DNA of 64,000 bases. Source: Haloarcula sp. CBA1129. GTDB taxonomy: Archaea > Halobacteriota > Halobacteria > Halobacteriales > Haloarculaceae. Under the pieces are notes generated by a model that worked only from the letters and a program-made list of their open reading frames with translations, was not told the DNA's origin and ran no database searches. Shown piece by piece: positions 1 through 64,000 of the stretch. The DNA lies in assembly GCF_008729015.1 (NCBI RefSeq), contig NZ_RKSM01000001.1, positions 558,001 through 622,000 on the forward strand. Reading direction: 5' to 3'. How positions within the stretch are numbered: position 1 is the stretch's first letter; each line of letters opens with the position of its first letter. A program made the translations under genes and the position numbers.

Positions 1-1131
1 GTCTTGCACGCGGTCCATCAGATAGGTCGCGTCCTCGCTTCCGCCGAGATCATCAGTCCGGAGACGGCTAGTGACGCCGGGAACTGCTGCTGCCGCGTCG
101 TACACCACACCCGCAAGCGTATCGTCGCTCACAGCACTCGGCGCTTCCGCTGTCGTCTCGATAGCGATTTCGCAGTCGTGCATCTCGGCCGCGGACGACA
201 TGACGGTGTCCGCCCGCTCGCTCATGTATTCCTTGAGCGGGGTCGTTTCGCCGCGGACTTCCCCTTCCAGCGTCGCTGCCTCGGGGACGATGTTCGTGGC
301 CGTGCCACCCTCGACAACCCCGGCGTTGACTCGGGTCGCGCCGTCGCCGTGCCGCCGAATCGCGTGGAGGTTCTGTACGGCGGTCGCCAGCGCCTGAACG
401 GCGTCCCGTCCCTGTGCCGGATGGCCCCCAGCGTGGGCCGTTTCGCCGGCGAACGTCGCCTTGAACTGCCGCACCGCTAGGAAGCCGCCGACGCCCGCGA
501 CGATTTCGCCGGTCGGATGGTCGAGGCCGATATGGATGGCCAGCAGGTGGTCTACGTCGTCGAGGTGGCCGCTTTCGGCGACGGCTTTTCCGCCGCCGAT
601 GACCTCTTCAGCGGGCTGGAAGACGACTTTGAACGTCCCTCCGAAGTCGCTCTCCTTCACTGCTTCCAGCACGCCGAGACCGATTGTCGCGTGGGCGTCG
701 TGCCCGCAAGCGTGCATGTACCCCTCGTTCGTTGAACGGAACTCCGCCGTCGCCGGGGTGTGTGCTACGCTGTCAGACTCCGTTATCGGAAGCGCGTCGA
801 TGTCGACCCGGAGCGCGACGGTCGGTCCCTTGCCCTGTTCAAGTACGGCCAGCGCGCCAGTGAACCCCCCGGCTGCAGCCTCCAGCACGTCCTCGCGAGC
901 ACTGGCTTCGCGGGCCTGCATCCGCCAGTCTTCGAGTTCATCATCGTCGGGGACAGCCATCCGCGCGTCGCCATCGAGCACGTCCCGACCGAGATGCAAC
1001 TGGTCGACACCGATTCGCTCTATTTCGTCGACGATGCGACTTGTGGTGTAGAACTCTCGCCACGCCGGTTCGGGGTAGCTGTGCAGGTCGCGTCGGACAG
1101 ATCTGAGTCGCTCCTGCCGAGCCTCGTTCAT
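1..1131 (-). CDS. M20-family amidohydrolase, AbgA-like (3' end cut by window)
   Basis: Hydrolyses an amide bond of an N-acyl or aminobenzoyl-amino acid with a two-metal centre. Reading the minus strand from the ATG at 1131 gives about 377 residues with no stop before the window edge. Visible M20 motifs are RVDIDALP near residue 110, MHACGHDAH near 140, PAEE near 170, and HAGGHPAQGRDAVQ near 230. A GGSEDATYLM segment near the edge is typical of p-aminobenzoyl-glutamate hydrolase subunit A, but peptidase or N-acyl-amino-acid amidohydrolase activity is equally possible. The C-terminus, including the last metal ligand, is outside the window. It stands alone, 55 bases from the next gene. Confidence 0.88.
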   Translation of the reverse strand, partial: MNEARQERLRSVRRDLHSYPEPAWREFYTTSRIVDEIERIGVDQLHLGRDVLDGDARMAVPDDDELEDWRMQAREASAREDVLEAAAGGFTGALAVLEQGKGPTVALRVDIDALPITESDSVAHTPATAEFRSTNEGYMHACGHDAHATIGLGVLEAVKESDFGGTFKVVFQPAEEVIGGGKAVAESGHLDDVDHLLAIHIGLDHPTGEIVAGVGGFLAVRQFKATFAGETAHAGGHPAQGRDAVQALATAVQNLHAIRRHGDGATRVNAGVVEGGTATNIVPEAATLEGEVRGETTPLKEYMSERADTVMSSAAEMHDCEIAIETTAEAPSAVSDDTLAGVVYDAAAAVPGVTSRLRTDDLGGSEDATYLMDRVQD

Positions 1132-1186
1132 GCCGGCGAAACGAGGCACAGTCACTTATAACAATCTCCGGGCGCGGACGGCGGCC

Positions 1187-1519
1187 CTACGACCCGCTGC
1201 CGATCTGTGTCCGCTGTTCGACGCCGGCTTCGACGTGGATGGCGTCCGGGAAGGTCCGCTGGGTAACGTTCCGGGCGAACTCCTCGTACCCGACGATCTC
1301 TATTGTTCGCGTGTAAACAGAGTGGTTCCAAGACTCGAAGCGGCCGCCGCTTGGTCCCAGTGACTTCGACTGTGGAATCTGTAGCTCCTGTGGTTGTTTT
1401 GGATGCGGGCCTTTCAGTTCGACTCCCTTCTGCTCAGCGCTCTCCTTGATTTCTGTGACGATGTCCTCGAGGCGGTGTCGGTCCCCACTGGTGAAAGTCA
1501 GTGTCGTGACGAAGGGCAT
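1187..1519 (-). CDS. uS10/mL48-like small ribosomal-type protein
   Basis: A 110-residue protein resembling ribosomal protein uS10, in a form found besides the canonical rpsJ in haloarchaea. The start MPFVTTLTF at 1519 was chosen because the frame extends 28 codons further upstream into residues with no family character. The fold region runs from the TLTFTSGDRHRLEDI segment to FPDAIHVEAGVEQRT near the C-terminus, with the KGPHPKQPQEL and TRTIEIVGYEEFAR stretches typical of the uS10 beta-alpha core. It lies divergently beside a Nudix hydrolase (start 96 bases away). Whether it binds the ribosome is unknown; the assignment rests on remembered family similarity. Confidence 0.7.
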   Translation of the reverse strand: MPFVTTLTFTSGDRHRLEDIVTEIKESAEQKGVELKGPHPKQPQELQIPQSKSLGPSGGRFESWNHSVYTRTIEIVGYEEFARNVTQRTFPDAIHVEAGVEQRTQIGSGS

Positions 1520-1614
1520 CTGTAGACGAACACTCAGCCGCGAGTGACAAAAGGCCATCTGTTTCCGTTGTGTCTCCGATATTCTCTTAAGTAGCGGTGT
1601 CATAAAATCCGATA

Positions 1615-2043
1615 ATGATAGAGGCCACGAGCGCGGGAGCCATCCTCTTTCGCGATACGCGTGGCCGGCGGGAGTACCTCCTGCTCAAGAGCCGACCCGG
1701 CGATTGGGAGTTCCCCAAGGGCGGCGTCGAGGGCGAGGAAGAACTCCAGCAGACCGCCATACGCGAAGTGAAAGAGGAGGCCGGAATCGGTGATTTCCGG
1801 CTTTTAGACGGGTTCCGCAAAGACTACGACTATGTGTTCGAGGCGAACGGCAACACCATCCACAAGACGGTCCACCTGTTCGTCGCGAAATCGTTCGAAG
1901 CGTCAGCCGAACTGTCCACAGAACACCGCGACCTGCAGTGGCGCGACTACGAACAGGCTATCAACACGGTCACGCAGGACGGCCCCCGTGAGATACTCGA
2001 ACAGGCAGACGAGTTCCTCGATGAGCGAGGCGACGAGGAGTAG
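1615..2043 (+). CDS. Nudix hydrolase, Ap4A hydrolase-like
   Basis: A 142-residue Nudix enzyme, probably a bis(5'-nucleosyl)-tetraphosphatase that cleaves dinucleoside polyphosphates. The complete Nudix box is visible at about residues 36-58: GGVEGEEELQQTAIREVKEE followed by AGI, with the metal-binding REVKEE core. The N-terminal strand SAGAILFRDTRG and the WEFPKGG segment before the box are characteristic of the Ap4A group. Length fits a single-domain enzyme. It starts 95 bases from the divergent uS10-like gene, so the two promoters share one short intergenic stretch. Substrate is inferred from family only. Confidence 0.85.
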   Translation: MIEATSAGAILFRDTRGRREYLLLKSRPGDWEFPKGGVEGEEELQQTAIREVKEEAGIGDFRLLDGFRKDYDYVFEANGNTIHKTVHLFVAKSFEASAELSTEHRDLQWRDYEQAINTVTQDGPREILEQADEFLDERGDEE

Positions 2044-2074
2044 CGAAGCGTAGACGATACTCAGCCCTATTCAT

Positions 2075-2095
2075 AGAGCACCGACACAGTGCTCT
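2075..2095 (+). terminator. Hairpin after the Nudix gene
   Basis: A perfect 7-base inverted repeat (AGAGCAC / GTGCTCT) with a 7-base loop starts 31 bases after the stop codon. No T-run follows, so termination is only a guess. Confidence 0.35.
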
Positions 2096-2340
2096 GGGTA
2101 GCGCCAGCTCCGCCGTCGCTTGATGGCACCGGTAAACTCTCCGGAGAACTATCCGAAGAACACAGATACTCTAAAGTGTGATTTTGCTGACAGTATCGAA
2201 TTACTTTCAGTGGTAGAACCCCCGACCGAGCACCCACAAATATAATCTAAACACTACTTCCGCGATACCAGCCACTACTGAGGTAATTACGTGTGAAAAT
2301 AATATTTTATAAATAGTATCTCTTCCAATACTAACAGCAT

Positions 2341-2352
2341 TTTTAAATAGGA
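2341..2352 (+). promoter_or_regulatory. TATA-box candidate for the DUF4013 gene
   Basis: TTTTTAAATAG lies about 38 bases before the ATG at 2384, a spacing that would place the transcription start roughly 12 bases before the start codon, as expected for short-leader haloarchaeal messages. Confidence 0.5.
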
Positions 2353-2383
2353 TAAGATTACATTTTGCAAAGAGGCATCCAAA

Positions 2384-3076
2384 ATGTTAGAAGACGGACT
2401 ATCGTACCCAATGCAAGGCGACAGTTGGATAGCACAGATGTTGATCGGCGGCGTACTGCTGGTGTTCTTTTTCCTCCTGATCCCGCTGCTCGCGTTCAAT
2501 GGATATCTGCTTCGCGTGATCGGAACGACCGTTCAGGGCGAGTCTGAACCACCAGCTTGGGACGACTGGGGAGGACTCATCGTCGACGGCATCAAATTCA
2601 GTATCGTCGGTCTCGTGTACTCTATCGTTCCCATGGTCGTCATCTTCGGTATCGGTGGGACACTCATCGGACTGGGCGGAGCCGCCGGTGAATCGGGCGG
2701 CGGAATCATCGCCGGATTCGGGTTGATGGCGTTCCTCTTGCTGATTCCGGTGTTGTTCCTGATTTACTACATCGTCCCCGCGGCGCTGGCGAACATGGCA
2801 GTCGAAGGGAGCCTCGGTGCGGCATTCGACTTCTCGCTGCTCAAAAACGTCGTCCTCACAAGCGACTACTTCATCGCAGTTCTCATGCCAATCGTCGTCG
2901 GCATCATCACGAACATCATCAGCAACGTGCTGGCGGTTACTGTCATCGGCCTAGTTCTCGTTCCGTTCGTCTCCTACTACGGACAGGTCGCCGTTTTCCG
3001 CATGTTCGGAACGGCGTTCGCCAATCAGACGAACAAGAACGCACAGCAGGTCACAGGCCCGACCACGTCGGTCTAA
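2384..3076 (+). CDS. DUF4013 family multi-pass membrane protein
   Basis: A 230-residue integral membrane protein of unknown function. Hydrophobic segments fall at about residues 18-45, 70-105 (glycine-rich), 108-130, and 155-195, so about five or six helices. The region SYPMQGDSWIAQMLIGG at the N-terminus and the short ExxPPAWDDWGGL motif near residues 55-67 between the first helices are typical of DUF4013 proteins, which are common in archaea. An AT-rich promoter precedes it and the next gene follows after 39 bases on the same strand. No catalytic residues are evident. Confidence 0.75.
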   Translation: MLEDGLSYPMQGDSWIAQMLIGGVLLVFFFLLIPLLAFNGYLLRVIGTTVQGESEPPAWDDWGGLIVDGIKFSIVGLVYSIVPMVVIFGIGGTLIGLGGAAGESGGGIIAGFGLMAFLLLIPVLFLIYYIVPAALANMAVEGSLGAAFDFSLLKNVVLTSDYFIAVLMPIVVGIITNIISNVLAVTVIGLVLVPFVSYYGQVAVFRMFGTAFANQTNKNAQQVTGPTTSV

Positions 3077-3115
3077 CCAATCAGTTCTTACGCGGCCGAC
3101 TATTTTTCGAGAGAC

Positions 3116-4162
3116 GTGACATCGAGCGGTGGAGCTGACCCAGACTCCGAGTTCGCCTTCGAGCTGTCTGTCTGCCAGTGGGCCGAGCGAGCGTGGTCGC
3201 CGGCCAACGACGCAGCGGTGTTGGTCGCCAGACAGTTCGGGACGAAACACCGCCGCTGGGACACGATTGTGCTGGAGTGTGACCCTGCTGGACTCCGAGA
3301 GCGGGCAAAGTTCGGCCCGGATTCGTTTGACTCAGACCTCCTGCACGTCCTCCGGCACGCACCGGCCGACTGGACGTACTACCGCGACGCGTTGCCGGAC
3401 CCGGGCTATCCGTGGCGATACGTCCGGGAGTCGATTCACGAGGCGGCTGACAGGGACGCCATCGAAACCCGAAAGCAGGGCAACCGCATCCAGATTCGTC
3501 GGGTGCGTCCCTATCCGGACTGGCTCCGCCGAATCGTCGCCATCGAGAACAAACCAGATCTGACCGCCAGCGCCGCCCGGAACCTCGTTCCACAACTGGA
3601 GCGGGACATCGCGCTATCGCTGGCCGACGAGGTGTGGGTCGCGACAGCGACGACCGACGAGCGCGTGGAGCCGATCCTGCTGGCGGACCTGCCCGCGGCC
3701 GCCGGTGTATTGACTGTCGACCCAGCATCCAGTACGGCCGAGGCGGTCTGGCAACCGCGGTCGCTGTCAGTTGACGACCCCGGAACGCGCATTCTGGAGC
3801 GGCCGGACGACGACGCCAGCGCGGCGCGGTTCGAATACGTGGACACCGACTGGAAGCAAGAGCGGCGGCTCGCCATCGCCGAGCGCGCGTATGCTCGCGG
3901 CTGGCGCGCCTACGCGGACACGATGCGCCCCGACTGCCGCCACTTTCAGCTCAGTGCCGACGAGAGCGGCGTGTATCCTTACTGTGCGGCAAAAGAGTGC
4001 CTGCCGACGGCGGCTGAGTGTCGTGGGCAGTGCTCGTCCTACGAGCCGGAGCCTCCGGCGTGGCGGTCGATGGACTGGCCGCTCGACGGCGGACCGGGGA
4101 ACGCAATACAACGGTTGTTAGCGCGGCGACGACGCCGGCAGCGGCCGGGGCTGTCAGAGTAA
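3116..4162 (+). CDS. DUF5787 family haloarchaeal protein
   Basis: A 348-residue protein starting at GTG. I recognise it as the haloarchaeal DUF5787 family, of unknown function. The central portion contains VAIENKPDL near residues 141-149, followed by a segment on constitutive strands and helices (ADEVWVATATT), which resembles the E-x-K core of restriction-endonuclease-like (PD-(D/E)XK) folds; this is my inference. The C-terminal part has a cysteine cluster (DCRHFQ, YPYCAAKEC, ECRGQCSSYEP) that could bind zinc. It ends 23 bases from the convergent DUF5797 gene. Confidence 0.65.
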   Translation: MTSSGGADPDSEFAFELSVCQWAERAWSPANDAAVLVARQFGTKHRRWDTIVLECDPAGLRERAKFGPDSFDSDLLHVLRHAPADWTYYRDALPDPGYPWRYVRESIHEAADRDAIETRKQGNRIQIRRVRPYPDWLRRIVAIENKPDLTASAARNLVPQLERDIALSLADEVWVATATTDERVEPILLADLPAAAGVLTVDPASSTAEAVWQPRSLSVDDPGTRILERPDDDASAARFEYVDTDWKQERRLAIAERAYARGWRAYADTMRPDCRHFQLSADESGVYPYCAAKECLPTAAECRGQCSSYEPEPPAWRSMDWPLDGGPGNAIQRLLARRRRRQRPGLSE

Positions 4163-4185
4163 CCGGCCGCCACGGGAGTCCGGAT

Positions 4186-4665
4186 TCACCCCTCTGACAG
4201 TTCGATGTCCAGTTCGTCGCGTGGAACGGCCAGCCTGAACGTCGGCACGGTCTTCTCGACGGTCTCTACGATTCCCTTGTCTGCGAGGCTCCGAAGCGCA
4301 GAGCGAACGTCGTCGGTCTCCCGGTCCTCACCCACCTCGCGAAGGGCGTGTAACACGGCGACGACACTCTGACTCTCTTCGTCGTGGCCAGCGATTACGT
4401 CGACGATGGCCTGCTGGAGCGGGGTGACTGTTACCGTCTGTACGCGTTCGGAGTCTTCCCCGTCGATAAGCGTCGTTGCCTCCGGCGTCGCACAGATGAG
4501 GCTGTTGTCGTTGCGGTAGTAGTACTCCTTGAGTTCGGATTCGAGGTACTGGTGCACCTCGCTCCCGCTATCCATGTCCCAGCGCTCCTGTAACTCGCCG
4601 TTTTTCGTCGGCTGGAGTTCGACGATGTCGGCGAGCCGTTCGCGGGCCTCCTCCGAGAAGGTCAT
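4186..4665 (-). CDS. DUF5797 family winged-helix-like protein
   Basis: A 159-residue soluble acidic protein. The first 45 residues (EEARERLADIVELQPTKNGE onward) and the last 70 (TPLQQAIVDVIAG through DVRSALRSLADKGIVE) each look like helix-turn-helix arrangements, and the latter ends in a basic-poor wing TVPTFRLAVP. This matches the haloarchaeal DUF5797 family as I recall it, likely a DNA-binding regulator, though no target is known. It lies just upstream of and on the same strand as no obvious partner: the ABC permease stop is 52 bases away. Confidence 0.65.
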   Translation of the reverse strand: MTFSEEARERLADIVELQPTKNGELQERWDMDSGSEVHQYLESELKEYYYRNDNSLICATPEATTLIDGEDSERVQTVTVTPLQQAIVDVIAGHDEESQSVVAVLHALREVGEDRETDDVRSALRSLADKGIVETVEKTVPTFRLAVPRDELDIELSEG

Positions 4666-4717
4666 GGCCCGTCGGTACGACGACCACGTATTTCGGTGTT
4701 CTGAATCCGGGTAAGGC

Positions 4718-5953
4718 TCACTCGTGTCTGAGCGCGTCGATGGGGTCGACCCGTGCCGCCCGCCACGCCGGGTAGAGGCCGGCGACGACGCCGACTAGCA
4801 CGCCCACGCCGACCGCCAGCGCAATCCACAGCGGCGCGAGCGAGAACGCGACTTCGGCGTATCGGGTCGCGCCGTAGCCGACGAGGAGTCCGAGCGGGAC
4901 GCCCAGCAGCGAGCCGAGCGTCCCGAGCAGTGCGGCCTCGACGAGGAACACCTGCATCACGTCGCGGTTGCGCGCACCGACGGCTTTCATGATGCCGATT
5001 TCGCGGGTCCGCTCCGTGACGCTGACGAGCATCACGTTGGCGATGCCGATAGCACCGACGACCAGCGCGATGACGGCGATGCCGGTGACGAAACGCGTGA
5101 TGCGCTCGATAACGTCGCTGATCTCCTCGACGAAGTCGTTCCCGGACCGGGCGACCAGTTCCGTGTCGTCGGCCGACAGCGACCGCGCGTCGGACTCACC
5201 GGAGAGATACGTCTGAATGGCCGATTGGGTCTCCGGAATCGCCCGCGGGTCGACGGCGAGTGTTACCTGCGGGTACGCACGCTGTCGCACGCCCGCCGAC
5301 GGGCTCTCGACAACCGAGTCATAGAACGGGTCGATGGGGACGTACACCCGCGGCTGGCGGGCGAACTCGCTGACCGGGACTTCGCCGCGCGTCCCGTTGA
5401 CGACGCCGACGACGGTGACGTTGCGTTCGCTCCCGTCGGCCATCGTCATCGTGAAGCGCTCGCCGGTCGTGAGGTTCTCAGCGAACGACCCGGCCATGCG
5501 CTCGTTAACGACGACGGCCTCCTCATCAGCTTCGAATGAACGCCCCTCGACGAGGACGCCGTCATTGATGCTGGCAGACCGTACCGCCGTGACCTGCTGT
5601 CTGGCCAGCGTCTGATTTCCGTGGCGCACCGACTGCGTCTGGACGATTCCGCGCGGGAGCACTGCTTGGACTCCGGTGATCGCCTCCAACTGCTGAATGT
5701 CGTACTCGGTAAACACTGGCTGGAGCGTCCGGTCAAAGTCGTCGTCGCCGGACGGCGTTCCGAACACGTAGATGTTGCCTGCGTTCGACGTCTCGATGTC
5801 GCCGACGATTTCCGCCTCGACGCTGGCCCCGAACGTGGCGAAGGTGATTACTGACGCGATACCGATGACGACGCCGACGACAGTCAGCGCCGACCGGAGC
5901 TTGTGCGCTTTGATTGACCGGAGCGTGATTCGCACACTCTCGCCAGTGTCCAT
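4718..5953 (-). CDS. MacB/LolC-type ABC transporter permease (FtsX family)
   Basis: A 411-residue permease of a mechanotransmission-type ABC system. It has one N-terminal membrane helix (about residues 20-42), a large extracellular MacB periplasmic-core domain (about 45-270), and three C-terminal helices (about 285-310, 340-365, 375-398) in the FtsX domain, with the conserved TEREIGIMKAVGARNRDV loop near residues 315-330. The start codon overlaps the stop of its ATPase by one base, so they form one transport unit. Such proteins do not import; they move lipoproteins, peptides or macrolides, or act on envelope proteins. Cargo is unknown. Confidence 0.9.
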   Translation of the reverse strand: MDTGESVRITLRSIKAHKLRSALTVVGVVIGIASVITFATFGASVEAEIVGDIETSNAGNIYVFGTPSGDDDFDRTLQPVFTEYDIQQLEAITGVQAVLPRGIVQTQSVRHGNQTLARQQVTAVRSASINDGVLVEGRSFEADEEAVVVNERMAGSFAENLTTGERFTMTMADGSERNVTVVGVVNGTRGEVPVSEFARQPRVYVPIDPFYDSVVESPSAGVRQRAYPQVTLAVDPRAIPETQSAIQTYLSGESDARSLSADDTELVARSGNDFVEEISDVIERITRFVTGIAVIALVVGAIGIANVMLVSVTERTREIGIMKAVGARNRDVMQVFLVEAALLGTLGSLLGVPLGLLVGYGATRYAEVAFSLAPLWIALAVGVGVLVGVVAGLYPAWRAARVDPIDALRHE

Positions 5954-6660
5954 CAGTGCTCGCCCCCGGAAACGTCCTCGACAGACTGGATGTGCCCGTC
6001 CTCGACGTGGACGATTCGCTCCGCCCGCTCGGCGACATGTCGCTCGTGGGTCACCAGCAGGAACGTGTTGCCCGCCGCGTGGAGGTCGTCGAACAGGTCG
6101 AGGATTTGCGCGCCGGTGTCCGTATCGACGTTGCCGGTTGGCTCGTCGGCGAGAATCAGCGCCGGGTCGGTCGACAGCGCCCGAGCGATGGCGACCCGCT
6201 GGCGCTGGCCGCCGCTGAGCTCCGAGGGGACGTGGCCGGTGCGGTCGGCGAGGCCCACCTCCGAGAGCAGCGACGCCGCCCGCTCGCGGCGACGGTCCCT
6301 GTCCCAGCCATCGAAGACGAGCGGTAAGGCGACGTTCTCCACCGCACTCAGTCGCGGCATGAGATTGAACGTCTGAAACACGAATCCGACCGCAGTCCCG
6401 CGGATGTCGGCCCGTTCGGCCTCGCTGGCCGCCGAAACGTCTTGTCCATTGACCACGACCCGCCCCGACGACGGCGTGTCCAGTCCGCCGATGAGGTTCA
6501 GGAGCGTGCTCTTGCCGGAGCCGCTCGGTCCCATCACCGCCGTGTACGACCCCGCAGACAGGTCGAGGCTCACGTCGTCAAGCGCCGTCACCGTCCCGCC
6601 GAGGTCGTACTGCTTGCTGACGCCGTCGACACGGACGGTCGTATTCGCTGACTCGCTCAC
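5953..6660 (-). CDS. MacB/LolD-type ABC transporter ATP-binding protein
   Basis: A 235-residue ATPase that powers the adjoining permease. Motifs in order: Walker A GPSGSGKST near residue 43, Q-loop VFQTFNLMPRL near 90, signature LSGGQRQRVAIARAL near 143, Walker B LILADEPTG near 165, and switch histidine LVTHE near 200. The GTG at 6660 (VSESANTTVRVDG) was chosen; the frame is open further upstream to 6777 but that would run into the start of the divergent gene and adds residues without homology. With the permease it forms a two-gene operon. Confidence 0.9.
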   Translation of the reverse strand: MSESANTTVRVDGVSKQYDLGGTVTALDDVSLDLSAGSYTAVMGPSGSGKSTLLNLIGGLDTPSSGRVVVNGQDVSAASEAERADIRGTAVGFVFQTFNLMPRLSAVENVALPLVFDGWDRDRRRERAASLLSEVGLADRTGHVPSELSGGQRQRVAIARALSTDPALILADEPTGNVDTDTGAQILDLFDDLHAAGNTFLLVTHERHVAERAERIVHVEDGHIQSVEDVSGGEH

Positions 6661-6776
6661 GGCTCTGTATACGGACTGGACGGCAATGAGGGGTTCGACC
6701 ACATCCGGGTTCGGCAGGAGTGGTCCGTATCTTGATAGGAGGAACCCACTTACCACTCCAGTCCTAAGGCCTGACA
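6661..6776. promoter_or_regulatory. Divergent promoter region, ABC exporter and LolA-like gene
   Basis: 116 bases separate the divergent starts at 6660 and 6777. The spacing suggests shared regulation. A CTTGATAGGAGG stretch near 6731 could hold a TATA element, but no clear operator was seen. Confidence 0.4.
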
Positions 6777-7796
6777 ATGACAGCCGATACCGGACGGAGA
6801 CTGGCTATCGTCGCGGTGTTCGTCACTATTGGACTACTGGCTGCTGGGGCGGTCGCCGGCGTTTCAGGTCTCAGCCAGATGGGGGAGCCGTCCGGCGACG
6901 AGGTATTGGACCAGACCGAACAGCGCTACGAGGCAGCCGAGACGATTACCGGAACGGCGACGGTGACCGTCGCGAACAAGTCTGATTCGAAGACTGCCAC
7001 AGTGGAGTACGCCGCTGCCGAGCCCAACAAGACGTGGGCCGCCGTCACGAGCGAAGACCGGTCCTACGAGATGGGGACGAACGGGACCGTTGTCTGGGCG
7101 GTCGGCGAGAATCAGTCGTACGGCCGCGAACTGCCGGAGAAATCAGCTGCGATGAACGACACGACCGATCCGGTTCCCGAGGAGAACGTCACTGCGACGC
7201 TTCGGGGGACCGACGAGGTCAACGGCGAGACGACGTACGTTCTGGACCTCGAACCGACAAACGAGAGCATCGATGCGCCGAACACGACGCTGTGGGTCGA
7301 CACCGAGGACTACCGCGTCCACAAGCTGACCACTGACGACGGGACAAACCGGACGGAACTCACTGTCGAGGAGACGAATTTCAACGTCAGCATCGACGAC
7401 AGCCAATTCGCTCCGCCGGCTGACCGGGTCGCCGTCACGACCATCGAGACGTACGACTCCTACGACGCGGCCCAGTCCGCGACTGATCTTGACCTGCCCG
7501 AATACGAGAACGGGACCTTCGAGGAAGCCCGATACATCAGCCGGCCCGAGAGTACGGCCGTGGCCCAGCAGTACGACGCTGACGGGGAGAACGTGACGGT
7601 CCTGACCGCGACCGGCGCATCGAGCTATCTTGACGGTGCGGAGAACGGGACGGCAGTACAGGTGAACGGACAGAACGCGACCACAATCGAGCGTGAGAAT
7701 AGGGCTGTCGTCTACTGGACCGAAGACGATGTCACGACCGGCGTGGTCGTTGCAGGGACGACCGAGGCGGCCATCGCCGCGGCTGAGGAACTGTAA
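6777..7796 (+). CDS. LolA/RseB-like secreted or membrane-anchored protein
   Basis: A 339-residue extracellular protein. An N-terminal hydrophobic helix (about residues 9-30, IVAVFVTIGLLAAGAVAG) acts as signal or anchor; there is no lipobox cysteine. The following ~200 residues (DEVLDQTEQRYEAAETITGT, VDTEDYRVHKLTT) match the half-barrel LolA/RseB pattern that binds lipid tails in bacteria. Many NxT/NxS sites (NKTW, NGTVV, NQSY, NDTTD) suggest glycosylation on the cell surface. A C-terminal domain of about 100 residues (SATDLDLPEY onward) is unassigned. It is divergent from a LolCD-like ABC system. Confidence 0.7.
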   Translation: MTADTGRRLAIVAVFVTIGLLAAGAVAGVSGLSQMGEPSGDEVLDQTEQRYEAAETITGTATVTVANKSDSKTATVEYAAAEPNKTWAAVTSEDRSYEMGTNGTVVWAVGENQSYGRELPEKSAAMNDTTDPVPEENVTATLRGTDEVNGETTYVLDLEPTNESIDAPNTTLWVDTEDYRVHKLTTDDGTNRTELTVEETNFNVSIDDSQFAPPADRVAVTTIETYDSYDAAQSATDLDLPEYENGTFEEARYISRPESTAVAQQYDADGENVTVLTATGASSYLDGAENGTAVQVNGQNATTIERENRAVVYWTEDDVTTGVVVAGTTEAAIAAAEEL

Positions 7797-7819
7797 CGAC
7801 GCCCGCTGACTTTCTGTCT

Positions 7820-8284
7820 CTATAGCCCATCTAGCGTCGCCTCGACTGAGGCCCAGTGGCTCCCTTTCCAGAAGTGCTGGCCGCAGTCGACACAGCGCCA
7901 GATCGTCTCGTCGTCCACACTCGGTGCGTACTCCGGCGTGGGGTCCTCCGGGCTGACCTGTTCGACCCGACCGTTGCAGACGCCACAGTGGGCCGGCTCC
8001 GGCGCGAGTGCGAGCTCGAAGCCGGCGTCGGCAAGTTCCCGTAACTGGTCCTCGACCGCCCGTTCGCTGAGTAACAGACTGTCGGGTGCGCAGGCAGCGA
8101 GGTCGCTATCCCGGGTGATCAGCAGCCGGTTCTCGCGTTCGCTCAGGGCGAGGAGGTCGTCGTCGGCCTCGGCGTCCCGGTCCAGCGCGTACGCCGTATC
8201 GTAGCCACACATCCGCAGATAGGTGGCAAGCTTACCGAGCATCGCATCGAGGGCGAGCCGGTCACTGAGAGTGTCGTCAGGCAT
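7820..8284 (-). CDS. Mut7-C RNase domain protein with zinc ribbon
   Basis: A 154-residue protein of the Mut7-C family: a PIN-like nuclease fold followed by a zinc ribbon. The N-terminal RLALDAMLGKLATYLRMCG, acidic RDAEADDDLL and RLLITRDSDLA segments supply the aspartates expected for PIN-type metal catalysis (roughly residues 11, 36-40, 58-60). Two CxxC pairs (CGVCNG, CVDCGQHFWKGSHW) form the zinc ribbon. The ATG at 8284 overlaps the end of polX by eight bases, so it is translated from the same message. RNA cleavage is inferred from the family. Confidence 0.8.
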   Translation of the reverse strand: MPDDTLSDRLALDAMLGKLATYLRMCGYDTAYALDRDAEADDDLLALSERENRLLITRDSDLAACAPDSLLLSERAVEDQLRELADAGFELALAPEPAHCGVCNGRVEQVSPEDPTPEYAPSVDDETIWRCVDCGQHFWKGSHWASVEATLDGL

Positions 8285-10013
8285 CAAGGAACTCGCGAAG
8301 GCCTTCGGCGTCGCGGGTGTTCAACACGTCGCCCGTCTCGGCCCACCCCCGCCGCGCCGTGTGGACGCCGTAGCGCAGGAGTTCGAAGTTGCCCGGGCTG
8401 TGTGCGTCCGTGTTGATGGCGATTGTCGCCCCGGACTCGATGGCCTGCTTGACCGCGCCACCGCCGAGGTCCAGACGGGCGGGGTTGGCGTTGATTTCGA
8501 GCGCTGTATCGTTGTCGGCGGCGACCGCTGCGAGACGTTCGATGTCGACGTCCAGACCCTCCCGGCGGTTGAGATAGCGGCCCGTCGGGTGGCCGATGAC
8601 GTTCACGTCGGGGTGTTCCGCCGCGGCGACGAGGCGGTCGGTGCCGTCCCCGTCCAGTGCGGCGTGGGGCGAAGCGACCACGACATCTAGCTCCGCCAGC
8701 AGATCGTCTGCGACCGAGACGCTGCCGTCTGCGGCGATGTTGGCCTCGACGCCGGTGAACACGTCGATATCGGCGTCCGCCGCGACCGACTCGACTGCTG
8801 CTATCTGCTCGCGGAGTTCCTCGTCCGGGACGCCGACGCCGCCGACCATCCCCGGTCCGGTCGCGTGGTCCGTGACGGCGAGGTAGTCGTGGCCGAACGC
8901 GGCTGCGCCTTCCACCATCTCCGCGATGGTGTTGCGACCGTCCGACCAGTTCGTGTGGATGTGGATGTCGCCGCGGACCTCGCCCTCGGCGATAAGGTCC
9001 GGGAGCGACCCGTCGGCGGCGGCCTCGACCTCGCCGCGGTTCTCGCGGAGTTCCGGCGGCACCCACTCCATGCCTAGCGCCTCGTACACTTCGTCCTCGG
9101 TTTCGCTGGCCACCAGTTCGCCGGCTCGCTGGCCGTCGTCCTCGACGCCCTCGACATCGAAGACCCCATATTCGTTTACCTTCAGGTCTCGCTCGATAGC
9201 GCGGTTGCGGACCGCGACGTTGTGGTCCTTGCTGCCGGTGAAATACTGGAGCGCCGTGCCGAACTCCGACGGGTCGACGATGCGCAAATCGACCCGAACG
9301 TCGTCCGCGTAAGCGCTCGCCTTCGTGTCGCCGGATTCGATGACCCGGTCGAGCCCGTCCCAGTCGGCGAACCGCTCGACGACGGCTTCGGGGTCGGTAC
9401 TCCCGACGAGCACGTCCACGTCGCCGATGGTCGGTCGCCAGCGGCGGATAGAGCCGCCGAGTGCGCACTCGGCCACAGCATCGCCAGCGGCCATGTAGCC
9501 CCGAATCCGGTCGCCGTGCGGGCGGGCCTCGCCCAGCAGCGACCGCTCGTGGGCCTCGCGGGCGAAGTCGATGTTATCGAGGATATTCTGTTCCGTTTTC
9601 GCACCGAAGCCCGAAACCGCCTGTATCTCGCCGGCTTCGGCAGCCGCCTCCAGCTCGTCGAGGGTAGTGATGCTCAGCGCCTCGTACAGCGAGCCGACGG
9701 ATTTCGGGCCGATACCCTCGACCGCTGTGAGGGCGTCCATCTCGACGGGGAGCTCCTCGCGGAGTTCGATCAACTCCGCTATCTCGCCAGTTTCGAAGTA
9801 CTCGACGACCTTCGAGGAAATAGCGTCGCCGACGCCGTCTATCTCACCGACGCTGTCCTCGCCCTCGGCGGCCAGCCCCTCGATTGCACCGGGGAAGTCC
9901 CTGATGTTCTCGGCCGCCCGACGGTAGGCCCGGGGCTTGTACTCCACGCCTTTCGCGTCCAGCAGGTCGGCGAACTCTTCGAGCAGCGTCGCGATTTCGT
10001 CGTTCCGGCTCAT
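8277..10013 (-). CDS. polX: DNA polymerase/3'-5' exonuclease PolX
   Basis: A 578-residue family X polymerase for base-excision repair. Order: helix-hairpin-helix 8-kDa-like region (residues about 1-130, with DAISSKVVEYFETGEIA and VEGIGPKSVGSLYEAL), palm with GGSIRRWRPTIGDVDVLVG near 180-198 holding two catalytic aspartates, third aspartate in VRVDLRIVD near 240, then a C-terminal PHP exonuclease domain beginning DIHIHTNWSDGRNT near 340 and ending INTDAHSPG. The ATG at 10013 was preferred over seven extra upstream codons. The gene starts one base from the end of the upstream DUF5788 gene; the three genes form an operon. Confidence 0.93.
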   Translation of the reverse strand: MSRNDEIATLLEEFADLLDAKGVEYKPRAYRRAAENIRDFPGAIEGLAAEGEDSVGEIDGVGDAISSKVVEYFETGEIAELIELREELPVEMDALTAVEGIGPKSVGSLYEALSITTLDELEAAAEAGEIQAVSGFGAKTEQNILDNIDFAREAHERSLLGEARPHGDRIRGYMAAGDAVAECALGGSIRRWRPTIGDVDVLVGSTDPEAVVERFADWDGLDRVIESGDTKASAYADDVRVDLRIVDPSEFGTALQYFTGSKDHNVAVRNRAIERDLKVNEYGVFDVEGVEDDGQRAGELVASETEDEVYEALGMEWVPPELRENRGEVEAAADGSLPDLIAEGEVRGDIHIHTNWSDGRNTIAEMVEGAAAFGHDYLAVTDHATGPGMVGGVGVPDEELREQIAAVESVAADADIDVFTGVEANIAADGSVSVADDLLAELDVVVASPHAALDGDGTDRLVAAAEHPDVNVIGHPTGRYLNRREGLDVDIERLAAVAADNDTALEINANPARLDLGGGAVKQAIESGATIAINTDAHSPGNFELLRYGVHTARRGWAETGDVLNTRDAEGLREFLDA

Positions 10014-10014
10014 G

Positions 10015-10467
10015 TTAGTAACTCCGCCCGGCACGACCCGTGCCGGAGTCCGCGTCCTCGTGGCCCAACGCTTTCTGGAGGAACTTCATCCAACGCTTTC
10101 TGTCAGCAGTCTCCTGTGCCTGCGCTTCCTGTTCGATGTTCGCTGCACCGAGCTGTTCGAGGGCGTTGAGCGCTCGGTCGATGCCAATAATTGCCGTGGC
10201 GAGTTCTTCACCGCGCTCGTAGCCCACTTCGTTGTCCTCGATCCGTTGCTTGCGCTGGAGGCGCTCGCGCCGCAGGTTCTTTTTCGCCTGCTCGACGCGC
10301 TCGCGCTCGCCCTGCGGAATCGTCTTCCGGCGCTTGATCTCGAAGACAAACGACTGGAGTTCGATCTCCTCGCCCTGCACGGTGATCTCATCGGGGATGT
10401 CCGCACCGACGGTCGCGCTGTCGCGTTCGATGCGCTCCAGCAACTGTTTGCGCTCGAACTCTTTCAC
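10015..10467 (-). CDS. DUF5788 family protein
   Basis: A 150-residue charged protein, start GTG at 10467 (VKEFERKQLLERIERD). The frame is open upstream to 10656, but those residues are low in family character and run through repeats. A long coiled-coil-prone, Arg/Lys/Glu-rich middle (KRRKTIPQGERERVEQAKKN) dominates and the C-terminus is Gln/Glu-rich. I recognise the haloarchaeal DUF5788 family, function unknown. Being first in a tight operon with PolX and a Mut7-C nuclease hints at a role in nucleic-acid repair or processing, but this is context only. Confidence 0.65.
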   Translation of the reverse strand: MKEFERKQLLERIERDSATVGADIPDEITVQGEEIELQSFVFEIKRRKTIPQGERERVEQAKKNLRRERLQRKQRIEDNEVGYERGEELATAIIGIDRALNALEQLGAANIEQEAQAQETADRKRWMKFLQKALGHEDADSGTGRAGRSY

Positions 10468-10691
10468 TACCGGAGTGTTAGACCGGGGTGCCCTTACCCG
10501 CTTCGCCCACAGAGACTGGGTTGCACGGAGCTGCCCGTTTCGCTTCGCCCACGCGTCCCCGTGCAGTCTCTCTCCTTCAGGCAGACTCCGTGATCGGTTC
10601 CGACTGAAATAGAAGCGGGTCGGCGATATCTTTTTCATGGTTTCTGTCGTTCTCACTGTACGAGAGTAATACCGCCGCCCTCGGTTATTAT
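10468..10691. promoter_or_regulatory. Divergent intergenic region with repeats
   Basis: This 224-base stretch separates the DUF5788 start from the CHAT-like gene. It contains a 12-base direct repeat CGCTTCGCCCAC at 10499-10510 and 10541-10552, and an inverted repeat: AGAGACTG-ggtt-GCACGG (10511-10528) against CCGTGCAGTCTCT (10559-10571), which pairs with a four-base bulge. This could be an operator, an RNA structure or a remnant mobile repeat. Promoters for both flanking genes must lie here. Confidence 0.45.
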
Positions 10692-12776
10692 ATGACTCTA
10701 GCTTTCGAACCGCTCGACGACCGACCCGGGCTCGCAGTCATCGACCAAATCGAGCGCCAGCGCTACCGGATACACACGCCGACGCCCATCGCGCTCAACG
10801 AGGGGGCGACCGACGTGTTTCAGTACCCAGTCGGGGACGCTGTCCGGATACGGACGCGCGCTATCGAACTCCCGACAGTCGTCATGGTGTACGTCCGTGA
10901 CGACGACGGGGCGATAGCCGCTGAGGTCGCACAGTTCGAGTCGGAGACGCTGCCGACAGATGACTACGTGCTCGACCCGCTAACGCAGATTAAGACGTAT
11001 ATGCGGGTCGAGAACACCGAGATTGAGGTCACCGTCGACTCGGACCGGACCCGAATCGAGTTCGACGCCCCGACGGACCTGCTCATCGGCGCTCGGTCCC
11101 AGCACGACCGGCCGGCGGCCACGGTCACGACGACCGAGCAACCGGCTGACGTGATGGCCGCAGTCGAGACCTTCGGCTCGGCGCTCAAGGCCTACGACCC
11201 CGAGCGCTCCTATCCGACGCTCCGTGGTCACCCGCCGGCGATTGAGATCGGGGACAGTTTAGAGATCCCTGCGGATATCGACAGTCCGGACACAGGTGTC
11301 ACGCTCGAACTCCCGCCCGACCTCGCGTCCGTCTTCGTCGCCGCACCGCTTTCGTACTACCTCGGTGCTTCGCTCGCTCCCGCAGCCACGCCGCGGCTCA
11401 CGACTGACACAGGATTTACGTACTCGCTCGACACTGCACGGGGCTTCGAGGCCGAGGTCGGACGCACGCTCAAACGCCTGTTCTTCCTCGATTGTGTCAC
11501 ACGCACTGAGGGGTTCCACCAGATCGACTTGCACGAGCGAGCAGCCATCGAGCCCTACGTCGATCTTGACTTCGAGTCGCTGTATCGGCAGTCGCTCGCG
11601 GAGCAGGTCGCCACCTATCTACAGGTCCCGTACGACGTTATCGAGGACCACATTCCGAAGTGGCGGCTGACGACGCACATCGACCCGGTGCCGACGAACG
11701 CAGAGCAACTGCCGTACGTCGTCGACGACCTCGCTATCGTCCAAACCCACCCACAACAACGGTTGAATCAGGCGACTGTTCCGGCAGAAGCCGAGGCCGA
11801 GTTCACTCGTGACGATGTCATCACCCGCGCTGCGACCTCCGACGCTGCTACCAACCCAGCCGACGTGGACTACGTCGAACCGCAGGCCGCGGACTCACTG
11901 GAACAAGCATGGATCGGGGACAGTATCCCGATCGGTGCGAGCAAGCTGACCAAAGCGGCGTTCGAACACCGACTTGACCGCGATAGGAACGCCGAAGACA
12001 TCACGATTCGCGTCGTCCAGAACGACGCTCGTATGGACGAGGAACGGCAGCTCGTCGACGAAGTGTACGGCAGCCGCGACGACCTGCCGTTCGATGTCAC
12101 GGTCCACGACGACCTGACGACGGCGGAGCTCAGAACCGTCCTCACGACCGACGCCGAGTTCTTCCACTACATCGGCCACACCGAACACGACGGCTTCGTC
12201 TGCTCCGACGGCAAGCTTGACGTGACAACAGTCGATTCGGTCGGCGTCGACACGTTCTTGCTGAACGCCTGTAACTCCTACAATCAGGGACTTGCGCTCG
12301 TCGAAAACGGCGCTATCGGCGGCATCGTCACGCTCAACGAAATCCTGAACGACGGTGCGGTTCGCATCGGTGAGTCGGTCGCCCGGCTGTTGAACTGTGG
12401 CTTCCCGCTTCGAGCGGCGCTAACTATTGCTCGGGGTGAGAGCATTCTGGGTGGGCAGTATATTGTCGTTGGTGATGGTGGTGTGACAGTTGCCCAAGCA
12501 GACGGCGGGATCCCAAACGTACTCGAAATAGAAACCGCTGAAACCGGCTACAACGTAGAAATGAATGTACATTCTACAGATAACAAAGGATTAGGAGCGA
12601 TTATGTTCCCTCATTTTAACGATTGTGAGGAGTATTATATAGTTCCGGGTTCAGTTGACAGATTCACTATCTCTAGAGACGAGCTAGTAGAGTTTCTACA
12701 TATGCAGCAAGTGCCTGTCAAAGCTAATGGAAGCCTCTACTGGAGCAATTCAATAGACTTGGATAACATTCACTAA
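10692..12776 (+). CDS. CHAT/caspase-like protein with divergent C-terminus
   Basis: A 694-residue protein of unknown function. Residues about 1-340 form an unrecognised N-terminal region. Residues about 420-605 look like a CHAT/caspase-type cysteine peptidase fold: strand, then FHYIGHTEHDGF with candidate catalytic His496, then FLLNACNSYNQG with candidate Cys527, then GIGGIVT-like strand and a final YIVVGDGGVTV segment like the closing GDP strand of CHAT and gingipain folds. The His-Cys spacing (31 residues) is short for the family. The last ~110 codons are AT-rich, unlike the rest. Function as a protease is inferred from motifs, not shown; it stands opposite a tiny membrane protein. Confidence 0.6.
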   Translation: MTLAFEPLDDRPGLAVIDQIERQRYRIHTPTPIALNEGATDVFQYPVGDAVRIRTRAIELPTVVMVYVRDDDGAIAAEVAQFESETLPTDDYVLDPLTQIKTYMRVENTEIEVTVDSDRTRIEFDAPTDLLIGARSQHDRPAATVTTTEQPADVMAAVETFGSALKAYDPERSYPTLRGHPPAIEIGDSLEIPADIDSPDTGVTLELPPDLASVFVAAPLSYYLGASLAPAATPRLTTDTGFTYSLDTARGFEAEVGRTLKRLFFLDCVTRTEGFHQIDLHERAAIEPYVDLDFESLYRQSLAEQVATYLQVPYDVIEDHIPKWRLTTHIDPVPTNAEQLPYVVDDLAIVQTHPQQRLNQATVPAEAEAEFTRDDVITRAATSDAATNPADVDYVEPQAADSLEQAWIGDSIPIGASKLTKAAFEHRLDRDRNAEDITIRVVQNDARMDEERQLVDEVYGSRDDLPFDVTVHDDLTTAELRTVLTTDAEFFHYIGHTEHDGFVCSDGKLDVTTVDSVGVDTFLLNACNSYNQGLALVENGAIGGIVTLNEILNDGAVRIGESVARLLNCGFPLRAALTIARGESILGGQYIVVGDGGVTVAQADGGIPNVLEIETAETGYNVEMNVHSTDNKGLGAIMFPHFNDCEEYYIVPGSVDRFTISRDELVEFLHMQQVPVKANGSLYWSNSIDLDNIH

Positions 12777-12845
12777 GCGTTCGAATTTCCTCGTAGCTCG
12801 TAAGTGCTGCAGAAAAGTTCTGAGTTGTCTAAGCTGGTTCTTCGT

Positions 12846-12977
12846 TTATGGCCCAATGTACGTGCTATTATTAGCTGCTGCAGTCCCCGCCTGAGATAGT
12901 AGCATCAGGAGGGTGAACAGTGCGCCGGCCATTTTCGGGTGCTCTGCGAGGTATTCGCGCATGGTAGTATCGGACAT
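12846..12977 (-). CDS. 43-residue signal-peptide-like small protein (DUF7503-type)
   Basis: A short frame reading MSDTTMREYLAEHPKMAG, then hydrophobic ALFTLLMLLSQAG, then TAAANNSTYIGP. It has a charged amphipathic start, a single hydrophobic helix (about residues 18-30), an AAA motif typical of a signal-peptidase site, and an eight-residue tail. I recognise the pattern as the haloarchaeal DUF7503 small-protein family, from memory. An AT-rich TATA-like element sits at the right distance upstream for a leaderless message. Its stop is 69 bases from the convergent CHAT-like gene. Function unknown. Confidence 0.7.
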   Translation of the reverse strand: MSDTTMREYLAEHPKMAGALFTLLMLLSQAGTAAANNSTYIGP

Positions 12978-13388
12978 GATACGATTTGGATGTTGGGCGA
13001 TAGATAATTAAATTTATTTGAAGAGTACCTACATATAATATATTGTATTAAGGATAGAATTAAAAGACAAATGCAGAAAACAATACAATCAAAGCCCAAA
13101 ACGTCTGTTTAGGGCCAAATCACACGTACAGATCGATCGGACAGAAGAACGGTCACAGCGATACCCCCCATCAGTAGCGTTTAGTAGACTGATATGCAAT
13201 TGATAGCCAAGATCAAGTATTGATGTCTGACTGGGAATCTCCGAATATTCACTCGAAGTATGTGCGTCCTACTGGCTCAGCTCGGCGGTTGGACGTAGAG
13301 GGGCCAATGTGTGCGACAATTGTGACCAGCGTGACTGGGTGGCTGGCTGATTTCAATCTCTGTGCTAGCAACAGTACCGGGAAAGAAG
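12978..13388. other. 411-base AT-rich intergenic region
   Basis: Bases about 13000-13110 are very AT-rich and hold the promoter of the small minus-strand gene. The remainder is mixed composition. An open frame of 58 codons starting at 13223 overlaps the next gene and is not convincing. No RNA gene was seen. Confidence 0.5.
13004..13016 (-). promoter_or_regulatory. TATA-box candidate for the 43-residue gene
   Basis: On the minus strand this reads TTTAATTAT within an AT-run, centred about 30 bases before the ATG at 12977, the spacing expected for a leaderless transcript. Confidence 0.5.
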
Positions 13389-14333
13389 ATGACCTCTGAG
13401 GAACAGTGGCAGCTCAGAGAGAAGGTAGTGGAGCTCTCCAGCGGGGCTATCAGCGGAAGCCGCCGCGCGGCAACGCAACACACGCCGCTGCTCCGGACCG
13501 AGTCAGCGGAGCGACGCGACGAAATGCGGACAGAGGTCCCGATTCCGCTGGCGAAAGTCGAGCAATCCCAGCAGTGTACCGTGTTGCACGTCGACGACGA
13601 CCCACAGGTGGGTGAACTGGTCGAGTTGTATCTCGAACGCATCAACGACGACTTCGACGTCGTGACGAAGACCAGCGCCGTCGCCGCACTTGACTTCCTC
13701 CGGACCGAGCAGGTCGACTGTATCGTCAGCGATTACGACATGCCAAACACCGATGGGCTGGAACTGCTGGAGCTCGTCCGCGAACAGTATCAGAACATCC
13801 CGTTCATCTTGTTCACTGGCAAGGGCAGCGAGGAGATCGCGAGCGAGGCAATTGCGTCGGGCGTTACCGACTATATGCAGAAGGGGGGCAAGTCAGACAC
13901 GTACGATGTCCTCGCCAACCGAATCGAGAACGCCGTCGAGCAACACCGCACTGAACAGCGGTTCTGGAACGCCCTCTCGTGGTATCAGCGGCTCGTCGAA
14001 CAGGAGCTCGCGGGCGTCTGTATCATTCAGGACGGGACGTTCGTCTACGTGAACCAGAAGCTGGCGGACATTTTCGGCTATGACCAGAGCGAACTCATCG
14101 ACGAATCACCGACCATCCTCACTCCAGCGGGCGACGAAAGCCGGTTCCCCGATTTACTCAGAACGGCAGAATCAGACGATCTTGAGACGTTCCATTCGGA
14201 ATTTGCGGGGCAACAGGCCGACGGTGAAACGCGGATAATCGAGGTGTCCGGCGGGGAAATCGAGTACGACGGCGAGCCAGCGTGGATCGGTGTGCTCCGA
14301 GACGCCGAAAGCCATCCCGATATTGGCGAGTGA
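13389..14333 (+). CDS. Response-regulator receiver plus PAS domain protein
   Basis: A 314-residue signalling protein. After about 60 low-homology residues comes a receiver domain (about 62-175): LHVDDDP acidic pocket, phospho-acceptor Asp in CIVSDYDMPNTDG, Thr in LFTGKG and Lys in YMQKGG. A PAS domain follows (about 205-310, VCIIQDGTFVYVNQKLADIFGYDQSEL). There is no histidine kinase or output domain, so it likely acts as a relay with an unlinked kinase. ATG 13389 follows GGGAAAG. A later ATG (13524, MRTEVPIPL) just before the receiver is an equally credible start. No partner lies alongside. Confidence 0.82.
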   Translation: MTSEEQWQLREKVVELSSGAISGSRRAATQHTPLLRTESAERRDEMRTEVPIPLAKVEQSQQCTVLHVDDDPQVGELVELYLERINDDFDVVTKTSAVAALDFLRTEQVDCIVSDYDMPNTDGLELLELVREQYQNIPFILFTGKGSEEIASEAIASGVTDYMQKGGKSDTYDVLANRIENAVEQHRTEQRFWNALSWYQRLVEQELAGVCIIQDGTFVYVNQKLADIFGYDQSELIDESPTILTPAGDESRFPDLLRTAESDDLETFHSEFAGQQADGETRIIEVSGGEIEYDGEPAWIGVLRDAESHPDIGE

Positions 14334-14471
14334 ATCGCTGTCTGGCTGCTGTGCGCCGCTCACTGGTTTGTATAGCTCTGACAGAGTGTTTCTCGGTCTT
14401 GTGACAGTCGTCCAGTGTCCGGCCCACTGTAAGCACAATCCCTTTCCACCGCCCACTCCTACCGTAGCACA

Positions 14472-15416
14472 ATGTCGGAGTGCGATGCCTGTGGAAAGCA
14501 GGAGAACATGCCGTACCAGTGTGGGCACTGTGGCGGGACCTACTGTGCGGAACACAGACTGCCCGAGGCCCACGATTGCCCCGGACTGGACAACTGGAGC
14601 GATCCGGGCGGCGTGTTCGACAGCGGGTTCGACGAGAGCGTAAACACCAGCCAGACCTCTGGGGGCGGCGGCGTCGCCGACCGGTTCGGTATCGACACTG
14701 GGCCCGGCGGGCCGCTGGCGTACTTCCGGGGGAACGTCACGTACCTGTTCCTAGCGATCATGGGGATCGTGTTCATTCTCGAACACATCGTTATCCTTTC
14801 TCTCGGTCGCGAAGCGTTCCAGACGTTGTTCGTACTCCATCCGAACAACCCAGAATACGTCTGGACATGGGTCACGTCGGTGTTCTCACACGCCCCCTTC
14901 GGGTTCTATCACATCTTCGGAAACGGGATTATCATCTACTTCTTCGGCCGACTCGTCGAGCAACAGATCGGGTCGAAGAAGTTCGCGATCTTCTTCCTCG
15001 TCTCGGGGGCGCTGGCGGGGCTCGGACAGATCGCGATTCAGACGGTGCAGGGTACCTCCGCCGGCGTTCTCGGAGCCAGCGGCGCGGCACTGGCGATCAT
15101 GGCGTTCCTGACCGTCCTGAAACCTGATCTCCGCGTGTATCTGTACTTCCTGATCCCGGTCCCGATATGGGCGATTACCGGCTTTTACTTCCTGTTGAGC
15201 GTCTTCGGCTCACTCAATCCGATGGGGGCCGGCCTGCTCGGCGGCAACATTGCCCACCTCGCCCACCTTATCGGCCTCGTTATCGGACTCTGGTACGGCC
15301 AGAAGATCAAGGGCCAGACCCGGATGCCCGGCCAGATACAGTTCGGCGGGGGCGGCGGCCCCGGCGGACCGGGCGGTCCCGGCGGTCCCGGCGGTCCGGG
15401 TCGCCGTCGGCCGTGA
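14472..15416 (+). CDS. Rhomboid intramembrane serine protease with AN1 zinc finger
   Basis: A 314-residue membrane protease. An N-terminal AN1-type zinc finger occupies residues 1-38 (CDACGK, CGHCGG, YCAEHRLPEAHDC). Six membrane helices follow from about residue 95: the HAPFGFYHIFGNGIIIYFFG segment, the catalytic serine in GVLGASGAALAIM, and the helix with catalytic histidine in NIAHLAHLIGLVIG. The C-terminal tail is a Gly-Pro repeat (GGPGGPGGPGG) ending in RRRP. It cleaves membrane-spanning substrates; the AN1 finger probably binds proteins. It overlaps or abuts the endonuclease V gene. Confidence 0.92.
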   Translation: MSECDACGKQENMPYQCGHCGGTYCAEHRLPEAHDCPGLDNWSDPGGVFDSGFDESVNTSQTSGGGGVADRFGIDTGPGGPLAYFRGNVTYLFLAIMGIVFILEHIVILSLGREAFQTLFVLHPNNPEYVWTWVTSVFSHAPFGFYHIFGNGIIIYFFGRLVEQQIGSKKFAIFFLVSGALAGLGQIAIQTVQGTSAGVLGASGAALAIMAFLTVLKPDLRVYLYFLIPVPIWAITGFYFLLSVFGSLNPMGAGLLGGNIAHLAHLIGLVIGLWYGQKIKGQTRMPGQIQFGGGGGPGGPGGPGGPGGPGRRRP

Positions 15417-15418
15417 CG

Positions 15419-16225
15419 ATGCACCCAGTTCGTCCCGAGTTCGTCCCCGACCCATCGCTCTCGCAGGCTGAGATGGAGGAGTTGCAACGCGACATCGCCG
15501 ATGTCGCACGGTTCGAAGACGACCTGAAATTTTCGCCCCGGACCATCACGTGCGCCGGAGATGTCCCTGACGGCGATCAGACGACGCTGGATGCTGGCGA
15601 CGATACAGTGGACACGCCACTCGTCGCCGGCGTCGATCAGGCGTTTGTCGACGACAAGGCTGTCTCGGCTATCGTCGTACTACGGAACGGCGAAGTCATA
15701 GAGCGAGTCAGCGCTGTCGAACGAACCGAGATTCCGTACATTCCCGGTCTGCTGTCGTTCCGCGAGGGCGGCGCGATTCTGGCCGCGTTCGCCGAACTGG
15801 ACCACGACCCCGACGTGGTGCTGGTCGACGGCAGCGGCCGCATCCACTTCCGGGAAGCCGGGCTGGCGACACACATCGGCGTCACGCTGGACGTGCCGGC
15901 CGTCGGCGTCGCCAAGAGCCTCCTCTGTGGCACGCCGGCGCAGTCGCTTGAGGAAACGTACCCGGAAGGCACGCGGATTCCGATTGCAGCCGACGACAGC
16001 GTTGAGACGTGCCCGAACGGGACGGGCATCGGCCATGCACTCCAGACCCGGCAGTACGACTCGCCGAACCGGTACATCAATCCGCTCATCGTCAGCCCCG
16101 GCCACCGCGTCAGCGCGAGCACGGCAGCGGATCTCGTCGAAGCCACCGCCGACGGCTACAAGCTCCCCGAGCCGACCCGGCTGGCTGACAACTACGCCGA
16201 CGAGGCGAAGGCGACTGTCACGTAG
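15419..16225 (+). CDS. nfi: Endonuclease V
   Basis: A 268-residue enzyme that nicks DNA one base 3' of deaminated purines (hypoxanthine), starting repair. Family motifs are in order: AGVDQAF with catalytic Asp (about residue 66), YIPGLLSFREGGAIL near 101-115, VLVDGSGRIHFREAGLATHIG near 133-153 with catalytic residues, and GVAKSLLCG near 162. The ATG at 15419 is three bases after the rhomboid stop; a GTG two codons upstream overlaps that stop and is an alternative. Together with the SDR that follows it shares direction but function differs. Confidence 0.93.
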   Translation: MHPVRPEFVPDPSLSQAEMEELQRDIADVARFEDDLKFSPRTITCAGDVPDGDQTTLDAGDDTVDTPLVAGVDQAFVDDKAVSAIVVLRNGEVIERVSAVERTEIPYIPGLLSFREGGAILAAFAELDHDPDVVLVDGSGRIHFREAGLATHIGVTLDVPAVGVAKSLLCGTPAQSLEETYPEGTRIPIAADDSVETCPNGTGIGHALQTRQYDSPNRYINPLIVSPGHRVSASTAADLVEATADGYKLPEPTRLADNYADEAKATVT

Positions 16226-16280
16226 CTCGTTCGGATAACCGACAGTATAACTTCCCGGGGTGTGTTCTCCCGGCCAACAC

Positions 16281-17105
16281 ATGGCGAAGACGGTGCTGAT
16301 TACGGGGGCGTCCTCGGGTATCGGGCGGGCGAGTGCCGAGGCGTTCCTTGCCGACGACTGGACTGTCTGGGCGACCGCCCGCGAGGAATCGGACATCGAA
16401 GACCTCGAAGAAGCGGGCTGTGAGACCGCCGAACTCGACGTGACGAACCCGCGCGAATGCGAGCGGGTCGTGGAAGCGCTCGTCGATTCCGAAGGGCGAC
16501 TCGACTGTCTGGTGAACAACGCCGGCTACCCGCAGTTCGGCGCAGTCGAAGACGTGTCGACGGCAGCGCTGCACGAGCAGTTCGACGTGAACCTCTATGG
16601 CCCGCATCGACTCATCCGCGAAGCGCTCCCGCATATGCGGGCTCGCGAGAACGGGACTATCGTCAACGTCTCCAGCGTCGCCGGCCGCATCGCCTTCCCG
16701 AATCAGGGCGGCTACGCAGCCTCGAAGTTCGCGCTGGAGGGACTCAGCGACGCGCTTCGGATGGAGGTCGAGGAGTTCGGCATCGACGTGGTGCTCGTCG
16801 AACCCGGCCCAGTCGAGACGAACTTCGACAGCCGCGCCGACGAAGAACTCGACAACCTCGACAAGTCCGGCGCGTACGACTGGCTGTATCAGGCCCACGA
16901 GGATTCGAGTCTGGTCGGCATTCAGGACGCGCTGTCGGTCACGCCCGGGACGGTCGCGCTGACGATCCGTGACGCCGCCAACGCCAGCAACCCCGAGCCG
17001 CGGTATCCCGTCGGTCAGGGCGCACAACTGTTGCTCATGCTCGACTACCTGCCGGCCCAGTGGCGCGACGCGGCGTTCGGCGTCATCCGGAAGCTGACGA
17101 GCTAA
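16281..17105 (+). CDS. Short-chain dehydrogenase/reductase
   Basis: A 274-residue Rossmann oxidoreductase. NAD(P)-binding TGASSGIG is at about residues 9-16, the NNAG motif in CLVNNAGYPQFG near 82, the catalytic serine in IVNVSSVAGR near 130, and YAASK with catalytic Tyr-Lys near 148-152. Its EPGPVETNF segment is typical of classical SDRs. ATG at 16281 (MAKTVLITG) starts the first beta strand; seven earlier codons are non-conserved. Substrate cannot be inferred. It lies 55 bases after endonuclease V and converges on the Get3-like gene 21 bases away. Confidence 0.88.
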   Translation: MAKTVLITGASSGIGRASAEAFLADDWTVWATAREESDIEDLEEAGCETAELDVTNPRECERVVEALVDSEGRLDCLVNNAGYPQFGAVEDVSTAALHEQFDVNLYGPHRLIREALPHMRARENGTIVNVSSVAGRIAFPNQGGYAASKFALEGLSDALRMEVEEFGIDVVLVEPGPVETNFDSRADEELDNLDKSGAYDWLYQAHEDSSLVGIQDALSVTPGTVALTIRDAANASNPEPRYPVGQGAQLLLMLDYLPAQWRDAAFGVIRKLTS

Positions 17106-17126
17106 CCAAGCCGCCCACTGCTCCCG

Positions 17127-18209
17127 TTAGTCCAGACAGGCCGCGACGACCGACAGCAGTCGCTCACCGCGCACTTCCTCGGCGAACAGCGGCACGCGGC
17201 GCACGTCGTGGCCGCGGAACATGTCCTGTGACCGGGCCAGCGCGTCTTGCTGGACCTGCCAGCGCCGGGCGCAGAACTCACAGTCGGCGTGGTTTGGGCC
17301 GGCGATGTCCACGTCCTCGCCGAGCACCTCGCTCGGGTCCTGCATCACGCGGTTGACGACGACGGTGCTGACGGGAATGTTGAACTCGCCGAGCTGGGCG
17401 AGCAGTCGCTCGGACTCGACGACTGAGAGTTCTTCGGGTACCATCACGATTCGGAAATCCGTCTTTTGTGGGTCCTGTAGAATCCCCCGGAGGTGCTCGA
17501 TCCGGTCCGAAAGCTCCTGCAGGTCCTCGATGCCAGCCTCGGCGTCGACGTTTTGGTCGTCGCCGAACATACCGGTGAGGTTGTCCATCATCCCCGAGAA
17601 CCGCTCGCGGAGCTGGAGGATCTTCCCGACCATCGAATCCATCGTCTCAGGGAGTTCCAGCAGCCGGAGGGTGTGGCCGGTCGGCGCGGTGTCGATGACG
17701 ACGCGGTCGAAGCGGTCGTCGTCGACGTAATCCAGTAGAAGGCGGAGCGCCGCAGCCTCGTCGGCTCCGGGCATCGACCCGCCGAGCAGTCCTTCCTCGC
17801 CGCCGATGGGGTCCTCTGCGCCCGCTGCGGCACCTGCTCCGCCCCCGCCGAACATCCCGTCGCCGCCGAGCAGTTCGCCCACGCCGCCCAGCGCGTCCTC
17901 CTCGACGCCGAGCGGCCCATCACCGACGGCGGCCTCCGGGTCGATTTCCGCGGCGTACAGCGGAATGTCCTCGCGGATGCGCGTCGGCGTCGCCGGGATG
18001 TCCGCCTCAAGTGTATCTGACAGGGAGTGAGCGGGATCAGTGGAGACAACGAGTGTCGCCGTGTCGTCGCGCGCGGAGGCCAGCGCCGTGGCCGCGGCAC
18101 ACGTCGTCTTGCCGACGCCGCCTTTCCCGCCGTAGAGGACGTACTCCGCCGCGTCGATTCCCGCGGGTGCGTCGATGTCATCGACCGCTTCGACGTCGAG
18201 TTTGCTCAT
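17127..18209 (-). CDS. Get3/ArsA-type ATPase with glycine-rich insert
   Basis: A 360-residue soluble ATPase of the ArsA/GET3/TRC40 group, probably a chaperone for tail-anchored membrane proteins. Deviant Walker A GGKGGVGKT is at residues 27-35, switch I VSTDPAHSLSDTL near 54-66, DTAPTGHTLR switch II near 172-181, and a CEFC zinc-binding pair near 313 typical of GET3 rather than ArsA. Between switch I and switch II it has a glycine-rich insert (about residues 100-148, GGDGMFGGGGAGAAAG). Arsenite efflux is less likely as no arsenic genes are near. Confidence 0.86.
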   Translation of the reverse strand: MSKLDVEAVDDIDAPAGIDAAEYVLYGGKGGVGKTTCAAATALASARDDTATLVVSTDPAHSLSDTLEADIPATPTRIREDIPLYAAEIDPEAAVGDGPLGVEEDALGGVGELLGGDGMFGGGGAGAAAGAEDPIGGEEGLLGGSMPGADEAAALRLLLDYVDDDRFDRVVIDTAPTGHTLRLLELPETMDSMVGKILQLRERFSGMMDNLTGMFGDDQNVDAEAGIEDLQELSDRIEHLRGILQDPQKTDFRIVMVPEELSVVESERLLAQLGEFNIPVSTVVVNRVMQDPSEVLGEDVDIAGPNHADCEFCARRWQVQQDALARSQDMFRGHDVRRVPLFAEEVRGERLLSVVAACLD

Positions 18210-18260
18210 GCCAGAAGCTACGCTTGTCCGGCCTTGAGTACTTCCCGAAAAGGAGTTGTC

Positions 18261-18422
18261 CTACTGTCTCGAGGACCGTGCTTCACGGACGTCCGCACCG
18301 TCCCGGAGTTTGTCCTCACAGTTTGGACAGACCCGGGGGCCATGGCCTTCGACGGCTTCTGGTGTAAAAACCCGTACGTACTGCTCGGTTACGAATTCAC
18401 CGCAGTTCTGACACTCGGGCAT
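18261..18422 (-). CDS. Small zinc-finger protein (DUF7563-type)
   Basis: A 53-residue protein beginning MPECQNCGEFVTEQYVRV, with a second pair in VCPNCEDKLRDG, so two CxxC knuckles forming a single zinc ribbon, and a C-terminal tail DVREARSSRQ. I recognise it as a widespread haloarchaeal small protein (DUF7563), from memory. Between Get3 and XPD-like helicase genes, same strand as both. Function unknown; small zinc proteins of this type are often nucleic-acid or protein adaptors. Confidence 0.78.
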   Translation of the reverse strand: MPECQNCGEFVTEQYVRVFTPEAVEGHGPRVCPNCEDKLRDGADVREARSSRQ

Positions 18423-18497
18423 CTATAGGTACACTCGTTCCACGATGTATATGCCTTCCGCTGTCAACGAAATCTTCCGGTTAATCAACAGGCGGCG

Positions 18498-20945
18498 CTA
18501 CTGGTGGTCGGCCCAGAACGAATCGAGCTGGCTCGCGAGGAAATTGGGTGTCATACGGGTGAACTCCTCGCGTTCGCCGGCGGGCAGGTACGGAGACACC
18601 GAATGCCGTGCGTCCGGCGTGTACCGACGGCCGACCAGCGCTCGCACCCCGACTTCGTCGACGCCGCGGATGACGCGACCGATGGCCTGACGCGCGCGCC
18701 GCACAGCCGGAACTGTCAGGGCGTACTCGAAGGCGTTGTCCTCGCCGAAGGCGTCGCCGTAGGCCCGCTGGACGCCCCGAACGCGGGGCGACCCGATGTT
18801 CACCAGCGGAATACCGACGACCGCACAGGTGGACAGCTTTTCGCCGTCGTAGTCGACCCCCTCGGTCAGCGTCCCGCGCGTCGACGTGACAATGACCTTC
18901 CCGTCGCCGCTGAAGAACTCGCGTTTCAGCCGTTCGGTCTCCTCGTTGCTCGATGATTCGTCGACGAGAACCGGCTTTTCGACGGCGTCCTGCAGGTACG
19001 CGCCAGCCCAGCGCGCTTCCCGGTAGTTCGGCATCGCCACCATGACGTTGCCCGGTGAGCGGGCCAGTGCGCGCAGCGCCTGTGCGTACTCGTCGCGCGT
19101 CGGATTCCAGTTGTCACCGAGCGGTCGCATCGTCTCGGGGTCGCCGCGGTTGCGTGCGGTAAACGGCGTCGCGTCGACGAGGTACGAGGCGCGGTTCTCA
19201 GGCGGAAACGGCAGGTCGTAGGTCGTCGTGCGGACCGGTCGCCCGTCGCCGGACCCCTCATCGGGGGCCGTTGACCCCGTCTCGGCTATCGAGTCCAGTC
19301 CCGAGACGCGGGTAAACACATCCAGCGGCTCCAGAGTCGCACTCATCAGGATGCCGCCTCCGAGGTCGTCGAAGACGTTGCGAAGGGCCGTCCCGGGCAT
19401 GCAGTTGTAACACACCAGTCCCGGCGTGTAGACAGCCTGATAGTCGGCGTCGAGGCTTTCCCCGTGATTCGGCGAGTGCTCCAGTTCGATCTCCCGGAGG
19501 AACGTCGCGTGGTCGCGCTCCCACCACTGTCCGGCCAGCACGCCGACGGCGGCACACACCGGCTGGCGGGTCAGGCCGAGCTGGTCGATCGCGTCCTCGA
19601 CAGCCGCGCCGACCTGCGACAGCGACCGCCAGAGTGAGCCGTCGTACCCCTTCCGCTCGGCCCATTCGGTCAGCTCGTCCTGCTCGACCGTGTCGGGGTC
19701 CCGAAGCGGGATTTCGCGGTCGTGCTCGGGGAGGACTGCCGGGTCCGCGCGCCATCCCTCGTGTTCGGCGTCGAGGAACGACTCGATGCGGTCGTCGAGC
19801 CACCGGACGAGGTCGTCGTAGAACTTCCGAGCCTGATCGACCGCGTCTAGCGGGACTTCTCGGGCGGACAGCACCTCACGCACCTGCGCCTTGTGGTCGG
19901 CGCTCTGCTGGGCGCGCTGGATGAGCGTTGTACAGTCGTTTCGCGCTTGCACGATGGTCTGGCGGCCAAGGCGGTCTGACAGGAGGTCCCGGACACGCTC
20001 TTCGAGTCGGTGGGCCTCGTCCACGATGACGAGCGTCTGGTCGTCGAGCACGTCCGACAGCAGCGGGCGGGAGCCGGGGTCGAACAGGTGGTTGTAGTTC
20101 CCGACGATGACGTCGGCCTCGGAGAGCATCACGCTCATTACCCGATGAGGACAAGTCCCGCGCTCCGTCGCCGCCGGGAGGTAGTCATCCATCGTCACTA
20201 CGTGCTCCTCTCCGGCTGAGAAGTCAACGGGCGAGCCTTTGTTGCGGGCGTACCAGTCCGCCTCGAACGGACAGTACAGCGGCGGGTCCGATCCCTCGGC
20301 CATCGCCTCCGGGGCCGTCGGCTGGGTCCGCCGGTACGGGGAGGCCGCACCCGCGGTCGAAAGCGTGTCCTCACCCAGCGTCGCCTGCTCGGCGGCGTCG
20401 GGGCGCGCGGCCGCGGCGAGGTCCTGTCCCTTCCGCGGGTCCCACCACTGGTCGTCGTCGGCTTCACCGGCGATTGCGGCGTCCGCGACGGCTGCGCCGT
20501 CCGAGCGCCCGTCGTCCTCGACTAACCGCGCCGTCGCCTCCCTGAGGTCCTCACAGCGGTCGTGCGTGCCCACGTCGTCCGGGAACTGCCCCTCGCGACC
20601 GTACGGGCAGAGGTCGCGCTTGCCGACCAGCGAGATGCCCTCGAAGGGCTCCGCTATGCCGGCGTTGAGCGCCCGCAGGTCGTCGACGAACTGCTGGAGT
20701 TGCTGTTTGACCGGCGTGACGACGACCATCCGCTCGTACAGGTCCGTATCGCGGACCAGCGTCGCGCCGGCGGTGAGCGCGGCCATCGTCTTGCCGGTCC
20801 CACAGGGCCCTTCCATCGCGAGAAAGCCGCGCGCCTTGCCTGCCTCGATAGCTCGTTCAACGGCATCGGCCTGATTCTCGTATGGCTCGTCGAAGCCGAA
20901 ATACGTGCGCCAAGACTCCGTGCCCGTCGAGGCGGGGTCTGCCAT
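18498..20945 (-). CDS. XPD/DinG-type iron-sulfur superfamily 2 DNA helicase
   Basis: An 815-residue 5'-3' helicase. Motif I GPCGTGKTMAAL is near residue 46-57, the DEAH box in VIVDEAHRLEE near 312, motif V/VI in a C-terminal half with ARQAIGRVIRGVDE near 764. Cysteines in KRDLCPYG, DRCEDL, YCPFEADW and GTCPHRVM are spaced for the 4Fe-4S cluster domain that XPD needs. An unusually acidic linker of about 70 residues (VADAAIAGEADDDQWW) separates the second and third of them. Role in nucleotide-excision or replication-fork repair is inferred from family. Convergent with nothing; tbp lies upstream. Confidence 0.88.
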   Translation of the reverse strand: MADPASTGTESWRTYFGFDEPYENQADAVERAIEAGKARGFLAMEGPCGTGKTMAALTAGATLVRDTDLYERMVVVTPVKQQLQQFVDDLRALNAGIAEPFEGISLVGKRDLCPYGREGQFPDDVGTHDRCEDLREATARLVEDDGRSDGAAVADAAIAGEADDDQWWDPRKGQDLAAAARPDAAEQATLGEDTLSTAGAASPYRRTQPTAPEAMAEGSDPPLYCPFEADWYARNKGSPVDFSAGEEHVVTMDDYLPAATERGTCPHRVMSVMLSEADVIVGNYNHLFDPGSRPLLSDVLDDQTLVIVDEAHRLEERVRDLLSDRLGRQTIVQARNDCTTLIQRAQQSADHKAQVREVLSAREVPLDAVDQARKFYDDLVRWLDDRIESFLDAEHEGWRADPAVLPEHDREIPLRDPDTVEQDELTEWAERKGYDGSLWRSLSQVGAAVEDAIDQLGLTRQPVCAAVGVLAGQWWERDHATFLREIELEHSPNHGESLDADYQAVYTPGLVCYNCMPGTALRNVFDDLGGGILMSATLEPLDVFTRVSGLDSIAETGSTAPDEGSGDGRPVRTTTYDLPFPPENRASYLVDATPFTARNRGDPETMRPLGDNWNPTRDEYAQALRALARSPGNVMVAMPNYREARWAGAYLQDAVEKPVLVDESSSNEETERLKREFFSGDGKVIVTSTRGTLTEGVDYDGEKLSTCAVVGIPLVNIGSPRVRGVQRAYGDAFGEDNAFEYALTVPAVRRARQAIGRVIRGVDEVGVRALVGRRYTPDARHSVSPYLPAGEREEFTRMTPNFLASQLDSFWADHQ

Positions 20946-20949
20946 TGAG

Positions 20950-20997
20950 CCGGGATTAGTCGTCCCGGTATTTGAACCGCGGGGTTCTACCCCGTGG
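20950..20997. repeat. Two hairpins between tbp and the helicase gene
   Basis: CCGGGA-ttagtcg-TCCCGG (20950-20968) is a six-base stem just outside the helicase start. A second, CCGCGGGGT-tct-ACCCCGTGG (20977-20997), forms nine pairs including one G-U. They sit downstream of tbp and upstream of the helicase, so either terminator or operator is possible. Confidence 0.4.
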
Positions 20998-21070
20998 CAG
21001 TCGCTTCAGCCAGAGACGAACGGAAAAACGGGCTGTGACTGACCGCCGCCCAGTCACTGGCACCGCGTGG

Positions 21071-21631
21071 TTAGTCCAGCAGTCCGAGGTCGCTTAGCCG
21101 TTCGACGATGGTGTCGACGGCCTCTTCCGCGTCCTCTTTCCGTTTCCCGCCGGTAACGACGAGCTTCCCCGAACCGAACAGCAGCGCGACCACGTCTGGG
21201 TCGTCGAGTCGGTAGACGAGGCCCGGGAACTGCTCCGGCTCGTACTCGATGTTCTCAAGCCCGAGGCCGATTGCGATGGCGTTGAGGTTGAGCGAACTCC
21301 CGAGGTCCGCGGAACTGACGATGTTCTGGACGACGATCTCCGGGTCGTCGTCGACCTGAATGTTCAGGTCTCGGAGCTTGTCGAAGACGATTCGCAGGCT
21401 CTGGTGGACGTCGTCCGTCGATTTCGCACCCGTGCAGACGATCTTGCCCGACCGGAAGATGAGCGCGGCGGATTTGGGGTCCTGTGTCCGATAGACGAGG
21501 CCCGGGAACTGTTCGGGGTCGTAGTCGGCCCCCTCCAGATCCATCGCAACGCTCTCAAGGTCGAGTTCTTGTCCGATACCGGTCGAAGCAACGACATTTT
21601 CGATGTCAATGCTCTCTTTTGGGTCGACCAT
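21071..21631 (-). CDS. tbp: TATA-box-binding protein
   Basis: A 186-residue general transcription factor that binds the TATA box and recruits TFB and RNA polymerase. Two direct repeats of the saddle fold are evident: YDPEQFPGLVYR near residue 37 and YEPEQFPGLVYR near residue 128, each followed by a KIVCTG or KLVVTG strand and a basic helix (GAKSTDDVHQSL; GGKRKEDAEEAV). The final four residues are GLLD. Haloarchaea carry several tbp genes, so this may be one of many. It is preceded by an AT-rich promoter and appears to be leaderless. Confidence 0.95.
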   Translation of the reverse strand: MVDPKESIDIENVVASTGIGQELDLESVAMDLEGADYDPEQFPGLVYRTQDPKSAALIFRSGKIVCTGAKSTDDVHQSLRIVFDKLRDLNIQVDDDPEIVVQNIVSSADLGSSLNLNAIAIGLGLENIEYEPEQFPGLVYRLDDPDVVALLFGSGKLVVTGGKRKEDAEEAVDTIVERLSDLGLLD

Positions 21632-21636
21632 GTAGT

Positions 21637-21668
21637 GTTTTAAATACCGGATTTAAATCATATAAACG
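21637..21668 (-). promoter_or_regulatory. tbp promoter with TATA elements
   Basis: Read on the minus strand, GTTTATATGATTTAAAT is followed by CCGGTATTTAAAAC and the ATG. Two TTTAAAT-like boxes flank a CCGG. The first lies about 24 bases from the start codon, so transcription should begin at or near the ATG. A paired box could let TBP control its own gene. Confidence 0.5.
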
Positions 21669-21832
21669 TTTGTGATGCTGTGATTACTAGTCGTTCTTCG
21701 ACCTCTACCACGTCCGACAGATTCCATTCAAATAGGGGTCTGTCGGTTGAGCGACCCTGTTGTGACCGTTTGGTCCGGCCCTGCAGTCTGCCAGCCGACG
21801 GTTACTGGGCCGCTGAAAACGAAGCTGTTCCG

Positions 21833-22273
21833 CTATGCGGTCCGGCCGTCGTTGTCGACGACGCTCGCAAACGCGACGTTTTCCTGTACGGTCTCGATCT
21901 CGACGGTCGGCGAGTCGCCCGGTTCACCGTCAGGAACGATGACGACGTACCCTCGTTCGACCTTTGCGATGCCGTCGCCCTGATCGCCGAGCGATTCGAT
22001 GGTCACGTTTCGGATTTCGCCCTCATCGACTGGCGGTTGCGGGACGCCGGTGTCGGCTCGCTCCGGGTCGGTATTCTGTGTGGGCGTCTGAGTCTGGGCT
22101 GTCGTCGCCGAGCCGGCGTCAACTTGCGAAAGCAGGCCTACGCGGTAGGTCTCGCCCGGCGAAATTGCGCCGTGAGACACTTCGCTTTTCGGAATTTCGA
22201 CGACATATCGGTCCCCATCAGTCTCTACTCGCGCACTGAACAATGTACTGAGTGCATCTGGAACTTCGACCAT
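21833..22273 (-). CDS. TRAM-domain protein
   Basis: A 146-residue protein. The last ~60 residues form a TRAM beta-barrel (RNVTIESLGDQGDGIAKVER through NVAFASVV), a small RNA-binding domain found in tRNA-modifying enzymes and as stand-alone archaeal RNA chaperones. The N-terminal ~75 residues (VPDALSTLFSARVETDGDRY) are a separate short beta-rich region, with a Thr/Gln/Pro linker (TTAQTQTPTQ). No catalytic domain is present. The gene is alone, between tbp and the methylaspartate genes. Confidence 0.82.
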   Translation of the reverse strand: MVEVPDALSTLFSARVETDGDRYVVEIPKSEVSHGAISPGETYRVGLLSQVDAGSATTAQTQTPTQNTDPERADTGVPQPPVDEGEIRNVTIESLGDQGDGIAKVERGYVVIVPDGEPGDSPTVEIETVQENVAFASVVDNDGRTA

Positions 22274-22343
22274 AGCCTACTGTACGGCTCATGATAGATA
22301 ATGGTCCTGCCCTGATGTGGTGAAAATTGCCGACAGTTGCCGA

Positions 22344-23534
22344 TTAGTCGTCGCCTTCGACGCGGTTGGTCTCCGTACTGACCCCAGCCTCATCGAGCAG
22401 TTCCGTTCTGTGCTCGTCTAGCAGTGGTGCGCGACCACCGGGCGAGGGCATCGTCTCGGTCATCTTTATTGGACTGCCGGCGATAGTCATCTGTTCATCG
22501 GCACCGGGCTGGTCGACATCGGTGAGCATCTCCCGGTCGTGGATGTGTGGGTCGTCAAAGATGTCGGCAGTGTTCTGGACCGGGGCGGCCGGCACGCGTC
22601 CTTCGAGCAGGTCGAGGAGCGTCTCCGAGTCGATGGTGGCGGTCCAATCGGCGATCTCGTGACGCAGGGACTCGCGGTTCGCGATCCGACTGCCGGCGTC
22701 GGGGTAGTCCGCAGCGAGGTCCGGTCGGTCCATCGCCTCGCACAGCGCCTCCCAGTGGCCGTCGGCGAAGGCCGCGATGACAACGTGGCCGTCGGCGGCC
22801 TCGAAGGAGTCATAGGGGAACAGCGTGGGGTGGGAGTTGCCCTGCCGGGTCGGCGACTCGCCGTCACAGGAGTACTGATACACCGTCCGCTCGCACAGTG
22901 AGACCATCGAGTCGTACATCGCCGTATCGACGTACTGCCCCTCGCCCGTGCGCTCGCGGTGATGCACGGCCGCGAGGATGCCAACGGCGTTCAGCACGGC
23001 GGTAAAGAGGTCGCCGACGCCCGGGCCGACCTTCGTTGGCGGACCATCCGACTGGCCGGTGATTTCCATGACCCCGCCCAGTGCCTGTGCAATGAGGTCG
23101 AACGAGGGTTGGCCCTGCCGGTGGGTTTCGCCCGTCCGCGGGTCGCCAAAGCCCCGGATAGAGGAGTAGATCAGGTCCGGATTGTGCTCTCGCAGCGTCT
23201 CGTAGCCGCAGTCGAATTTCTCCATCGTGCCGGCCTTGAAGTTCTCGACCACCACGTCTGCGCGCTCGACGAGTGAAAGGAACGCCTCGCGGTCCTCCTC
23301 CGCCCCCAAGTCGAGTTCGAGCGAGCGTTTGCCGCGGTTGACGCTCTGGAAGTACCCGCCGTAGGCCTCCTCGTCGCCGTCGTCCACGAACGGCGGGTTC
23401 GACCTGATGAGGTCGCCGCCGGGGCGTTCGACCTTTACCACGTCCGCGCCCATGTCTGCGAGCAACATCGTACAGTACGGTCCGGCGAGGACCTGTGTCA
23501 GGTCGAGCACACGCAAGTCGTCAAGCGCACCCAT
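22344..23534 (-). CDS. mct: Succinyl-CoA:mesaconate CoA-transferase
   Basis: A 396-residue family III CoA-transferase. In the methylaspartate cycle it moves CoA from succinyl-CoA to mesaconate to give mesaconyl-CoA. Family landmarks: VLDLTQVLAGPYCTMLLADM near the N-terminus, VKVERPGGD, DVVVENFKAG, and GPGVGDLFTAV with the catalytic aspartate near residue 175. The ATG at 23534 (MGALDDLRVLDL) was chosen over a nine-codon upstream extension. It is divergent from the mamA-citE1 operon whose products it needs, which supports the substrate call; from sequence alone other family III substrates are possible. Confidence 0.85.
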   Translation of the reverse strand: MGALDDLRVLDLTQVLAGPYCTMLLADMGADVVKVERPGGDLIRSNPPFVDDGDEEAYGGYFQSVNRGKRSLELDLGAEEDREAFLSLVERADVVVENFKAGTMEKFDCGYETLREHNPDLIYSSIRGFGDPRTGETHRQGQPSFDLIAQALGGVMEITGQSDGPPTKVGPGVGDLFTAVLNAVGILAAVHHRERTGEGQYVDTAMYDSMVSLCERTVYQYSCDGESPTRQGNSHPTLFPYDSFEAADGHVVIAAFADGHWEALCEAMDRPDLAADYPDAGSRIANRESLRHEIADWTATIDSETLLDLLEGRVPAAPVQNTADIFDDPHIHDREMLTDVDQPGADEQMTIAGSPIKMTETMPSPGGRAPLLDEHRTELLDEAGVSTETNRVEGDD

Positions 23535-23655
23535 GCAAAAACCACGACGGGGCGGCCGCATAAACCTTCTTGAACGTCCGTTATAAATTCCTTAAGGCCA
23601 TATTATCATGAAAGACCATTAGGTTTATCACTACCCGCCGATGACGGGGTAGTAC
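23535..23655. promoter_or_regulatory. Divergent methylaspartate-cycle control region
   Basis: 121 bases between mct and mamA. It contains TTATAAATT (about 23581) and a CCTTAAGG palindrome (23590-23597), plus GGTTTATCA (about 23622) serving mamA. A 7-base inverted repeat, ACTACCC (23630-23636) and GGGTAGT (23647-23653), covers the expected start of the mamA message just before the ATG at 23656. Confidence 0.5.
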
Positions 23656-24096
23656 ATGCCCCGGACCGTTATCCTCGGCGTGATTGGCTCCGACGCACAC
23701 GTCGTCGGCATCACGATTCTAGAGCAGGCGCTCTCGGCCGCTGGCTTCGAGGTCATCAACCTCGGTGTCCAGACGTCACAGGACGAGTTCGTCTCCGCCG
23801 CGAAATCTCACGACGCCGAGGCGGTACTGGTATCCTCGCTGTACGGGCACGCCCGTCAGGACTGCGAGGGGCTCCACGAGGAGCTCGACGACGCCGGGCT
23901 CGACGTGCTCACCTACGTCGGCGGGAACCTCGCCGTCGGGCAGTCCGACTTCGAGGAGACGCAAACGACCTTCCGGAAAATGGGCTTCGACCGCGTCTTC
24001 GACGCGGAGACCGACCCGGAGGAAGCAATAGCGATGCTCCGCGAAGACCTGCAACTGACGACAACAGAGGCGGAGCAGATCAGGGTTGACGGGTGA
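23656..24096 (+). CDS. mamA: Glutamate (methylaspartate) mutase small subunit
   Basis: A 146-residue cobalamin-binding subunit of glutamate mutase, which with the large subunit rearranges L-glutamate to threo-3-methylaspartate. The B12 motif DxHxxG is visible in VIGSDAHVVGITIL (about residues 10-23), with conserved SSLYGHARQDCEG and YVGGNLAVG segments that hold the nucleotide tail of coenzyme B12. The length fits the sigma/S subunit. First gene of the five-gene run; the large subunit begins three bases after the stop. Confidence 0.93.
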   Translation: MPRTVILGVIGSDAHVVGITILEQALSAAGFEVINLGVQTSQDEFVSAAKSHDAEAVLVSSLYGHARQDCEGLHEELDDAGLDVLTYVGGNLAVGQSDFEETQTTFRKMGFDRVFDAETDPEEAIAMLREDLQLTTTEAEQIRVDG

Positions 24097-24098
24097 CT

Positions 24099-25562
24099 AT
24101 GCCAACTGACGAGCGACTCAGCGACGACCAGCTACAGCGCATCGCAAACGACCTCAGGGACAACTGGCACACGGGCCGCGAAGTCGACTTCGAGGAGGCC
24201 ATCGCCTTCCACGAGTCGCTGCCGGCCTCGAAACAGTTCGCCACGGTGCTGGAGTCGGCTGACCAGCCACTCCTCCAGCCGCGGGCGGGCGTTCCCTGTC
24301 TCGAAGAACAGATCGACTTGCTGCGGTATCTACAGGACGAGGGCGGCGCGGACCTCCTGCCGACGACTATCGACTCGTACACGCGCGACAACGAGTATGA
24401 GAAGGCAGAAGAGGGACTGGCCGCCTCCCGCGGCAGCGACGAGAACGAACTGAACGGCTTCCCAGCAGTCAACCACGGCGTCGAGGACTGCCGACGACTC
24501 ATCCGCGCGCTCGACGCGCCGGTCGAGGTCCGCCACGGCACGCCCGACGCCCGACTGCTGGCGATGGTCACGCTTGCTGGCGGCTTCCAGAGCTTCGAGG
24601 GCGGGCCGATATCCTACAACATTCCGTACACAAAGCGGCACGACCTCGCGACGACCATCGAACACTGGCAGTTCGTCGACCGGCTCTGTGGGGCCTACAC
24701 CGAACGCGGCGTGACGATCAACCGCGAACCGTTCGGCCCGCTGACCGGGACGCTCGTCCCGCCGAGCATCGCCATCGCAGTGATGCTCGTCGAGGGTGAG
24801 TTAGCCGCGACACAGGGCGTTCGCTCGCTCACGCTGGGCTACGGACAGGTCGGGAACCTCGTGCAGGACGTTGCGGCGCTGCGCGCGCTGCGGAAGCTGG
24901 GCAACGAATACCTCCGCGACGAGGTGACGGTTACGACCGTCTTCCACGAGTGGATGGGCGGCTTCCCGCCCGACGAGGCCCGCGCCAACGGCGTCATCAG
25001 TCTCGGCGGTGCGACGGCGGCCGTCGCGCAGCCGGACAAAGTCATCACGAAGTCCGCTCAGGAGTTCCAAGGCGTGCCGACGAAAGAGGCCAACGCGGCC
25101 GGACTGCGAACGACGAGACAGCTTATCGATATGATGATCGAACAGGACATCGATTTGGGTGGTATCGACGAGGAACAGGCGCTCATCGAGCGAGAGACGC
25201 GGGCGCTGATGGACGCCATCTACGACGCTGGCGACGGCGACGTTGCACAGGGGGTTATCAACGCCTTCGACAGCGGCGCGCTGGACGTGCCCTTTGCGCC
25301 GAGTGACGCCGCGGAGGGCGCGGTGCTGCCGGCCAGAGACGACGACGGGCGGGTCCGCATCTTCGAGTTCGCGGACCTCGCGCTCCCGGACGACATCAAG
25401 GAAATCCACGCCGCACGACTCGGTGAACGGGCCGAGACCGAGGGCCGCGACCAGTCGTTCCGGATGGTCGCCGACGACGTGGATGCCATCAGCGACGGGA
25501 AGCTCATCGGGCGTCCGACCGGCGACAGCAAGCCTGCGGGAGGTGCCAGCGATGCGGATTGA
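24099..25562 (+). CDS. mamB: Glutamate (methylaspartate) mutase large subunit
   Basis: A 487-residue TIM-barrel epsilon subunit that holds glutamate and the adenosyl radical of coenzyme B12. Typical segments are QPRAGVPCLEEQIDLLRYL near residue 64, EVRHGTPDARLLAMV near 147, GPISYNIPYTKRHDL near 168, and PLTGTLVPPSIAIAVMLVEG near 213. The ATG at 24099 was preferred to the GTG at 24093 that overlaps the mamA stop. The end overlaps mal by 11 bases. Together with mamA it catalyses the first step of the methylaspartate cycle. Confidence 0.94.
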   Translation: MPTDERLSDDQLQRIANDLRDNWHTGREVDFEEAIAFHESLPASKQFATVLESADQPLLQPRAGVPCLEEQIDLLRYLQDEGGADLLPTTIDSYTRDNEYEKAEEGLAASRGSDENELNGFPAVNHGVEDCRRLIRALDAPVEVRHGTPDARLLAMVTLAGGFQSFEGGPISYNIPYTKRHDLATTIEHWQFVDRLCGAYTERGVTINREPFGPLTGTLVPPSIAIAVMLVEGELAATQGVRSLTLGYGQVGNLVQDVAALRALRKLGNEYLRDEVTVTTVFHEWMGGFPPDEARANGVISLGGATAAVAQPDKVITKSAQEFQGVPTKEANAAGLRTTRQLIDMMIEQDIDLGGIDEEQALIERETRALMDAIYDAGDGDVAQGVINAFDSGALDVPFAPSDAAEGAVLPARDDDGRVRIFEFADLALPDDIKEIHAARLGERAETEGRDQSFRMVADDVDAISDGKLIGRPTGDSKPAGGASDAD

Positions 25563-26820
25563 GGACGTTCGGACAGTTCCCGGCCTCTCCGGGTTCTTCT
25601 TCGACGACCAGCAGGCAATCAAGGACGGGGCGACCCAGAGCGGATTCGCCTACGACGGCCAGCCGGTCACCGAGGGGTTCGACCGCATCCGCGAGGCCGG
25701 CGAGGCACTCATCGTTGAAATCGAACTCGCCGACGGCTCCATCGCGACGGGCGACTGTGCCGCAGTGCAGTACTCCGGCGCTGGCGGTCGCGACCCGCTG
25801 TTCCGGGCCGAGAAGTACCGCCCCGTCGTCGAGGGGCCCGTCGCCGACGCGCTCCGCGGACAGGACGCGACCCAGTTCGGGGCCAACGCCACGATGCTGG
25901 AGGAGATGGACGCCCACCGCTCGGGCGGTGGCCAGCTCCATACCGCGGTCCGATACGGCGTCTCGCAGGCCCTTCTCAATGCCGCCGCGCAAGCGCAGGG
26001 AGTGACGCCGACAGACGTGCTCGCAGACACCTACGACACCGAACCGGCAACTTCGCCGGTCCCGGTGTTCGGACAGTCGGGCGACGAGCGCCGCATCAAC
26101 GCCGAGAAGATGCTCATCAAGGGCGTCCCGGTCCTGCCACACGGCCTGTTCAACAGCGTCGAGAAGGTCGGCGAGGACGGCGAGGGGCTGCGTGACTACC
26201 TCGCGTGGCTCTCGGACCGGGCGACGGCGCTCGGGCCGGAGCCGTACTCGCCGCGCTTCCACGTCGACGTGTACGGCATCCTCGGGAAGGTGTTCGGCCC
26301 GCCCTACGACCGGACCGAGGTGACCGACTACTTCGAGACCCTGCGAGAGGCCGCCGCGCCGTACCCCCTTCAGGTCGAAGGTCCGATGGACGCCGGCGGC
26401 CGCGCTGACCAAATCGCCGAGATGGCTGAACTCCGGGACGGACTGGCCGATGCTGGCGTCGACGTGGACATCGTCGCCGACGAGTGGTGCAACACCTTCG
26501 AGGACGTGCAGGCGTTCGTCGACGCAGGTGCGGCCGATCTGGTCCAGATAAAGACGCCAGACCTCGGCGGCATCCAGCGCTCGACCGAGGCAGTGTTATA
26601 CTGTGACGGCACGGACACCCGCGCCTACGTCGGCGGCACCTGCAACGAGACCGTTACCTCGGCGCGGGCCTGTGCCCACGTCGCGCTGGCGACCGACGCC
26701 GCACAGGTGCTGGCAAAGCCTGGGATGGGCTTCGACGAGGGATTCATGGTGGTCACAAACGAGATGCGGCGAGCGATTGCACGCCGCGAGGCCACACGGG
26801 AGGTGCCGGCCGATGACTGA
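25552..26820 (+). CDS. mal: Methylaspartate ammonia-lyase
   Basis: A 422-residue enolase-superfamily enzyme that removes ammonia from 3-methylaspartate to give mesaconate. Metal-binding acidic residues appear in FHVDVYG (near residue 239), PLQVEGPMDA (near 273) and IVADEWCNTF (near 307); the catalytic lysine is in LVQIKTPDLGG (near 331) and a conserved His in VLPHGLFNSVEK (near 195). The ATG at 25552 overlaps the end of mamB and the gene ends inside mch (8-base overlap), consistent with coupled translation. Confidence 0.95.
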   Translation: MRIEDVRTVPGLSGFFFDDQQAIKDGATQSGFAYDGQPVTEGFDRIREAGEALIVEIELADGSIATGDCAAVQYSGAGGRDPLFRAEKYRPVVEGPVADALRGQDATQFGANATMLEEMDAHRSGGGQLHTAVRYGVSQALLNAAAQAQGVTPTDVLADTYDTEPATSPVPVFGQSGDERRINAEKMLIKGVPVLPHGLFNSVEKVGEDGEGLRDYLAWLSDRATALGPEPYSPRFHVDVYGILGKVFGPPYDRTEVTDYFETLREAAAPYPLQVEGPMDAGGRADQIAEMAELRDGLADAGVDVDIVADEWCNTFEDVQAFVDAGAADLVQIKTPDLGGIQRSTEAVLYCDGTDTRAYVGGTCNETVTSARACAHVALATDAAQVLAKPGMGFDEGFMVVTNEMRRAIARREATREVPADD

Positions 26821-27889
26821 CTGGGCCGACCCCGACGCGCTGGATCTCTCGGACGAGGAGACGTTCGACTCGCTGCTGGACCAGGCCGACACCCGCGAGA
26901 AGGGCCACTTCTTCGAGTTCTTCACCGAGGGTGACGAGCTCGCCCACGACCCCGGCCTCCGCCTCTCTCAGCACGGCAGCGAACAGTGGATGGGCCAGAC
27001 GCTCAACCACGACCCGGCGTACTGGCGGGCTGATACCGCCCGGGAGCGTGGCTTCGAGGAGCGGCCGGTTCACCCGGACTATCTGCTGGCCTGCGTCATG
27101 GGCATCACCGTCGAGGACCTCTCGGAGAAGGGCGGCTACTTCCTCGGGCGCGACGACGTGGCGTTCCATCAGCCGGCGACGGCCGGCACGCCGCTGTCGG
27201 TCACCTCAACCGTCGTGGACACGCGGACATCCTCGTCCCGGCCGAAGTACGGAATCGTGACGTGGGAGACGGAGGGCCGCGACCGCGAGACGGGCGAGAC
27301 GCTCGTCACGTACGAGCGGACGAACATGATTCCGCGGCGCGAGCCAGCGGCGACCGACGGCGGTGCGATGGGCGAACAGGATGAGAGCGGCCCGACCCTC
27401 CCCGACACCCTCGTATCGCCCGACGGGGAGCATTTCGAGGACTTCAGGCGAGCACTCGACACTGCCCGCGAGGAACACGCCGCCGTCGCCTACCGCCACG
27501 AACGCGGGCGGACGATGGACGACCAACTCGTCGCCGGCCTGCCGCTCGCGACGCTCAACACAGCCCGTCAGCACCACAACCGCGACGAGATGGCCGACTC
27601 GCCGTCGGGCGACATCGTCGCGTACGGCGACGTGACCCGCTCGATTGCGCTGGCCCACGCCCGCTCCGACGAGGCGACCTACCGCGAACGGCGCTTCGCC
27701 GACGAGCGGTTCCACGACTTCGTCACGCTCGGTGATACCGTCTACGGCTTCACGCGCGTCCTCGACTGTGACCCCGACGCCGGGCCATCGCGGGCCGGCG
27801 CGGTCACCTTCGAACACGTCGCGTTCAATCAAGAGCAGACCCCGGTCTACTCTGGCCGGCGAACCGCACTCATTCAGCGAGATACATGA
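26813..27889 (+). CDS. mch: Mesaconyl-CoA hydratase
   Basis: A 358-residue MaoC-type hot-dog hydratase that adds water to mesaconyl-CoA to give beta-methylmalyl-CoA. Two tandem hot-dog halves are apparent, one around ERPVHPDYLLACVMGITVED (near residue 82) and one around HERGRTMDDQLVAGLPLATL (near 227). The DPAYWRADTARERGF stretch and the VAFHQPATAGTPLSVTSTVV segment fit the family. ATG at 26813 (MTDWADPDALDLS) starts in the last codons of mal, and the end overlaps citE1 by four bases. Confidence 0.92.
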   Translation: MTDWADPDALDLSDEETFDSLLDQADTREKGHFFEFFTEGDELAHDPGLRLSQHGSEQWMGQTLNHDPAYWRADTARERGFEERPVHPDYLLACVMGITVEDLSEKGGYFLGRDDVAFHQPATAGTPLSVTSTVVDTRTSSSRPKYGIVTWETEGRDRETGETLVTYERTNMIPRREPAATDGGAMGEQDESGPTLPDTLVSPDGEHFEDFRRALDTAREEHAAVAYRHERGRTMDDQLVAGLPLATLNTARQHHNRDEMADSPSGDIVAYGDVTRSIALAHARSDEATYRERRFADERFHDFVTLGDTVYGFTRVLDCDPDAGPSRAGAVTFEHVAFNQEQTPVYSGRRTALIQRDT

Positions 27890-28926
27890 CACGACTCTGC
27901 CGAACCTTCCAGACCGCACCGGCCGCCATTCCGAACGACAACAGCGCGAAGTTCCTCGTCTCTGGACTCACGAGCGAGGGGTTCCAGACCCCCGACTGGC
28001 TCGTCCCCGACATCGAGGACGGCACCGCGCCGTCGATGAAAGACGAGGCCGTCGACAACATCATCGAGCACGTCCCCGACCACGCCGACGAGTTCGCGGG
28101 GGAGATTCTCCCGCGCGTCGAGTGGGCCTATGACGATGCTGACGCCCGCGAGCGCGGCATCGAACAGGTGACCCGCCTAGCCGATGAGGTCGGCGAGGAA
28201 CTGGATGGCTTCGTCTTCCCGAAGGTCGGCCGCATAGACGATGTGCGCGACGCCGCGGGCGTCATCGCCGACGCGGAGCGTGACGCCGGGCTGAGCGAGG
28301 GGGCTCTCGATATGGCGATTATTTTAGAGACCGCTCCCGCCCGCTCTGACCTGCGTGAAATCTGCCAGTACGCGGACGATTCGCGCCTCTCCGGGCTTGT
28401 CTTCGGCCCGGTGGACTACACGGCCGAACTCGGCGGCCGCGCGCTCAACGGCGAGCGGCCCCGCTGGGACGGTCTGCTCGAAGCGCTCTCGAACGAGACG
28501 AGCGCCGCCGACATCGTCGCCATCGGCGGCCCCTTCGACCAGTTGTTCCACGAGCGCGCCGGCGTCACCTACTACAACGCCGAGGGCTACGCCGATCAAG
28601 TAGAGTACGAGGCGACCATCGGTATCGACGGCTCGTGGTCGCTCCATCCCAAGCAGACCGAACAGGCGAATCGCATCCATATGCCGACAGTGGAAGAAAT
28701 GGAACGCGATCTCCACAAGATCGAGTCGTTCAACGAGGCCAAACGCGAGGGGACCGGCGCGGTCGTCGTCGACGGCCAGATGGTCGACGAAGCGACCTAC
28801 AAGAACTTCGCCAACACGGTCAAAACGGTCCGGGCCATCGACGAGACCCATCCTGCCCAGACCGAGGAGTACTACGACGACGCCCTGCTGGCGCGGGCGA
28901 GAGACGTGGAACTGATCTTCGGCTAA
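27886..28926 (+). CDS. citE1: Beta-methylmalyl-CoA/malyl-CoA lyase
   Basis: A 346-residue CitE-type lyase that splits beta-methylmalyl-CoA to glyoxylate and propionyl-CoA. A metal-binding carboxylate motif is present in WLVPDIEDGTAPSMKDEAV near residues 45-63, an arginine-rich stretch GEILPRVEWAY near 76, and LDMAIILETAPARSDLR near 154 carries the second carboxylate. SWSLHPKQTEQANRIHMP near 264 is typical of the CoA-binding C-terminus. It is the last gene of the operon (ATGA overlap with mch). The glyoxylate then needs malate synthase, which was not found in this window. Confidence 0.92.
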   Translation: MTRLCRTFQTAPAAIPNDNSAKFLVSGLTSEGFQTPDWLVPDIEDGTAPSMKDEAVDNIIEHVPDHADEFAGEILPRVEWAYDDADARERGIEQVTRLADEVGEELDGFVFPKVGRIDDVRDAAGVIADAERDAGLSEGALDMAIILETAPARSDLREICQYADDSRLSGLVFGPVDYTAELGGRALNGERPRWDGLLEALSNETSAADIVAIGGPFDQLFHERAGVTYYNAEGYADQVEYEATIGIDGSWSLHPKQTEQANRIHMPTVEEMERDLHKIESFNEAKREGTGAVVVDGQMVDEATYKNFANTVKTVRAIDETHPAQTEEYYDDALLARARDVELIFG

Positions 28927-28943
28927 GCCGGCGATTGCTTTTT

Positions 28944-30062
28944 TTACTCGAAATAGCTCGCCAGCCGCTCGGCCGCCTCGTCGACCCGCGGCGTCACCAG
29001 TGCGAACCGTATCCAGTCGCTGCGGGACTCACCGAACGCCTCGCCCGGCATTCCGGCGACGCCGGCTTCGTCGATGAGTTCGTACACGTTCTCGAAAGAG
29101 CCGGGGAAGTCGGGGAACCGCGCCATCACGTAGAAGCCGCCGTCGGGCCGGTTGTACTCGGCACCGGCCTCGGCCAGCGCGGCGCAAAAGTCGTCGACCC
29201 GAGTTTCGAGTCGCCGTCTGCAGGCGGCGTAGTAGTCCGGGCTCGTCGTCTTCAGTGCCCGCAGGACGGCATACTGTGCCGGTCTGCTACCGGTAACGTT
29301 CGTGAGCATGTGCTGGGTTCGGGCACGCTCCAAGAGCGAGCCAGTGGGGCCGTCCTCCGGCGGGAAAATCGCGTAGCCGACCCGAAAGCCGGTGATTGCC
29401 ATCGTTTTCGAGAAGGAATTGGTGGCGACGATGTGGTCGGAATCAGCGTGTAGCGCCGAACTGAACCGGCCCGCGTAGTCGAAGTGGTCGTACACTTCGT
29501 CGCTGAGCAACAGAGCGTCGTACTCCTCGGCGATAGCTGCGAACTCGGCCATCGCCTCAGCGCCGTACACTGCACCGGTGGGGTTGTTCGGCGAATTGAC
29601 GACGATGACGGCCGTCTCCTCGCTTGCGGCAGCCCGGACGTCCGCGGGGGCAAGTCGGTTGGTCTCGTCGACTGGGACGAAGGAGATGTCCGCGCCGATG
29701 AAGTTGGCCCGGCCGGCGTAGTAGGGGTAGACCGGGTCCGTCAGCAGGATTTCGTTGCCATCGAAGTGGTGGAGGCCGCCGGTCATCGCGAGATGGTTCG
29801 CCTCGCCCGCGCCGTTCGTGACGATGACTCGGCTTCGGTCCACGCCGCGTCGGGCGGCGATTTCATCGCGGAGGGGCGTCAGCCCCACACTGGGCGGGTA
29901 CTGGTAGTCGTCCGCCGGGGCCTCGGCGTAGTCTCTGAGCCCGTCCCGAAGCCCCTCGGGCGGGTTCCAGTCGGGATTGCCCGACACCATGTCCACCACG
30001 TCCCGGTCGGCCCGGGCCGCGTACTGCATGACCCGGAAGAACTGGGGTTCCGTGTAGTCCAT
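28944..30062 (-). CDS. PLP-dependent aminotransferase, class I
   Basis: A 372-residue fold-type I aminotransferase. NSPNNPTGAVYG near residue 158, LLSDEVYDHFDYAG near 187, SFSKTMAITGFRVGYA with the PLP-binding lysine near 220, and an Arg-containing C-terminal WIRFALVTPR fit the AspC/AlaT-like class. The start at 30062 (MDYTEPQFFRVMQYA) was selected; the frame extends upstream but runs into a small gene. Its end is 17 bases from citE1, convergently. Donor and acceptor are unknown. Confidence 0.9.
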   Translation of the reverse strand: MDYTEPQFFRVMQYAARADRDVVDMVSGNPDWNPPEGLRDGLRDYAEAPADDYQYPPSVGLTPLRDEIAARRGVDRSRVIVTNGAGEANHLAMTGGLHHFDGNEILLTDPVYPYYAGRANFIGADISFVPVDETNRLAPADVRAAASEETAVIVVNSPNNPTGAVYGAEAMAEFAAIAEEYDALLLSDEVYDHFDYAGRFSSALHADSDHIVATNSFSKTMAITGFRVGYAIFPPEDGPTGSLLERARTQHMLTNVTGSRPAQYAVLRALKTTSPDYYAACRRRLETRVDDFCAALAEAGAEYNRPDGGFYVMARFPDFPGSFENVYELIDEAGVAGMPGEAFGESRSDWIRFALVTPRVDEAAERLASYFE

Positions 30063-30100
30063 ACAGACCTTCCGGCTGCCGGCCCCGTCTGCTTTTCTGT

Positions 30101-30244
30101 CTACTGCCGGATGTACAGCGTCAGTCCGCCGAGAACAAGCAACAGTACCCCCCACAGGAGGTCCGACCCCGGCAGGACCCAGAGGAATAGCGTCACGAGC
30201 CCCGACGTAAGGAGTGACCAGCCAAGCGTCGTCTGATAGCTCAT
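30101..30244 (-). CDS. 47-residue small membrane protein
   Basis: Short frame reading MSYQTTLGWSLLTSGLVTLF, then LWVLPGSDLL, then WGVLLLVLGGLTLYIRQ. Two hydrophobic helices (about 8-25 and 30-45) linked by a polar PGSD turn. No homolog is named, but coding bias and its placement just upstream of the aminotransferase start (on the same strand) favour a real gene. Divergent from cinA, 79 bases away. Function unknown. Confidence 0.65.
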   Translation of the reverse strand: MSYQTTLGWSLLTSGLVTLFLWVLPGSDLLWGVLLLVLGGLTLYIRQ

Positions 30245-30323
30245 ACACGCAGTTGTGTCTCCGAACTGAAAGTATCTCGGCCCGCCCTGAACGCTTATTC
30301 GCCCGTCCTGCTAACGACCGGCA

Positions 30324-30833
30324 ATGGCAGACGATACAGCGGACCCGGTCGAGAAGCGTGTCGGGGAGCGTCTCCGAGAAGCCGATGCCACGGTCGCTAC
30401 CGCGGAGTCCTGTACCGGTGGCCTCGTCGGGTCGAGAATAACGGACATACCGGGCTCCAGTGATTACTTCGACCGCTCGCTGGTCACCTACTCCTACGAG
30501 GCCAAGCGAGAACTGCTGGCCGTCTCACGGGAGTCACTGGACGCCCACGGCGCGGTCTCCGAACCGGTCGCGGCGGAGATGGCCCGGGGTGTTCGCGATA
30601 CGGCCAGAACCGACTGGGGCGTCGCCACGACCGGCGTCGCCGGGCCGAGCGGCGGTTCGCCGGAGACGCCCGTCGGGACCGTGTACATCGCCGTCGCCGA
30701 GGCCGCGCCGTGGGGAACCAACGAGTCCGGCGTGACAGTATCCCGCTACGAGTTCGACGGTACCCGTCGCGAAGTCAAATCGAGCATCGCGGCACAGGCA
30801 CTCCGAGACCTAGAAACCGCCCTACAGGAGTAG
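30324..30833 (+). CDS. CinA family nicotinamide-nucleotide amidohydrolase
   Basis: A 169-residue CinA C-terminal-type protein, without the N-terminal competence domain. It likely deamidates nicotinamide mononucleotide as part of pyridine-nucleotide salvage. Motifs: ATAESCTGGLVGSRITDIPG near residue 23-42, SYEAKRELLAVS near 57, GAVSEPVAAEMARG near 76, and GVATTGVAGPSGGSPETPVG near 98. Length fits PncC. It starts a short plus-strand pair with a membrane hydrolase, 36 bases downstream. Confidence 0.88.
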   Translation: MADDTADPVEKRVGERLREADATVATAESCTGGLVGSRITDIPGSSDYFDRSLVTYSYEAKRELLAVSRESLDAHGAVSEPVAAEMARGVRDTARTDWGVATTGVAGPSGGSPETPVGTVYIAVAEAAPWGTNESGVTVSRYEFDGTRREVKSSIAAQALRDLETALQE

Positions 30834-30869
30834 TAAGCTCTTTTAGGTGGGACACAGACGGTCCGGTAG

Positions 30870-31376
30870 ATGAACAAACGTGGGCACGTCCTGAACGCCG
30901 TCCTTCTGAGCATCGGGCTGGGATACGTTCTCGACCCCTCGGGCGATGTGACGACCTTCGCGACAATCGCGGAAGTGTTTCTCCCCGTCGTTCTGGGCGC
31001 GCTGTTCCCCGATGTCGACACCGCCTTCGGCAAGCACCGCAAGACGCTGCACAACATCCCCGTCCTCGTGATCTTTCTGGCGCATCCACTGTATCACGGC
31101 GGCAATCTCCAGTGGGTATGGCTCGGCGTCCTCACCCACTACGTGCTGGACTACTTCGGTTCCCGCCGGGGCATCGCCCTGTTTTACCCCATCTCGGACA
31201 AAGAATACGGCTCACCGACGGGCGTGACGACGACCAGCGAGCACGCCGAGATCGTCACCGTCGCAATCACTATCTTCGAACTGACTGCGGTCGGCCTGCT
31301 AGTCCACGTGCTCCCACAGTATCTCCCGCCAACGGTCAGGACCTTCGTCGTCGAGAACAGCGTGTTTCTGGTTTAA
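30870..31376 (+). CDS. Membrane metal-dependent hydrolase, YdjM/DUF457-like
   Basis: A 168-residue membrane protein. Conserved metal-ligand pattern of the YdjM/DUF457 group appears as NKRGHVLNAVLL near residue 2-13, ALFPDVDTAFGKHRKTLHN near 46-64, and WLGVLTHYVLDYF near 83-96. Four hydrophobic helices are seen. The stop codon overlaps that of the convergent PHP gene by four bases. A second member of this family lies at 55.8 kb. Substrate unknown. Confidence 0.8.
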   Translation: MNKRGHVLNAVLLSIGLGYVLDPSGDVTTFATIAEVFLPVVLGALFPDVDTAFGKHRKTLHNIPVLVIFLAHPLYHGGNLQWVWLGVLTHYVLDYFGSRRGIALFYPISDKEYGSPTGVTTTSEHAEIVTVAITIFELTAVGLLVHVLPQYLPPTVRTFVVENSVFLV

Positions 31377-32134
31377 TACACTTTCACGTCGTCGAACCGA
31401 CCGCCGTACGCGACGTGGTCAGGGTGAGTTGGCTCGGTCCCCTGTAGCATCAGCCGATCAAATTTGCCCCACGTGTTTTCTAGCCCCAGATGCGCCCACT
31501 CGACCGCCCGTCGGAGGTCGTGTGAGAGACCGTCGCGATGGAACAGCGACCGCTCCACGTCGTTTTTCAGCGCCGCACTGAGCGCCGCCACGTCCTCGAA
31601 CGCCTCGGCAAAGGTCACGTACGCCTCGCCGACGGTCCCACGGACGTGGGCATACGACGAGACGAACGGCTTGTGACCGGTCTCCGACGTGAACGACTGC
31701 GCGCGGTCTCGGTGGTGGGACAACTGTTTGGGGTTGTACACTTCCAGTGCATCGATACTGTCCTCGTGGGATTCGATGTCGTCCAGCCCCAGACTCACAT
31801 TGAGAAAGCCGGGATGGGGTACGAGTACAGCCGCACCTTGGCGGTCGAGTTCCCGCATCGCGCCGTCGAAGGTAATGAAATCCGGAATCGGCTCTTCGAG
31901 GCCAAGCGCCAACACGTGCCGGCGCTGTTGCCATGTCCCAGTAAATATCTCTCTGGCTGGAAACACGGTCAGCTCTTCGTCGGAAAACGCCTCTGCTTGC
32001 CGCCGTATCTCCGGGAGCCGCGTGAAATGCGGCGCGTACACCAGCGCGTCGAGGCCACGTGCCTTCGCGCGCTCGACGACCCCGTCGTCGAGTACTTTCA
32101 CGTGGAGATCAACGGCGTACCCCTCGGGTTGCAC
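31373..32134 (-). CDS. PHP-type protein with degenerate metal motif
   Basis: A 253-residue PHP-superfamily protein; GTG at 32134 chosen as start (VQPEGYAVDLHVKVL). The usual HxH metal motif reads DLHVKVLDDG, so its second histidine is replaced by lysine. Other conserved pieces remain: LDALVYAPHFTRLP near 32, FPAREIFTGTWQQRRHVLALG near 61, VLVPHPGFLNVSLGLDD near 108, and HKPFVSSYAHVRG near 157. Phosphoesterase activity is uncertain given the missing histidine. It stops convergently into the membrane hydrolase. Name in databases: PHP-associated domain protein, from memory. Confidence 0.72.
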   Translation of the reverse strand: MQPEGYAVDLHVKVLDDGVVERAKARGLDALVYAPHFTRLPEIRRQAEAFSDEELTVFPAREIFTGTWQQRRHVLALGLEEPIPDFITFDGAMRELDRQGAAVLVPHPGFLNVSLGLDDIESHEDSIDALEVYNPKQLSHHRDRAQSFTSETGHKPFVSSYAHVRGTVGEAYVTFAEAFEDVAALSAALKNDVERSLFHRDGLSHDLRRAVEWAHLGLENTWGKFDRLMLQGTEPTHPDHVAYGGRFDDVKVY

Positions 32135-32250
32135 GGTCAACGCTAACTCCGTACTGCCATTAGGGGTTTCCGTTTCGGCAGCCTGAGCGACAGACCGCTG
32201 ACAGGTGGGCTGCCAAGGTTTTTACCCCCGCGTCGCCTGCGACTGAGCAA

Positions 32251-32550
32251 ATGCCACGCTGGGAGTGCGACATCGAAGGGGACGATAGACAGTTCGACCG
32301 CGTCGAGGAGCTTATCATCCACCAGTCGGTCGAACACGACCGCATCGAGTGCAAGGTCTGTGGTGCCGTTGTCCCCGACGGCTACTTCGCTATCAAGCAC
32401 GCCTTCGACGAACACTCCCGCGCGGAGTACGTTCGCGCCTACGACGCCTCCGCCGCCGAGGTCCGCCGCCGCGAACAGATAAAGGAGTCCGTCGAGGCTG
32501 CCGCCAACATGAGCGAGGTCATCGACCGACTGGAAGGCGGCGAAGCGTAG
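32251..32550 (+). CDS. Haloarchaeal small zinc-finger-like protein (DUF7565-type)
   Basis: A 99-residue acidic protein. A CxxC knuckle (IECKVCGAVVPDG near residues 33-45) with nearby His residues (KHAFDEHSRAEY) resembles a C2H2-like finger; the C-terminal half (SAAEVRRREQIKESV) is helical. I recognise this as a conserved haloarchaeal family, DUF7565 from memory. Strand opposite to its neighbours, and it begins 110 bases from the PHP gene. Function unknown. Confidence 0.65.
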   Translation: MPRWECDIEGDDRQFDRVEELIIHQSVEHDRIECKVCGAVVPDGYFAIKHAFDEHSRAEYVRAYDASAAEVRRREQIKESVEAAANMSEVIDRLEGGEA

Positions 32551-32703
32551 CGTCGGTACTGCGGCAGTCGCTCTTTGAGACGGAGACGGACCGCCGACAA
32601 TTCGCTCGAAAATTCTGCTTTGCAGTTTCGGTCGCCGTCCGTTCGAGGTGAACGAGAGTCGCTTCGCCGACCGCGTCACACGGTTTCGCGGCCCGGGGCT
32701 TCT

Positions 32704-33141
32704 CTACCGCTCTTCGGAGTCGAGGACTCGGATCTGGTCACCGCGCACGGTAACCGGAATCGGGACCGTTGCCTCGTACAGTTCGACGGTCACCTGATCT
32801 TTGCCCTCGTCGATGCGCTGGACCTGCGCCTTCTCGCCCTTGAAGGGGCCGGCGATGAGTTCGACGATGTCGCCCTCCGCGATGCCTTCCACGTCCGGCT
32901 TCGGCGAGAGGAAGTGCTCGACTTCCGCCATCGAGGACTCTCCCTGCACGACGCCGTTGGCGTGGGGGATTTCGTCGAGGATCCGGTCGAAGACATTGTG
33001 ATCGTCGGCTTCGACCATCACATAGCTCGTCAGCGAATCAGGAGCGAGCGCAGCGTGAATCTCGTCTTCCTCGCGGGAGATGATCATGTCCGCGACGGTG
33101 CGTTCCTGACTGGCCGTGGTTTTGACTGCGTAGATCCCCAT
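32704..33141 (-). CDS. spt5: Transcription elongation factor Spt5
   Basis: A 145-residue archaeal Spt5 (NusG homolog). It binds RNA polymerase over the clamp and promotes processive elongation. An N-terminal NGN domain (MGIYAVKTTASQERTVADM through SYVMVEADDHNVFDRIL) is followed by a KOW domain (AEGDIVELIAGPFKGEKAQVQ near residue 92). Length matches archaeal Spt5. It starts four bases after secE, so the two form the conserved archaeal secE-spt5 unit. Confidence 0.94.
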   Translation of the reverse strand: MGIYAVKTTASQERTVADMIISREEDEIHAALAPDSLTSYVMVEADDHNVFDRILDEIPHANGVVQGESSMAEVEHFLSPKPDVEGIAEGDIVELIAGPFKGEKAQVQRIDEGKDQVTVELYEATVPIPVTVRGDQIRVLDSEER

Positions 33142-33145
33142 GAGT

Positions 33146-33325
33146 TTACACCGGCTTGCTGCCAGGGATGAAGGTCATCACGGCGAAGATGATGAACCCG
33201 AGCAGTCCGACCAGCGCGATGCCCGCGCCGGCGATCTTCGCGATCTGGGAGAACTCCTCCCACGACGGCGTACTCGCCAGTTTGAGTACGCGGATGTAGG
33301 AGGTGAGATCGTATGGAACGTCCAT
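33146..33325 (-). CDS. secE: Protein translocase subunit SecE (Sec61 gamma)
   Basis: A 59-residue single-helix membrane protein that clamps the SecY channel. It reads MDVPYDLTSYIRVLKLASTP, then an amphipathic region WEEFSQIAK, then a hydrophobic helix AGAGIALVGLLGFIIFAVMT and FIPGSKPV. The length and layout match archaeal SecE. It lies directly before spt5 (33141), as in many archaea, and its AT-rich promoter (TATATTG near 33354) follows the chemoreceptor gene. Confidence 0.9.
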   Translation of the reverse strand: MDVPYDLTSYIRVLKLASTPSWEEFSQIAKIAGAGIALVGLLGFIIFAVMTFIPGSKPV

Positions 33326-33474
33326 AGCGGGTCGTACCCACTGGTGGCTTTTCTATATTGTGGTGCGCGGCGACGAGTTCGCGCCACTCACAGCGCGCTC
33401 TGGGTATCGCGGCTGAGAAAAATAAGCTGACAGAACGGTGCGATACCCGGAACTGGCGTTCCGAAGCCGTTCGG

Positions 33475-35928
33475 TCAGTCGTCGGTCAGCGCAGTTCCGC
33501 CCGAGTCGTGTGTTCCCAGTTCACTACTGTCACCGGCATCGCTGGTTTCGAACTGGTCGATGAGGTCCTTGAGGTCAGTCGCCTGACTGGAGAGGGACTG
33601 TATCTTCTCGGTGACCTCCGTAATCGACGCCGTCTGTTCCTCTGCGGACGCGGCGACGTTCTCGGCCTCGGAAGACGTCTCCTCGCTGATCGAGCCGACT
33701 TCCTCGGCCATCGAGACGACTTCCTCCATCGAGGCGGCCTGTTCGTCGGTCGCGTCGCTGATTGCCTGCACGCCGTCGTTTGCCTCGTTGACCTGCTGGA
33801 CGATACTGGTCAGCGCGTCGGTCGCGTTTTCGACCGTCTCTTTCCCGGTGTCGACGCTCTCACCCATCTCCTGCATATCCTCGACGGTCGAGTCAGTCCG
33901 GGACCGAATGTCGTCGATCATCGACTCGATGTCGGTCGTTGCTTCCTGCGTTTCCTCGGCGAGCGTCTTGATCTCGCGGGCCACGACAGCGAACCCTTCG
34001 CCCGCCTCACCGGCCCGGGCGGCCTCGATGTTCGCGTTGAGCGCGAGCATGTTCGTCTGTTCCGCGATCTCGTCGATGAGCGTCGTGACCTCGCCGATGC
34101 GCTCCATCTCCGCCGCGAGGGACTCGACCTGTTCGATAGCCTCGGTGGACTTCCGTTCGAGCGCCTCGATTTCGGCGGCGGCCTGCTCAGCGTATTCGCG
34201 GCCGGACTCGCCGTCGTTGACGGCCTGTTGTGACTTCGACGCGACTTCGTCGGTCGACGAGGTGATTTCCTCGACAGTCGCCGACAGGTCGGTCATCTCG
34301 TCGCTCACCTGCTGGATGTTCCTGTTTTGCTCGTCAGCGCCCTCGGCGATCTGTTGCACCGACTCGCTCACCTGTTCGCTGGCCGACCGCACTTCCTGTG
34401 CGCTCGCGGAAATCGTCTCGGTCGAACTGTCGACCGTTCCGGCGAACCCTTCGATGCGGTTGACTGTCCGTTCGAGTTCAGCGATCATCTCGTTGAAACT
34501 CTCTGCGATATCGACCATCGCGTCGTAGTCGCTATCGGTTGCCATCCGCTGTGTGAGGTCCCCGGCCGCCGACCGGTCCATCACATCGCTGAATTCGGCT
34601 GCCTTTGCTTCGAGGGCGGACGCCATTTCCTCGGCGTCTTCTTTCGCCGCCTCCGCCTCGTCTCTGGCGGCCTCGACGTCGGTAATCAACGTCTGGATGT
34701 CTTCGCCCATCTCCTCCAGCGCCGCACCGAACTCACCGGGGATGCTCTCGTCGAGCGCCGGGTCGTCGAACCGCTTTTCGGCGAGTGCGTCGGCCTGATC
34801 CGCGGCGGTCGTCAGGTATGCCTGCATCGACGCGAATGAGTCGTACAGCTGTCCCATCTCGTCAACGCGGGTGGTCTCCGGGAGCGTACTGTTGATGTCA
34901 CCGGCAGCGATGTCCTCGGCGCTTTCAGCCACGCGGGAGAGTGCGTTCGCGGTTCCGCGCCCGATTGTCACGCCGACGACGAACAGCGCCCCGACGGCCA
35001 GCGCTAAGAGAAGCGCGATGTTCTCGGAGACAGCCGACTGTAGGGCGAAGGCCCGGTCCTGCGGGACGTGGTACAGCAGCGCCCACTCCGTGCCGGTGAC
35101 CGGCGTGTACGCCATCACGTACTGCCCGTCTTCCATGCCCGTTCTGGCGGAGACCGATTTGTAACCGGTTTCACCGTTCAATGCCGCTTCGACACTCGTG
35201 TCGGTCGCGTCCCCGGTTGCCGCGTATTCTTCGAGAATCGAACTCTTTCGATTGTCGAGTATGATCTGTCCGTTCGACCCGACGACCTTCACGTCGCCGG
35301 TCGCAAACGGTGACGTGAACTCGTGGGAGCGCGCCTCGAGCGACGCCGTCAACACCACGTATTCGTTACTGCCGGAGACGGGCTGGACGAACGCGATAAC
35401 TGATTCGTTACCGCTCAGGTACGCTTCGGACGTACCCGTCGGTCCCGACGAGACGACTGCACCACTCGCATCGGTCCACGGATCGTCAACGTCGCTCAGT
35501 GCGACGCCGTTCAGCTCGTCATCGGTGCTGGCGGTGACTGTACCGTCAGCGGCGTCGACGTAATGAAGCGCCCGGACGTCGCCCGGGAGCCCAATGAGCT
35601 TCTGTTCGAGCCACCGCTGATTTTCCCTGTCCGAAGTCGAGTCGGACCGGTCACCGATAGACGCCGCAAGGAACGACGCCGTCGACTGCTTGTTCGAGAC
35701 CCACGTGGAGACGGAACTCGACTGTGACTCCGCAACACCGCGGATTTGCTCCTCTGTCTGTGACTCGACCAGCGCCCCCGTTTCGAGGTTGATGGCTGCC
35801 CCACCGAGTGCGAGCAAGACGACCACGCCGAGCAACAGCACACCGAACTTCGCCGCGTACCGCCGCCGAATGACGTTGGGGAGCGCGCGCTCCGTCGCCT
35901 GCACCATCCGGCTTGGGAGCGAACTCAT
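33475..35928 (-). CDS. Methyl-accepting chemotaxis protein (BasT-like transducer)
   Basis: An 817-residue chemoreceptor. A first membrane helix at about residues 28-48 and a second at about 300-322 bracket an extracellular ligand domain (about 50-295). A HAMP domain ([20 protein letters not shown], about 323-375) is followed by a long cytoplasmic coiled coil with methylation-type Glu/Gln heptads; the hairpin tip [20 protein letters not shown] and [20 protein letters not shown] (about residues 595-630) binds CheA and CheW. The start overlaps the stop of the upstream substrate-binding protein, so the two act together, as in the BasB-BasT pair of Halobacterium. Confidence 0.93.
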
Positions 35929-37163
35929 CGGTTCCCTCCCGATTTGAAGAACTGTGGTTGTAACAGCTCAAGCGATTCGACCGAGCCGTTAGTGACACGT
36001 TCGATCAGATACGAGCTCAGCGGTTCGAGATTCCCTGTCAGGTCGACGCTTCCCGACGCACCTTGGTAATTCACTTCACGTCCTGCTTCGGTAAGTGACC
36101 GAACCCGGCCGAAGTCGCCGACCGAGACGGTGTGTCCGGACCCGCCAGAGACCGACTGAATGGCGTCTGCGATCGCCGGCCCGCTGCTCTCTCCGGCCTG
36201 TTCGGCGGCACACGCCATCAAAAACAGCGCGTCGTACGCGTTGACCGAGTACGCTCTGGGCTGGTCGATGTCCGAGAGGCGGCGGACGAGTTCGAAGTAC
36301 GCCTGCGTTCTCGCAGATGACAGCGACGCGCTGTAGAACCCATCGTAGTACGACGGGAGATCGCCGCCGAACATCCCCGCAGACAGCACCCACGGAACGT
36401 CGTACTCCGACTGATTGTATGCATCGAGGATGCTTCGCTCCTGACCGGAGACGCTGGTGAAGCTGACGGCATCAGGATCGTTCTGGAACACGTCTGCGAG
36501 CGCGTCGTCGAATGATTCCGACGACGGGTCGTACCGAACGTCGGCGACAATCTCGGCGTCCAGTGCCTCACGCTGTGCGTCCGCCAGTCCAGCACCGAAC
36601 GAGTTGTCGATGCTCAGTAACGCGACGGAGTCCGCACCGATATACAGCGGGTCGTCGACGGCTTTCGCCATCACCACCGCCTGCGTCCCGTCGCTTGGCA
36701 CCGTCCGGCCGAAGTATTTCCGGCCGTTAGCCCGGCCAGCAGTCGAGAGCTGCGGGGCGGTACTGGCTGGACTGACTTCCATTATCTCATCGCTGGCCGC
36801 CTCCGGCGCGAGCGCGAGTGACGCGTCACTGACGAGGCCACCGACGAAACCGATGACACCACGGTCGGCGAGCGAGCGGTACTGCTCGACAGCAGTTTCG
36901 GCGCTCGCCTCGGTATCGAGGACGGTCACTTCGACGCTATTACCGCCGATCCCACCGCCAGCGTTGACATCGTTCACAGCCTGCTCAACCATGCGCTTGC
37001 CGTGTTGCCCGAGTGGGGCAAGTGCACCACTGAGTGGGAGTAGTGCACCAAACTGAACAGTGTCACCGCTCCCGCTTAGAGAACCAAGGCAGCCAGACGA
37101 GAGGCCCAAGCTCCCAACGGCTAAACACTTTTTGAGAACACTACGCCTCGAATCTGAGTACAT
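35925..37163 (-). CDS. Tat-exported solute-binding lipoprotein for chemotaxis (BasB-like)
   Basis: A 412-residue extracellular ligand-binding protein of the branched-chain amino-acid family. A Tat motif [13 protein letters not shown] (about residues 5-17) and lipobox SSGCLG with lipidated Cys near 25 anchor it outside. The mature part has the [22 protein letters not shown] and [13 protein letters not shown] hallmarks. No ABC permease or ATPase adjoins, while the gene overlaps a chemoreceptor by four bases; so it most likely delivers ligand to the transducer rather than importing it. Ligand identity is inferred as an amino acid. Confidence 0.88.
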
Positions 37164-37289
37164 GCGAGTAGAGACTGAATTTCAGGATAAACCCCTTTCG
37201 GCGAGAGTATCATTTATGATAGCATTCGTGTACCTAAAGAGAATTGTCTGCCGGTATTTGTAGTCAAAAGAACAGACGACGAGGCGGTT

Positions 37290-38450
37290 TCAGTCCACGT
37301 AGTCGATATCTTCGCCGAGCTGCTGGGCGGCCTTTTCCTGTTCGGCCTCACTCTGGCCGTAGATCTGTGGGCTTTCGACGCCGGTAACGACGATCATCGT
37401 TTCCATCTTGCCCTCGAACTCGTTGTTGACCGACGCGCCCCAGATGATCCGGGCGTCGGGGTCGATGCGGTCGTAGATCTCCTCGACGACGCCCTCGGCT
37501 TCTTCGATGCTCATGTCCGGGCCGCCGACGACGTTGACGAGCGCGGAGTTCGCGCCGTCGAACTCAACGTCGAGTAACGGCGAGCGAAGCGCCGAGCGGA
37601 TGGAGTCTTGAGCCTTGTTCTCGGAGTCGGACTCGCCGAGACCGATCATCGCGACGCCGCCGTTCTCCATGATCGTGCGAACGTCGGCGAAGTCCACGTT
37701 GACGAGGCCGGGCTTGGTGATCAGTTCGGTCATGCCCTTGACCGAGCGCATGAGGACGCGGTCACAGATCTTGAAGGCGTCCTGCAGCGGCATCGACGGC
37801 GCGTAGTCCAGCAATCGGTCGTTCGGGACGACGATCACGGTGTCAGAAACAGAGCGGAGCCGTTCGAGGCCGGCGTCGGCGTTGGCACGCCGGCGCTCAC
37901 CCTCCGCAGTAAACGGAATCGTGACGATAGAGATGGTGAGTGCGCCAGCTTCTTGCGCAGCCTGTGCGACGACCGGGGCCGCGCCGGTCCCCGTTCCGCC
38001 GCCGAGACCCGCCGTGACGAACACCATGTCAGAGCCGTCGATGGACTGCTGGATGTCCTCGATATCTTCCTGTGCGGCCTCCTCGCCGATTTTCGGGACC
38101 GAGCCGGCTCCGCGGCCGCCGGTGCGCTTGCGGCCGATGAGGATCTTGGTGTCGGCGGCTACCTCGTCGGCAAGGTGCTGTGCGTCGGTGTTCGCGGCGA
38201 CGAGTTTGGCCCCGTGGATGCCCTCCTCCATCATCCGGGTGACCGTGTTCCCGCCAGCGCCCCCGCAGCCGACGACCGTGATTTTGGTTTCGAGGTCCTT
38301 GACGACGCTTGCCAGTTCCTCGTCTGACATCGTCCCCGATGTGGACATATCCTGAGACGGTGTCGATGTCGTTTCCTCGACAGTTCCGCCCGCCGCGTCC
38401 TCCCCGTCTTGTTCTGCCTCGTCGATAGCGTCGTCAATTATCGAATCCAT
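37290..38450 (-). CDS. ftsZ1: Cell division protein FtsZ1
   Basis: A 386-residue tubulin-like GTPase that polymerises at midcell. The N-terminal ~50 residues are an acidic Thr/Ser extension ([17 protein letters not shown]). GTP-binding features follow: [12 protein letters not shown] near 59, the tubulin signature GGGTGTG at 140-146, and NVDFADV with the T7-loop aspartate near 243. A short acidic C-terminus (GEDIDYVD) ends the protein. In archaea ftsZ is often next to secE and spt5; here a chemoreceptor pair separates them. Confidence 0.95.
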
Positions 38451-38553
38451 AATTTAAAGCGTCCTTGCAGACGAATAGTTATTAGTTTTCCCCCTGTGTC
38501 TGACGCTCGTCTGACGTGTTGCGCCCCAGTTTTGACGGCTAACACGCCAGTGT

Positions 38554-39909
38554 TCACAGCGTATATCGACGTATACGCTCGTGATGGAACCGCTCCGGGT
38601 CGATCTCTTCCCCGCCGATTTCGACTGCCTCGCCCGAGGCGAGCTTCCCGAACTTCGGTCCTTCGGGGATGTCGGCCGTCCGCGCGAGGTCCGGGTCGAA
38701 CACCGTCTCGCGGGCAACGAGTTCGTCCGCAGTCCAGTCGATGCTGTCGAAGCGTCGTTCGAGAATTGTGACGAGCGGGTCGATAACCGCTTCCAGATCT
38801 GTCGTTGCTGGACAGACAATCGGTCCGGTGAGTACGGTCCCGTTTTGCTCGGTCACATACGCGATAGACTGCCCTTCGATAGCCGCACGCAGTGCGTCGC
38901 TATCGATGCCGCGCGCGTCCGATATCAGTTCGTCCGGAAGGTCGAGTATCGCCCACTCGCCGTCGTATCCCGGTGCGAGCTCTCCGAACCTGAGACCGTC
39001 GTCGACCGGCCGGACAGCGTCTTCAAGCGCCTCAACGAGGCCGAGGTCGACACCAGTCGTCTCCTGAACGAAGGTTTCGCTGACGACCCGGTAGCCGAGT
39101 GACTCGATAGCTGTCTTGAGGTCTGGCCGGTCACCCTCCATAAGGGTGTAATCGGCCGCGCTAGCTCGGAAGGCACGTTTGAGAACGGCGTCACGCTCCT
39201 CGTCGCTGTCGGCCCACTCGGTCAGGGCGTCTATCGACCAGTTTGCGGCGATGTGGCCGACGGCCCAGTCAGTCTCCCGGACGACCCGCTCGAACCGTGG
39301 CGCATAGTGACCGCCGCCGACGCCAAGGAGGTGGCGGCGCGTCCCGTTCTCCCGTGGCTTGTCGGCCGGTTCGTCTGCGAGGTCCAGTATCGCTCTGGCG
39401 ACGGCTTCGGCGGCGTCAGGGTCTTTCCACTGTGGCTCCGCGCTGCCGACCTCGACGAACATCGACGGAACACCGACGTCCGTCGGGCCGTGGTGTGTAC
39501 ACTCCATCCCGACCTCGTATTCCGGTGGAGCATGGCGCTGGAGTGCCGAGACCACTGCCTCGTGTGCGCCGGGACAGGCGCGAGCGAAGTGGCCGTCCTC
39601 GCCGCCGTACTCTGCGACGCCGAAGTTCCCAGTGTGGTGGGCCGTCAGCAGTTCCTCGGTCTCGCCGGCGTGTTTCGAAGCGAACACCAGCAGGTCCGGC
39701 TCGTCGAACGCCGTCGCGGCGTCTTCGATGTCCAGATGAAGCGCCTCGAACTCGCGGAGTTCCGCGCTCTCAGTCCGGTACACCGTTCCACCACCTTCGG
39801 CGTCGGGTCGCGTCTCGTCGACGCTCGTGTCCCAGTCTCGCAGGGAACGCAGGTGCTCACCGATGTGAGTCGACGCCGCGTCAGCGTGTGAGACAACGAT
39901 TCCAAGCAT
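38554..39909 (-). CDS. dtdA: D-aminoacyl-tRNA deacylase (DtdA/GEK1 type)
   Basis: A 451-residue metalloenzyme that hydrolyses D-amino acids from mischarged tRNA. Family markers are AVVSALQRH, VGMECTHHGPTDVGVPSMFVE near residue 155, with the HH zinc ligands, and RRHLLGVGGGHYAPRFERVV near 208 with a second H cluster. The final third (ELAPGYDGEWAILDLPDEL onward) is a haloarchaeal extension. The ATG at 39909 overlaps the last base of the antiporter stop, so both genes are on one message. Confidence 0.92.
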   Translation of the reverse strand: MLGIVVSHADAASTHIGEHLRSLRDWDTSVDETRPDAEGGGTVYRTESAELREFEALHLDIEDAATAFDEPDLLVFASKHAGETEELLTAHHTGNFGVAEYGGEDGHFARACPGAHEAVVSALQRHAPPEYEVGMECTHHGPTDVGVPSMFVEVGSAEPQWKDPDAAEAVARAILDLADEPADKPRENGTRRHLLGVGGGHYAPRFERVVRETDWAVGHIAANWSIDALTEWADSDEERDAVLKRAFRASAADYTLMEGDRPDLKTAIESLGYRVVSETFVQETTGVDLGLVEALEDAVRPVDDGLRFGELAPGYDGEWAILDLPDELISDARGIDSDALRAAIEGQSIAYVTEQNGTVLTGPIVCPATTDLEAVIDPLVTILERRFDSIDWTADELVARETVFDPDLARTADIPEGPKFGKLASGEAVEIGGEEIDPERFHHERIRRYTL

Positions 39910-41294
39910 CAGTCGGCGTTCTCCGGGTGGATCGGCTCACGCCCCAGTGCGGTCCGGACGGCGTCACCGGCCAGCCCGAACAGGTGTTTCAGCGCCTCGC
40001 GACGCTGGACGAACAGGCCGGCCCCGATGAGGACGTACAGGCCCGTGTACGCCAGCAGGAGGTCGTGACTCGATATCGACAGGGCGACGAGGTCCCTGAT
40101 GAGGGCGAACTCAAGAATCACTTGCGAAATGAACAGCACGAACAGCCCGATTGCTTCGCGAATACTGATCTCGAAGTTGACCAGAATCGCGAGCGCGAAG
40201 AAGGACTGAGCCGCCGTAATCCAGATTTCCGCGCCCTGTCTGGCGTCGAACGGCAGGACGCCGTATCCGCCGAGCGCGATGGAGTACACCACCGCGATGG
40301 TCCCGATGAGCAGCGTCCACTGGTTGAGCTTCGAGGAGATGAGGGCGTTGAACCCAGCGGTCGACCGGGCCTTGTTGACCAGCACGGCGACGACGATGAG
40401 CTCGGGCGACTCGCTGGCCAGCGGGGCGACCCACTGGATCATGAAGAACTCGGGAATGCCGTTCGCGACACCGATTTCTTCGAGGCCGTGCGCGAACGGC
40501 TCGACGGCCGTGAAAATCATCACACCGGAGTAGCCAAACAGCGCCAGCACGACCAGCGGCCGCCACGGCAGCGACCAGTCCTGGAAATACTTCGGTACGC
40601 CGACGGTGTGCTCGCTGTGTTCGATGTCGGACTTGAGCACGAGTCCGATGTACGCGACGTAGAGACCGACCAGAAACAGCGTGTCGAGGATACCGATACC
40701 GCCGCCAAGGGGGACGAGAAACGCCCACATCGTCGCCAGAAAGAGGAAGGAGATTTCGGTCGCGATGTCGGTATCCAGCTCGACGGCGTCTCGCAGGAAC
40801 CCGTCACGTTTCGTGACTGCTGGGTCCCGTGTTTTCGCAGCCCGCCAGACGGTGAAGACGGCGATGCCAGCCCAGCCAAGACCGATGAGGATGCGGTTCG
40901 CGCCGGTCATGTTCGCGATGGCCAGATTTGCGTCGTGACAGGCGCGGGCCAGCGATGTCTCGCTGGCCTCGATAGCCTGTGCGGAGAGTTGGCTACAGGC
41001 TTCTGTCGTCGCCCCACCAGCCCCGGCGTTCCAAGCATACAGCGCGTCGACAGCGTACTCGGGGGCCACGGCGAGAATGGCAAGGACAGCGATAGCGAAC
41101 GCCCTCGGGACATCCTTCTCGGCGGTTTCAGCGCCCCATGCCAGAAGGAACGACGCCCCGAGGACGGCGAGCCCGCTGACCGCGACGGTGGTCACGTTCC
41201 CGACTTCACTGCCGGAAAGAAACAGATAGATCCAGCCGACAGTCAGGGTAAGCGCGACTGCGACTTGCATCAGGGGATGGCGAAAACGGCTCAC
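39909..41294 (-). CDS. Sodium/calcium exchanger family antiporter
   Basis: A 461-residue cation/Ca2+ exchanger with about ten hydrophobic helices. Two inverted alpha-repeat signatures are visible: [14 protein letters not shown] and [13 protein letters not shown] near residues 52-91, and [24 protein letters not shown] near 285-310 followed by [20 protein letters not shown]. The Glu/Asp in each repeat bind cation. It overlaps dtdA by one base, otherwise unrelated. Direction of exchange and true ion are inferred from family. Confidence 0.88.
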
Positions 41295-41407
41295 TACCAG
41301 ACACGTGGCTGGGTCCAGCCGAAAAGCTTGCGAAACTCTCGACTGAGTACCCTGCCCACGTGCAGGAGAGCGTGGCGTTCATACCATCGGGGGACGCTGG
41401 CGTTGGT

Positions 41408-42205
41408 ATGGACGTTTACGGACTCATCGGGAACCCGGTCGGGCACTCGCTGTCGCCGCCGATGCACGAGGCGGGCTACGAGGCACTGGGTCTCGACGCA
41501 CGGTATGTCACGTTCGAACCGCCGGCCGATGCTGGTGCAGAAGCCATCGAGGCGGCCCGGACACTCAGCGTCGACGGCCTCAACGTCACCATCCCGTTCA
41601 AGCAGGACGTGCTAGACGCCGTCGACCCCGCCCCACTCGCCGAGCGAATCGGCGCGGTCAACACCATCGATTTCGACGGTGGGACACCGACGGGCTACAA
41701 CACGGACGCCGTTGGTGCTGTCCGAGCGCTGGCACACCACGACGTATCACTGTCCGGCACTGCGGTCGTCGTCGGTGCCGGCGGCGCGGGGCGAGCGGTC
41801 GCGTTCGGCCTCGCCGACGAGGGGCTGTCGGTGCGAATCGCGAACCGCACCGAAACGAAAGCCCACGCGCTCGCCAACGAGGTTCCAGACGCGACGGGCC
41901 ACGGGCTTGATTCGCTTTCCGACCTGCTCGCGGACGCCGACATCCTCGTCAACTGCACCAGCGTGGGCATGGAAGAAGACGCGACCCCAGTGCCCGGCGA
42001 GGCGCTGCACGGCGACCTCGCGGTACTCGATGCGGTGTACACACCAATCGAGACCCGTCTACTACAGGACGCGGCGGCCGCGGGAGCGACGACCGTCGAC
42101 GGCGCGTGGATGCTCCTGTATCAGGGGGTCGAGGCGTTCGAACTCTGGACCGGCGAAGACGCCCCCGTAGACCGAATGAACAGGCAATTGCGCGAGAGCC
42201 TGTAG
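41408..42205 (+). CDS. aroE: Shikimate dehydrogenase
   Basis: A 265-residue enzyme that reduces 3-dehydroshikimate to shikimate with NADPH. The substrate site reads [21 protein letters not shown], with the catalytic Lys in [12 protein letters not shown] near residue 65 and Asp in GYNTDAVG near 99. NADPH binding [17 protein letters not shown] is near 121, and the tail [15 protein letters not shown] is conserved. ATG at 41408 starts the first strand; an earlier ATG at 41360 adds 16 unconserved residues. It starts the aromatic/folate precursor region that continues with the pab-like genes. Confidence 0.95.
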
Positions 42206-42255
42206 CGAAACAGCCACCAGCAAGAGATTTGTGTTGGGGATAAATACGTTCATGT

Positions 42256-42855
42256 ATGGGTCTGCTTCAGAAATTGAAATCCGTTTTCGGGCTTGACGGG
42301 GCTGGGTCATCCGCGTCGGGGACCAATCGTGACGTGGACGTGACCGTCGAACGAGAGCCCGCTACTGAAGACGAAGACGCCGTCAAAGGAACGAACACCG
42401 CGACGACTACCGAGTCCCGAACATCCGATACCGCGGACGGGGCCGGTACTGCATCGGGGGCTGGGAGTGCGACATCCACTAAGACGGACGAGTCGGAGAC
42501 TGCGGCGTCACCGACCACGACCGACGACGAATCGGCATCTGCGACTGATGATTCTACCACGGAGTCCGAGCCAGAAACAGCGGCCGACGATGAGGACAGC
42601 GATTCGGCGGCTACGGCTGCCGAGGAACCGGTCGAGGGTGACGACGAGGAAGCAGCCGAAACTGATGACGAGAGAAGCGCCGCCCCCGTCACGGATATCA
42701 AGGGTATCGGACCCGCCTACGCCGACCGACTCGCCGATGTCGGCATCGAGACGGTGGGCGAACTGGCCGCCGCAGACGCGGCCGACATCGCCACGGACAC
42801 CGACCTCTCCGAAAGCCGCGTTTCGGGCTGGATCGAGCGGGCCGAGGAGTCCTAA
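42256..42855 (+). CDS. Acidic helix-hairpin-helix protein
   Basis: A 199-residue protein. N-terminal GLLQKLKSVFGLDG looks like an amphipathic membrane-binding helix. Residues about 20-140 form a disordered, Asp/Glu/Ser/Thr-rich linker (DDESASATDDSTTESEPET). The last ~60 residues hold a helix-hairpin-helix: TDIKGIGPAYADRLADVGIE then a second TDLSESRVSGWIERA motif. HhH domains bind DNA or tRNA; no enzymatic domain is attached. It lies between aroE and the pabB-like gene, same strand. Function unknown. Confidence 0.72.
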   Translation: MGLLQKLKSVFGLDGAGSSASGTNRDVDVTVEREPATEDEDAVKGTNTATTTESRTSDTADGAGTASGAGSATSTKTDESETAASPTTTDDESASATDDSTTESEPETAADDEDSDSAATAAEEPVEGDDEEAAETDDERSAAPVTDIKGIGPAYADRLADVGIETVGELAAADAADIATDTDLSESRVSGWIERAEES

Positions 42856-42961
42856 GGCAGCTGGCGGTCCCTCTTTTCGAGCCGAGCCGCCGACGGACCG
42901 ATAGTTCGTCGGACTCGCCGAACCGCAAGGGAATTAGTCGCCGCAGTGCTTTCGTTCTGTA

Positions 42962-44431
42962 ATGCCATCGGTCGAAACGGACCGGACTGCATTCACCGAC
43001 CTCGCAGCCGACGCGCCCCCGGAGGCACGTATCCCCGTCGAGGTCCGCGTGGATATCGACGACCCGTTTCTCGCCTACCGGCGGGCGCGCGACGAAACTG
43101 GCGGCGTGTATCTGGCAACTACCGGCGGACAGTCGGGGTGGGGCTACTTCGGGACGGCCCCGGAGGACTTCCGCGAGGTCGGCCCGGGGACGGGTGAGAC
43201 GCTCGCCGCACTGACCGAATTCCTCGACGGCGAGCGGCTGGTTCGGGGTGACTGTGACGTGCCGTATCCCTGCGGGGCCGTCGGCTGGCTCTCCTACGAC
43301 GTGGCGCGAGAGTTGGAGTCACTGCCCGACAGCGCCGACGCCGACCGTGCACTGCCGCGCCTGCAGGTGGCTCGCTACGACCGCTTCGCCGCTTGGGAGG
43401 AACCCCGCGGTGACTCGGTGACGATGCGCGTGACGGCCTGCCCGCGACTCGGCGGCTTCGAGACGCCCGAGTTGGCCTACGAGTTCGGTAAGCAACACGC
43501 TTTGGACCTCGCACGCGCGGCCACCGAGGGCGACCCAGCCGTCGACGATCCGCCCGTCGAGGCCGACGAAGCGACCTTCGAGAGCGATTGCACGCGCGAG
43601 GCCTTCGCCGACCGGGTCCGGACGGTCAAACAGTACATCCGCGACGGCGACACGTTTCAGGCGAACGTCTCACAGCGCCTCCGTGCCCCCGCGGCAGTCC
43701 ACCCCGTCGAGGCATTCGACGCCCTCCGGGCGGTCAACCCCGCGCCGTACTCCGCCCTGCTTGAGTTCCCCGGCGTCGACCTCGTCAGCGCCAGCCCAGA
43801 ACTGCTGTTGCACCGCGACGGCGACCGAATCGAGACCGAACCCATCGCTGGCACCCGCCCGCGGGGCGAAACGCCCGAAGCCGACGACCAACTGGAAGCG
43901 GACCTGCTCGACGACGAGAAGGAGCGGGCCGAACACGCGATGCTCGTCGACCTCGAACGCAACGACCTCGGAAAAGTGAGCAAATTTGGGAGCGTCGAGG
44001 TGTCAGACTACCGGCGCGTCGACCGCTACTCCGAAGTGATGCATCTGGTCTCGGTCGTCGAGGGCAGACTCCGCGACGGCGCGACCCTGCAGGACGCCAT
44101 CGCCGCGGTGTTCCCCGGCGGGACGATAACCGGCGCGCCCAAGCCCCGGACGATGGAGATAATCGACGAGGTTGAGGCCACGCGACGCGGGCCCTACACC
44201 GGCTCCATCGGCCTGTTCGGCTTCGACGGCCGGGCGACGCTGAATATCGTTATCAGGACTTTAGTCCGCTACGCCGAGGAGTACCACCTCCGCGTGGGGG
44301 CCGGCATCGTCCACGATTCCGACCCCGACAGCGAGTATCAGGAGACGCTGGACAAGGGCCGCGCACTCGTCAACGCTGTCGACGAGGCGCTGGGGCGGCG
44401 CGTCGACCTATCGATGGAGGACCAGCAATGA
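42962..44431 (+). CDS. Chorismate-utilising synthase component I (PabB/TrpE-like)
   Basis: A 489-residue chorismate-binding enzyme that uses ammonia from its partner to make either 4-amino-4-deoxychorismate or anthranilate. Conserved parts are [19 protein letters not shown] near residue 220, [18 protein letters not shown] near 265, [13 protein letters not shown] near 290, [15 protein letters not shown] near 328, and [15 protein letters not shown] near 380. The motif PIAGT (alanine, not lysine) resembles TrpE, but the operon with an aminotransferase (PabC-like) suggests a folate role. It overlaps the amidotransferase by four bases. Confidence 0.85.
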
Positions 44432-45168
44432 GCGGTCACCGTGACAGCGGTCACGGCGGCGAAAACGGCGTTGGTGGCCCGGCGACGGACTCGCTGGCTC
44501 CGACCGTGCTGGTCGTGGATAACTACGACTCCTTCGCGTACAACCTCGTTCAGTACGTCGGCGAGGTGGTCCTCCGACTCGGTGGAACAGCAGACAACGT
44601 GGTCGTCCGGCGAAACGACGCCATCGATGTCGAAGGCATCCGCGAACTGGACCCTGACGGCATCGTCGTCTCGCCGGGGCCGGGGACGCCTGAAGAGGCG
44701 GGCGTCTCGATGCCGATATTCGAGGAACTGCGGTATCCGACGCTCGGGGTCTGTCTCGGCCATCAGGCGCTGTGTGCGGCCAACGGTGCGCCCGTCGGCC
44801 ACGCCGAGGCGGTTGTCCACGGCAAGTCCTCGCCGGTTACCCACGACGGCACCGGCGTGTTCGAGGACCTGCCGGAACCCGTTGAAGTCGGCCGCTACCA
44901 CTCGCTGGCGGTCGACCGCGGGACTCTCCCCGACGTGCTGACCGAGACGGCGTACACCGTCAGTGACGACGGGACCGAAAACACTGATTCGACGCCAGAC
45001 TCAGCCGAGTCTGCCACCGCTGACGGCACCGGCGAATCGCAGGTCGTCATGGGTGTCCGCCACAGCAACCGTCCGCACATCGGCGTCCAGTTCCATCCCG
45101 AGAGCATTCTGACCGACCACGGCAAGACCATGATCGAGAACTTCTGCCTGCTATGCAATACCACGTAG
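44428..45168 (+). CDS. Class I glutamine amidotransferase, component II (PabA/TrpG-like)
   Basis: A 246-residue glutaminase that supplies ammonia to component I. It has a short variable N-terminal stretch ([10 protein letters not shown]), then [19 protein letters not shown], the catalytic cysteine in [10 protein letters not shown] near residue 109, and the His-Glu pair in [14 protein letters not shown] near 222. A Thr/Ser/Asp-rich insert ([14 protein letters not shown]) precedes the last part. Reading starts at ATG overlapping the component I stop. It ends 16 bases into the pabC-like gene, so the trio is translationally coupled. Confidence 0.88.
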
Positions 45169-46025
45169 ACGGGACGCTCGTCCCCGAAGACGAGGCGACG
45201 GTATCGGTTCGCGACCGCGGATTCATGTACGGCGACGCGGCCTTTGAAACACTCCGGGCCTACGGGGGCGAGCCGTTCCGCTGGGACGCCCACCGCGAAC
45301 GCCTCCAGCGGACGGCGGAGACGCTGGGCTTCGCCGACGCCGTGCCCGAAGACCTCCGCGAGCGCGTCGACGAGACGCTTGCGGCCAACGACTTAGCGGA
45401 GGCGTACGTCCGGCTGTCGGTCACGCGGGGCGTCCAGCCCGGGAAGCTCACGCCGGGTGCCGATGTTGACCCGACGGTAGTTGTCATCTGCAAGGGACTG
45501 CAGCGGGGCGGACTCGACGGCGAGCGCGTCTGGGACGGACCGGCGTCGGTCCAGACCGTCCGGACCCGGCGGATCCCAAGCGAGGCCGTCCCGGCGGACG
45601 CGAAGACCCACAACTACCTCAACGGGATTCTCGGCCGGCTCGAACTCCGGAAAGCCGCCGCCGGCGGTGAACCGGCCGACGAGTGTCTTATCCGGGACAC
45701 GGACGGCAATCTGGCCGAGGGCGCGACGAGCAACCTCTTTTTCGTCACGGACAACGGCCTCCGGACGCCGAGTGCGGACCTCGACCTGCTGCCGGGGGTC
45801 ACCCGCGACGTGGTGCTGGACATCGCCCGCGGCGAAGATTTTCCCGTCGAAACCGGCCACTACTCGCTCGATGCGCTGCGTGACGCCGACGAGGCGTTTC
45901 TCACGAACTCAACATGGGAAATCCGGCCGATTGAGACCGTCGACGGCATCTCCGTTGGGAGCGGGCCGATGACGAAACTCCTTCAGCGGCTGTTCGACGA
46001 GCGAATCGAGAAGCGGCACTACTGA
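45153..46025 (+). CDS. Class IV PLP aminotransferase / aminodeoxychorismate lyase-like
   Basis: A 290-residue fold-type IV PLP enzyme. Features: RDRGFMYGDAAFETLRAY near residue 20-38, the lysine that binds PLP in AKTHNYLNGILGRLELR near 150, EGATSNLFFVTDNGL near 190, and TNSTWEIRPIETVDG near 250. This class includes branched-chain aminotransferase and PabC. As it follows PabB/PabA-like genes with overlap, it probably releases p-aminobenzoate from aminodeoxychorismate. If the synthase is TrpE-like instead, the enzyme may do branched-chain transamination. Confidence 0.82.
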   Translation: MQYHVDGTLVPEDEATVSVRDRGFMYGDAAFETLRAYGGEPFRWDAHRERLQRTAETLGFADAVPEDLRERVDETLAANDLAEAYVRLSVTRGVQPGKLTPGADVDPTVVVICKGLQRGGLDGERVWDGPASVQTVRTRRIPSEAVPADAKTHNYLNGILGRLELRKAAAGGEPADECLIRDTDGNLAEGATSNLFFVTDNGLRTPSADLDLLPGVTRDVVLDIARGEDFPVETGHYSLDALRDADEAFLTNSTWEIRPIETVDGISVGSGPMTKLLQRLFDERIEKRHY

Positions 46026-46098
46026 TCGCGCTGAAGGGGTGGAAAGCAAGCCAGCGCGGGTCGCTGGCGTACCAGCTGATGGTGCCCGCGTCCGCTGC

Positions 46099-47400
46099 CT
46101 ATTCGGGTGCGTAGCAGACCCAGCTTGTCGCGGGAACAGCGATTTGGACCCAGCTGTCACTGTTGGTCGAGATGTTGCCTGCGTTACCGCTGTAATCGTT
46201 GAGTGTCTGGTTCGTCCAGCTCGTGGGGACCCATTTGCTCCGCTGGCTGCTCGCACGGTTCAGGCCGACGAGGAGGTTCCCTTGGCGCTCGTAGACGTAC
46301 AGGTCTTGATCGACGTGGCGGGTCTGAGTACCGCCGCTTGCGAGGTTGTTTCGTATCCAGAGGAGGTTCCGGATATCGTCGTCATCGACGCTGATACGGT
46401 TGCTGTACACGCGCGGATACCCCTCGTATGTCAAGAGATACGCGTACGCGAGTTTCTCGTATTCCGGCGGCCCGCTGTCGTGGTTTGAAACGAACGTAAA
46501 CGCTTGGAACGGCGACTGATTAACCATGCCGGCGCCGTCGAGCGCCTGCATATCACCGCCGCTGTGGAACACCTCCTCTTTCATCGTGTAATAGAGCGGG
46601 TAGTCGGTGACAGACATCCCCGTGTCGGCGTACCCCTGACAGACGCTGACATCGCCGTCGAGCACCTCACCCACTGTCCAGAGATCGAGGTCGTCGGCCC
46701 ACTGATTCGCGTAGTCGGCGAAAAACGACTCTGGGACGTGTTTGGCGGCGTCCCAGCGAATGCCGTCGACGCCGAGGTCCGCGTACTTCTGGACGTAGGT
46801 CTGTAACTCGCCGCGGACGTACTCGGACTCCTGTTTCAGGTCCTTCAGCCCGACGAGCCAGTCGTCCTCGACCGATTCTGGGTCGTCGTAGTTAATGTCG
46901 TCTTTCGGGTGGAAGTCGCGTTCGCTGAACCGAGGGAGGTCCTCGAACGTAATGCCCAGTGCGTCCCGGAAGTCGTCGTTTGCGGCCATGTGGTTGATGA
47001 CTGCGTCGGCGACGACGTCGAGGCCCTGATTGTGGGCCTCCTGAACCATCGCCTCGTACTCGGCCTCTGTGCCGAACACGCTGTTGAAATCCGTCAGGTC
47101 GACGGGCTGATAGCCAAGCGGGGGGTCGGTGACGCCGTTTTGATGGCTTCGGTCGAGGCGGCTCCGTTGGGCCGGTGGGACCTGAACCGCGTCGTAGCCC
47201 TGTTGTGCGACTGTTTCCAGCGTCGCTGTGATCTCTGTCCAGTCTGTATGGTAGTACTGGTACACCGCGCTATCGCCGACGGCCGCGCTATTGCCGACTG
47301 AGGCGGCGGTGCCGAATACTGCGGCACCGAGCGCTCCGATCCCTTTCAGAACGGTTCGCCGAGACGCCTGCTTACTGCCGGTAATTCGGGTTCGGTTCAT
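46099..47400 (-). CDS. Tat-exported alpha-amylase, GH13
   Basis: A 433-residue starch-degrading glycoside hydrolase. A twin-arginine signal SRRTVLKGIGALGAAVFG lies at about residues 13-30, so it is folded before export. GH13 regions are clear: DAVINH (132-137), GIRWDAAKH with nucleophile Asp217, WTVGEV with acid Glu245, and FVSNHDSG with Asp308. Missing domain B insert and the short length suggest a plant- or alpha-amylase AmyA-like fold typical of haloarchaea. It is monocistronic, transcribed from an AT-rich upstream region, and its stop faces the pab operon. Confidence 0.93.
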   Translation of the reverse strand: MNRTRITGSKQASRRTVLKGIGALGAAVFGTAASVGNSAAVGDSAVYQYYHTDWTEITATLETVAQQGYDAVQVPPAQRSRLDRSHQNGVTDPPLGYQPVDLTDFNSVFGTEAEYEAMVQEAHNQGLDVVADAVINHMAANDDFRDALGITFEDLPRFSERDFHPKDDINYDDPESVEDDWLVGLKDLKQESEYVRGELQTYVQKYADLGVDGIRWDAAKHVPESFFADYANQWADDLDLWTVGEVLDGDVSVCQGYADTGMSVTDYPLYYTMKEEVFHSGGDMQALDGAGMVNQSPFQAFTFVSNHDSGPPEYEKLAYAYLLTYEGYPRVYSNRISVDDDDIRNLLWIRNNLASGGTQTRHVDQDLYVYERQGNLLVGLNRASSQRSKWVPTSWTNQTLNDYSGNAGNISTNSDSWVQIAVPATSWVCYAPE

Positions 47401-47659
47401 CTGCTCTCGGAAGTGTGTTCTATGTTATCTATCATGCCGTTCTACAAATAATGATGAGATTCTACATCATAATAAAGAGTTGGTGTGTATGGATTACTAT
47501 ATATCAGGTAGTGGGTATACCTGAACAGTAATATGGAGCTGATACGGGGTCTGAGACACTATTTCTACCGCGCTTCCGGCTCCCGGAAGACACACTTCTG
47601 TCTATCTATTTGATTTTTGATAGCTGTCTGCCTTTCTCACCAACCCCGAAGTAGTCCGT
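47401..47659. other. 259-base AT-rich intergenic region with hairpin
   Basis: The region holds the amylase promoter and the end of the reductase gene. It is AT-rich with TATATA-like runs near 47498-47506. A 7-base stem CTTCCGG-ctc-CCGGAAG (47573-47589) lies 71 bases past the reductase stop, consistent with a terminator for that gene. No other feature was seen. Confidence 0.5.
47573..47589 (-). terminator. Hairpin after the reductase gene
   Basis: Perfect 7-base stem with three-base loop, beyond the stop codon at 47660 on the minus strand, within a T/A-rich region. Confidence 0.4.
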
Positions 47660-48718
47660 TCACACCACGTCTTCGCGCTCGACACCGTCGACAGCGAGAA
47701 TCAGGTCGGGGCCGTACGCGCCGGCGGGCGTCTGAAACCCGGCGGGCGCGTCACCGCTCAGGACCCGCTCGGTGATTTCGACCGCCGTCGCCGCCGTGAG
47801 GTCGTAGGTGTGTGGCCCTCGCAGTCGGGACTCGACGCGGTCCCCGTCGTCAGTTCTGGCTTCGCCCCAGACGAAACTGGGCACACTTGCGCGCTCTTCA
47901 TCGTCGGGTCCCTCGGTCGTCTGCTCGATGAACCACTTGAGCGTGGCTTTCACCGGCGGGAGGCCGAGTACGGGCGCGAACAGCCCCGCAACCCGCTGCT
48001 GTCGGGCCGCCGACGGCGGCATCGACATATACACCGTGACGTTCGGTATGCCGGTTGTGTGGTACGCCGTCGACACGTCGCCCCACGGGATCGAGACGGT
48101 GTTCATACCATCGTGTCCCCAGCCGAAGTCTATCTCGCGCGATTCGCTCCCGACGGTCACTCGCTCTATGCGGCCGTCGCGGCGCACCGCCCCGCCTGCG
48201 TCGATGTGTTCGACCATCGTCTTCGCGGTTCCCTTCGAGACGCCCATCTCCGCGTGAAACGCCAGCTCCAGCGTGTCGGCATCGGGCAGCCGGTCGGCGA
48301 GATGGGCGGCGAGGCAGTCCGTCGGGACCACGTCGAACCCGACGCCGGGGAGCAACATGACCCCGGCCTCCTGTGCCTCGCTGTCCCGTTCGTGGATGGC
48401 CTCGAACACGTCGAGTTCCCCGGTGATATCCAGATAGTGTGTCTCGGTTCGCAGGCAGGCATCGACCATCGGCTCCCACGTCCGGCTGAACGGGCCGGCA
48501 CAGTGGATGACGGCTTCGGCATCATCGAGGAGCATATCGAGCACCTTCGGTTCGTCCAGCGCGACGACCTCGGACTCACAGCCCAGTTCGATGGCCTGTG
48601 TCGAGAGTTCGTCCTGATTCCGGCCGGCCAGCACGGGGTCCAGCCCCCGGTCGATGGCCGCCTGTGCGATGAGATTGCCGGTGTAGCCGTACGAGCCGTA
48701 GATGACGAGGTCGCCCAT
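47660..48718 (-). CDS. Saccharopine dehydrogenase-like NAD(P)-binding reductase
   Basis: A 352-residue Rossmann protein, of the trans-acting enoyl-reductase / saccharopine dehydrogenase family. The nucleotide-binding N-terminus VIYGSYGYTGNLIAQAA and a VIHCAGPFSRTWEPMVDACL stretch near residue 70-90 are typical. A later GVGFDVVPTDCLAAHLADRL near 125 and an MGVSKGTAKTMVEHI near 155 fit the family. Such proteins act in lipid or amino-acid metabolism; which is unknown. It begins 150 bases from the divergent Rieske gene. Confidence 0.85.
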   Translation of the reverse strand: MGDLVIYGSYGYTGNLIAQAAIDRGLDPVLAGRNQDELSTQAIELGCESEVVALDEPKVLDMLLDDAEAVIHCAGPFSRTWEPMVDACLRTETHYLDITGELDVFEAIHERDSEAQEAGVMLLPGVGFDVVPTDCLAAHLADRLPDADTLELAFHAEMGVSKGTAKTMVEHIDAGGAVRRDGRIERVTVGSESREIDFGWGHDGMNTVSIPWGDVSTAYHTTGIPNVTVYMSMPPSAARQQRVAGLFAPVLGLPPVKATLKWFIEQTTEGPDDEERASVPSFVWGEARTDDGDRVESRLRGPHTYDLTAATAVEITERVLSGDAPAGFQTPAGAYGPDLILAVDGVEREDVV

Positions 48719-48868
48719 GGCGGCGCGTTCACACCCCGGCCCGATAACAGTTGACGCCGTACTGATTGGTCACGATGAACCCCAGATGGTACTGACGAAC
48801 TGGGATTCGACGGAATCCTCGCCGGCACCGGCGGTTTGAAACGCCTGACTGCCGTACCGCTGTGTACC

Positions 48869-49285
48869 ATGGACGAGGACAGCCGTATCGTCGCGCTGGA
48901 GGAAGTGCCCGATGACGGAACGTTCCTGTTTACTGTTCGCGACGGCTTCGACACGAAGGAAGCGATTATCGTTGAATTGTCCGACGCTGTCGTCGCGTTC
49001 GAGAACTACTGTCCACACTGGACAGATGTCCGACTGGACAAGGGCAGTGGAGCGACGGTCCGCAACGGGGAACTGGTATGTGAGAAACACGGGGCGACGT
49101 TCGAATCTGATTCGGGGCTGTGCAATTACGGCCCCTGTGAGGGGGCGGTTCTGGAGGAAGTCTCGATTACCACCGAAGACGGCGTCGTCTACCTGACCGA
49201 CGAGCGCTACGAGTTCGAAAATCAGGGACCGTCAGGCGACCACGACCTCTCTTCACGCGGCCGGATTGGCTTCTCCGGGAACTGA
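48869..49285 (+). CDS. Rieske-type 2Fe-2S ferredoxin
   Basis: A 138-residue soluble Rieske protein. The cluster ligands are in NYCPHWT (Cys-x-His) and LVCEKHGATFE (Cys-x-x-His), at about residues 46-72. Length and absence of a membrane segment match ferredoxin-like members that support oxygenases or dehydrogenases. A C-terminal acidic tail follows (NQGPSGDHDLSSRG). ATG at 48869 (MDEDSRIV) was preferred; 11 upstream codons are less likely. No partner oxygenase adjoins. Confidence 0.83.
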   Translation: MDEDSRIVALEEVPDDGTFLFTVRDGFDTKEAIIVELSDAVVAFENYCPHWTDVRLDKGSGATVRNGELVCEKHGATFESDSGLCNYGPCEGAVLEEVSITTEDGVVYLTDERYEFENQGPSGDHDLSSRGRIGFSGN

Positions 49286-49322
49286 ACGGACAGAATCAGT
49301 GCGGCCGGGAATCGTATCTGTG

Positions 49323-49613
49323 TCAGCTGATTCGGTATGCCGGCTCGGAGACGGCTTCGCATTTACACTCCGGACACCGACTCGGTCGGTTCGTCAGGTC
49401 GTCGAAATCCGTGAAACCACACTCCTCGCACTCCGGCGGCGCAACGAGAAGTTCCTCGTCGGTCGATTCCAGAGATTTCGCGATGTGCTCTACGTGTGTG
49501 AGCGCGTCGCTGGTCTGTATTTCGAACGCGTTCGCGATTGTCCCGGCGGCCATCGCGTCGTCGCGTAGTTGGTCAGCGATGCGCTGGCGCGTCGTCCGAC
49601 TTGCCTCGCGCAT
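49323..49613 (-). CDS. Small HTH transcriptional regulator with zinc ribbon
   Basis: A 96-residue protein: N-terminal helix-turn-helix (MREASRTTRQRIADQLRDD to THVEHIAKSLES), then a zinc ribbon with two Cys pairs (PPECEECGFTDF and RPSRCPECKCEAV). This layout fits a small haloarchaeal family of transcriptional regulators. ATG at 49613 was chosen; an ATG five codons upstream is possible. It runs convergent with the Rieske gene and divergent from the UspA gene, 128 bases away. Target unknown. Confidence 0.75.
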   Translation of the reverse strand: MREASRTTRQRIADQLRDDAMAAGTIANAFEIQTSDALTHVEHIAKSLESTDEELLVAPPECEECGFTDFDDLTNRPSRCPECKCEAVSEPAYRIS

Positions 49614-49741
49614 GGGAGGAGTTCGCATCCGACTGTTATAGGCTTTGTTCTGTTCTCGTGGCGCCGCAGTGGTGCTCTCTCATGCTGTTCCTGTCTCAGC
49701 CACGATACTTTATCACTGACGGCAATAAATAGCGACATCCG

Positions 49742-50611
49742 ATGTTCGACAGACTCCTCGTTCCAACCGACGGCAGCCCCGGCTCCGAGCGCGCCTTTGA
49801 GGTCGCCGCGACGCTTGCTAGCACCCACGATGCAGTTGTCCATGTCCTCTCAGTCGTCGACGAACACGGACCCACGGATGACGACTGGGACTACGACGGT
49901 GACTCTCCGGCAGAGGCCTTCATCGAATCGCAGGCCGACCACGTCGACACCGATGGCCTGTCCGTCACCGCCGCAGTCCGTGAGGGTGTCGTCCACGACG
50001 CGGTGCTCGACTACGGCGACGAGAACGACATCGACCTCATCGTCATGGGAACCCACGGCCGCACTGGCGTCCGGCGGTTCCTCCTCGGCAGCGTTACGGA
50101 AAAGGTCGTCCGCCTCGCCGATGTGCCTGTGCTCTCGGTCAAAGCCGACGCCGAGCCGGGAACCGTCTCGTTCGACGATATTCTGCTCCCAACTGACGGC
50201 AGTAGCGGCGCAGAGGCAGCTATCGAGCCGACGGGCGCGCTCGCCAGCGCAACCGACGCAACGGTCCATCTCGTCTCGGTCGTCGACACGCGGTCGCTCG
50301 GTATCGATGTCGGCTCCACTGTTATCATCGATGAACTGGAGTCAGTCGCGACGGATGCCGTCGGGGATGCGTCCGACCGGCTGTCAGAGATGGGGGTTGA
50401 GACCGTCGAGACAGCCATCACCCATGGTGTCCCGTATCAAGCAATTCTCGACGCCATTGCAGATGCTGATGCTGACCTCGTTGTGATCGGGACCCACGGT
50501 CGCACAGGCATCGACCGCTACCTACTGGGCAGCGTCGCCGAAAAACTGGTCCGAACCTCGCCGGTGCCGGTGATGACTGTTCGAGCGTCGGATGCCGGTG
50601 ACGAGAGCTAA
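49742..50611 (+). CDS. Tandem universal stress protein (UspA)
   Basis: A 289-residue duplicated UspA protein. Each half begins with a conserved LLVPTDGSPGSE or ILLPTDGSSGAE strand and ends with the ATP-binding GTHGRTGVRRFLLGSV (near residue 103) or GTHGRTGIDRYLLGSVAEKL (near 259). The two-domain form works as an intramolecular dimer. Promoted by an AT-rich leader (CACTGACGGCAATAAATAG). It is monocistronic and alone. Role in stress response inferred from family. Confidence 0.93.
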   Translation: MFDRLLVPTDGSPGSERAFEVAATLASTHDAVVHVLSVVDEHGPTDDDWDYDGDSPAEAFIESQADHVDTDGLSVTAAVREGVVHDAVLDYGDENDIDLIVMGTHGRTGVRRFLLGSVTEKVVRLADVPVLSVKADAEPGTVSFDDILLPTDGSSGAEAAIEPTGALASATDATVHLVSVVDTRSLGIDVGSTVIIDELESVATDAVGDASDRLSEMGVETVETAITHGVPYQAILDAIADADADLVVIGTHGRTGIDRYLLGSVAEKLVRTSPVPVMTVRASDAGDES

Positions 50612-50683
50612 CATCGCTCCCAGCGGTCTATCATGGCGATATTACCAGCCGGCGAGACGCCACTCGAACGGTGCTCGACCGAC

Positions 50684-51319
50684 CTATCCGAAGTTTTCGA
50701 CTTTCGCGTCGTCGGTACTGACGCCGGCAGCTTCGAGCGCTTCCGTCGCGGCATCAAGGAAGTCCGCGAAGCCGTAAATGAACACCTGACCGCCGTCCTC
50801 GACGGCCTCAGCGACTGGGTCAGTCAGGGACACCTCGCCGTCAATAACTGAGACGAGCGCCCCGGCCTCGGCGAGCGCGTCCAGTCGGTCCTCGTGGACC
50901 GGTGCGTCGTCCTGATACACGACTGCGGCCTCGTTCCCGTCGTCAAGCGCCCGCTCGGCGATACCCACCGCTGGACCGACGCCGGGACCGCCAGCGAGAA
51001 CGACAACACGACTCTCGCCTTCATAGTAATCCGAGCCGAACGGGCCGGCGATGCGGACACCGTCGCCCGCTTCGAGCGCGCCGAGCTGTGGGGCCAGCTC
51101 GCCGTCGGGGTCGATGCCGACGGTGATCTCGAACGACTCTTCCACCGTCGGCGAAGAGATCGTGTAGAACCGCGAGATGTCTTCCCCATCAACAGTCAAG
51201 GTCAGCTTGACGAACTGACCCGGCTGTGCGTCGAAGGCGTCCGGGGTCTCGAAGTCAATCGCCACGGTGTCCGGTCCGACATCTCGGACGGCAACCACGT
51301 CGAGGACTCGTTCATCCAT
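50684..51319 (-). CDS. Ferredoxin-NADP reductase-like flavin oxidoreductase
   Basis: A 211-residue FAD/NAD(P)-binding oxidoreductase. The FAD-binding motif RFYTISSPTVEE (RxYS/T) is near residue 49-60, GPFGSDYY near 92, and LAGGPGVGPAVGIAERALDD near 108 is a nucleotide-binding site; YGFADFLDAA near 185 closes the NAD domain. It is short for the family (no ferredoxin domain), typical of the haloarchaeal reductases. Divergent from korAB, separated by about 205 bases with tandem repeats; reduced ferredoxin from KorAB could be its partner, an inference from position only. Confidence 0.82.
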   Translation of the reverse strand: MDERVLDVVAVRDVGPDTVAIDFETPDAFDAQPGQFVKLTLTVDGEDISRFYTISSPTVEESFEITVGIDPDGELAPQLGALEAGDGVRIAGPFGSDYYEGESRVVVLAGGPGVGPAVGIAERALDDGNEAAVVYQDDAPVHEDRLDALAEAGALVSVIDGEVSLTDPVAEAVEDGGQVFIYGFADFLDAATEALEAAGVSTDDAKVENFG

Positions 51320-51524
51320 ACCTGAGCGTTACCGTGGCCGGGCAAGGGGGTTACGGTCGCGGAGTTTCATGGTAGGCGGTAGTAATTGCCGGTGTTTTCC
51401 CACATACGGGGGATTATGCCGGTATTCACTCGAAACTACACCGGTATTCACTCGAAACCGAGTAGTGCGCGCGCGGGCGGTTACGGAAGGCTTTTCCTAC
51501 CACGCTGGCTACCCGAGGGATATA
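51320..51524. promoter_or_regulatory. korAB upstream region with 18-base direct repeat
   Basis: CCGGTATTCACTCGAAAC occurs twice, at 51419-51436 and 51441-51458, spaced 22 bases centre to centre, two DNA turns. A partial copy CCGGTGTTTT lies at 51389. The pair sits 67-106 bases before the korA ATG (51525), and about 100 bases from the divergent reductase. It resembles a two-site operator. Confidence 0.65.
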
Positions 51525-53285
51525 ATGCCAGAGGACCTGAACTGGGCCATCGGCGGCGAAGCCGGCGATGGAATCGACTCCACCGGGAAGATTTTCGCGC
51601 AGGCACTCTCCCGGGCTGGTCGACACGTCTTCACCTCAAAGGACTTCGCCTCCCGCATCCGCGGCGGGTACACTGCCTACAAGGTACGGACGTCAGTCGA
51701 CAGGGTTGAGAGTGTCGTCGACCGCCTCGACATCCTGATCGCACTCACCGAGCGCACGATCCACGAGAACGAGGACGAACTCCACGAGGATTCCGTCATC
51801 ATCTACGACGGCGAGCGCTCGACGATGCAGGATGTGGAGGTACCCGGCGATGCGACGGCACTCGAAGTACCGCTGAAACGACTCGCCGAGGACGCGGGTG
51901 GGGCTATCATGCTCAACGTCGTCGCCCTCGGTGCGGCGTGTGAAGTCACCGGCTTCCCCATCGAGAACCTCGACGAAAGCCTCGAAAAGCGCTTCGGCGA
52001 CAAGGGAGAGGCCATCGTCGAGAACAACAAGGAAGCCGCCCGGAAGGGACAGCACTACGTTCAAGAGGAGTACGGTGAGTTCGACTACGACATGGAGACG
52101 ACCGACGAGGACTACGTGCTCCTCAACGGCGACGAGGCCATCGGCATGGGCGCTATCGCCGCCGGCTGTCGCTTCTACGCCGGCTATCCCATCACGCCGG
52201 CGACGGATGTGATGGAGTACATGACCGGCCGCGTCGACCAGTTCGGCGGCAAGGTCGTTCAGGCAGAGGACGAACTCTCCGCGATCAACATGGCGCTCGG
52301 CGCGGCTCGCGCCGGTGCCCGAGCCATGACCGCCACGTCCGGACCGGGTATCGACCTGATGACCGAGACGTTCGGGCTGGTCGCCACGAGCGAGACGCCG
52401 CTGGTCATCTGTGACGTGATGCGCTCCGGTCCCTCGACCGGGATGCCGACCAAACAGGAGCAGGGCGACCTCAACATGACGCTGTACGGCGGCCACGGCG
52501 AGATTCCGCGGTTCGTCGTCGCGCCGACGACCGTCTCGGAGTGCTTCTGGAAGACCGTCGAGGCGTTCAATCTCGCCGAGAAGTACCAGACACCGGTGTT
52601 CCTCGTCTCGGACCTCGCGATGGCCGTCACCGAACAGACCTTCTCCCCCGAGACCTTCGACATGGACGAAGTCGAGATCGACCGCGGGAAGGTCGTCGAC
52701 GAGAACGACATCGACGCGTGGCTGGACGAGAAGGGCCGCTTCCAAGCCCACTTCGCGGCCGCCGACGGCGTCTCACCGCGCGCGTTCCCCGGGACGACCG
52801 ACGGCGCACACATGACGACCGGCCTCGAACACGACGAACTCGGTCGCCGGACCGAGGATACGGACGTGCGCATCGAGCAGGTCGACAAGCGCCAGCGGAA
52901 AGTCGAGACCGCCCGCGAACAGGAGGACTTCGACTACCGCGAGTTCGGTGACCCCGACGCTGACACGCTGGTCATCTCGTGGGGCTCCAACGAAGGAGCC
53001 CTGCGCGAGAGCCTGACACTACTGGAGGAGGACGGCTACGACGTGCGATTCCTCTCGGTGCCGTATATCTTCCCGCGGCCGGACCTCTCAGCGGAAATCG
53101 AAGCCGCAGAGGACGTCATCGTCGTCGAGTGTAACGCCACGGGACAGTTCGCAGACGTCATCGAACACGACGTCCTCGAACGGGTCCAGCGCATCAACAA
53201 GTACAACGGCGTCCGGTTCAAGGCAGACGAACTGGCGACAGATATCAAGGAAACGCTTGACGCACCCGCGGAGGCAACACAATGA
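51525..53285 (+). CDS. korA: 2-oxoacid:ferredoxin oxidoreductase alpha subunit
   Basis: A 586-residue subunit. Residues about 1-185 are the gamma-type domain (GGEAGDGIDSTGKIF, RIRGGYTAYKV) and the rest the alpha domain (YAGYPITPATDVMEYM near 222; TATSGPGIDLMTE near 268; CDVMRSGPSTGMPTKQEQGD near 291). The enzyme oxidises a 2-oxoacid and CoA to an acyl-CoA, reducing ferredoxin. The start is the TATAATG ATG at 51525. I recall very close matches to the Halobacterium 2-oxoglutarate enzyme, but a pyruvate-type role cannot be excluded. It overlaps korB by four bases. Confidence 0.85.
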   Translation: MPEDLNWAIGGEAGDGIDSTGKIFAQALSRAGRHVFTSKDFASRIRGGYTAYKVRTSVDRVESVVDRLDILIALTERTIHENEDELHEDSVIIYDGERSTMQDVEVPGDATALEVPLKRLAEDAGGAIMLNVVALGAACEVTGFPIENLDESLEKRFGDKGEAIVENNKEAARKGQHYVQEEYGEFDYDMETTDEDYVLLNGDEAIGMGAIAAGCRFYAGYPITPATDVMEYMTGRVDQFGGKVVQAEDELSAINMALGAARAGARAMTATSGPGIDLMTETFGLVATSETPLVICDVMRSGPSTGMPTKQEQGDLNMTLYGGHGEIPRFVVAPTTVSECFWKTVEAFNLAEKYQTPVFLVSDLAMAVTEQTFSPETFDMDEVEIDRGKVVDENDIDAWLDEKGRFQAHFAAADGVSPRAFPGTTDGAHMTTGLEHDELGRRTEDTDVRIEQVDKRQRKVETAREQEDFDYREFGDPDADTLVISWGSNEGALRESLTLLEEDGYDVRFLSVPYIFPRPDLSAEIEAAEDVIVVECNATGQFADVIEHDVLERVQRINKYNGVRFKADELATDIKETLDAPAEATQ

Positions 53286-54145
53286 GTTCCGACGTTCGCT
53301 TCACAGACTTCAAATCCGACAAGCAACCGACCTGGTGTCCCGGCTGCGGTGACTTCGGGACGATGAACGGCATGATGAAGGCGCTGGCGGAGACGGGCAA
53401 CGACCCCGACAACACCTTCATCGTCGCCGGTATCGGCTGTTCCGGTAAGATCGGGACGTACATGCACAGCTACGCGCTCCACGGCGTCCACGGCCGCGCC
53501 CTGCCGGTGGGCATCGGCGTGAAGATGGCCAACCCGGACCTCGAAGTGATGGTCTCGGGTGGCGACGGTGACGGCTACTCCATCGGTGCCGGCCACTTCA
53601 TCCACGCCGTTCGCCGGAACGTCGACATGAGCTACGTCGTGATGGACAACCGCATCTACGGCCTCACCAAGGGGCAGGCCTCGCCGACCTCGCGCGAGGA
53701 CTTCGAGACCTCGACCTCGCCCGACGGCCCGAACCAGCCGCCGGTCAACCCCAAGGCGCTCGCACTGGCCTCCGGTGCCACGTTCATCGCACAGTCGTTC
53801 TCCTCGAACGCACAGCGCCACGCCGAAATCGTCCAGAAGGCCGTCGAACACGACGGCTTCGGCTTCGTCAACGTCTATTCGCCGTGTGTGACGTTCAACG
53901 ACGTCGACACCTACGACTACTTCCGCGACGCCATCGTGGACCTCGACGAGACCGACCACGACCCGTCGGACCGCGACCAAGCCAAGGACAAGATCCTCGA
54001 AAGCGACAAGGAGTACATGGGCGTCCTCTATCAGGACGAGGACTCCGTCCCCTTCGAGGAACGCGAAGGCGTCGAGGGCTCGATGGCCGAGATCCCTGAC
54101 GGCGCACCCGAGGGCGCGATGGATCTCGTCCGCGAGTTCTACTAG
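53282..54145 (+). CDS. korB: 2-oxoacid:ferredoxin oxidoreductase beta subunit
   Basis: A 287-residue thiamin-diphosphate subunit. KQPTWCPGCGDFGTM supplies two Cys near residue 17-22, GIGCSGKIGTYMHSYALHG near 49-68, the ThDP-binding GDGDGYSIGAGHFIHA near 97-113, and DNRIYGLTKGQASPTS near 122-138. A fourth Cys (YSPCVTFND near 200) completes the 4Fe-4S ligand set. It closes the korAB operon and ends with DLVREFY. It fuels the citric acid cycle by making succinyl-CoA (if 2-oxoglutarate). Confidence 0.88.
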   Translation: MSSDVRFTDFKSDKQPTWCPGCGDFGTMNGMMKALAETGNDPDNTFIVAGIGCSGKIGTYMHSYALHGVHGRALPVGIGVKMANPDLEVMVSGGDGDGYSIGAGHFIHAVRRNVDMSYVVMDNRIYGLTKGQASPTSREDFETSTSPDGPNQPPVNPKALALASGATFIAQSFSSNAQRHAEIVQKAVEHDGFGFVNVYSPCVTFNDVDTYDYFRDAIVDLDETDHDPSDRDQAKDKILESDKEYMGVLYQDEDSVPFEEREGVEGSMAEIPDGAPEGAMDLVREFY

Positions 54146-54164
54146 TACCTTTTTCCGCCTCGGG

Positions 54165-54262
54165 TGCGCTTCGCGCACCGCTCGGCGCAAAAATCTACGC
54201 TAAAAAGGCCGGAATCGAGGCTGAACCTCGATTCCGGTGAAACGGCGGCCTTCGGCCGCCGT
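54165..54262. repeat. Three consecutive hairpins between korB and phr
   Basis: In 98 bases: GGTGCGC-ttc-GCGCACC (54165-54181), CCGGAATCGAGG-ctgaa-CCTCGATTCCGG (54209-54237, a perfect 12-base stem), and ACGGCGGCC-ttc-GGCCGCCGT (54242-54262). T-runs flank the first. They could terminate korAB, be processed as small RNA, or be a mobile-repeat relic. Confidence 0.6.
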
Positions 54263-54380
54263 ACGATGACCGCAGTGATTTCTCGTCTCGCCGATCACCC
54301 GAGAAGCGGCATCAGCCGGACCGTTTGGTACACAATAGAATCGGGTTCGGAACCATATGCGGGCATCCCTAACAGCAGGT

Positions 54381-55751
54381 ATGAACATCTTCTGGCACCA
54401 GCGGGATCTCCGGATACCGGACAACCGTGGGCTGACTGCCGCCGCCGCGGACGACGAAGTGCTGCCGGTGTACGTTCTCGACACAGACCTCCTGTCAGCT
54501 ATCGGCAAGCGCCAGCGGGCGTTCCTGCTCGCCGGTGTGCAAGCGCTGAAAGAGGCCTACCGGGATCACGGCGGGGACCTGCTCGTCAGGAACGGTACTG
54601 CCGTCGGTGTGCTTTCAGAGGTCGTCGACGAGTACGACGCCGACCGGGTGTACTACAACGAGCACTACCGGCCCGCACGGCGGAACCGACAGCGCCGCGT
54701 CGACGAGGCGCTCCCGACGAAATCGCTGACCGACCTCGTACTCGTCGACCCCGCTGGGCTCGATAGCCGGTACGAGAACCACAGTCGCTTCTACGACGAC
54801 TGGCAGGCTCACCACAAGCGACCGCCTGTCGACCGGCCCGAAGCCGACTCGCTCGCCGACGCCTCGGACCCGACGACGGCTCCGAGTATCGAGACCGACA
54901 TCGACCTGCCGACGCCCGGCTACGAGGGCGCACGGCAGCGGTACGATGACTTTCTCAGCGGTGGTATCGAAACGTACAGCGACACCCGCGACGATATGCA
55001 GGCCGCCGTCGAGCGGCCCACCAGCGCCGTCTCGCGTATGTCGCCGTACCTCGCCGCGGGGATGATCGGTATCCGTGAGATGTGGCGCGACGCGTCAGAG
55101 CGCCACACCGAAGCCACCGGGGACGCCCAGCGGAACATCCAGAAGTACCGGTACGAACTCTCTTGGCGCGAACAGAGCTACCACCTGCTGTACTACAACC
55201 CCACGCTGCTGTCGGAGAACTACACGTCGTTCCCGAACCCAATCGAATGGGAAAACGACGAAGGCAACCTTGAAGCTTGGACGCGCGGCGAAACCGGCTA
55301 TCCGCTCGTCGACGCCGGGATGCGCCAGCTCGAACAGGAGGGGTACATCCACAACCGGCCGCGCCAGAACGTCGCTTCCTTTCTCACGAAGCATCTCCTC
55401 GTCGACTGGCGCGAGGGGGCGCGCCATTTCCGCCGGAAGCTCGTCGACCACGACCCCGCAAACAACGCCGCCAGCTGGCAGTGGACGGCTTCGACCGGCA
55501 CCGACTCCGTAGACGTGCGTATCTTCGACCCGGTCGCACAGATGAGCAAGTACGACAGCGGCGCGGACTACGTCACCGAGTACGTGCCGGAGCTTCGCGA
55601 CGTTCCGGCGAACAAAATCGTCGACTGGCCGACGCTGTCGGACAGCGAACGTGAGGAACTGGCCCCGGACTACTGCCATCCAATCGTCGACCGGAACGCC
55701 GCCTACGAGCGGGCCCAGCGCGTGTTCGAGACAGCGCTCGGGAAGCGTTGA
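54381..55751 (+). CDS. phr: Deoxyribodipyrimidine photolyase
   Basis: A 456-residue flavoprotein that uses light to reverse cyclobutane pyrimidine dimers. The N-terminal FWHQRDLRIPDNRGL antenna domain (residues about 3-17) and the C-terminal catalytic part, with SRMSPYLAAGMIGIREMW near 215, SWREQSYHLLYYNP near 257, GYPLVDAGMRQLEQEGYIHN near 303 and NNAASWQWTASTGTD near 360, are typical of class I. It starts at ATG 54381; eight upstream codons are less likely. It is monocistronic behind three hairpins. Confidence 0.94.
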   Translation: MNIFWHQRDLRIPDNRGLTAAAADDEVLPVYVLDTDLLSAIGKRQRAFLLAGVQALKEAYRDHGGDLLVRNGTAVGVLSEVVDEYDADRVYYNEHYRPARRNRQRRVDEALPTKSLTDLVLVDPAGLDSRYENHSRFYDDWQAHHKRPPVDRPEADSLADASDPTTAPSIETDIDLPTPGYEGARQRYDDFLSGGIETYSDTRDDMQAAVERPTSAVSRMSPYLAAGMIGIREMWRDASERHTEATGDAQRNIQKYRYELSWREQSYHLLYYNPTLLSENYTSFPNPIEWENDEGNLEAWTRGETGYPLVDAGMRQLEQEGYIHNRPRQNVASFLTKHLLVDWREGARHFRRKLVDHDPANNAASWQWTASTGTDSVDVRIFDPVAQMSKYDSGADYVTEYVPELRDVPANKIVDWPTLSDSEREELAPDYCHPIVDRNAAYERAQRVFETALGKR

Positions 55752-55772
55752 GGCGGTTGGGTCCGGGCGACG

Positions 55773-56258
55773 CTACGCCCTGTACTGCACGAAGAGGTAA
55801 GTCGCCACTGCAACGGAACCAGTGACGCCGGTGAGCCAGATATCCGTACTCAGGTACAGTCCCGGCGTCGGCGGGTGGTACTGCGTCAGCGGCCACAGCA
55901 CTTCGTAGGACCGTCCAGCAGCCTTCAGCAGGAGCGCATCGGCAAACAGGTGACTGGCCGCCCCGAGCGACAGCAGGCCGAACACGCGCCGCCGGTCGGC
56001 GCGGTTCACGACGACCGTTCCCACAAGGACAGCGACGAGTGCGCCGCCGAGCGTGTGGACGCCGAGCCAGTCGAACGGGATGTCCAGCGCCGCCTCGACG
56101 GCCGCGGCGTCGACGAGAAGCTTGATTTTCGCCATATCCGGGATGAATGCGCCAGCCATCCCCACGGTGACGTACTCCCCAGAGAGCCAGTCGTACCGCA
56201 GTGACAGGAGGGTACAGATGGTGAACGCGATGAATGCATGTGAGAGCAGGTCCGGCAT
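55773..56258 (-). CDS. Membrane metal-dependent hydrolase, YdjM/DUF457-like
   Basis: A 161-residue membrane protein. MPDLLSHAFIAFTICTLL and GAFIPDMAKIKLLVDAAA near residue 36-53, with HTLGGALVAVL near 68 and SHLFADALLLKAAGRS near 103, hold the His and Asp residues typical of YdjM-like proteins. Four or five hydrophobic helices. Its start overlaps the end of the upstream membrane protein by one base, so the two are cotranscribed. A distant paralog lies at 30.9 kb. Function unknown. Confidence 0.78.
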   Translation of the reverse strand: MPDLLSHAFIAFTICTLLSLRYDWLSGEYVTVGMAGAFIPDMAKIKLLVDAAAVEAALDIPFDWLGVHTLGGALVAVLVGTVVVNRADRRRVFGLLSLGAASHLFADALLLKAAGRSYEVLWPLTQYHPPTPGLYLSTDIWLTGVTGSVAVATYLFVQYRA

Positions 56259-56806
56259 CAGGCACGTACCTCCTGTACCCTTGTGAGAAGCGCCTGTATC
56301 GGCCTGAGTGGCTCGTCACGGCGACACAGCGCTCCAGTCTGCCAGTTCACCCGCCAGCCACGGACCAATCGCCCGAGAGTCCACAGGCCAGCGAGGGCGG
56401 ACACGAGGTACATCGCAGCGTAGTTCATTGCTGGCACGCTCACGCTGTTCTCTGCCGTGATAGTCCGGTCCGGGCCGAGCGTCCCGTACACCTGCAGCGA
56501 GTCGCCTTCGGTGACGGCAGTCTCGACATTCTGGACCGTAATCGCGAGCGTCCCGCTGTGGCGCTCGCCGTTGGCAGCGTACTCGTATTCGACAGCGATT
56601 TCGACGGGGTCGGTCCCAACGACCGTGCCGGTCACCTGTATGGACTCGCCGACATATCTCTCGTGGTCCTCTGCCATCGCGTCTCCGCCGGGGTAGTCAC
56701 CCAGCGCGGGGTCAGGCGTGGCCGTCCCGAACCCGACCATGAGTGCGAACAGTAAACCCAGTAGTCCACAGATAGCGACGACCCTGCCCACCCACGAATG
56801 AAGCAT
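56258..56806 (-). CDS. Membrane protein with OB-fold-like outer domain
   Basis: A 182-residue membrane protein not assigned to a named family. N-terminal helix (about 7-30), an outside domain (about 40-120) that reads GESIQVTGTVVGTDPVEIAV through SLQVYGTLGPDRTITAEN, which looks like an OB-fold (CcmE-like beta barrel) by my reading, and a second helix near 130-148 (NYAAMYLVSALAGLWTLG). Basic C-terminal tail inside. It overlaps the membrane hydrolase gene; the two may act on the same membrane component. Confidence 0.6.
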   Translation of the reverse strand: MLHSWVGRVVAICGLLGLLFALMVGFGTATPDPALGDYPGGDAMAEDHERYVGESIQVTGTVVGTDPVEIAVEYEYAANGERHSGTLAITVQNVETAVTEGDSLQVYGTLGPDRTITAENSVSVPAMNYAAMYLVSALAGLWTLGRLVRGWRVNWQTGALCRRDEPLRPIQALLTRVQEVRA

Positions 56807-56874
56807 TCAAATTCCGGTGCGGGCGGCGGGATATAAACACTGGCGCTTGGATCGAGTCGCTGTCGTTCGTACGC

Positions 56875-58044
56875 CTACTCGGGCTTGCCGGGCAGGACAT
56901 CTGGGTCGCCGGAGCGGTAGATGTACTCAACAGCGACACCGGTCAGCGGCGAGTCGGCGGCGGTCGCGTACGACTTCGCGAGGTCGAGGTACTGTTCGGT
57001 CACATCGACGACGCGCCGGTAGGCGGCTTCGTCGTCCGGCGCGAGCAAGTACTCAGCGGTGACGGGCGTCAACTGCCCCTCCTCGCGGTCATCGGCGTAG
57101 TCGTCAACGTCATCAAGCCACACCTGTGCGCCGATGATGGCGAGGACGATGGATTTCGCGAACTCGTCGTCGATATCGAGGCCAGCGAGTCGGTAGAGGT
57201 CCAGCATACCGTCGTAGAGGACGCCCACGCGGGCGTACTGGGTCTTGCTGTAGGGGAGTTCCTTCTCCGTCTCGGTGAGGGTCGCCGGCTCCTCGTCGTA
57301 TTCGGCGAATTTGTACTCCTCGCGGATAGCAGTCAGCGCATCGGCGTCACCGTCCTCGGCCGCGGTCATCAGCTCTCGGAAGTGGTCGTCACGGTCCTGA
57401 TGTGCCTCGCTGTAGTCGACAGCCCACTGATAGGCGTTCTCGACCACGGGTGGCATGTCCTCCAGCAGTTCGTTGAGGTGGGACTGGAGCGCGGACTGGG
57501 CGACCTCGGCGACGCGACGGCGGTCGGCTTCAGTTGCGTCAAAGTCAACCTCGAAATCCTCGAACTCGTCGTCGTTGATGGCGTCGCGCATGTCGCCGTC
57601 GATGAGCGCCTCGATTGAGAGGCGGGTCATCTGCTCGGCTCGGACGACCATCTCGCGGGGTGCAAGGTCCTGCGCAGGCCCCTGTTCCAGCGCCGTCTCA
57701 TCAACAGTCGGAACGCCGTCGGCGATAGCATCGATGACAGGGTCGCCGGGTGCCTGCTGACGGGCGTTACGGTAGACGTAGCCAAGCGTCAGCTGTGCTG
57801 GCAGGATGAGCTTGGTGTCATAGGAGAACTCGACCGGACAGCCGAACTCGTCTTCCAGCGCGTCCTCGATACGGTCGGTCACGTCCTCGACCATCGCCTC
57901 GGTGCGGTCGTCGATCTCGGATTTCAGTGAGAGGCTACCGGCGTCGAATACGCCGGTGTCCGCGTAGTATCCCAGCACCGCCCGTAGTGCCGTGGGAAGC
58001 CGCCGCCTGTCCGCGAGCACGCCCGCGCCTGTCTTGAGAACCAT
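56875..58044 (-). CDS. Unrecognised acidic helical protein with DDxxDD-type motif
   Basis: A 389-residue soluble, highly acidic, largely helical protein that I cannot assign. Near residues 323-342 it contains WLDDVDDYADDREEGQLTPV, which resembles the aspartate-rich metal motif of class I isoprenoid synthases (DDxxD), with other helical segments (ESYDTKLILPAQLTLGYVYRN near 80) that may form an all-helical bundle. A prenyl-synthase-like fold is my inference. It is divergent from a geranylgeranyl reductase-like flavoprotein, 111 bases away, which gives some support for a lipid role. Confidence 0.55.
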   Translation of the reverse strand: MVLKTGAGVLADRRRLPTALRAVLGYYADTGVFDAGSLSLKSEIDDRTEAMVEDVTDRIEDALEDEFGCPVEFSYDTKLILPAQLTLGYVYRNARQQAPGDPVIDAIADGVPTVDETALEQGPAQDLAPREMVVRAEQMTRLSIEALIDGDMRDAINDDEFEDFEVDFDATEADRRRVAEVAQSALQSHLNELLEDMPPVVENAYQWAVDYSEAHQDRDDHFRELMTAAEDGDADALTAIREEYKFAEYDEEPATLTETEKELPYSKTQYARVGVLYDGMLDLYRLAGLDIDDEFAKSIVLAIIGAQVWLDDVDDYADDREEGQLTPVTAEYLLAPDDEAAYRRVVDVTEQYLDLAKSYATAADSPLTGVAVEYIYRSGDPDVLPGKPE

Positions 58045-58155
58045 TGTATGTCGCCCCGGGTGTTCCCGTCATGGTAGTGGGGTCGTCTTTACCCTTTCGA
58101 GAGCGCCCTCGGTGTATTCGGAAAGACTGATTACCGACAGGGAACACCCACAACC

Positions 58156-59391
58156 ATGCGCGAGCGCTTTGACGTGGTGATAGCCGGAGCCGGGCCTGCA
58201 GGGGCGCAGTGTGCCCGTGATCTAGCGGAGCGAAACTACGAGGTGCTCGTTCTCGAAACCGAGTCAGAAGACGGGTTCCCGCGTCAGAGCAACAAGTCCA
58301 CCGCCGGGACGTTCATGTCGGCGATGACGGGCTTTGCGATTCCCGATGACGTGGTGATGAACTACACGGACAACGTCGTTCTGGAGTCACCCAACGACCA
58401 CTACGTCCGCAACCAGACCGGGGCCGTTCTGGAGTTCGCAGAGTTCAAGCAGTGGCTCGTCTCGGAGGGGCGGGACAAGGGCGCGACCTACCGCTTTGAC
58501 TCCCGCGTCTCGGCCCCCATCATGGAGAACGGGGAGATAGTCGGCGTCCGCTACGACGGCGACAAAGAGGTGTACGCGGACATCGTCATCGACGCCACCG
58601 GTCCCGCCGCGCCGCTGGCGAAGAAACTCGACGTGTGTAACCTCAAGCGGAATCATCAGGCTATCGGCGTCGAGTACGAGTTCGAGGGCGTTGAAGTCGA
58701 CCACGACGACTACGCCGACCTCCGGGACGCAATGATGCTCCGTCTGGATCACGACCTCGCCCCGGGTGGCTACTCTTGGATTTTCCACACCGGCGAAGAC
58801 ACGGCGAAGGTCGGTCTCTGTTACATCCAGAACGGCTCCCACGATAAGTACGCGAAAGACGGGATGGGCATCGACGACTATCTGGAGTACTGGCTCGACT
58901 CGGACCCCAGATTCGACGACGCCGAAAAGATCGAAGGCACGCAGGCCCACCGCGGCTCGGCCCACATCCAGCCACCCGATTCGATGAGCACAGACAACTT
59001 CATGGCTATCGGCGACACCGTCCCGACCGTCGACCCGCTGTGGGGCGAGGGCATCCACAAAGGGATGAAGTCAGCCCGTGCCGCCGCCGCAACAGCCGAT
59101 TCAGCGCTCAAGCCTGACGAGCCCGACACCTCGGCGGAGAACCTCTCTGTCTACGACCAGCTCTGGCACAGCGAGGTGGCCCCGAAACACAACGCCCGTC
59201 TGATGATGACGGAACTGCTGTATCTCGCCCCCAACGAGCGGTACGATCGACTGATGGATGACCTCCGGAGTACCGGACAGGACACCCTCAGGCAGATCAA
59301 CGGCGGCGACCGTCGGGCGATTGCGAAGCTAACCCATCTCTCCGACTTGCCGATTCTCGTGAACTACGCGCGCCGCCGGCTCGACATCTGA
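58156..59391 (+). CDS. Geranylgeranyl-reductase family FAD protein
   Basis: A 411-residue flavoprotein of the GGR family, whose archaeal members saturate the isoprenoid chains of archaeol lipids. FAD-binding AGAGPAGAQCARDLAER near residues 10-26, VLVLETESEDGFPRQSNKST near 30-49, VIDATGPAAPLAKKL near 145, and the conserved FMAIGDTVPTVDPLWGEGIH near 277-296 are visible. It lacks the CXXYXCG motif expected in canonical GGR by my reading, so a role in another isoprenoid (carotenoid, quinone) is possible. It is followed by the NAD-kinase-like gene. Confidence 0.75.
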   Translation: MRERFDVVIAGAGPAGAQCARDLAERNYEVLVLETESEDGFPRQSNKSTAGTFMSAMTGFAIPDDVVMNYTDNVVLESPNDHYVRNQTGAVLEFAEFKQWLVSEGRDKGATYRFDSRVSAPIMENGEIVGVRYDGDKEVYADIVIDATGPAAPLAKKLDVCNLKRNHQAIGVEYEFEGVEVDHDDYADLRDAMMLRLDHDLAPGGYSWIFHTGEDTAKVGLCYIQNGSHDKYAKDGMGIDDYLEYWLDSDPRFDDAEKIEGTQAHRGSAHIQPPDSMSTDNFMAIGDTVPTVDPLWGEGIHKGMKSARAAAATADSALKPDEPDTSAENLSVYDQLWHSEVAPKHNARLMMTELLYLAPNERYDRLMDDLRSTGQDTLRQINGGDRRAIAKLTHLSDLPILVNYARRRLDI

Positions 59392-59446
59392 ACACGAATA
59401 CACGACGAAGTGCGGCAGGTTTTTTTCCGCCGGCCCGGACGTTTTG

Positions 59447-60163
59447 ATGATGGGAATCCCCGTTGGTGTGGTCGGTGACGACGGCCTAGCAGACGTGCTT
59501 CAAGACGCCGGGGTGGCTGTTGAACGGGGCAGCGACCGCGCCGTTCCGAAGACTGACCGGGTAATCGCTGTCGGTGAAGACGCCGTCGCCGCTGTGGCGC
59601 GGGCTGACAGTGACCCGCTCGTGTTGCCGGTCGCGGCTGGCCGCGGCGTCCGGTCAGTACCGAGAGACGACGTTGCCGCCGCTGTGTCGGGATTTGCTGA
59701 CGCCCGGATTGAGACACATCCAGTTCTCCGTGTGACGCTGCCTGACGGCACCGTCGAAGAAGCGTTCTGGGACGTAACTCTCGTCACTGCCGACGCTGCC
59801 CGCATCTCCGAGTTCACTATCGCGTCGACGGCCGACCGAATCGGCCAGTTCCGAGCCGACGGCGTCGTAATCGCAACGGCCGCTGGCTCACCGGGCTACG
59901 CCCACCGCGTCGGCGGTCCGATTCTGGCACCCTCCGATCAGGCCGTGGTGGCACCAATCGCGCCGTTTGCAACTGACCCGGACCACTGGGTGTTGCCGGT
60001 CGCCGGGCTCAATGCCTCGGTCGAGCGCGATGAGGCGACTGTCGAATTGTTGGTCGATGACCGTGTATCGCGGCCCGTCAGCTATCAAGATGGTATCACG
60101 ATCTCGCTCGGGTCCGCTGTTCGGATCGCCGTCGTCGACGAGAGCCAGTCCAGATTCGAGTGA
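59447..60163 (+). CDS. NAD kinase-like protein lacking the GGDG motif
   Basis: A 238-residue protein of the NAD-kinase (ATP-NAD) superfamily. The C-terminal half keeps VIATAAGSPGYAHRVGGPIL near residue 140-160 and VVAPIAPFATDPDHWVLPV, as in NAD kinases. The N-terminal catalytic GGDGT is replaced by VIAVGEDAVAAVA near 40. It may bind nucleotide without phosphorylating NAD. ATG 59447 (MMGIPVG) or 59450 could be the start. It follows the GGR-like gene by 55 bases. Confidence 0.7.
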   Translation: MMGIPVGVVGDDGLADVLQDAGVAVERGSDRAVPKTDRVIAVGEDAVAAVARADSDPLVLPVAAGRGVRSVPRDDVAAAVSGFADARIETHPVLRVTLPDGTVEEAFWDVTLVTADAARISEFTIASTADRIGQFRADGVVIATAAGSPGYAHRVGGPILAPSDQAVVAPIAPFATDPDHWVLPVAGLNASVERDEATVELLVDDRVSRPVSYQDGITISLGSAVRIAVVDESQSRFE

Positions 60164-60204
60164 GATTGGAAAGACACTAATGGACGGTGGACAGAGATTT
60201 GCAT

Positions 60205-60663
60205 ATGCAGCCATCCGTAACGTTCTTTGGGCCACTGGATACCATTCTGGGGAGCCCCACAGTCGGCGGTGCGCTCCTCATCGAATACATCATCTTCGGA
60301 GTGGTGGTTGCCAACTTCCTGACCCGGCAGCTCGCCCACAGAAGTCACGTCAAACAGTACAAAAGCGATGGCGCGGATGCGGTTAGCCGCCACCCGGCAC
60401 ACACGTTCACCAATATCGCACTGGTCGTGCTGTCGTTTTTCTACATGACGCTCCATCACCACGGTGGGATGGTTCTGTCCGTGCTCGTGCTCGGCGCAGT
60501 CATCACTGACTTCTTCGAGTTCGAGTCTCGAAAGGTCGAAGCACGCCGCGACATTCCGCTGGAGCGGCCGAAGGGAGCCATCGTCGCCGCCCTCGTGGTG
60601 TTCATGTACGCTGGCTACCAGAGCTTGTTCTGGGTCATCAAGGGCCCTTGGAGCGCCATCGTC
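60205..60663 (+). CDS. DUF7313-type membrane protein
   Basis: A 153-residue membrane protein with four hydrophobic segments (about residues 22-40, 65-85, 85-105, 125-145). A His-rich stretch FYMTLHHHGGMVLSVLVLG lies near residue 80. Short, polar loops. I recall it as DUF7313, found beside haloarchaeal cytochrome bc genes. Start ATG 60205 chosen; codons upstream do not add homology. It precedes the bc cluster on the opposite strand. Function unknown. Confidence 0.65.
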
Positions 60664-60860
60664 TGAATACCGTTTCTCGTTCTACCGACTTCGAGTACCT
60701 GCCACTTGCCAGCTGCGCCTATCGATTGCCTTCCGTGCACAGCTGACAACCTCCCCATCTTCCCGGAATACCACATTTGCGCAGTTCTAGAACAATATAC
60801 TTCTTATACGCTCAATCCTATTCGGCTTCGCCGACGGATTGGCCTATAAACCGCCGGAAT

Positions 60861-60870
60861 GGTTTAATAC
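60861..60870 (+). promoter_or_regulatory. TATA-box candidate before the 58-residue gene
   Basis: GGTTTAATAC, 32 bases before the ATG at 60902; spacing fits a short-leader transcript. Confidence 0.45.
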
Positions 60871-60901
60871 TGACAACTCATTAGTGTCGGTGTAGACGAA
60901 A

Positions 60902-61078
60902 ATGTCACACAGGTCCCTCACTACGGCGCTGACACTGTATCGCGGGGAAACATTCACACTCGAAGAAGCGGCGACGTACAGCGGAGTATCACCGACAAAG
61001 TTCGCGACGGCGCTTCGCTCGCGCGGGATTCAGATACGTGATGAGGACGGCACGCCAATCGATCAGACTGCGAACTGA
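60902..61078 (+). CDS. 58-residue HTH-like protein (DUF7317-type)
   Basis: A short frame beginning MSHRSLTTALTLYRGETFTL and continuing through EEAATYSGVSPTKFATAL to ending QIRDEDGTPIDQTAN. The helix-turn-helix pattern (EEAATYSGVSPTKFATALRS) suggests DNA binding, like MerR- or excisionase-type folds. I recall it as DUF7317, another haloarchaeal family near bc genes. A TATA element precedes it. It is convergent with the bc-complex operon. Confidence 0.72.
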   Translation: MSHRSLTTALTLYRGETFTLEEAATYSGVSPTKFATALRSRGIQIRDEDGTPIDQTAN

Positions 61079-61123
61079 GAGTTGCGGCAGTCTCAGTAAT
61101 AACGGCCCAGCTACCGCGAACTA

Positions 61124-61393
61124 TTACGCTGACCGCTCGTTGAGGTACGTCTGAAGTTCACTGATCAGCGGGAGCACGACCCAGAAGGTCAGTGCACCCA
61201 ATACCGCGAACCAGAAGAACGCATCGCCCATGAACAGGGCAATCTGGTCGAACGTGGTCGGTTCCTCGATAGTAAGTTCGCCAGTGAGCTGTGCGCCCTC
61301 GAAGCTCGGCGTGTTATACCAGCCCTTGATGGTCATCCAACCCAGTCCGCCGACCATGAGGCACGCGAACCCCTTCATGAACTCGTCAGCCAT
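61124..61393 (-). CDS. DUF7314-type small membrane protein
   Basis: An 89-residue protein starting MADEFMKGFACLMVG. Two hydrophobic helices (about 6-22 and 55-75) flank a polar loop (NTPSFEGAQLTGELTIEEP), ending QTYLNERSA. It lies ten bases after the next small gene of the same strand and belongs to the bc cluster. I recall it as DUF7314. Function unknown; perhaps an assembly or accessory subunit. Confidence 0.65.
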   Translation of the reverse strand: MADEFMKGFACLMVGGLGWMTIKGWYNTPSFEGAQLTGELTIEEPTTFDQIALFMGDAFFWFAVLGALTFWVVLPLISELQTYLNERSA

Positions 61394-61403
61394 TATCCGA
61401 ACG

Positions 61404-61709
61404 TTAGGTAGCGTCGTCTTTAGACTTTCCCATTTCCTCGGTACGGAACCGTGTCGAGAACGCATAGACGACTGTGCCAGCGAGGATGCACGCGATCCCA
61501 GCGATGCCGACCGGAACGTCAATCTCTGAGGCAGGTGCCGACGCCCGCTGTGTCGCCACGTCGACGAGGATGAATCCGGCGACGACGCTGGCGACAGCAA
61601 ACAGCGTTGAAAACACCGTCACAGCCTTGTACACGCGCAGCGGCACCACAACGTCCCGCCGCTCCGAACCGTCTTCAGTCCCCGCTGGCTGGTCCTCTGT
61701 CATCGTCAT
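61404..61709 (-). CDS. DUF7315-type small membrane protein
   Basis: A 101-residue protein: charged N-terminus (MTEDQPAGTEDGSERRDVVV), two hydrophobic helices (about 28-50 and 67-88), and a positively and negatively charged C-terminus (TEEMGKSKDDAT). It is cotranscribed with the bc-complex genes. I recall it as DUF7315. No cofactor-binding residues are visible. Confidence 0.62.
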   Translation of the reverse strand: MTMTEDQPAGTEDGSERRDVVVPLRVYKAVTVFSTLFAVASVVAGFILVDVATQRASAPASEIDVPVGIAGIACILAGTVVYAFSTRFRTEEMGKSKDDAT

Positions 61710-61813
61710 TACTAGGGACGGGAGCCACTTTACTGCGGCGAGACAAGGTCACAACGCTTGCGATAGCAACAGGCAGTGAATATGAGAACCAACAGAGAAA
61801 CCGACTGATCGGG

Positions 61814-62578
61814 TTACTTCGGCGGCCGTAGTCGGTAGTACCGACGGTTGAGATCGAACATGTATCCCTCGCGCATCGTCTTGAGCACCGCATAGGTGAT
61901 CGTCGCGCTGATGATGGGGACGAGGAACGTCAGGTCGAACAGCAGGTGCGAGTCCATCGGGACGAGGTTCTTGATAGACAGCGCGGCGACGGTCAGGCTG
62001 AAGATGACGCCGGACATCCCGACCGCAGCCCAGAAGGGCTGCTCAACGGGACGGCGGGCCGACCCCTTGTTCAGGAAGGGGACGATGGCGACGAAACCGA
62101 CGACCACGACGTTTGCCAACACACCGTAGGTTCGATCAGCCATGAGCTTCGAACCGCCAAGGATACTCAGCTCGGGGTTCAGCGGGCCGAGCTTGAGCAG
62201 GCCAAAGGACCAGTAGAGATACCAGTCCGGTAGGATAATCGCTGGTGTCACGCTGGAGTTGGCCGGGTTCGGCATCTCTGGTGGCAGTGTCGCCGAGACG
62301 AACAGGATCATGCCCACGAAGAAGGACGTCAGCGCGATGTTGCGCATCATTTCGTGGGGCCAAGCCGGGAACGCGAGCACGTCACGCTCGACGTAGTCCG
62401 ACTGCTGGCGAAGGTCTTGATCCTCGCGGCGCGCCCGCTCGAAGTACTCGTAAGTCAGCCGGGAGAGACCTTGGGTCCGCTCCTTGCGTTCGGACCATGC
62501 GGGGGTCTCGTCGTCCGGCGAGACGATGCCGGTACCGGAACCGTCCGTGCGAACGTCGTCTGTGTCGTTGTCGCTCAT
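61814..62578 (-). CDS. Cytochrome bc complex, cytochrome b C-terminal subunit
   Basis: A 254-residue PetD-like subunit. An acidic N-terminal extension of about 70 residues (NDTDDVRTDGSGTGIV; ERARREDQDLRQQSD) is followed by helices at about 83-105, 155-175, 185-205 and 215-240. The quinol-site PDWYLYWSFGLLKLG near residue 122-136 corresponds to the PEWY loop with Asp in place of Glu (PDWY), as in some bacteria. It completes the split cytochrome b with the upstream gene and moves protons and electrons to the Rieske subunit. Confidence 0.88.
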   Translation of the reverse strand: MSDNDTDDVRTDGSGTGIVSPDDETPAWSERKERTQGLSRLTYEYFERARREDQDLRQQSDYVERDVLAFPAWPHEMMRNIALTSFFVGMILFVSATLPPEMPNPANSSVTPAIILPDWYLYWSFGLLKLGPLNPELSILGGSKLMADRTYGVLANVVVVGFVAIVPFLNKGSARRPVEQPFWAAVGMSGVIFSLTVAALSIKNLVPMDSHLLFDLTFLVPIISATITYAVLKTMREGYMFDLNRRYYRLRPPK

Positions 62579-62582
62579 AGTA

Positions 62583-63386
62583 TTAGTGTGGCTCAGCGAT
62601 CCCCTGCATCCAGACGATGCCGATGTGGACCGCGATGATGGCAGTCGTGATGAACGGCAGGAAGAACACGTGCAGGATGTACATCCGTTGTAGCGTGGCC
62701 TGCGAGAGCGTGAACCCGCCGAACATTAGCTGTGCAACCCACTCACCGATGAGCGGGATGGAGAGAGACATCTCGACGCCGATCTGGCCGGCCCAGAACG
62801 ACAGCTGGCTCCACGGCAGCAGGTAGCCGGTGTATCCGAACACCAGCGTCAGCGAGATCAGGACGATGCCGATGAGCCAGTTCAGCTCGCGCGGTTCCTT
62901 GTAGGCCCCGGTGAAGTACACGCGGAGCATGTGGAGGAACACGGCGGCGACCATGATCTGCGCGGCCCAGCGGTGGACTGAGCGCAGGAAGTAGCCGAGG
63001 TTGAGCTGACCCATGATGAGCATCACTGAGTCGTAGGCGACCGTCGGCGACCCGTCGGCAGCGGCGGCGGCCGGCGCGTAGTAGAAGCCCAGTAGCGCAC
63101 CGGATATCGCGGCGACGACGTATGCGACTGTCGAGAATGACCCGAGTGCGTACAGTGGGTACCAGTACCAGAACTTGTTGTCGAGGTTGTACTGTTCCGT
63201 GTGGCTCTTCGGCATCTGCATGTTGACCTTGTAGTAGAGATCTTCGAGGATCTCCAGATAGTCAACGACGCGCAGCCGCCTGTCGAGCCAGATGAGCACG
63301 GTCAGGTACACCGATTCTATCGGCGTCAGCTCGCGCGATTCCATCCAGCCTTTGTGATCGTGTTCGTCTTTGCGTTCGAGACTCAT
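62583..63386 (-). CDS. Cytochrome bc complex, cytochrome b N-terminal subunit
   Basis: A 267-residue PetB-like subunit. Four hydrophobic helices hold the haem ligands: HRWAAQIMVAAVFLHMLRVY near residues 125-145, and later histidines in MYILHVFFLPFITTAIIAVH near 232-252. FGYTGYLLPWSQLSFWAGQIG near 172-192 is the conserved quinone-binding region. It sits immediately upstream of the PetD-like gene and three bases after the Rieske subunit; all three form one operon. Confidence 0.93.
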   Translation of the reverse strand: MSLERKDEHDHKGWMESRELTPIESVYLTVLIWLDRRLRVVDYLEILEDLYYKVNMQMPKSHTEQYNLDNKFWYWYPLYALGSFSTVAYVVAAISGALLGFYYAPAAAAADGSPTVAYDSVMLIMGQLNLGYFLRSVHRWAAQIMVAAVFLHMLRVYFTGAYKEPRELNWLIGIVLISLTLVFGYTGYLLPWSQLSFWAGQIGVEMSLSIPLIGEWVAQLMFGGFTLSQATLQRMYILHVFFLPFITTAIIAVHIGIVWMQGIAEPH

Positions 63387-63389
63387 TGA

Positions 63390-64000
63390 TTACTCCGTCT
63401 GTGGTGGACGTGGCAGCGCCACGAACGTCGATTGCACCGGGCTGAACGGGTCATACACCGACTGGTGGCACTGACAGTAAATGTCGTTCGCCGCGTTGAA
63501 GCTCGCGCTCCCCGACTGCGTCTTGAATCCGGGCACACAGCAGAAGTGCGTGCACTTGTTCAGCCAGGCGATGAAGCCCTGATCGGTCGCCTCGGAGACG
63601 AACGACTGGACGTTTCCGGGGAGGTCAGCGTACTCTCCTTCGCCGTTGGCCATCTTCTCGACCTCGACCGATCTGATTATCTGGACCGGAGCGCCGTTCT
63701 TGCCGTCGCTGTTGGTCCGCCAGACGACGCTTGCGGGCTTCCCGACGCCGGGGTCGCCGATGCCGTTGCCCCAGTCCTCGTAGTCGTCGAACATATCGAC
63801 TGTGAGCGGTTTGCCGGACTCGTACTCTCCCTGCCAAGAGAACGTTCCAGTGTCGTTGAGGAACGTATTGTTCCGCTCGGACTGCGGGTAGATGGCTGCA
63901 GTGCTCTGGATACCGCAGTACTGGAACCACTGCGAAGAGTAGTCGATTCCGCTCCCGCCGAAGTCCGACGCGACTGCTGCACCGGCGTTCTCGTCGTACT
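63390..64000 (-). CDS. Rieske iron-sulfur subunit of the bc complex (5' end cut by window)
   Basis: Minus-strand frame running off the right edge, about 203 residues visible. The 2Fe-2S motifs are CTHFCCVPGF and YCQCHQSVYDP near the C-terminus, with the extra Cys pair that forms the stabilising disulfide. A stretch GSGIDYSSQWFQYCGIQS and WRTNSDGKNGAPVQIIRS precedes them. The N-terminus, with its membrane anchor or Tat signal, lies outside the window. It is the first gene of the bc operon, three bases before the PetB-like gene. Confidence 0.9.
   Translation of the reverse strand, partial: YDENAGAAVASDFGGSGIDYSSQWFQYCGIQSTAAIYPQSERNNTFLNDTGTFSWQGEYESGKPLTVDMFDDYEDWGNGIGDPGVGKPASVVWRTNSDGKNGAPVQIIRSVEVEKMANGEGEYADLPGNVQSFVSEATDQGFIAWLNKCTHFCCVPGFKTQSGSASFNAANDIYCQCHQSVYDPFSPVQSTFVALPRPPQTE

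Follow-up and report, generated by a model that had tools for sequence, protein, structure and literature searches.

A CHAT-type cysteine protease gene of Haloarcula and its convergent DUF7503 partner gene as a candidate two-gene module

Protease gene and its relation to CHAT domains

Does a haloarchaeal gene encode a protease of the CHAT/caspase type, and on which partner might such an enzyme act? The question was raised by an open reading frame in a 64,000-nucleotide stretch of the genome of Haloarcula sp. CBA1129 (hereafter, the window). To our knowledge, archaea are usually said to have no clear caspase homologs. ORF calling and translation confirmed a real gene for a protein of 694 amino acids with an ATG start (10692–12776, + strand), which is regarded as a CHAT-type cysteine protease gene from its reading frame, translation, distribution in the order and CHAT homology. 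The translation agreed with the residue numbering of the original prediction, with FHYIGHTEHDGF running from residue 491 and FLLNACNSYNQG from residue 522. His496 (codon 12177–12179, +) is the predicted catalytic His and Cys527 (codon 12270–12272, +) the predicted nucleophile, and the GDxG closing segment is present as VVGDGG (residues 592–597). In an alignment of 54 non-identical homologs, both predicted catalytic residues proved invariant, as did His492 and Cys504 (each 54/54), whereas the neighbouring His499 and Cys569 varied among the same homologs. This contrast between invariant and variable His and Cys residues shows that the match of the motifs to a conserved core is not due to chance.

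The window protease itself was not matched by the CHAT model PF12770 (curated cut-off, 24 bits) at E ≤ 10, and CHAT was not matched in NCBIfam or PADLOC. A weak Pfam match to RNA_pol_Rpb2_45 (E 0.059) was dismissed as noise. At the level of the family, PF12770 was exceeded by two members (G072, 34.1 bits; G064, 28.1 bits), approached just under the cut-off by a paralog in the same genome that is 33% identical to the window protease (E 1.6e-4, 20.8–21.8 bits), and matched at E ≤ 1 by 16 of 39 aligned members (best, 3e-4). The HMM search proposed earlier was thus positive for G072 and G064 and negative for the window protein, and the models of C25 (gingipain) and C14 (caspase) in Pfam matched none of the 39 members. 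Further evidence came from hhalign, in which the aligned family was compared with a set of 17 canonical CHAT domains from archaea (Prob 96.8, E 2.4e-10, residues 434–585); over approximately 150 columns, His496 and Cys527 coincided with the invariant catalytic pair of CHAT. Neither terminal region of the protein, used as a control, matched CHAT, nor did a reversed control. The significance depends on the full 17-sequence set, as the comparison with five TPR-CHAT-like sequences alone was not significant; in a profile search, the canonical set itself matched solved CHAT proteins, TPR-CHAT and separase. A search of PDB sequences using the family profile returned chance matches only, none of them to solved CHAT sequences. 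AlphaFold models of the CHAT region and the full protein, based on an alignment of only six close sequences, reached pLDDT values of 38.6 and 29.7, and a Foldseek search using such a low-pLDDT model found no match. Both models were too poor (pLDDT below 40) to count as evidence, and a caspase-like alpha/beta fold is putative. By the profile comparisons, the homology of the family to CHAT domains, with the predicted catalytic His-then-Cys order conserved, holds, and the original assignment of the window protein to the CHAT/caspase-type cysteine proteases, with activity as a prediction, is supported.

The CHAT-like domain, delimited by the hhalign match and the PF12770 match of the paralog, spans residues ca. 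425–600 (11964–12491, +). It shares with CHAT peptidases (PF12770, clan CD) the HxxxH … C core, the order of His and Cys, and an alignment of ca. 150 columns, and differs from them in lying under Pfam detection, in a His-to-Cys spacing of 31 residues, and in an unrecognised N-terminal region that replaces TPR. As the original prediction had proposed, residues 1 to ca. 400 gave nothing above noise in Pfam or NCBIfam, and no TPR match was found in 39 family members. This candidate sensor region (residues 1–400; 10692–11891, +), which had no Pfam match in the same 39 members, is strongly conserved across the family, includes the conserved segment PERSYPTLRGHPP (residues 170–182), and is retained even in paralogs whose catalytic His/Cys dyad is gone (dyad-lost paralogs, mainly one clade of pseudo-proteases). 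This loss of both dyad residues with the N-terminal region kept would suit a CHAT relative without protease activity, acting in binding or as a scaffold. Such a role is very improbable for the window protein, given that His492, His496, Cys504 and Cys527 are intact in all 84 of the proteases paired with the partner gene described below. The dyad-lost clade comprises loci L123–L129 (e.g., L123:2971–4995 and L127:2971–5142), and an active copy often occurs in the same genome.

The GC content falls from 60% to about 41% at the 3′ end of the protease gene, which raised the idea of a swapped, recombined or hypervariable C-terminus. This was ruled out, since homologs could be aligned across the full length of the protease to its C-terminal end, with Pro675 and Trp684 invariant.

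Exclusive pairing with the DUF7503 gene

While the protease motifs predicted at this locus were confirmed, a small neighbouring gene had been overlooked. It lies downstream on the opposite strand (12846–12977, −), points at the protease gene, and encodes a protein of 43 amino acids (MSDTTMREYLAEHPKMAGALFTLLMLLSQAGTAAANNSTYIGP) that belongs to PF24335 (DUF7503; score 77.3 bits, cut-off 27, E 6.5e-22). Substitutions at the first, second and third codon positions of DUF7503 numbered 1403, 1118 and 3019, and this dominance of third-position changes indicates that the reading frame is under selection at the protein level. A convergent DUF7503 gene was found close downstream of 84 of the 112 non-redundant family genes, often with overlapping stop codons. 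For a test independent of the loci that had prompted the idea, DUF7503 and the protease family were searched separately in 59 whole genomes, and all 60 DUF7503 genes recovered were beside and convergent to a family gene (60/60). The genome studied here contains exactly one DUF7503 gene, the one at 12846–12977.

The pairing also followed the state of the active site: in addition to the intact residues in 84/84 paired proteases, all dyad-lost paralogs were unpaired (8/8). These computations show that the protease and DUF7503 are exclusively paired and that the pairing is tied to an intact dyad. The latter association is phylogenetically clustered and, as the dead copies come mainly from one clade, rests on few evolutionary events. 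Furthermore, no DUF7503 was detected for approximately 20 relatives with an intact dyad, mostly a clade linked to the regulator gene tbsP, Methanocella-like members (a genus assignment inferred from placement) and a tandem triplet, with a few others, suggesting that the protease can work without DUF7503.

Along the DUF7503 sequence, a Pro-[Arg/Lys] pair is followed by a hydrophobic core, an AxA-like [AV]-A-A site and a short tail of constant length. The pair, Pro14-Lys15 in the window (12933–12938, −), is nearly invariant among 81 distinct sequences (Pro in 81/81, Arg or Lys in 80/81). Arg/Lys specificity is common among clan CD proteases, and the Pro-basic pair is therefore the best guess for a recognition or cleavage site, a candidate that would lie at the edge of the membrane. 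The AxA-like site occupies alignment positions 33–35 (Ala at position 35 in 96%), and the C-terminus is Gly-Pro in 71/81. As part of the best-supported module, DUF7503 is probably a single-helix membrane protein or a signal-peptide-like (exported) protein.

The AxA-like site, the signal-peptide-like core, the constant short tail and the frequent terminal Gly-Pro could also mark DUF7503 as the precursor of a secreted peptide signal, whose tail of ca. nine residues would be set free at the AxA site and then matured by the protease or sensed by its N-terminal region. Haloarchaeal quorum sensing with an unidentified small signal does exist (PMC12240190), but the published Haloferax signal is described as a small molecule and has no link to DUF7503. 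Several DUF7503 copies also lack Gly-Pro, and the most diverged ones (L155 and L156) have no AxA site yet keep HP[KR]; the Pro-[Arg/Lys] pair persists even in diverged copies that have neither the AxA site nor the tail. A peptide signal is thus an unlikely explanation.

A promoter-like region precedes the DUF7503 gene (13006–13052, −). An alignment of eight Haloarcula-type loci and the upstream regions of all copies revealed the conserved AT-rich blocks CTTAATA (13052–13046) and ATATGTAGG (13036–13028) and a TATA-like element, ATTTAATT (13013–13006), suggesting that DUF7503 has its own promoter. The first two blocks (13028–13052 of the window) are conserved over diverged Haloarcula-type loci and might be a regulator site. 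The GC content between the partner gene and the downstream REC-PAS gene (12900–13200) is 35%–40%, compared with ca. 62% around it, and an Rfam search of the 3′ region matched no RNA.

Gene neighbourhood and distribution

The protease gene is flanked by a divergent DUF5788 gene (10015–10656, −; PF19101, E 1.2e-56), and downstream by a response regulator gene with Response_reg and PAS matches (REC-PAS; 13362–14333, +). The synteny with DUF5788 is confined to one clade, Haloarcula, and no functional link is claimed, while the REC-PAS gene adjoins the protease locus in Haloarcula and some relatives. More widely, a DUF7504 gene adjoins the protease gene in 25 of 94 tree representatives, usually directly upstream; some of these copies are fused to HalOD1, and most are unfused. 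Examples directly upstream, alone or fused, are L144:3269–4504, L146:3716–4858 and L030:4098–4859, and the HalOD1 part of L144 resembles the Haloferax disk-determining factor DdfA below the cut-off. HalOD1 has been described in proteins that also carry a divergent KaiC domain, perhaps an inactive one (Galperin 2018, PMC5847659), to which DUF7504 would correspond. The HalOD1 and DUF7504 partner upstream of some protease genes recalls these proteins, whereas DUF7504 usually stands alone here, and its link to a protease is undescribed in the text searched (PMC5847659).

The position of DUF7504 directly upstream in many loci offers another view of the partner gene, namely that DUF7503 is a membrane anchor, inhibitor or activator and that the true substrate lies elsewhere, such as DUF7504/HalOD1 proteins or adjoining transcription factors. 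The hydrophobic core of DUF7503 suits anchoring, and the paralog clade adjacent to TbsP works without DUF7503. However, DUF7503 always accompanies a family protease and is never found beside a dyad-lost paralog, so that a tie to catalysis is more plausible than one to localisation alone, and DUF7504 is adjacent in only 25/94. We consider this account possible but rather doubtful. Taken by itself, the adjacency of DUF7503 could equally mean an inhibitor, an anchor or a co-regulated product.

Of the 392 genomes searched within the order, 364 contain the protease family, which is represented in 86 of 95 genera and commonly in more than one copy; the protein of Haloarcula japonica, a close relative of the source organism, is 91% identical to the window protease. 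The second, distant CHAT paralog in the studied genome (L047:6383–8470; C1:1246442–1248451) stands upstream of tbsP (L047:8839–9657) without DUF7503, an arrangement common to the whole paralog clade. One genome carries three CHAT-family genes in tandem (L136:4314–11305), none of them beside DUF7503.

CHAT proteases in known bacterial systems act on an adjacent membrane-active partner. The original prediction also pointed to a role in defence or regulated death; its CHAT type, unrecognised N-terminus and lack of TPR were borne out, while this role is so far unsupported. As an anti-virus or regulated-death system, the module would damage the membrane through processed DUF7503, as a minimal counterpart of protease–gasdermin pairs. 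The arrangement of a protease with an adjacent membrane-active partner, the plasmid-borne copies and the several paralogs per genome would fit such a function. Against it, the neighbours of family genes are signalling or regulatory (DUF7504, HalOD1, TbsP and REC-PAS), no recognised defence genes or CRISPR genes were noticed in the annotated neighbourhoods, no PADLOC defence model matched at E ≤ 10, and a search for viral or phage-borne copies found none. The occurrence of the family in over 90% of the order's genomes also fits a core regulatory function better. An anti-virus or death system is therefore decidedly improbable. A reading of the locus as a defence island was likewise unsupported by neighbours or PADLOC, and the module most likely belongs with signalling and not with recognised genes of defence.

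Proposed mechanism and related systems

The explanation that we prefer, and to which we give about an even chance of being correct as a whole, is a two-gene module of a CHAT sensor-protease and DUF7503, with DUF7503 as the substrate. The N-terminal region (residues 1 to ca. 400) would keep the C-terminal CHAT domain (His496/Cys527) restrained until a signal arrives, perhaps, in about a quarter of loci, via the adjacent inactive-KaiC-like DUF7504, in some cases as a HalOD1 fusion. Once active, the protease would act on DUF7503, most likely at or near the membrane-adjacent, near-invariant Pro-[Arg/Lys], and processing would release or activate the membrane helix or the C-terminal tail. In this scheme, we infer that the enzyme is proteolytically active, that its N-terminal region is a sensor and that DUF7503 is the substrate, as well as which partner acts on the other and whether the outcome is signalling or else membrane damage and death. 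A more specific and speculative version, which we consider somewhat unlikely, is a peptide switch common to most haloarchaea, in which the CHAT protease cuts the ca. 44-residue DUF7503 and frees either a helix that acts on the membrane or a peptide that is secreted.

Similar arrangements are known. Csx29, the TPR-CHAT protease of Craspase, is restrained by the rest of the protein or of its complex and has a cognate substrate, Csx30, which is much larger than DUF7503. The proposed module resembles Csx29 in combining a restrained CHAT protease with a cognate substrate and differs from it in the lack of a TPR match in 39 members and of CRISPR genes, such as those of a type III-E locus, in the annotated neighbourhoods. 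Bacterial gasdermins adjoin genes for caspase-like or CHAT proteases, and these pairs are alike in having a protease gene beside a gene for a membrane-directed protein. In contrast, DUF7503 has a single hydrophobic segment in ca. 44 amino acids and no gasdermin domain, and its gene is convergent, not operonic. If true, no counterpart of protease–gasdermin pairs smaller than the protease–DUF7503 switch would be known. In a profile search, the canonical archaeal CHAT set matched Csx29 of Craspase (PDB 7x8a, 7zoq) at E 8e-7.

In public records, most plasmid-borne copies are annotated as "hypothetical protein", and single copies as "CHAT domain-containing protein" and "caspase family protein". As these records already name CHAT or caspase for single copies, assigning the family to CHAT is no novelty; the new part is the module of protease and DUF7503. 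A literature search found no paper on the protease family, DUF7503 or DUF7504, and the exclusive module appears to be undescribed in the literature searched. The exclusive pairing provides a candidate substrate and the first functional lead for DUF7503 and DUF7504.

Haloferax volcanii has a measured caspase-like activity for which no gene is known (PMC3615174). The near-universal haloarchaeal CHAT protease, mostly annotated as a hypothetical protein, offers a concrete gene for this question; the likeness lies in a haloarchaeal, orphan activity, for which the family is a candidate source only. If the proposed mechanism is true, the protease would be a genetic candidate for that orphan activity. 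Haloferax volcanii carries DUF7503 and DUF7504, and since DUF7503 was otherwise seen only beside the protease family, a family protease is probably present there too.

Follow-up and report, generated by a model that had tools for sequence, protein, structure and literature searches.

A putative DUF7503 peptide precursor convergent with a CHAT-like protease in Haloarcula and across Halobacteria: a candidate peptide-protease module

A very small gene of Haloarcula sp. CBA1129 faces the gene of a large CHAT-like protease tail-to-tail, which raises the question of whether the two belong together and, if so, what so short a product might do for its neighbour. In order to answer it we examined the window, the whole stretch of 64,000 nucleotides that was analysed, together with the corresponding loci of other haloarchaeal genomes.

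The small gene and its convergent protease

The minus-strand ORF encodes MSDTTMREYLAEHPKMAGALFTLLMLLSQAGTAAANNSTYIGP, a protein of 43 aa (Table 1). It matches the Pfam family DUF7503 (PF24335) with an E-value of 6.5e-22 and 77.3 bits against a cut-off of 27; this is its sole Pfam match, the Pfam entry gives no function, and no second copy of the family passes the cut-off in this genome. A profile search located DUF7503 in 335 of 391 evenly drawn genomes of the class Halobacteria and, among 14 control genomes, in Haloferax volcanii alone. Judged by its sequence, the 43-codon ORF is real, far beyond chance, given the Pfam match and the presence of the family in those 335 genomes, and conservation at the protein level with variation of the codons suggests its translation. 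As the first-pass annotation had described, the protein has a single hydrophobic stretch and an AAA motif, with NNSTYIGP as its tail, and the 69 bases that the annotation gave between the small gene and the CHAT-like gene agree with the end of the latter at position 12776. The AT-rich upstream region was also borne out, with a GC of 0.283 over 120 nt against 0.632 for the window. The 100 nt upstream of DUF7503 in 182 relatives, whose ORF starts were set by a simple rule, have a mean GC of 0.349, compared with 0.627 for the loci, so the relatives share this AT-richness ahead of the gene. The gene that adjoins DUF7503 on this side (window 13362-14333) encodes a response regulator-PAS protein, kept in Haloarcula and rare outside it.

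Table 1. Features of the DUF7503-protease locus, in window coordinates
Feature	Position	Strand	Basis
DUF7503 peptide precursor, 43 codons and stop	12846..12977	-	ORF, Pfam profile, class-wide presence
Conserved leader, residues 1-35: n-region with HPK, hydrophobic helix, A-x-A signal-peptidase-like motif	12873..12977	-	column statistics
Hydrophobic stretch of the leader, residues 17-30	12888..12929	-	sequence
Variable tail NNSTYIGP, residues 36-43, predicted mature peptide, Gly-Pro end	12849..12872	-	column statistics
AT-rich region upstream of the DUF7503 ORF	12978..13097	-	GC 0.283
69-nt gap between the convergent DUF7503 and protease genes	12777..12845	.	ORF coordinates
CHAT-like (caspase-fold) protease gene, 694 aa, convergent partner	10692..12776	+	adjacency, alignment, predicted structure
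N-terminal beta domain of the protease, residues 1-137	10692..11102	+	modest beta-sandwich matches
Caspase-fold domain, about residues 394-602	11871..12497	+	predicted structure
Invariant His496, putative catalytic	12177..12179	+	42/42 rows
Invariant Cys527, putative catalytic	12270..12272	+	42/42 rows

The CHAT profile PF12770 gives no match to the window protease at E 1, and we therefore name it CHAT-like; nine of 42 relatives do match at E 0.1 or better, the best at 0.0048. Its predicted structure (pLDDT 88.2) was superposed by VIA-align on gingipain (Z 21.0, rmsd 2.8, 242 residues; protease 323-637), SAVED-CHAT (Z 18.8, rmsd 2.2, 169 residues; protease 432-602) and separase (Z 18.6, rmsd 3.5, 213 residues; protease 324-602). 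The model has the clan CD caspase-type fold and the alignment the conserved His and Cys, which we take to be a catalytic pair acting as in clan CD; peptidase activity is predicted. Ahead of this fold lies a predicted beta-rich N-terminus, whose best structural match reaches Z 8.4 over 124 residues (rmsd 3.5), with YidC at 7.4. Pfam places no TPR or HTH family in the protein at E 1, and since no signal peptide is seen by eye we take it to be cytosolic. For both proteins, PADLOC-DB profiles gave no family at E 1 and NCBIfam no match, and a PDB sequence search returned none. Fusions of the protease with other domains were considered as a clue and set aside, since the long frames examined owe their length to an open frame that continues upstream and looks of low complexity. 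GC falls to 0.427 over the final 300 nt of the protease gene (window 12477-12776), against about 0.6 elsewhere in the gene.

A pair kept as a unit across the class

The protease was found at E 1e-10 or better in 365 of the 391 genomes. All 335 genomes with DUF7503 have it, so that DUF7503 never occurs without the protease; a further 30 genomes have the protease and no DUF7503, and 26 lack both. The geometry of the pair, known for the matches listed (about 150 places per listing) among these 335 genomes, is convergent where examined, bar a few. In the 30 best loci of other genomes the protease always lies tail-to-tail with DUF7503. The same arrangement is seen in 59 of 60 larger loci from 51 genomes, fetched by the position of DUF7503 and chosen among the best-scoring listed places with a spread over genera; at the 60th the protease gene is cut by the contig end. 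Gaps in these larger loci are mostly small, with exceptions of 424 nt (L050) and 993 nt (L064). When the loci were found through the protease instead, as its 80 best matches, 76 carried a partner, 72 being DUF7503 by profile and four helix-less forms; among the remaining four, two run off the contig, one lies beside a run of N and one (L171) has no partner.

A harder test of the pairing was made on 80 genomes in which DUF7503 scores weakly or is present many times. By coordinates alone, 111 of 122 such places pair, and in six multi-copy genomes each of the 30 DUF7503 copies has its own protease. Six of the 11 remaining places (L237-L242) are convergent with a protease that is broken, cut, weaker or merely unlisted. 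One (L244) is at a contig end and one (L246) beside a small protease remnant; at L236 the protease is on the same strand 1.4 kb away, at L243 it is divergent, and at L245 none was found at the locus. Thus the first-pass claim that the small gene and the CHAT-like gene recur together holds far beyond close relatives. Of 201 distinct pairs, 38 have stop codons that overlap by 4 nt and another 30 have abutting stops; some genomes were sampled twice and pairs were made distinct by sequence, with L242, whose protease gene is broken, counted twice.

Plain synteny as the cause of this adjacency is ruled out by the flanks. At 129 loci outside Haloarcula and Halomicroarcula the other window neighbours tested recur at none or one, and the response regulator at eight. 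The pair is kept while its flanks hardly are outside the genus, and it therefore travels as a unit.

Proteases without a recognised partner also occur, and they number 52 among the 200 copies of the protease tree set. Later inspection of five of these (L187, L191, L195, L236, L243) revealed a diverged or differently placed partner; beside the deep copies L187, L191 and L195 it is a diverged hydrophobic convergent ORF, ending in Gly-Pro in two cases and in GGS in one. Given these three, the divergent second protease paralogue proved too simple as a clean unpaired control. No partner was recognised beside 17 copies (L175, L184-L186, L188-L190, L192-L194, L196-L202). Eight of them (L175, L184, L186, L188, L189, L194, L201, L202) face a convergent ORF with a hydrophobic stretch and no such tail, and L185 leaves 68 nt of room for a partner. 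L175 (G000:C1:1246502-1248448) is a second, divergent CHAT-like paralogue of Haloarcula sp. CBA1129 itself, with no recognisable small partner, and paralogues similar to it occur in other genomes. Five loci (L046, L050, L053, L054 and L260) contain a second protease copy that has no partner; it is oriented like the first and lies 300-900 nt past the DUF7503 start.

The other neighbours of the pair were clustered at 123 paired loci (proteins of at least 90 aa). The commonest cluster, present in 44 loci, is DUF7504 (PF24336) in the four members scanned, and 39 of its 45 proteins lie upstream of the protease on the same strand at a median distance of 58 nt; DUF7504 directly precedes the protease at L053 (4125-4877), L040 (9177-9953) and L173 (3864-4910). 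One DUF7504 copy also holds a HalOD1 domain. The next cluster occurs in 20 loci, at 16 of them on the DUF7503 side, and its two scanned members are HalX response regulators; each remaining cluster is found in at most 15 of the 123 loci. These recurrent neighbours look like signal-transduction genes, which makes us lean towards regulation. The protease is present on 25 plasmid records, all of haloarchaeal genera; phage records gave no copy, and viral contigs searched with either alignment gave no match.

A conserved leader, a variable tail and forms without a helix

The anatomy of the precursor was counted on the 185 partners detected by profile. The other 16 partners of the 201 pairs were left out, having been picked partly by their Gly-Pro end, and at least one of them (L203, beside a broken protease gene) may be due to chance. 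The leader has an invariant Pro followed by Arg or Lys (184/184 for both columns), a hydrophobic helix and Q-A-G. At the junction with the tail, all 184 sequences have Ala or Gly at position -1 and all 183 have one of Ala, Val, Ser, Thr and Gly at position -3, while position -2 is looser and also admits Met, Leu and Ile; this is the pattern of signal peptidase I. The tail is 8 or 9 residues long in 148 of 155 partners, its columns are variable (2.4-3.3 bits each) up to the closing Gly-Pro, and the last nine residues are uncharged in 154 of 185. The Gly-Pro end is found in 173 of the 185, a count in which detection may lean towards such ends since our own DUF7503 profile (A2) was built from rows all ending in Gly-Pro; 12 partners without this end were still detected, and L277 and L280 came to light later. 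Among all six-frame ORFs of 25-130 aa of the same loci, true partners included, the frequency of this end is 1.6% (292/18152). Every Gly codon and every Pro codon is in use at the terminal positions. Some non-Gly-Pro tails resemble the motif (L146, L156, L165, L172, L277, L280 and L236; e.g. NGGTIS and NGGAIR), and those placed in the tree (L146, L156, L165, L172) belong to no single clade.

The leader has a pN/pS of 0.337 and the tail one of 0.792, over 2706 non-independent pairs. Within Haloarcula one leader of 35 residues precedes the different tails NNSTYIGP, NNNIYIGP and ANSNTYFGP, and two DUF7503 copies of one genome carry different tails.

Among the 391 genomes there are six with a strong protease and no DUF7503, and these belong without exception to the genus of Haloplanus ruber. 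The place of DUF7503 is taken in all six by an ORF whose stop overlaps that of the protease by 4 nt and which has no hydrophobic helix and 4-13 tandem tails; a further Haloplanus contig (L112) has two tandem copies. Altogether, the tandem-repeat precursors (L124/L176 of Haloplanus ruber, L112 and L177-L181) hold 2-13 copies of a 9-residue core. In Haloplanus ruber, 13 units that all differ in their DNA encode one and the same peptide sequence of 12 residues, from which it follows that selection keeps the peptide. An Asp stands just before 47 of 48 Haloplanus core units, which would be compatible with a caspase-like cut. A Halococcus form of 40-41 residues likewise has no clear helix and ends in CTYSGP. 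In the protease tree the helix-less Haloplanus and Halococcus groups each join helix-bearing relatives with support 1.0, so that the most parsimonious account is two losses of the helix with retention of the tail. Thus the tail, not the helix, appears from these comparisons to be the functional part of the precursor. More diverged partners, still ending in Gly-Pro, stand beside other protease copies (L182, L183, L251-L253, L262). The release of a short peptide, which the first-pass annotation had inferred, gains from the strict small-x-small motif, the near-fixed tail length and the tandem tails of Haloplanus.

Possible roles of the tail and comparison with known systems

The steps of a possible mechanism are inferred: the precursor would be cut and exported, the tail would come back into the cytosol and bind the protease, and an output would follow. 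In most species a Sec-type leader would carry the tail across the membrane and signal peptidase would cut the precursor at A-x-A. The resulting peptide of 8-9 residues, here NNSTYIGP, would be recognised by the cytosolic CHAT-like protease encoded alongside. Most plausibly the tail would act as a cognate ligand that switches the protease, with the logic of a pheromone or of self-recognition; a role as substrate or brake of the protease is less plausible. No export signal is visible in the helix-less forms, which means that secretion is not general unless another route exists; these forms also favour a meeting of tail and protease in the cytosol, for which secretion would need re-import, as in RRNPP systems. 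The 12 of 185 ends without Gly-Pro and the many partnerless proteases count against a peptide ligand. Covariation between tail and protease gave a partial r of at most 0.096 in windows and 0.16 in single columns. On balance we modestly favour a view of DUF7503 as precursor to a short peptide that Sec exports in most species and that serves the cognate protease as a ligand.

The alternatives that keep the protein product differ in what the tail does to the protease. Securin blocks the active site of separase as a pseudosubstrate, and in the same manner a tail inside the cell or at the membrane could block the protease, which would be freed by loss or titration of the peptide. The caspase/separase-type fold agrees with such a brake, the cytosol would be the simplest place of action for helix-less forms, several protease molecules would be titrated by one set of tandem tails, and in multi-copy genomes each copy has its own protease; the signal-peptidase pattern and the variable tail are however left unexplained, partnerless proteases exist, and we regard a brake as unlikely. 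A cut of the precursor by the protease itself is rather improbable. Its caspase fold and the Asp preceding nearly every Haloplanus core, after which a cut could release the cores, speak for it, as does a caspase-like activity of Haloferax whose gene is unnamed in the passages concerned (PMC3615174), but the profile-detected single-copy forms have Ala or Gly instead of Asp at that place, and their tails are mostly uncharged.

A membrane effector, the other role offered in the first-pass annotation, could be a pore cut loose by the protease like the targets of protease-gasdermin pairs. The helix is indeed conserved in most members and the protease adjoins the small gene. Nevertheless, the Haloplanus repeats and the Halococcus forms occupy the same place without a clear helix, and the loss of the helix with the tail kept, in two lineages that group with helix-bearing relatives, disfavours this idea; we reject it as the main role and consider it highly improbable. 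Even less credence is due to a function as RNA, antisense or terminator for the protease transcript, with the peptide incidental. Convergent genes with overlapping or abutting stops would suit it, but the protein is conserved through synonymous change in the leader and in the 13 Haloplanus ruber units, all Gly and Pro codons are used at the end, and gaps reach 993 nt with one divergent case. Equally little can be said for a RiPP-like natural product with the protease as its maturation enzyme: conserved leader, variable core and multi-core precursors recall such peptides, but no modifying enzyme is evident in the neighbour clusters scanned in Pfam (part of the clusters near the 123 pairs), and the commonest neighbour after the protease is DUF7504.

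Control of the protease by the peptide, as in the ligand reading that we prefer, would make the pair an archaeal peptide-protease switch with a logic comparable to bacterial pheromone systems, and archaeal cell-cell communication could be tested with synthetic 8-9-mers. A gene could then also be proposed for the caspase-like activity described in H. volcanii, where passages of the report state that archaeal genomes are without clear homologues (PMC3615174); the CHAT-like protease is a candidate for that activity. More tentatively, the peptides may be class-wide haloarchaeal pheromones of 8-9 residues with a Gly-Pro end, made from signal-peptide or tandem-repeat precursors and each read by its own caspase-like protease; this wider proposal is possible but doubtful, and if true it would give Archaea a first system in which peptides serve signalling or kin recognition and cell fate. 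The density signal reported for H. volcanii survives autoclaving and proteinase K, and in the passages concerned its authors consider it a small molecule (PMC12240190); we do not claim its identity with a DUF7503 peptide.

The 43-aa ORF is a member of Pfam DUF7503, and to that entry the present analysis adds its pairing with the protease, the tail with its Gly-Pro end, and the forms with repeats or without a helix. Literature searches, with preprints and most subscription journals outside their reach, found nothing on DUF7503 or on a CHAT domain with H. volcanii. RRNPP systems are peptide pheromone-receptor pairs of Gram-positive bacteria in which the peptide is re-imported. They likewise have a small Sec-leader precursor beside a cytosolic partner, a predicted C-terminal mature peptide and several pairs in some genomes. 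Their anatomy and adjacency fit the DUF7503 pair, for which secretion and binding are predicted. In contrast to the TPR/HTH regulators of RRNPP, the partner here is a caspase-fold protease, and the pair is archaeal, convergent and has repeat precursors. CHAT protease modules with a linked target include Craspase (Csx29-Csx30), SAVED-CHAT cascades and protease-gasdermin pairs. The haloarchaeal protease is similarly tied by its genetics to a partner and matches the fold of SAVED-CHAT and Craspase, whereas DUF7503 has about 43 aa with a peptide tail, is near class-wide and has no PADLOC match (E 1). As for the bacterial gasdermin-protease pair, the small protein does not qualify as a gasdermin, DUF7503 being all that it matches in Pfam. 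Separase and securin share with our pair a related protease fold and a small dedicated partner, but DUF7503 mostly carries a membrane or export leader. By its parts and spread, we know of no described equivalent of the DUF7503-protease pair; by logic, it can be considered a variant of the peptide-receptor and protease-partner pairs.
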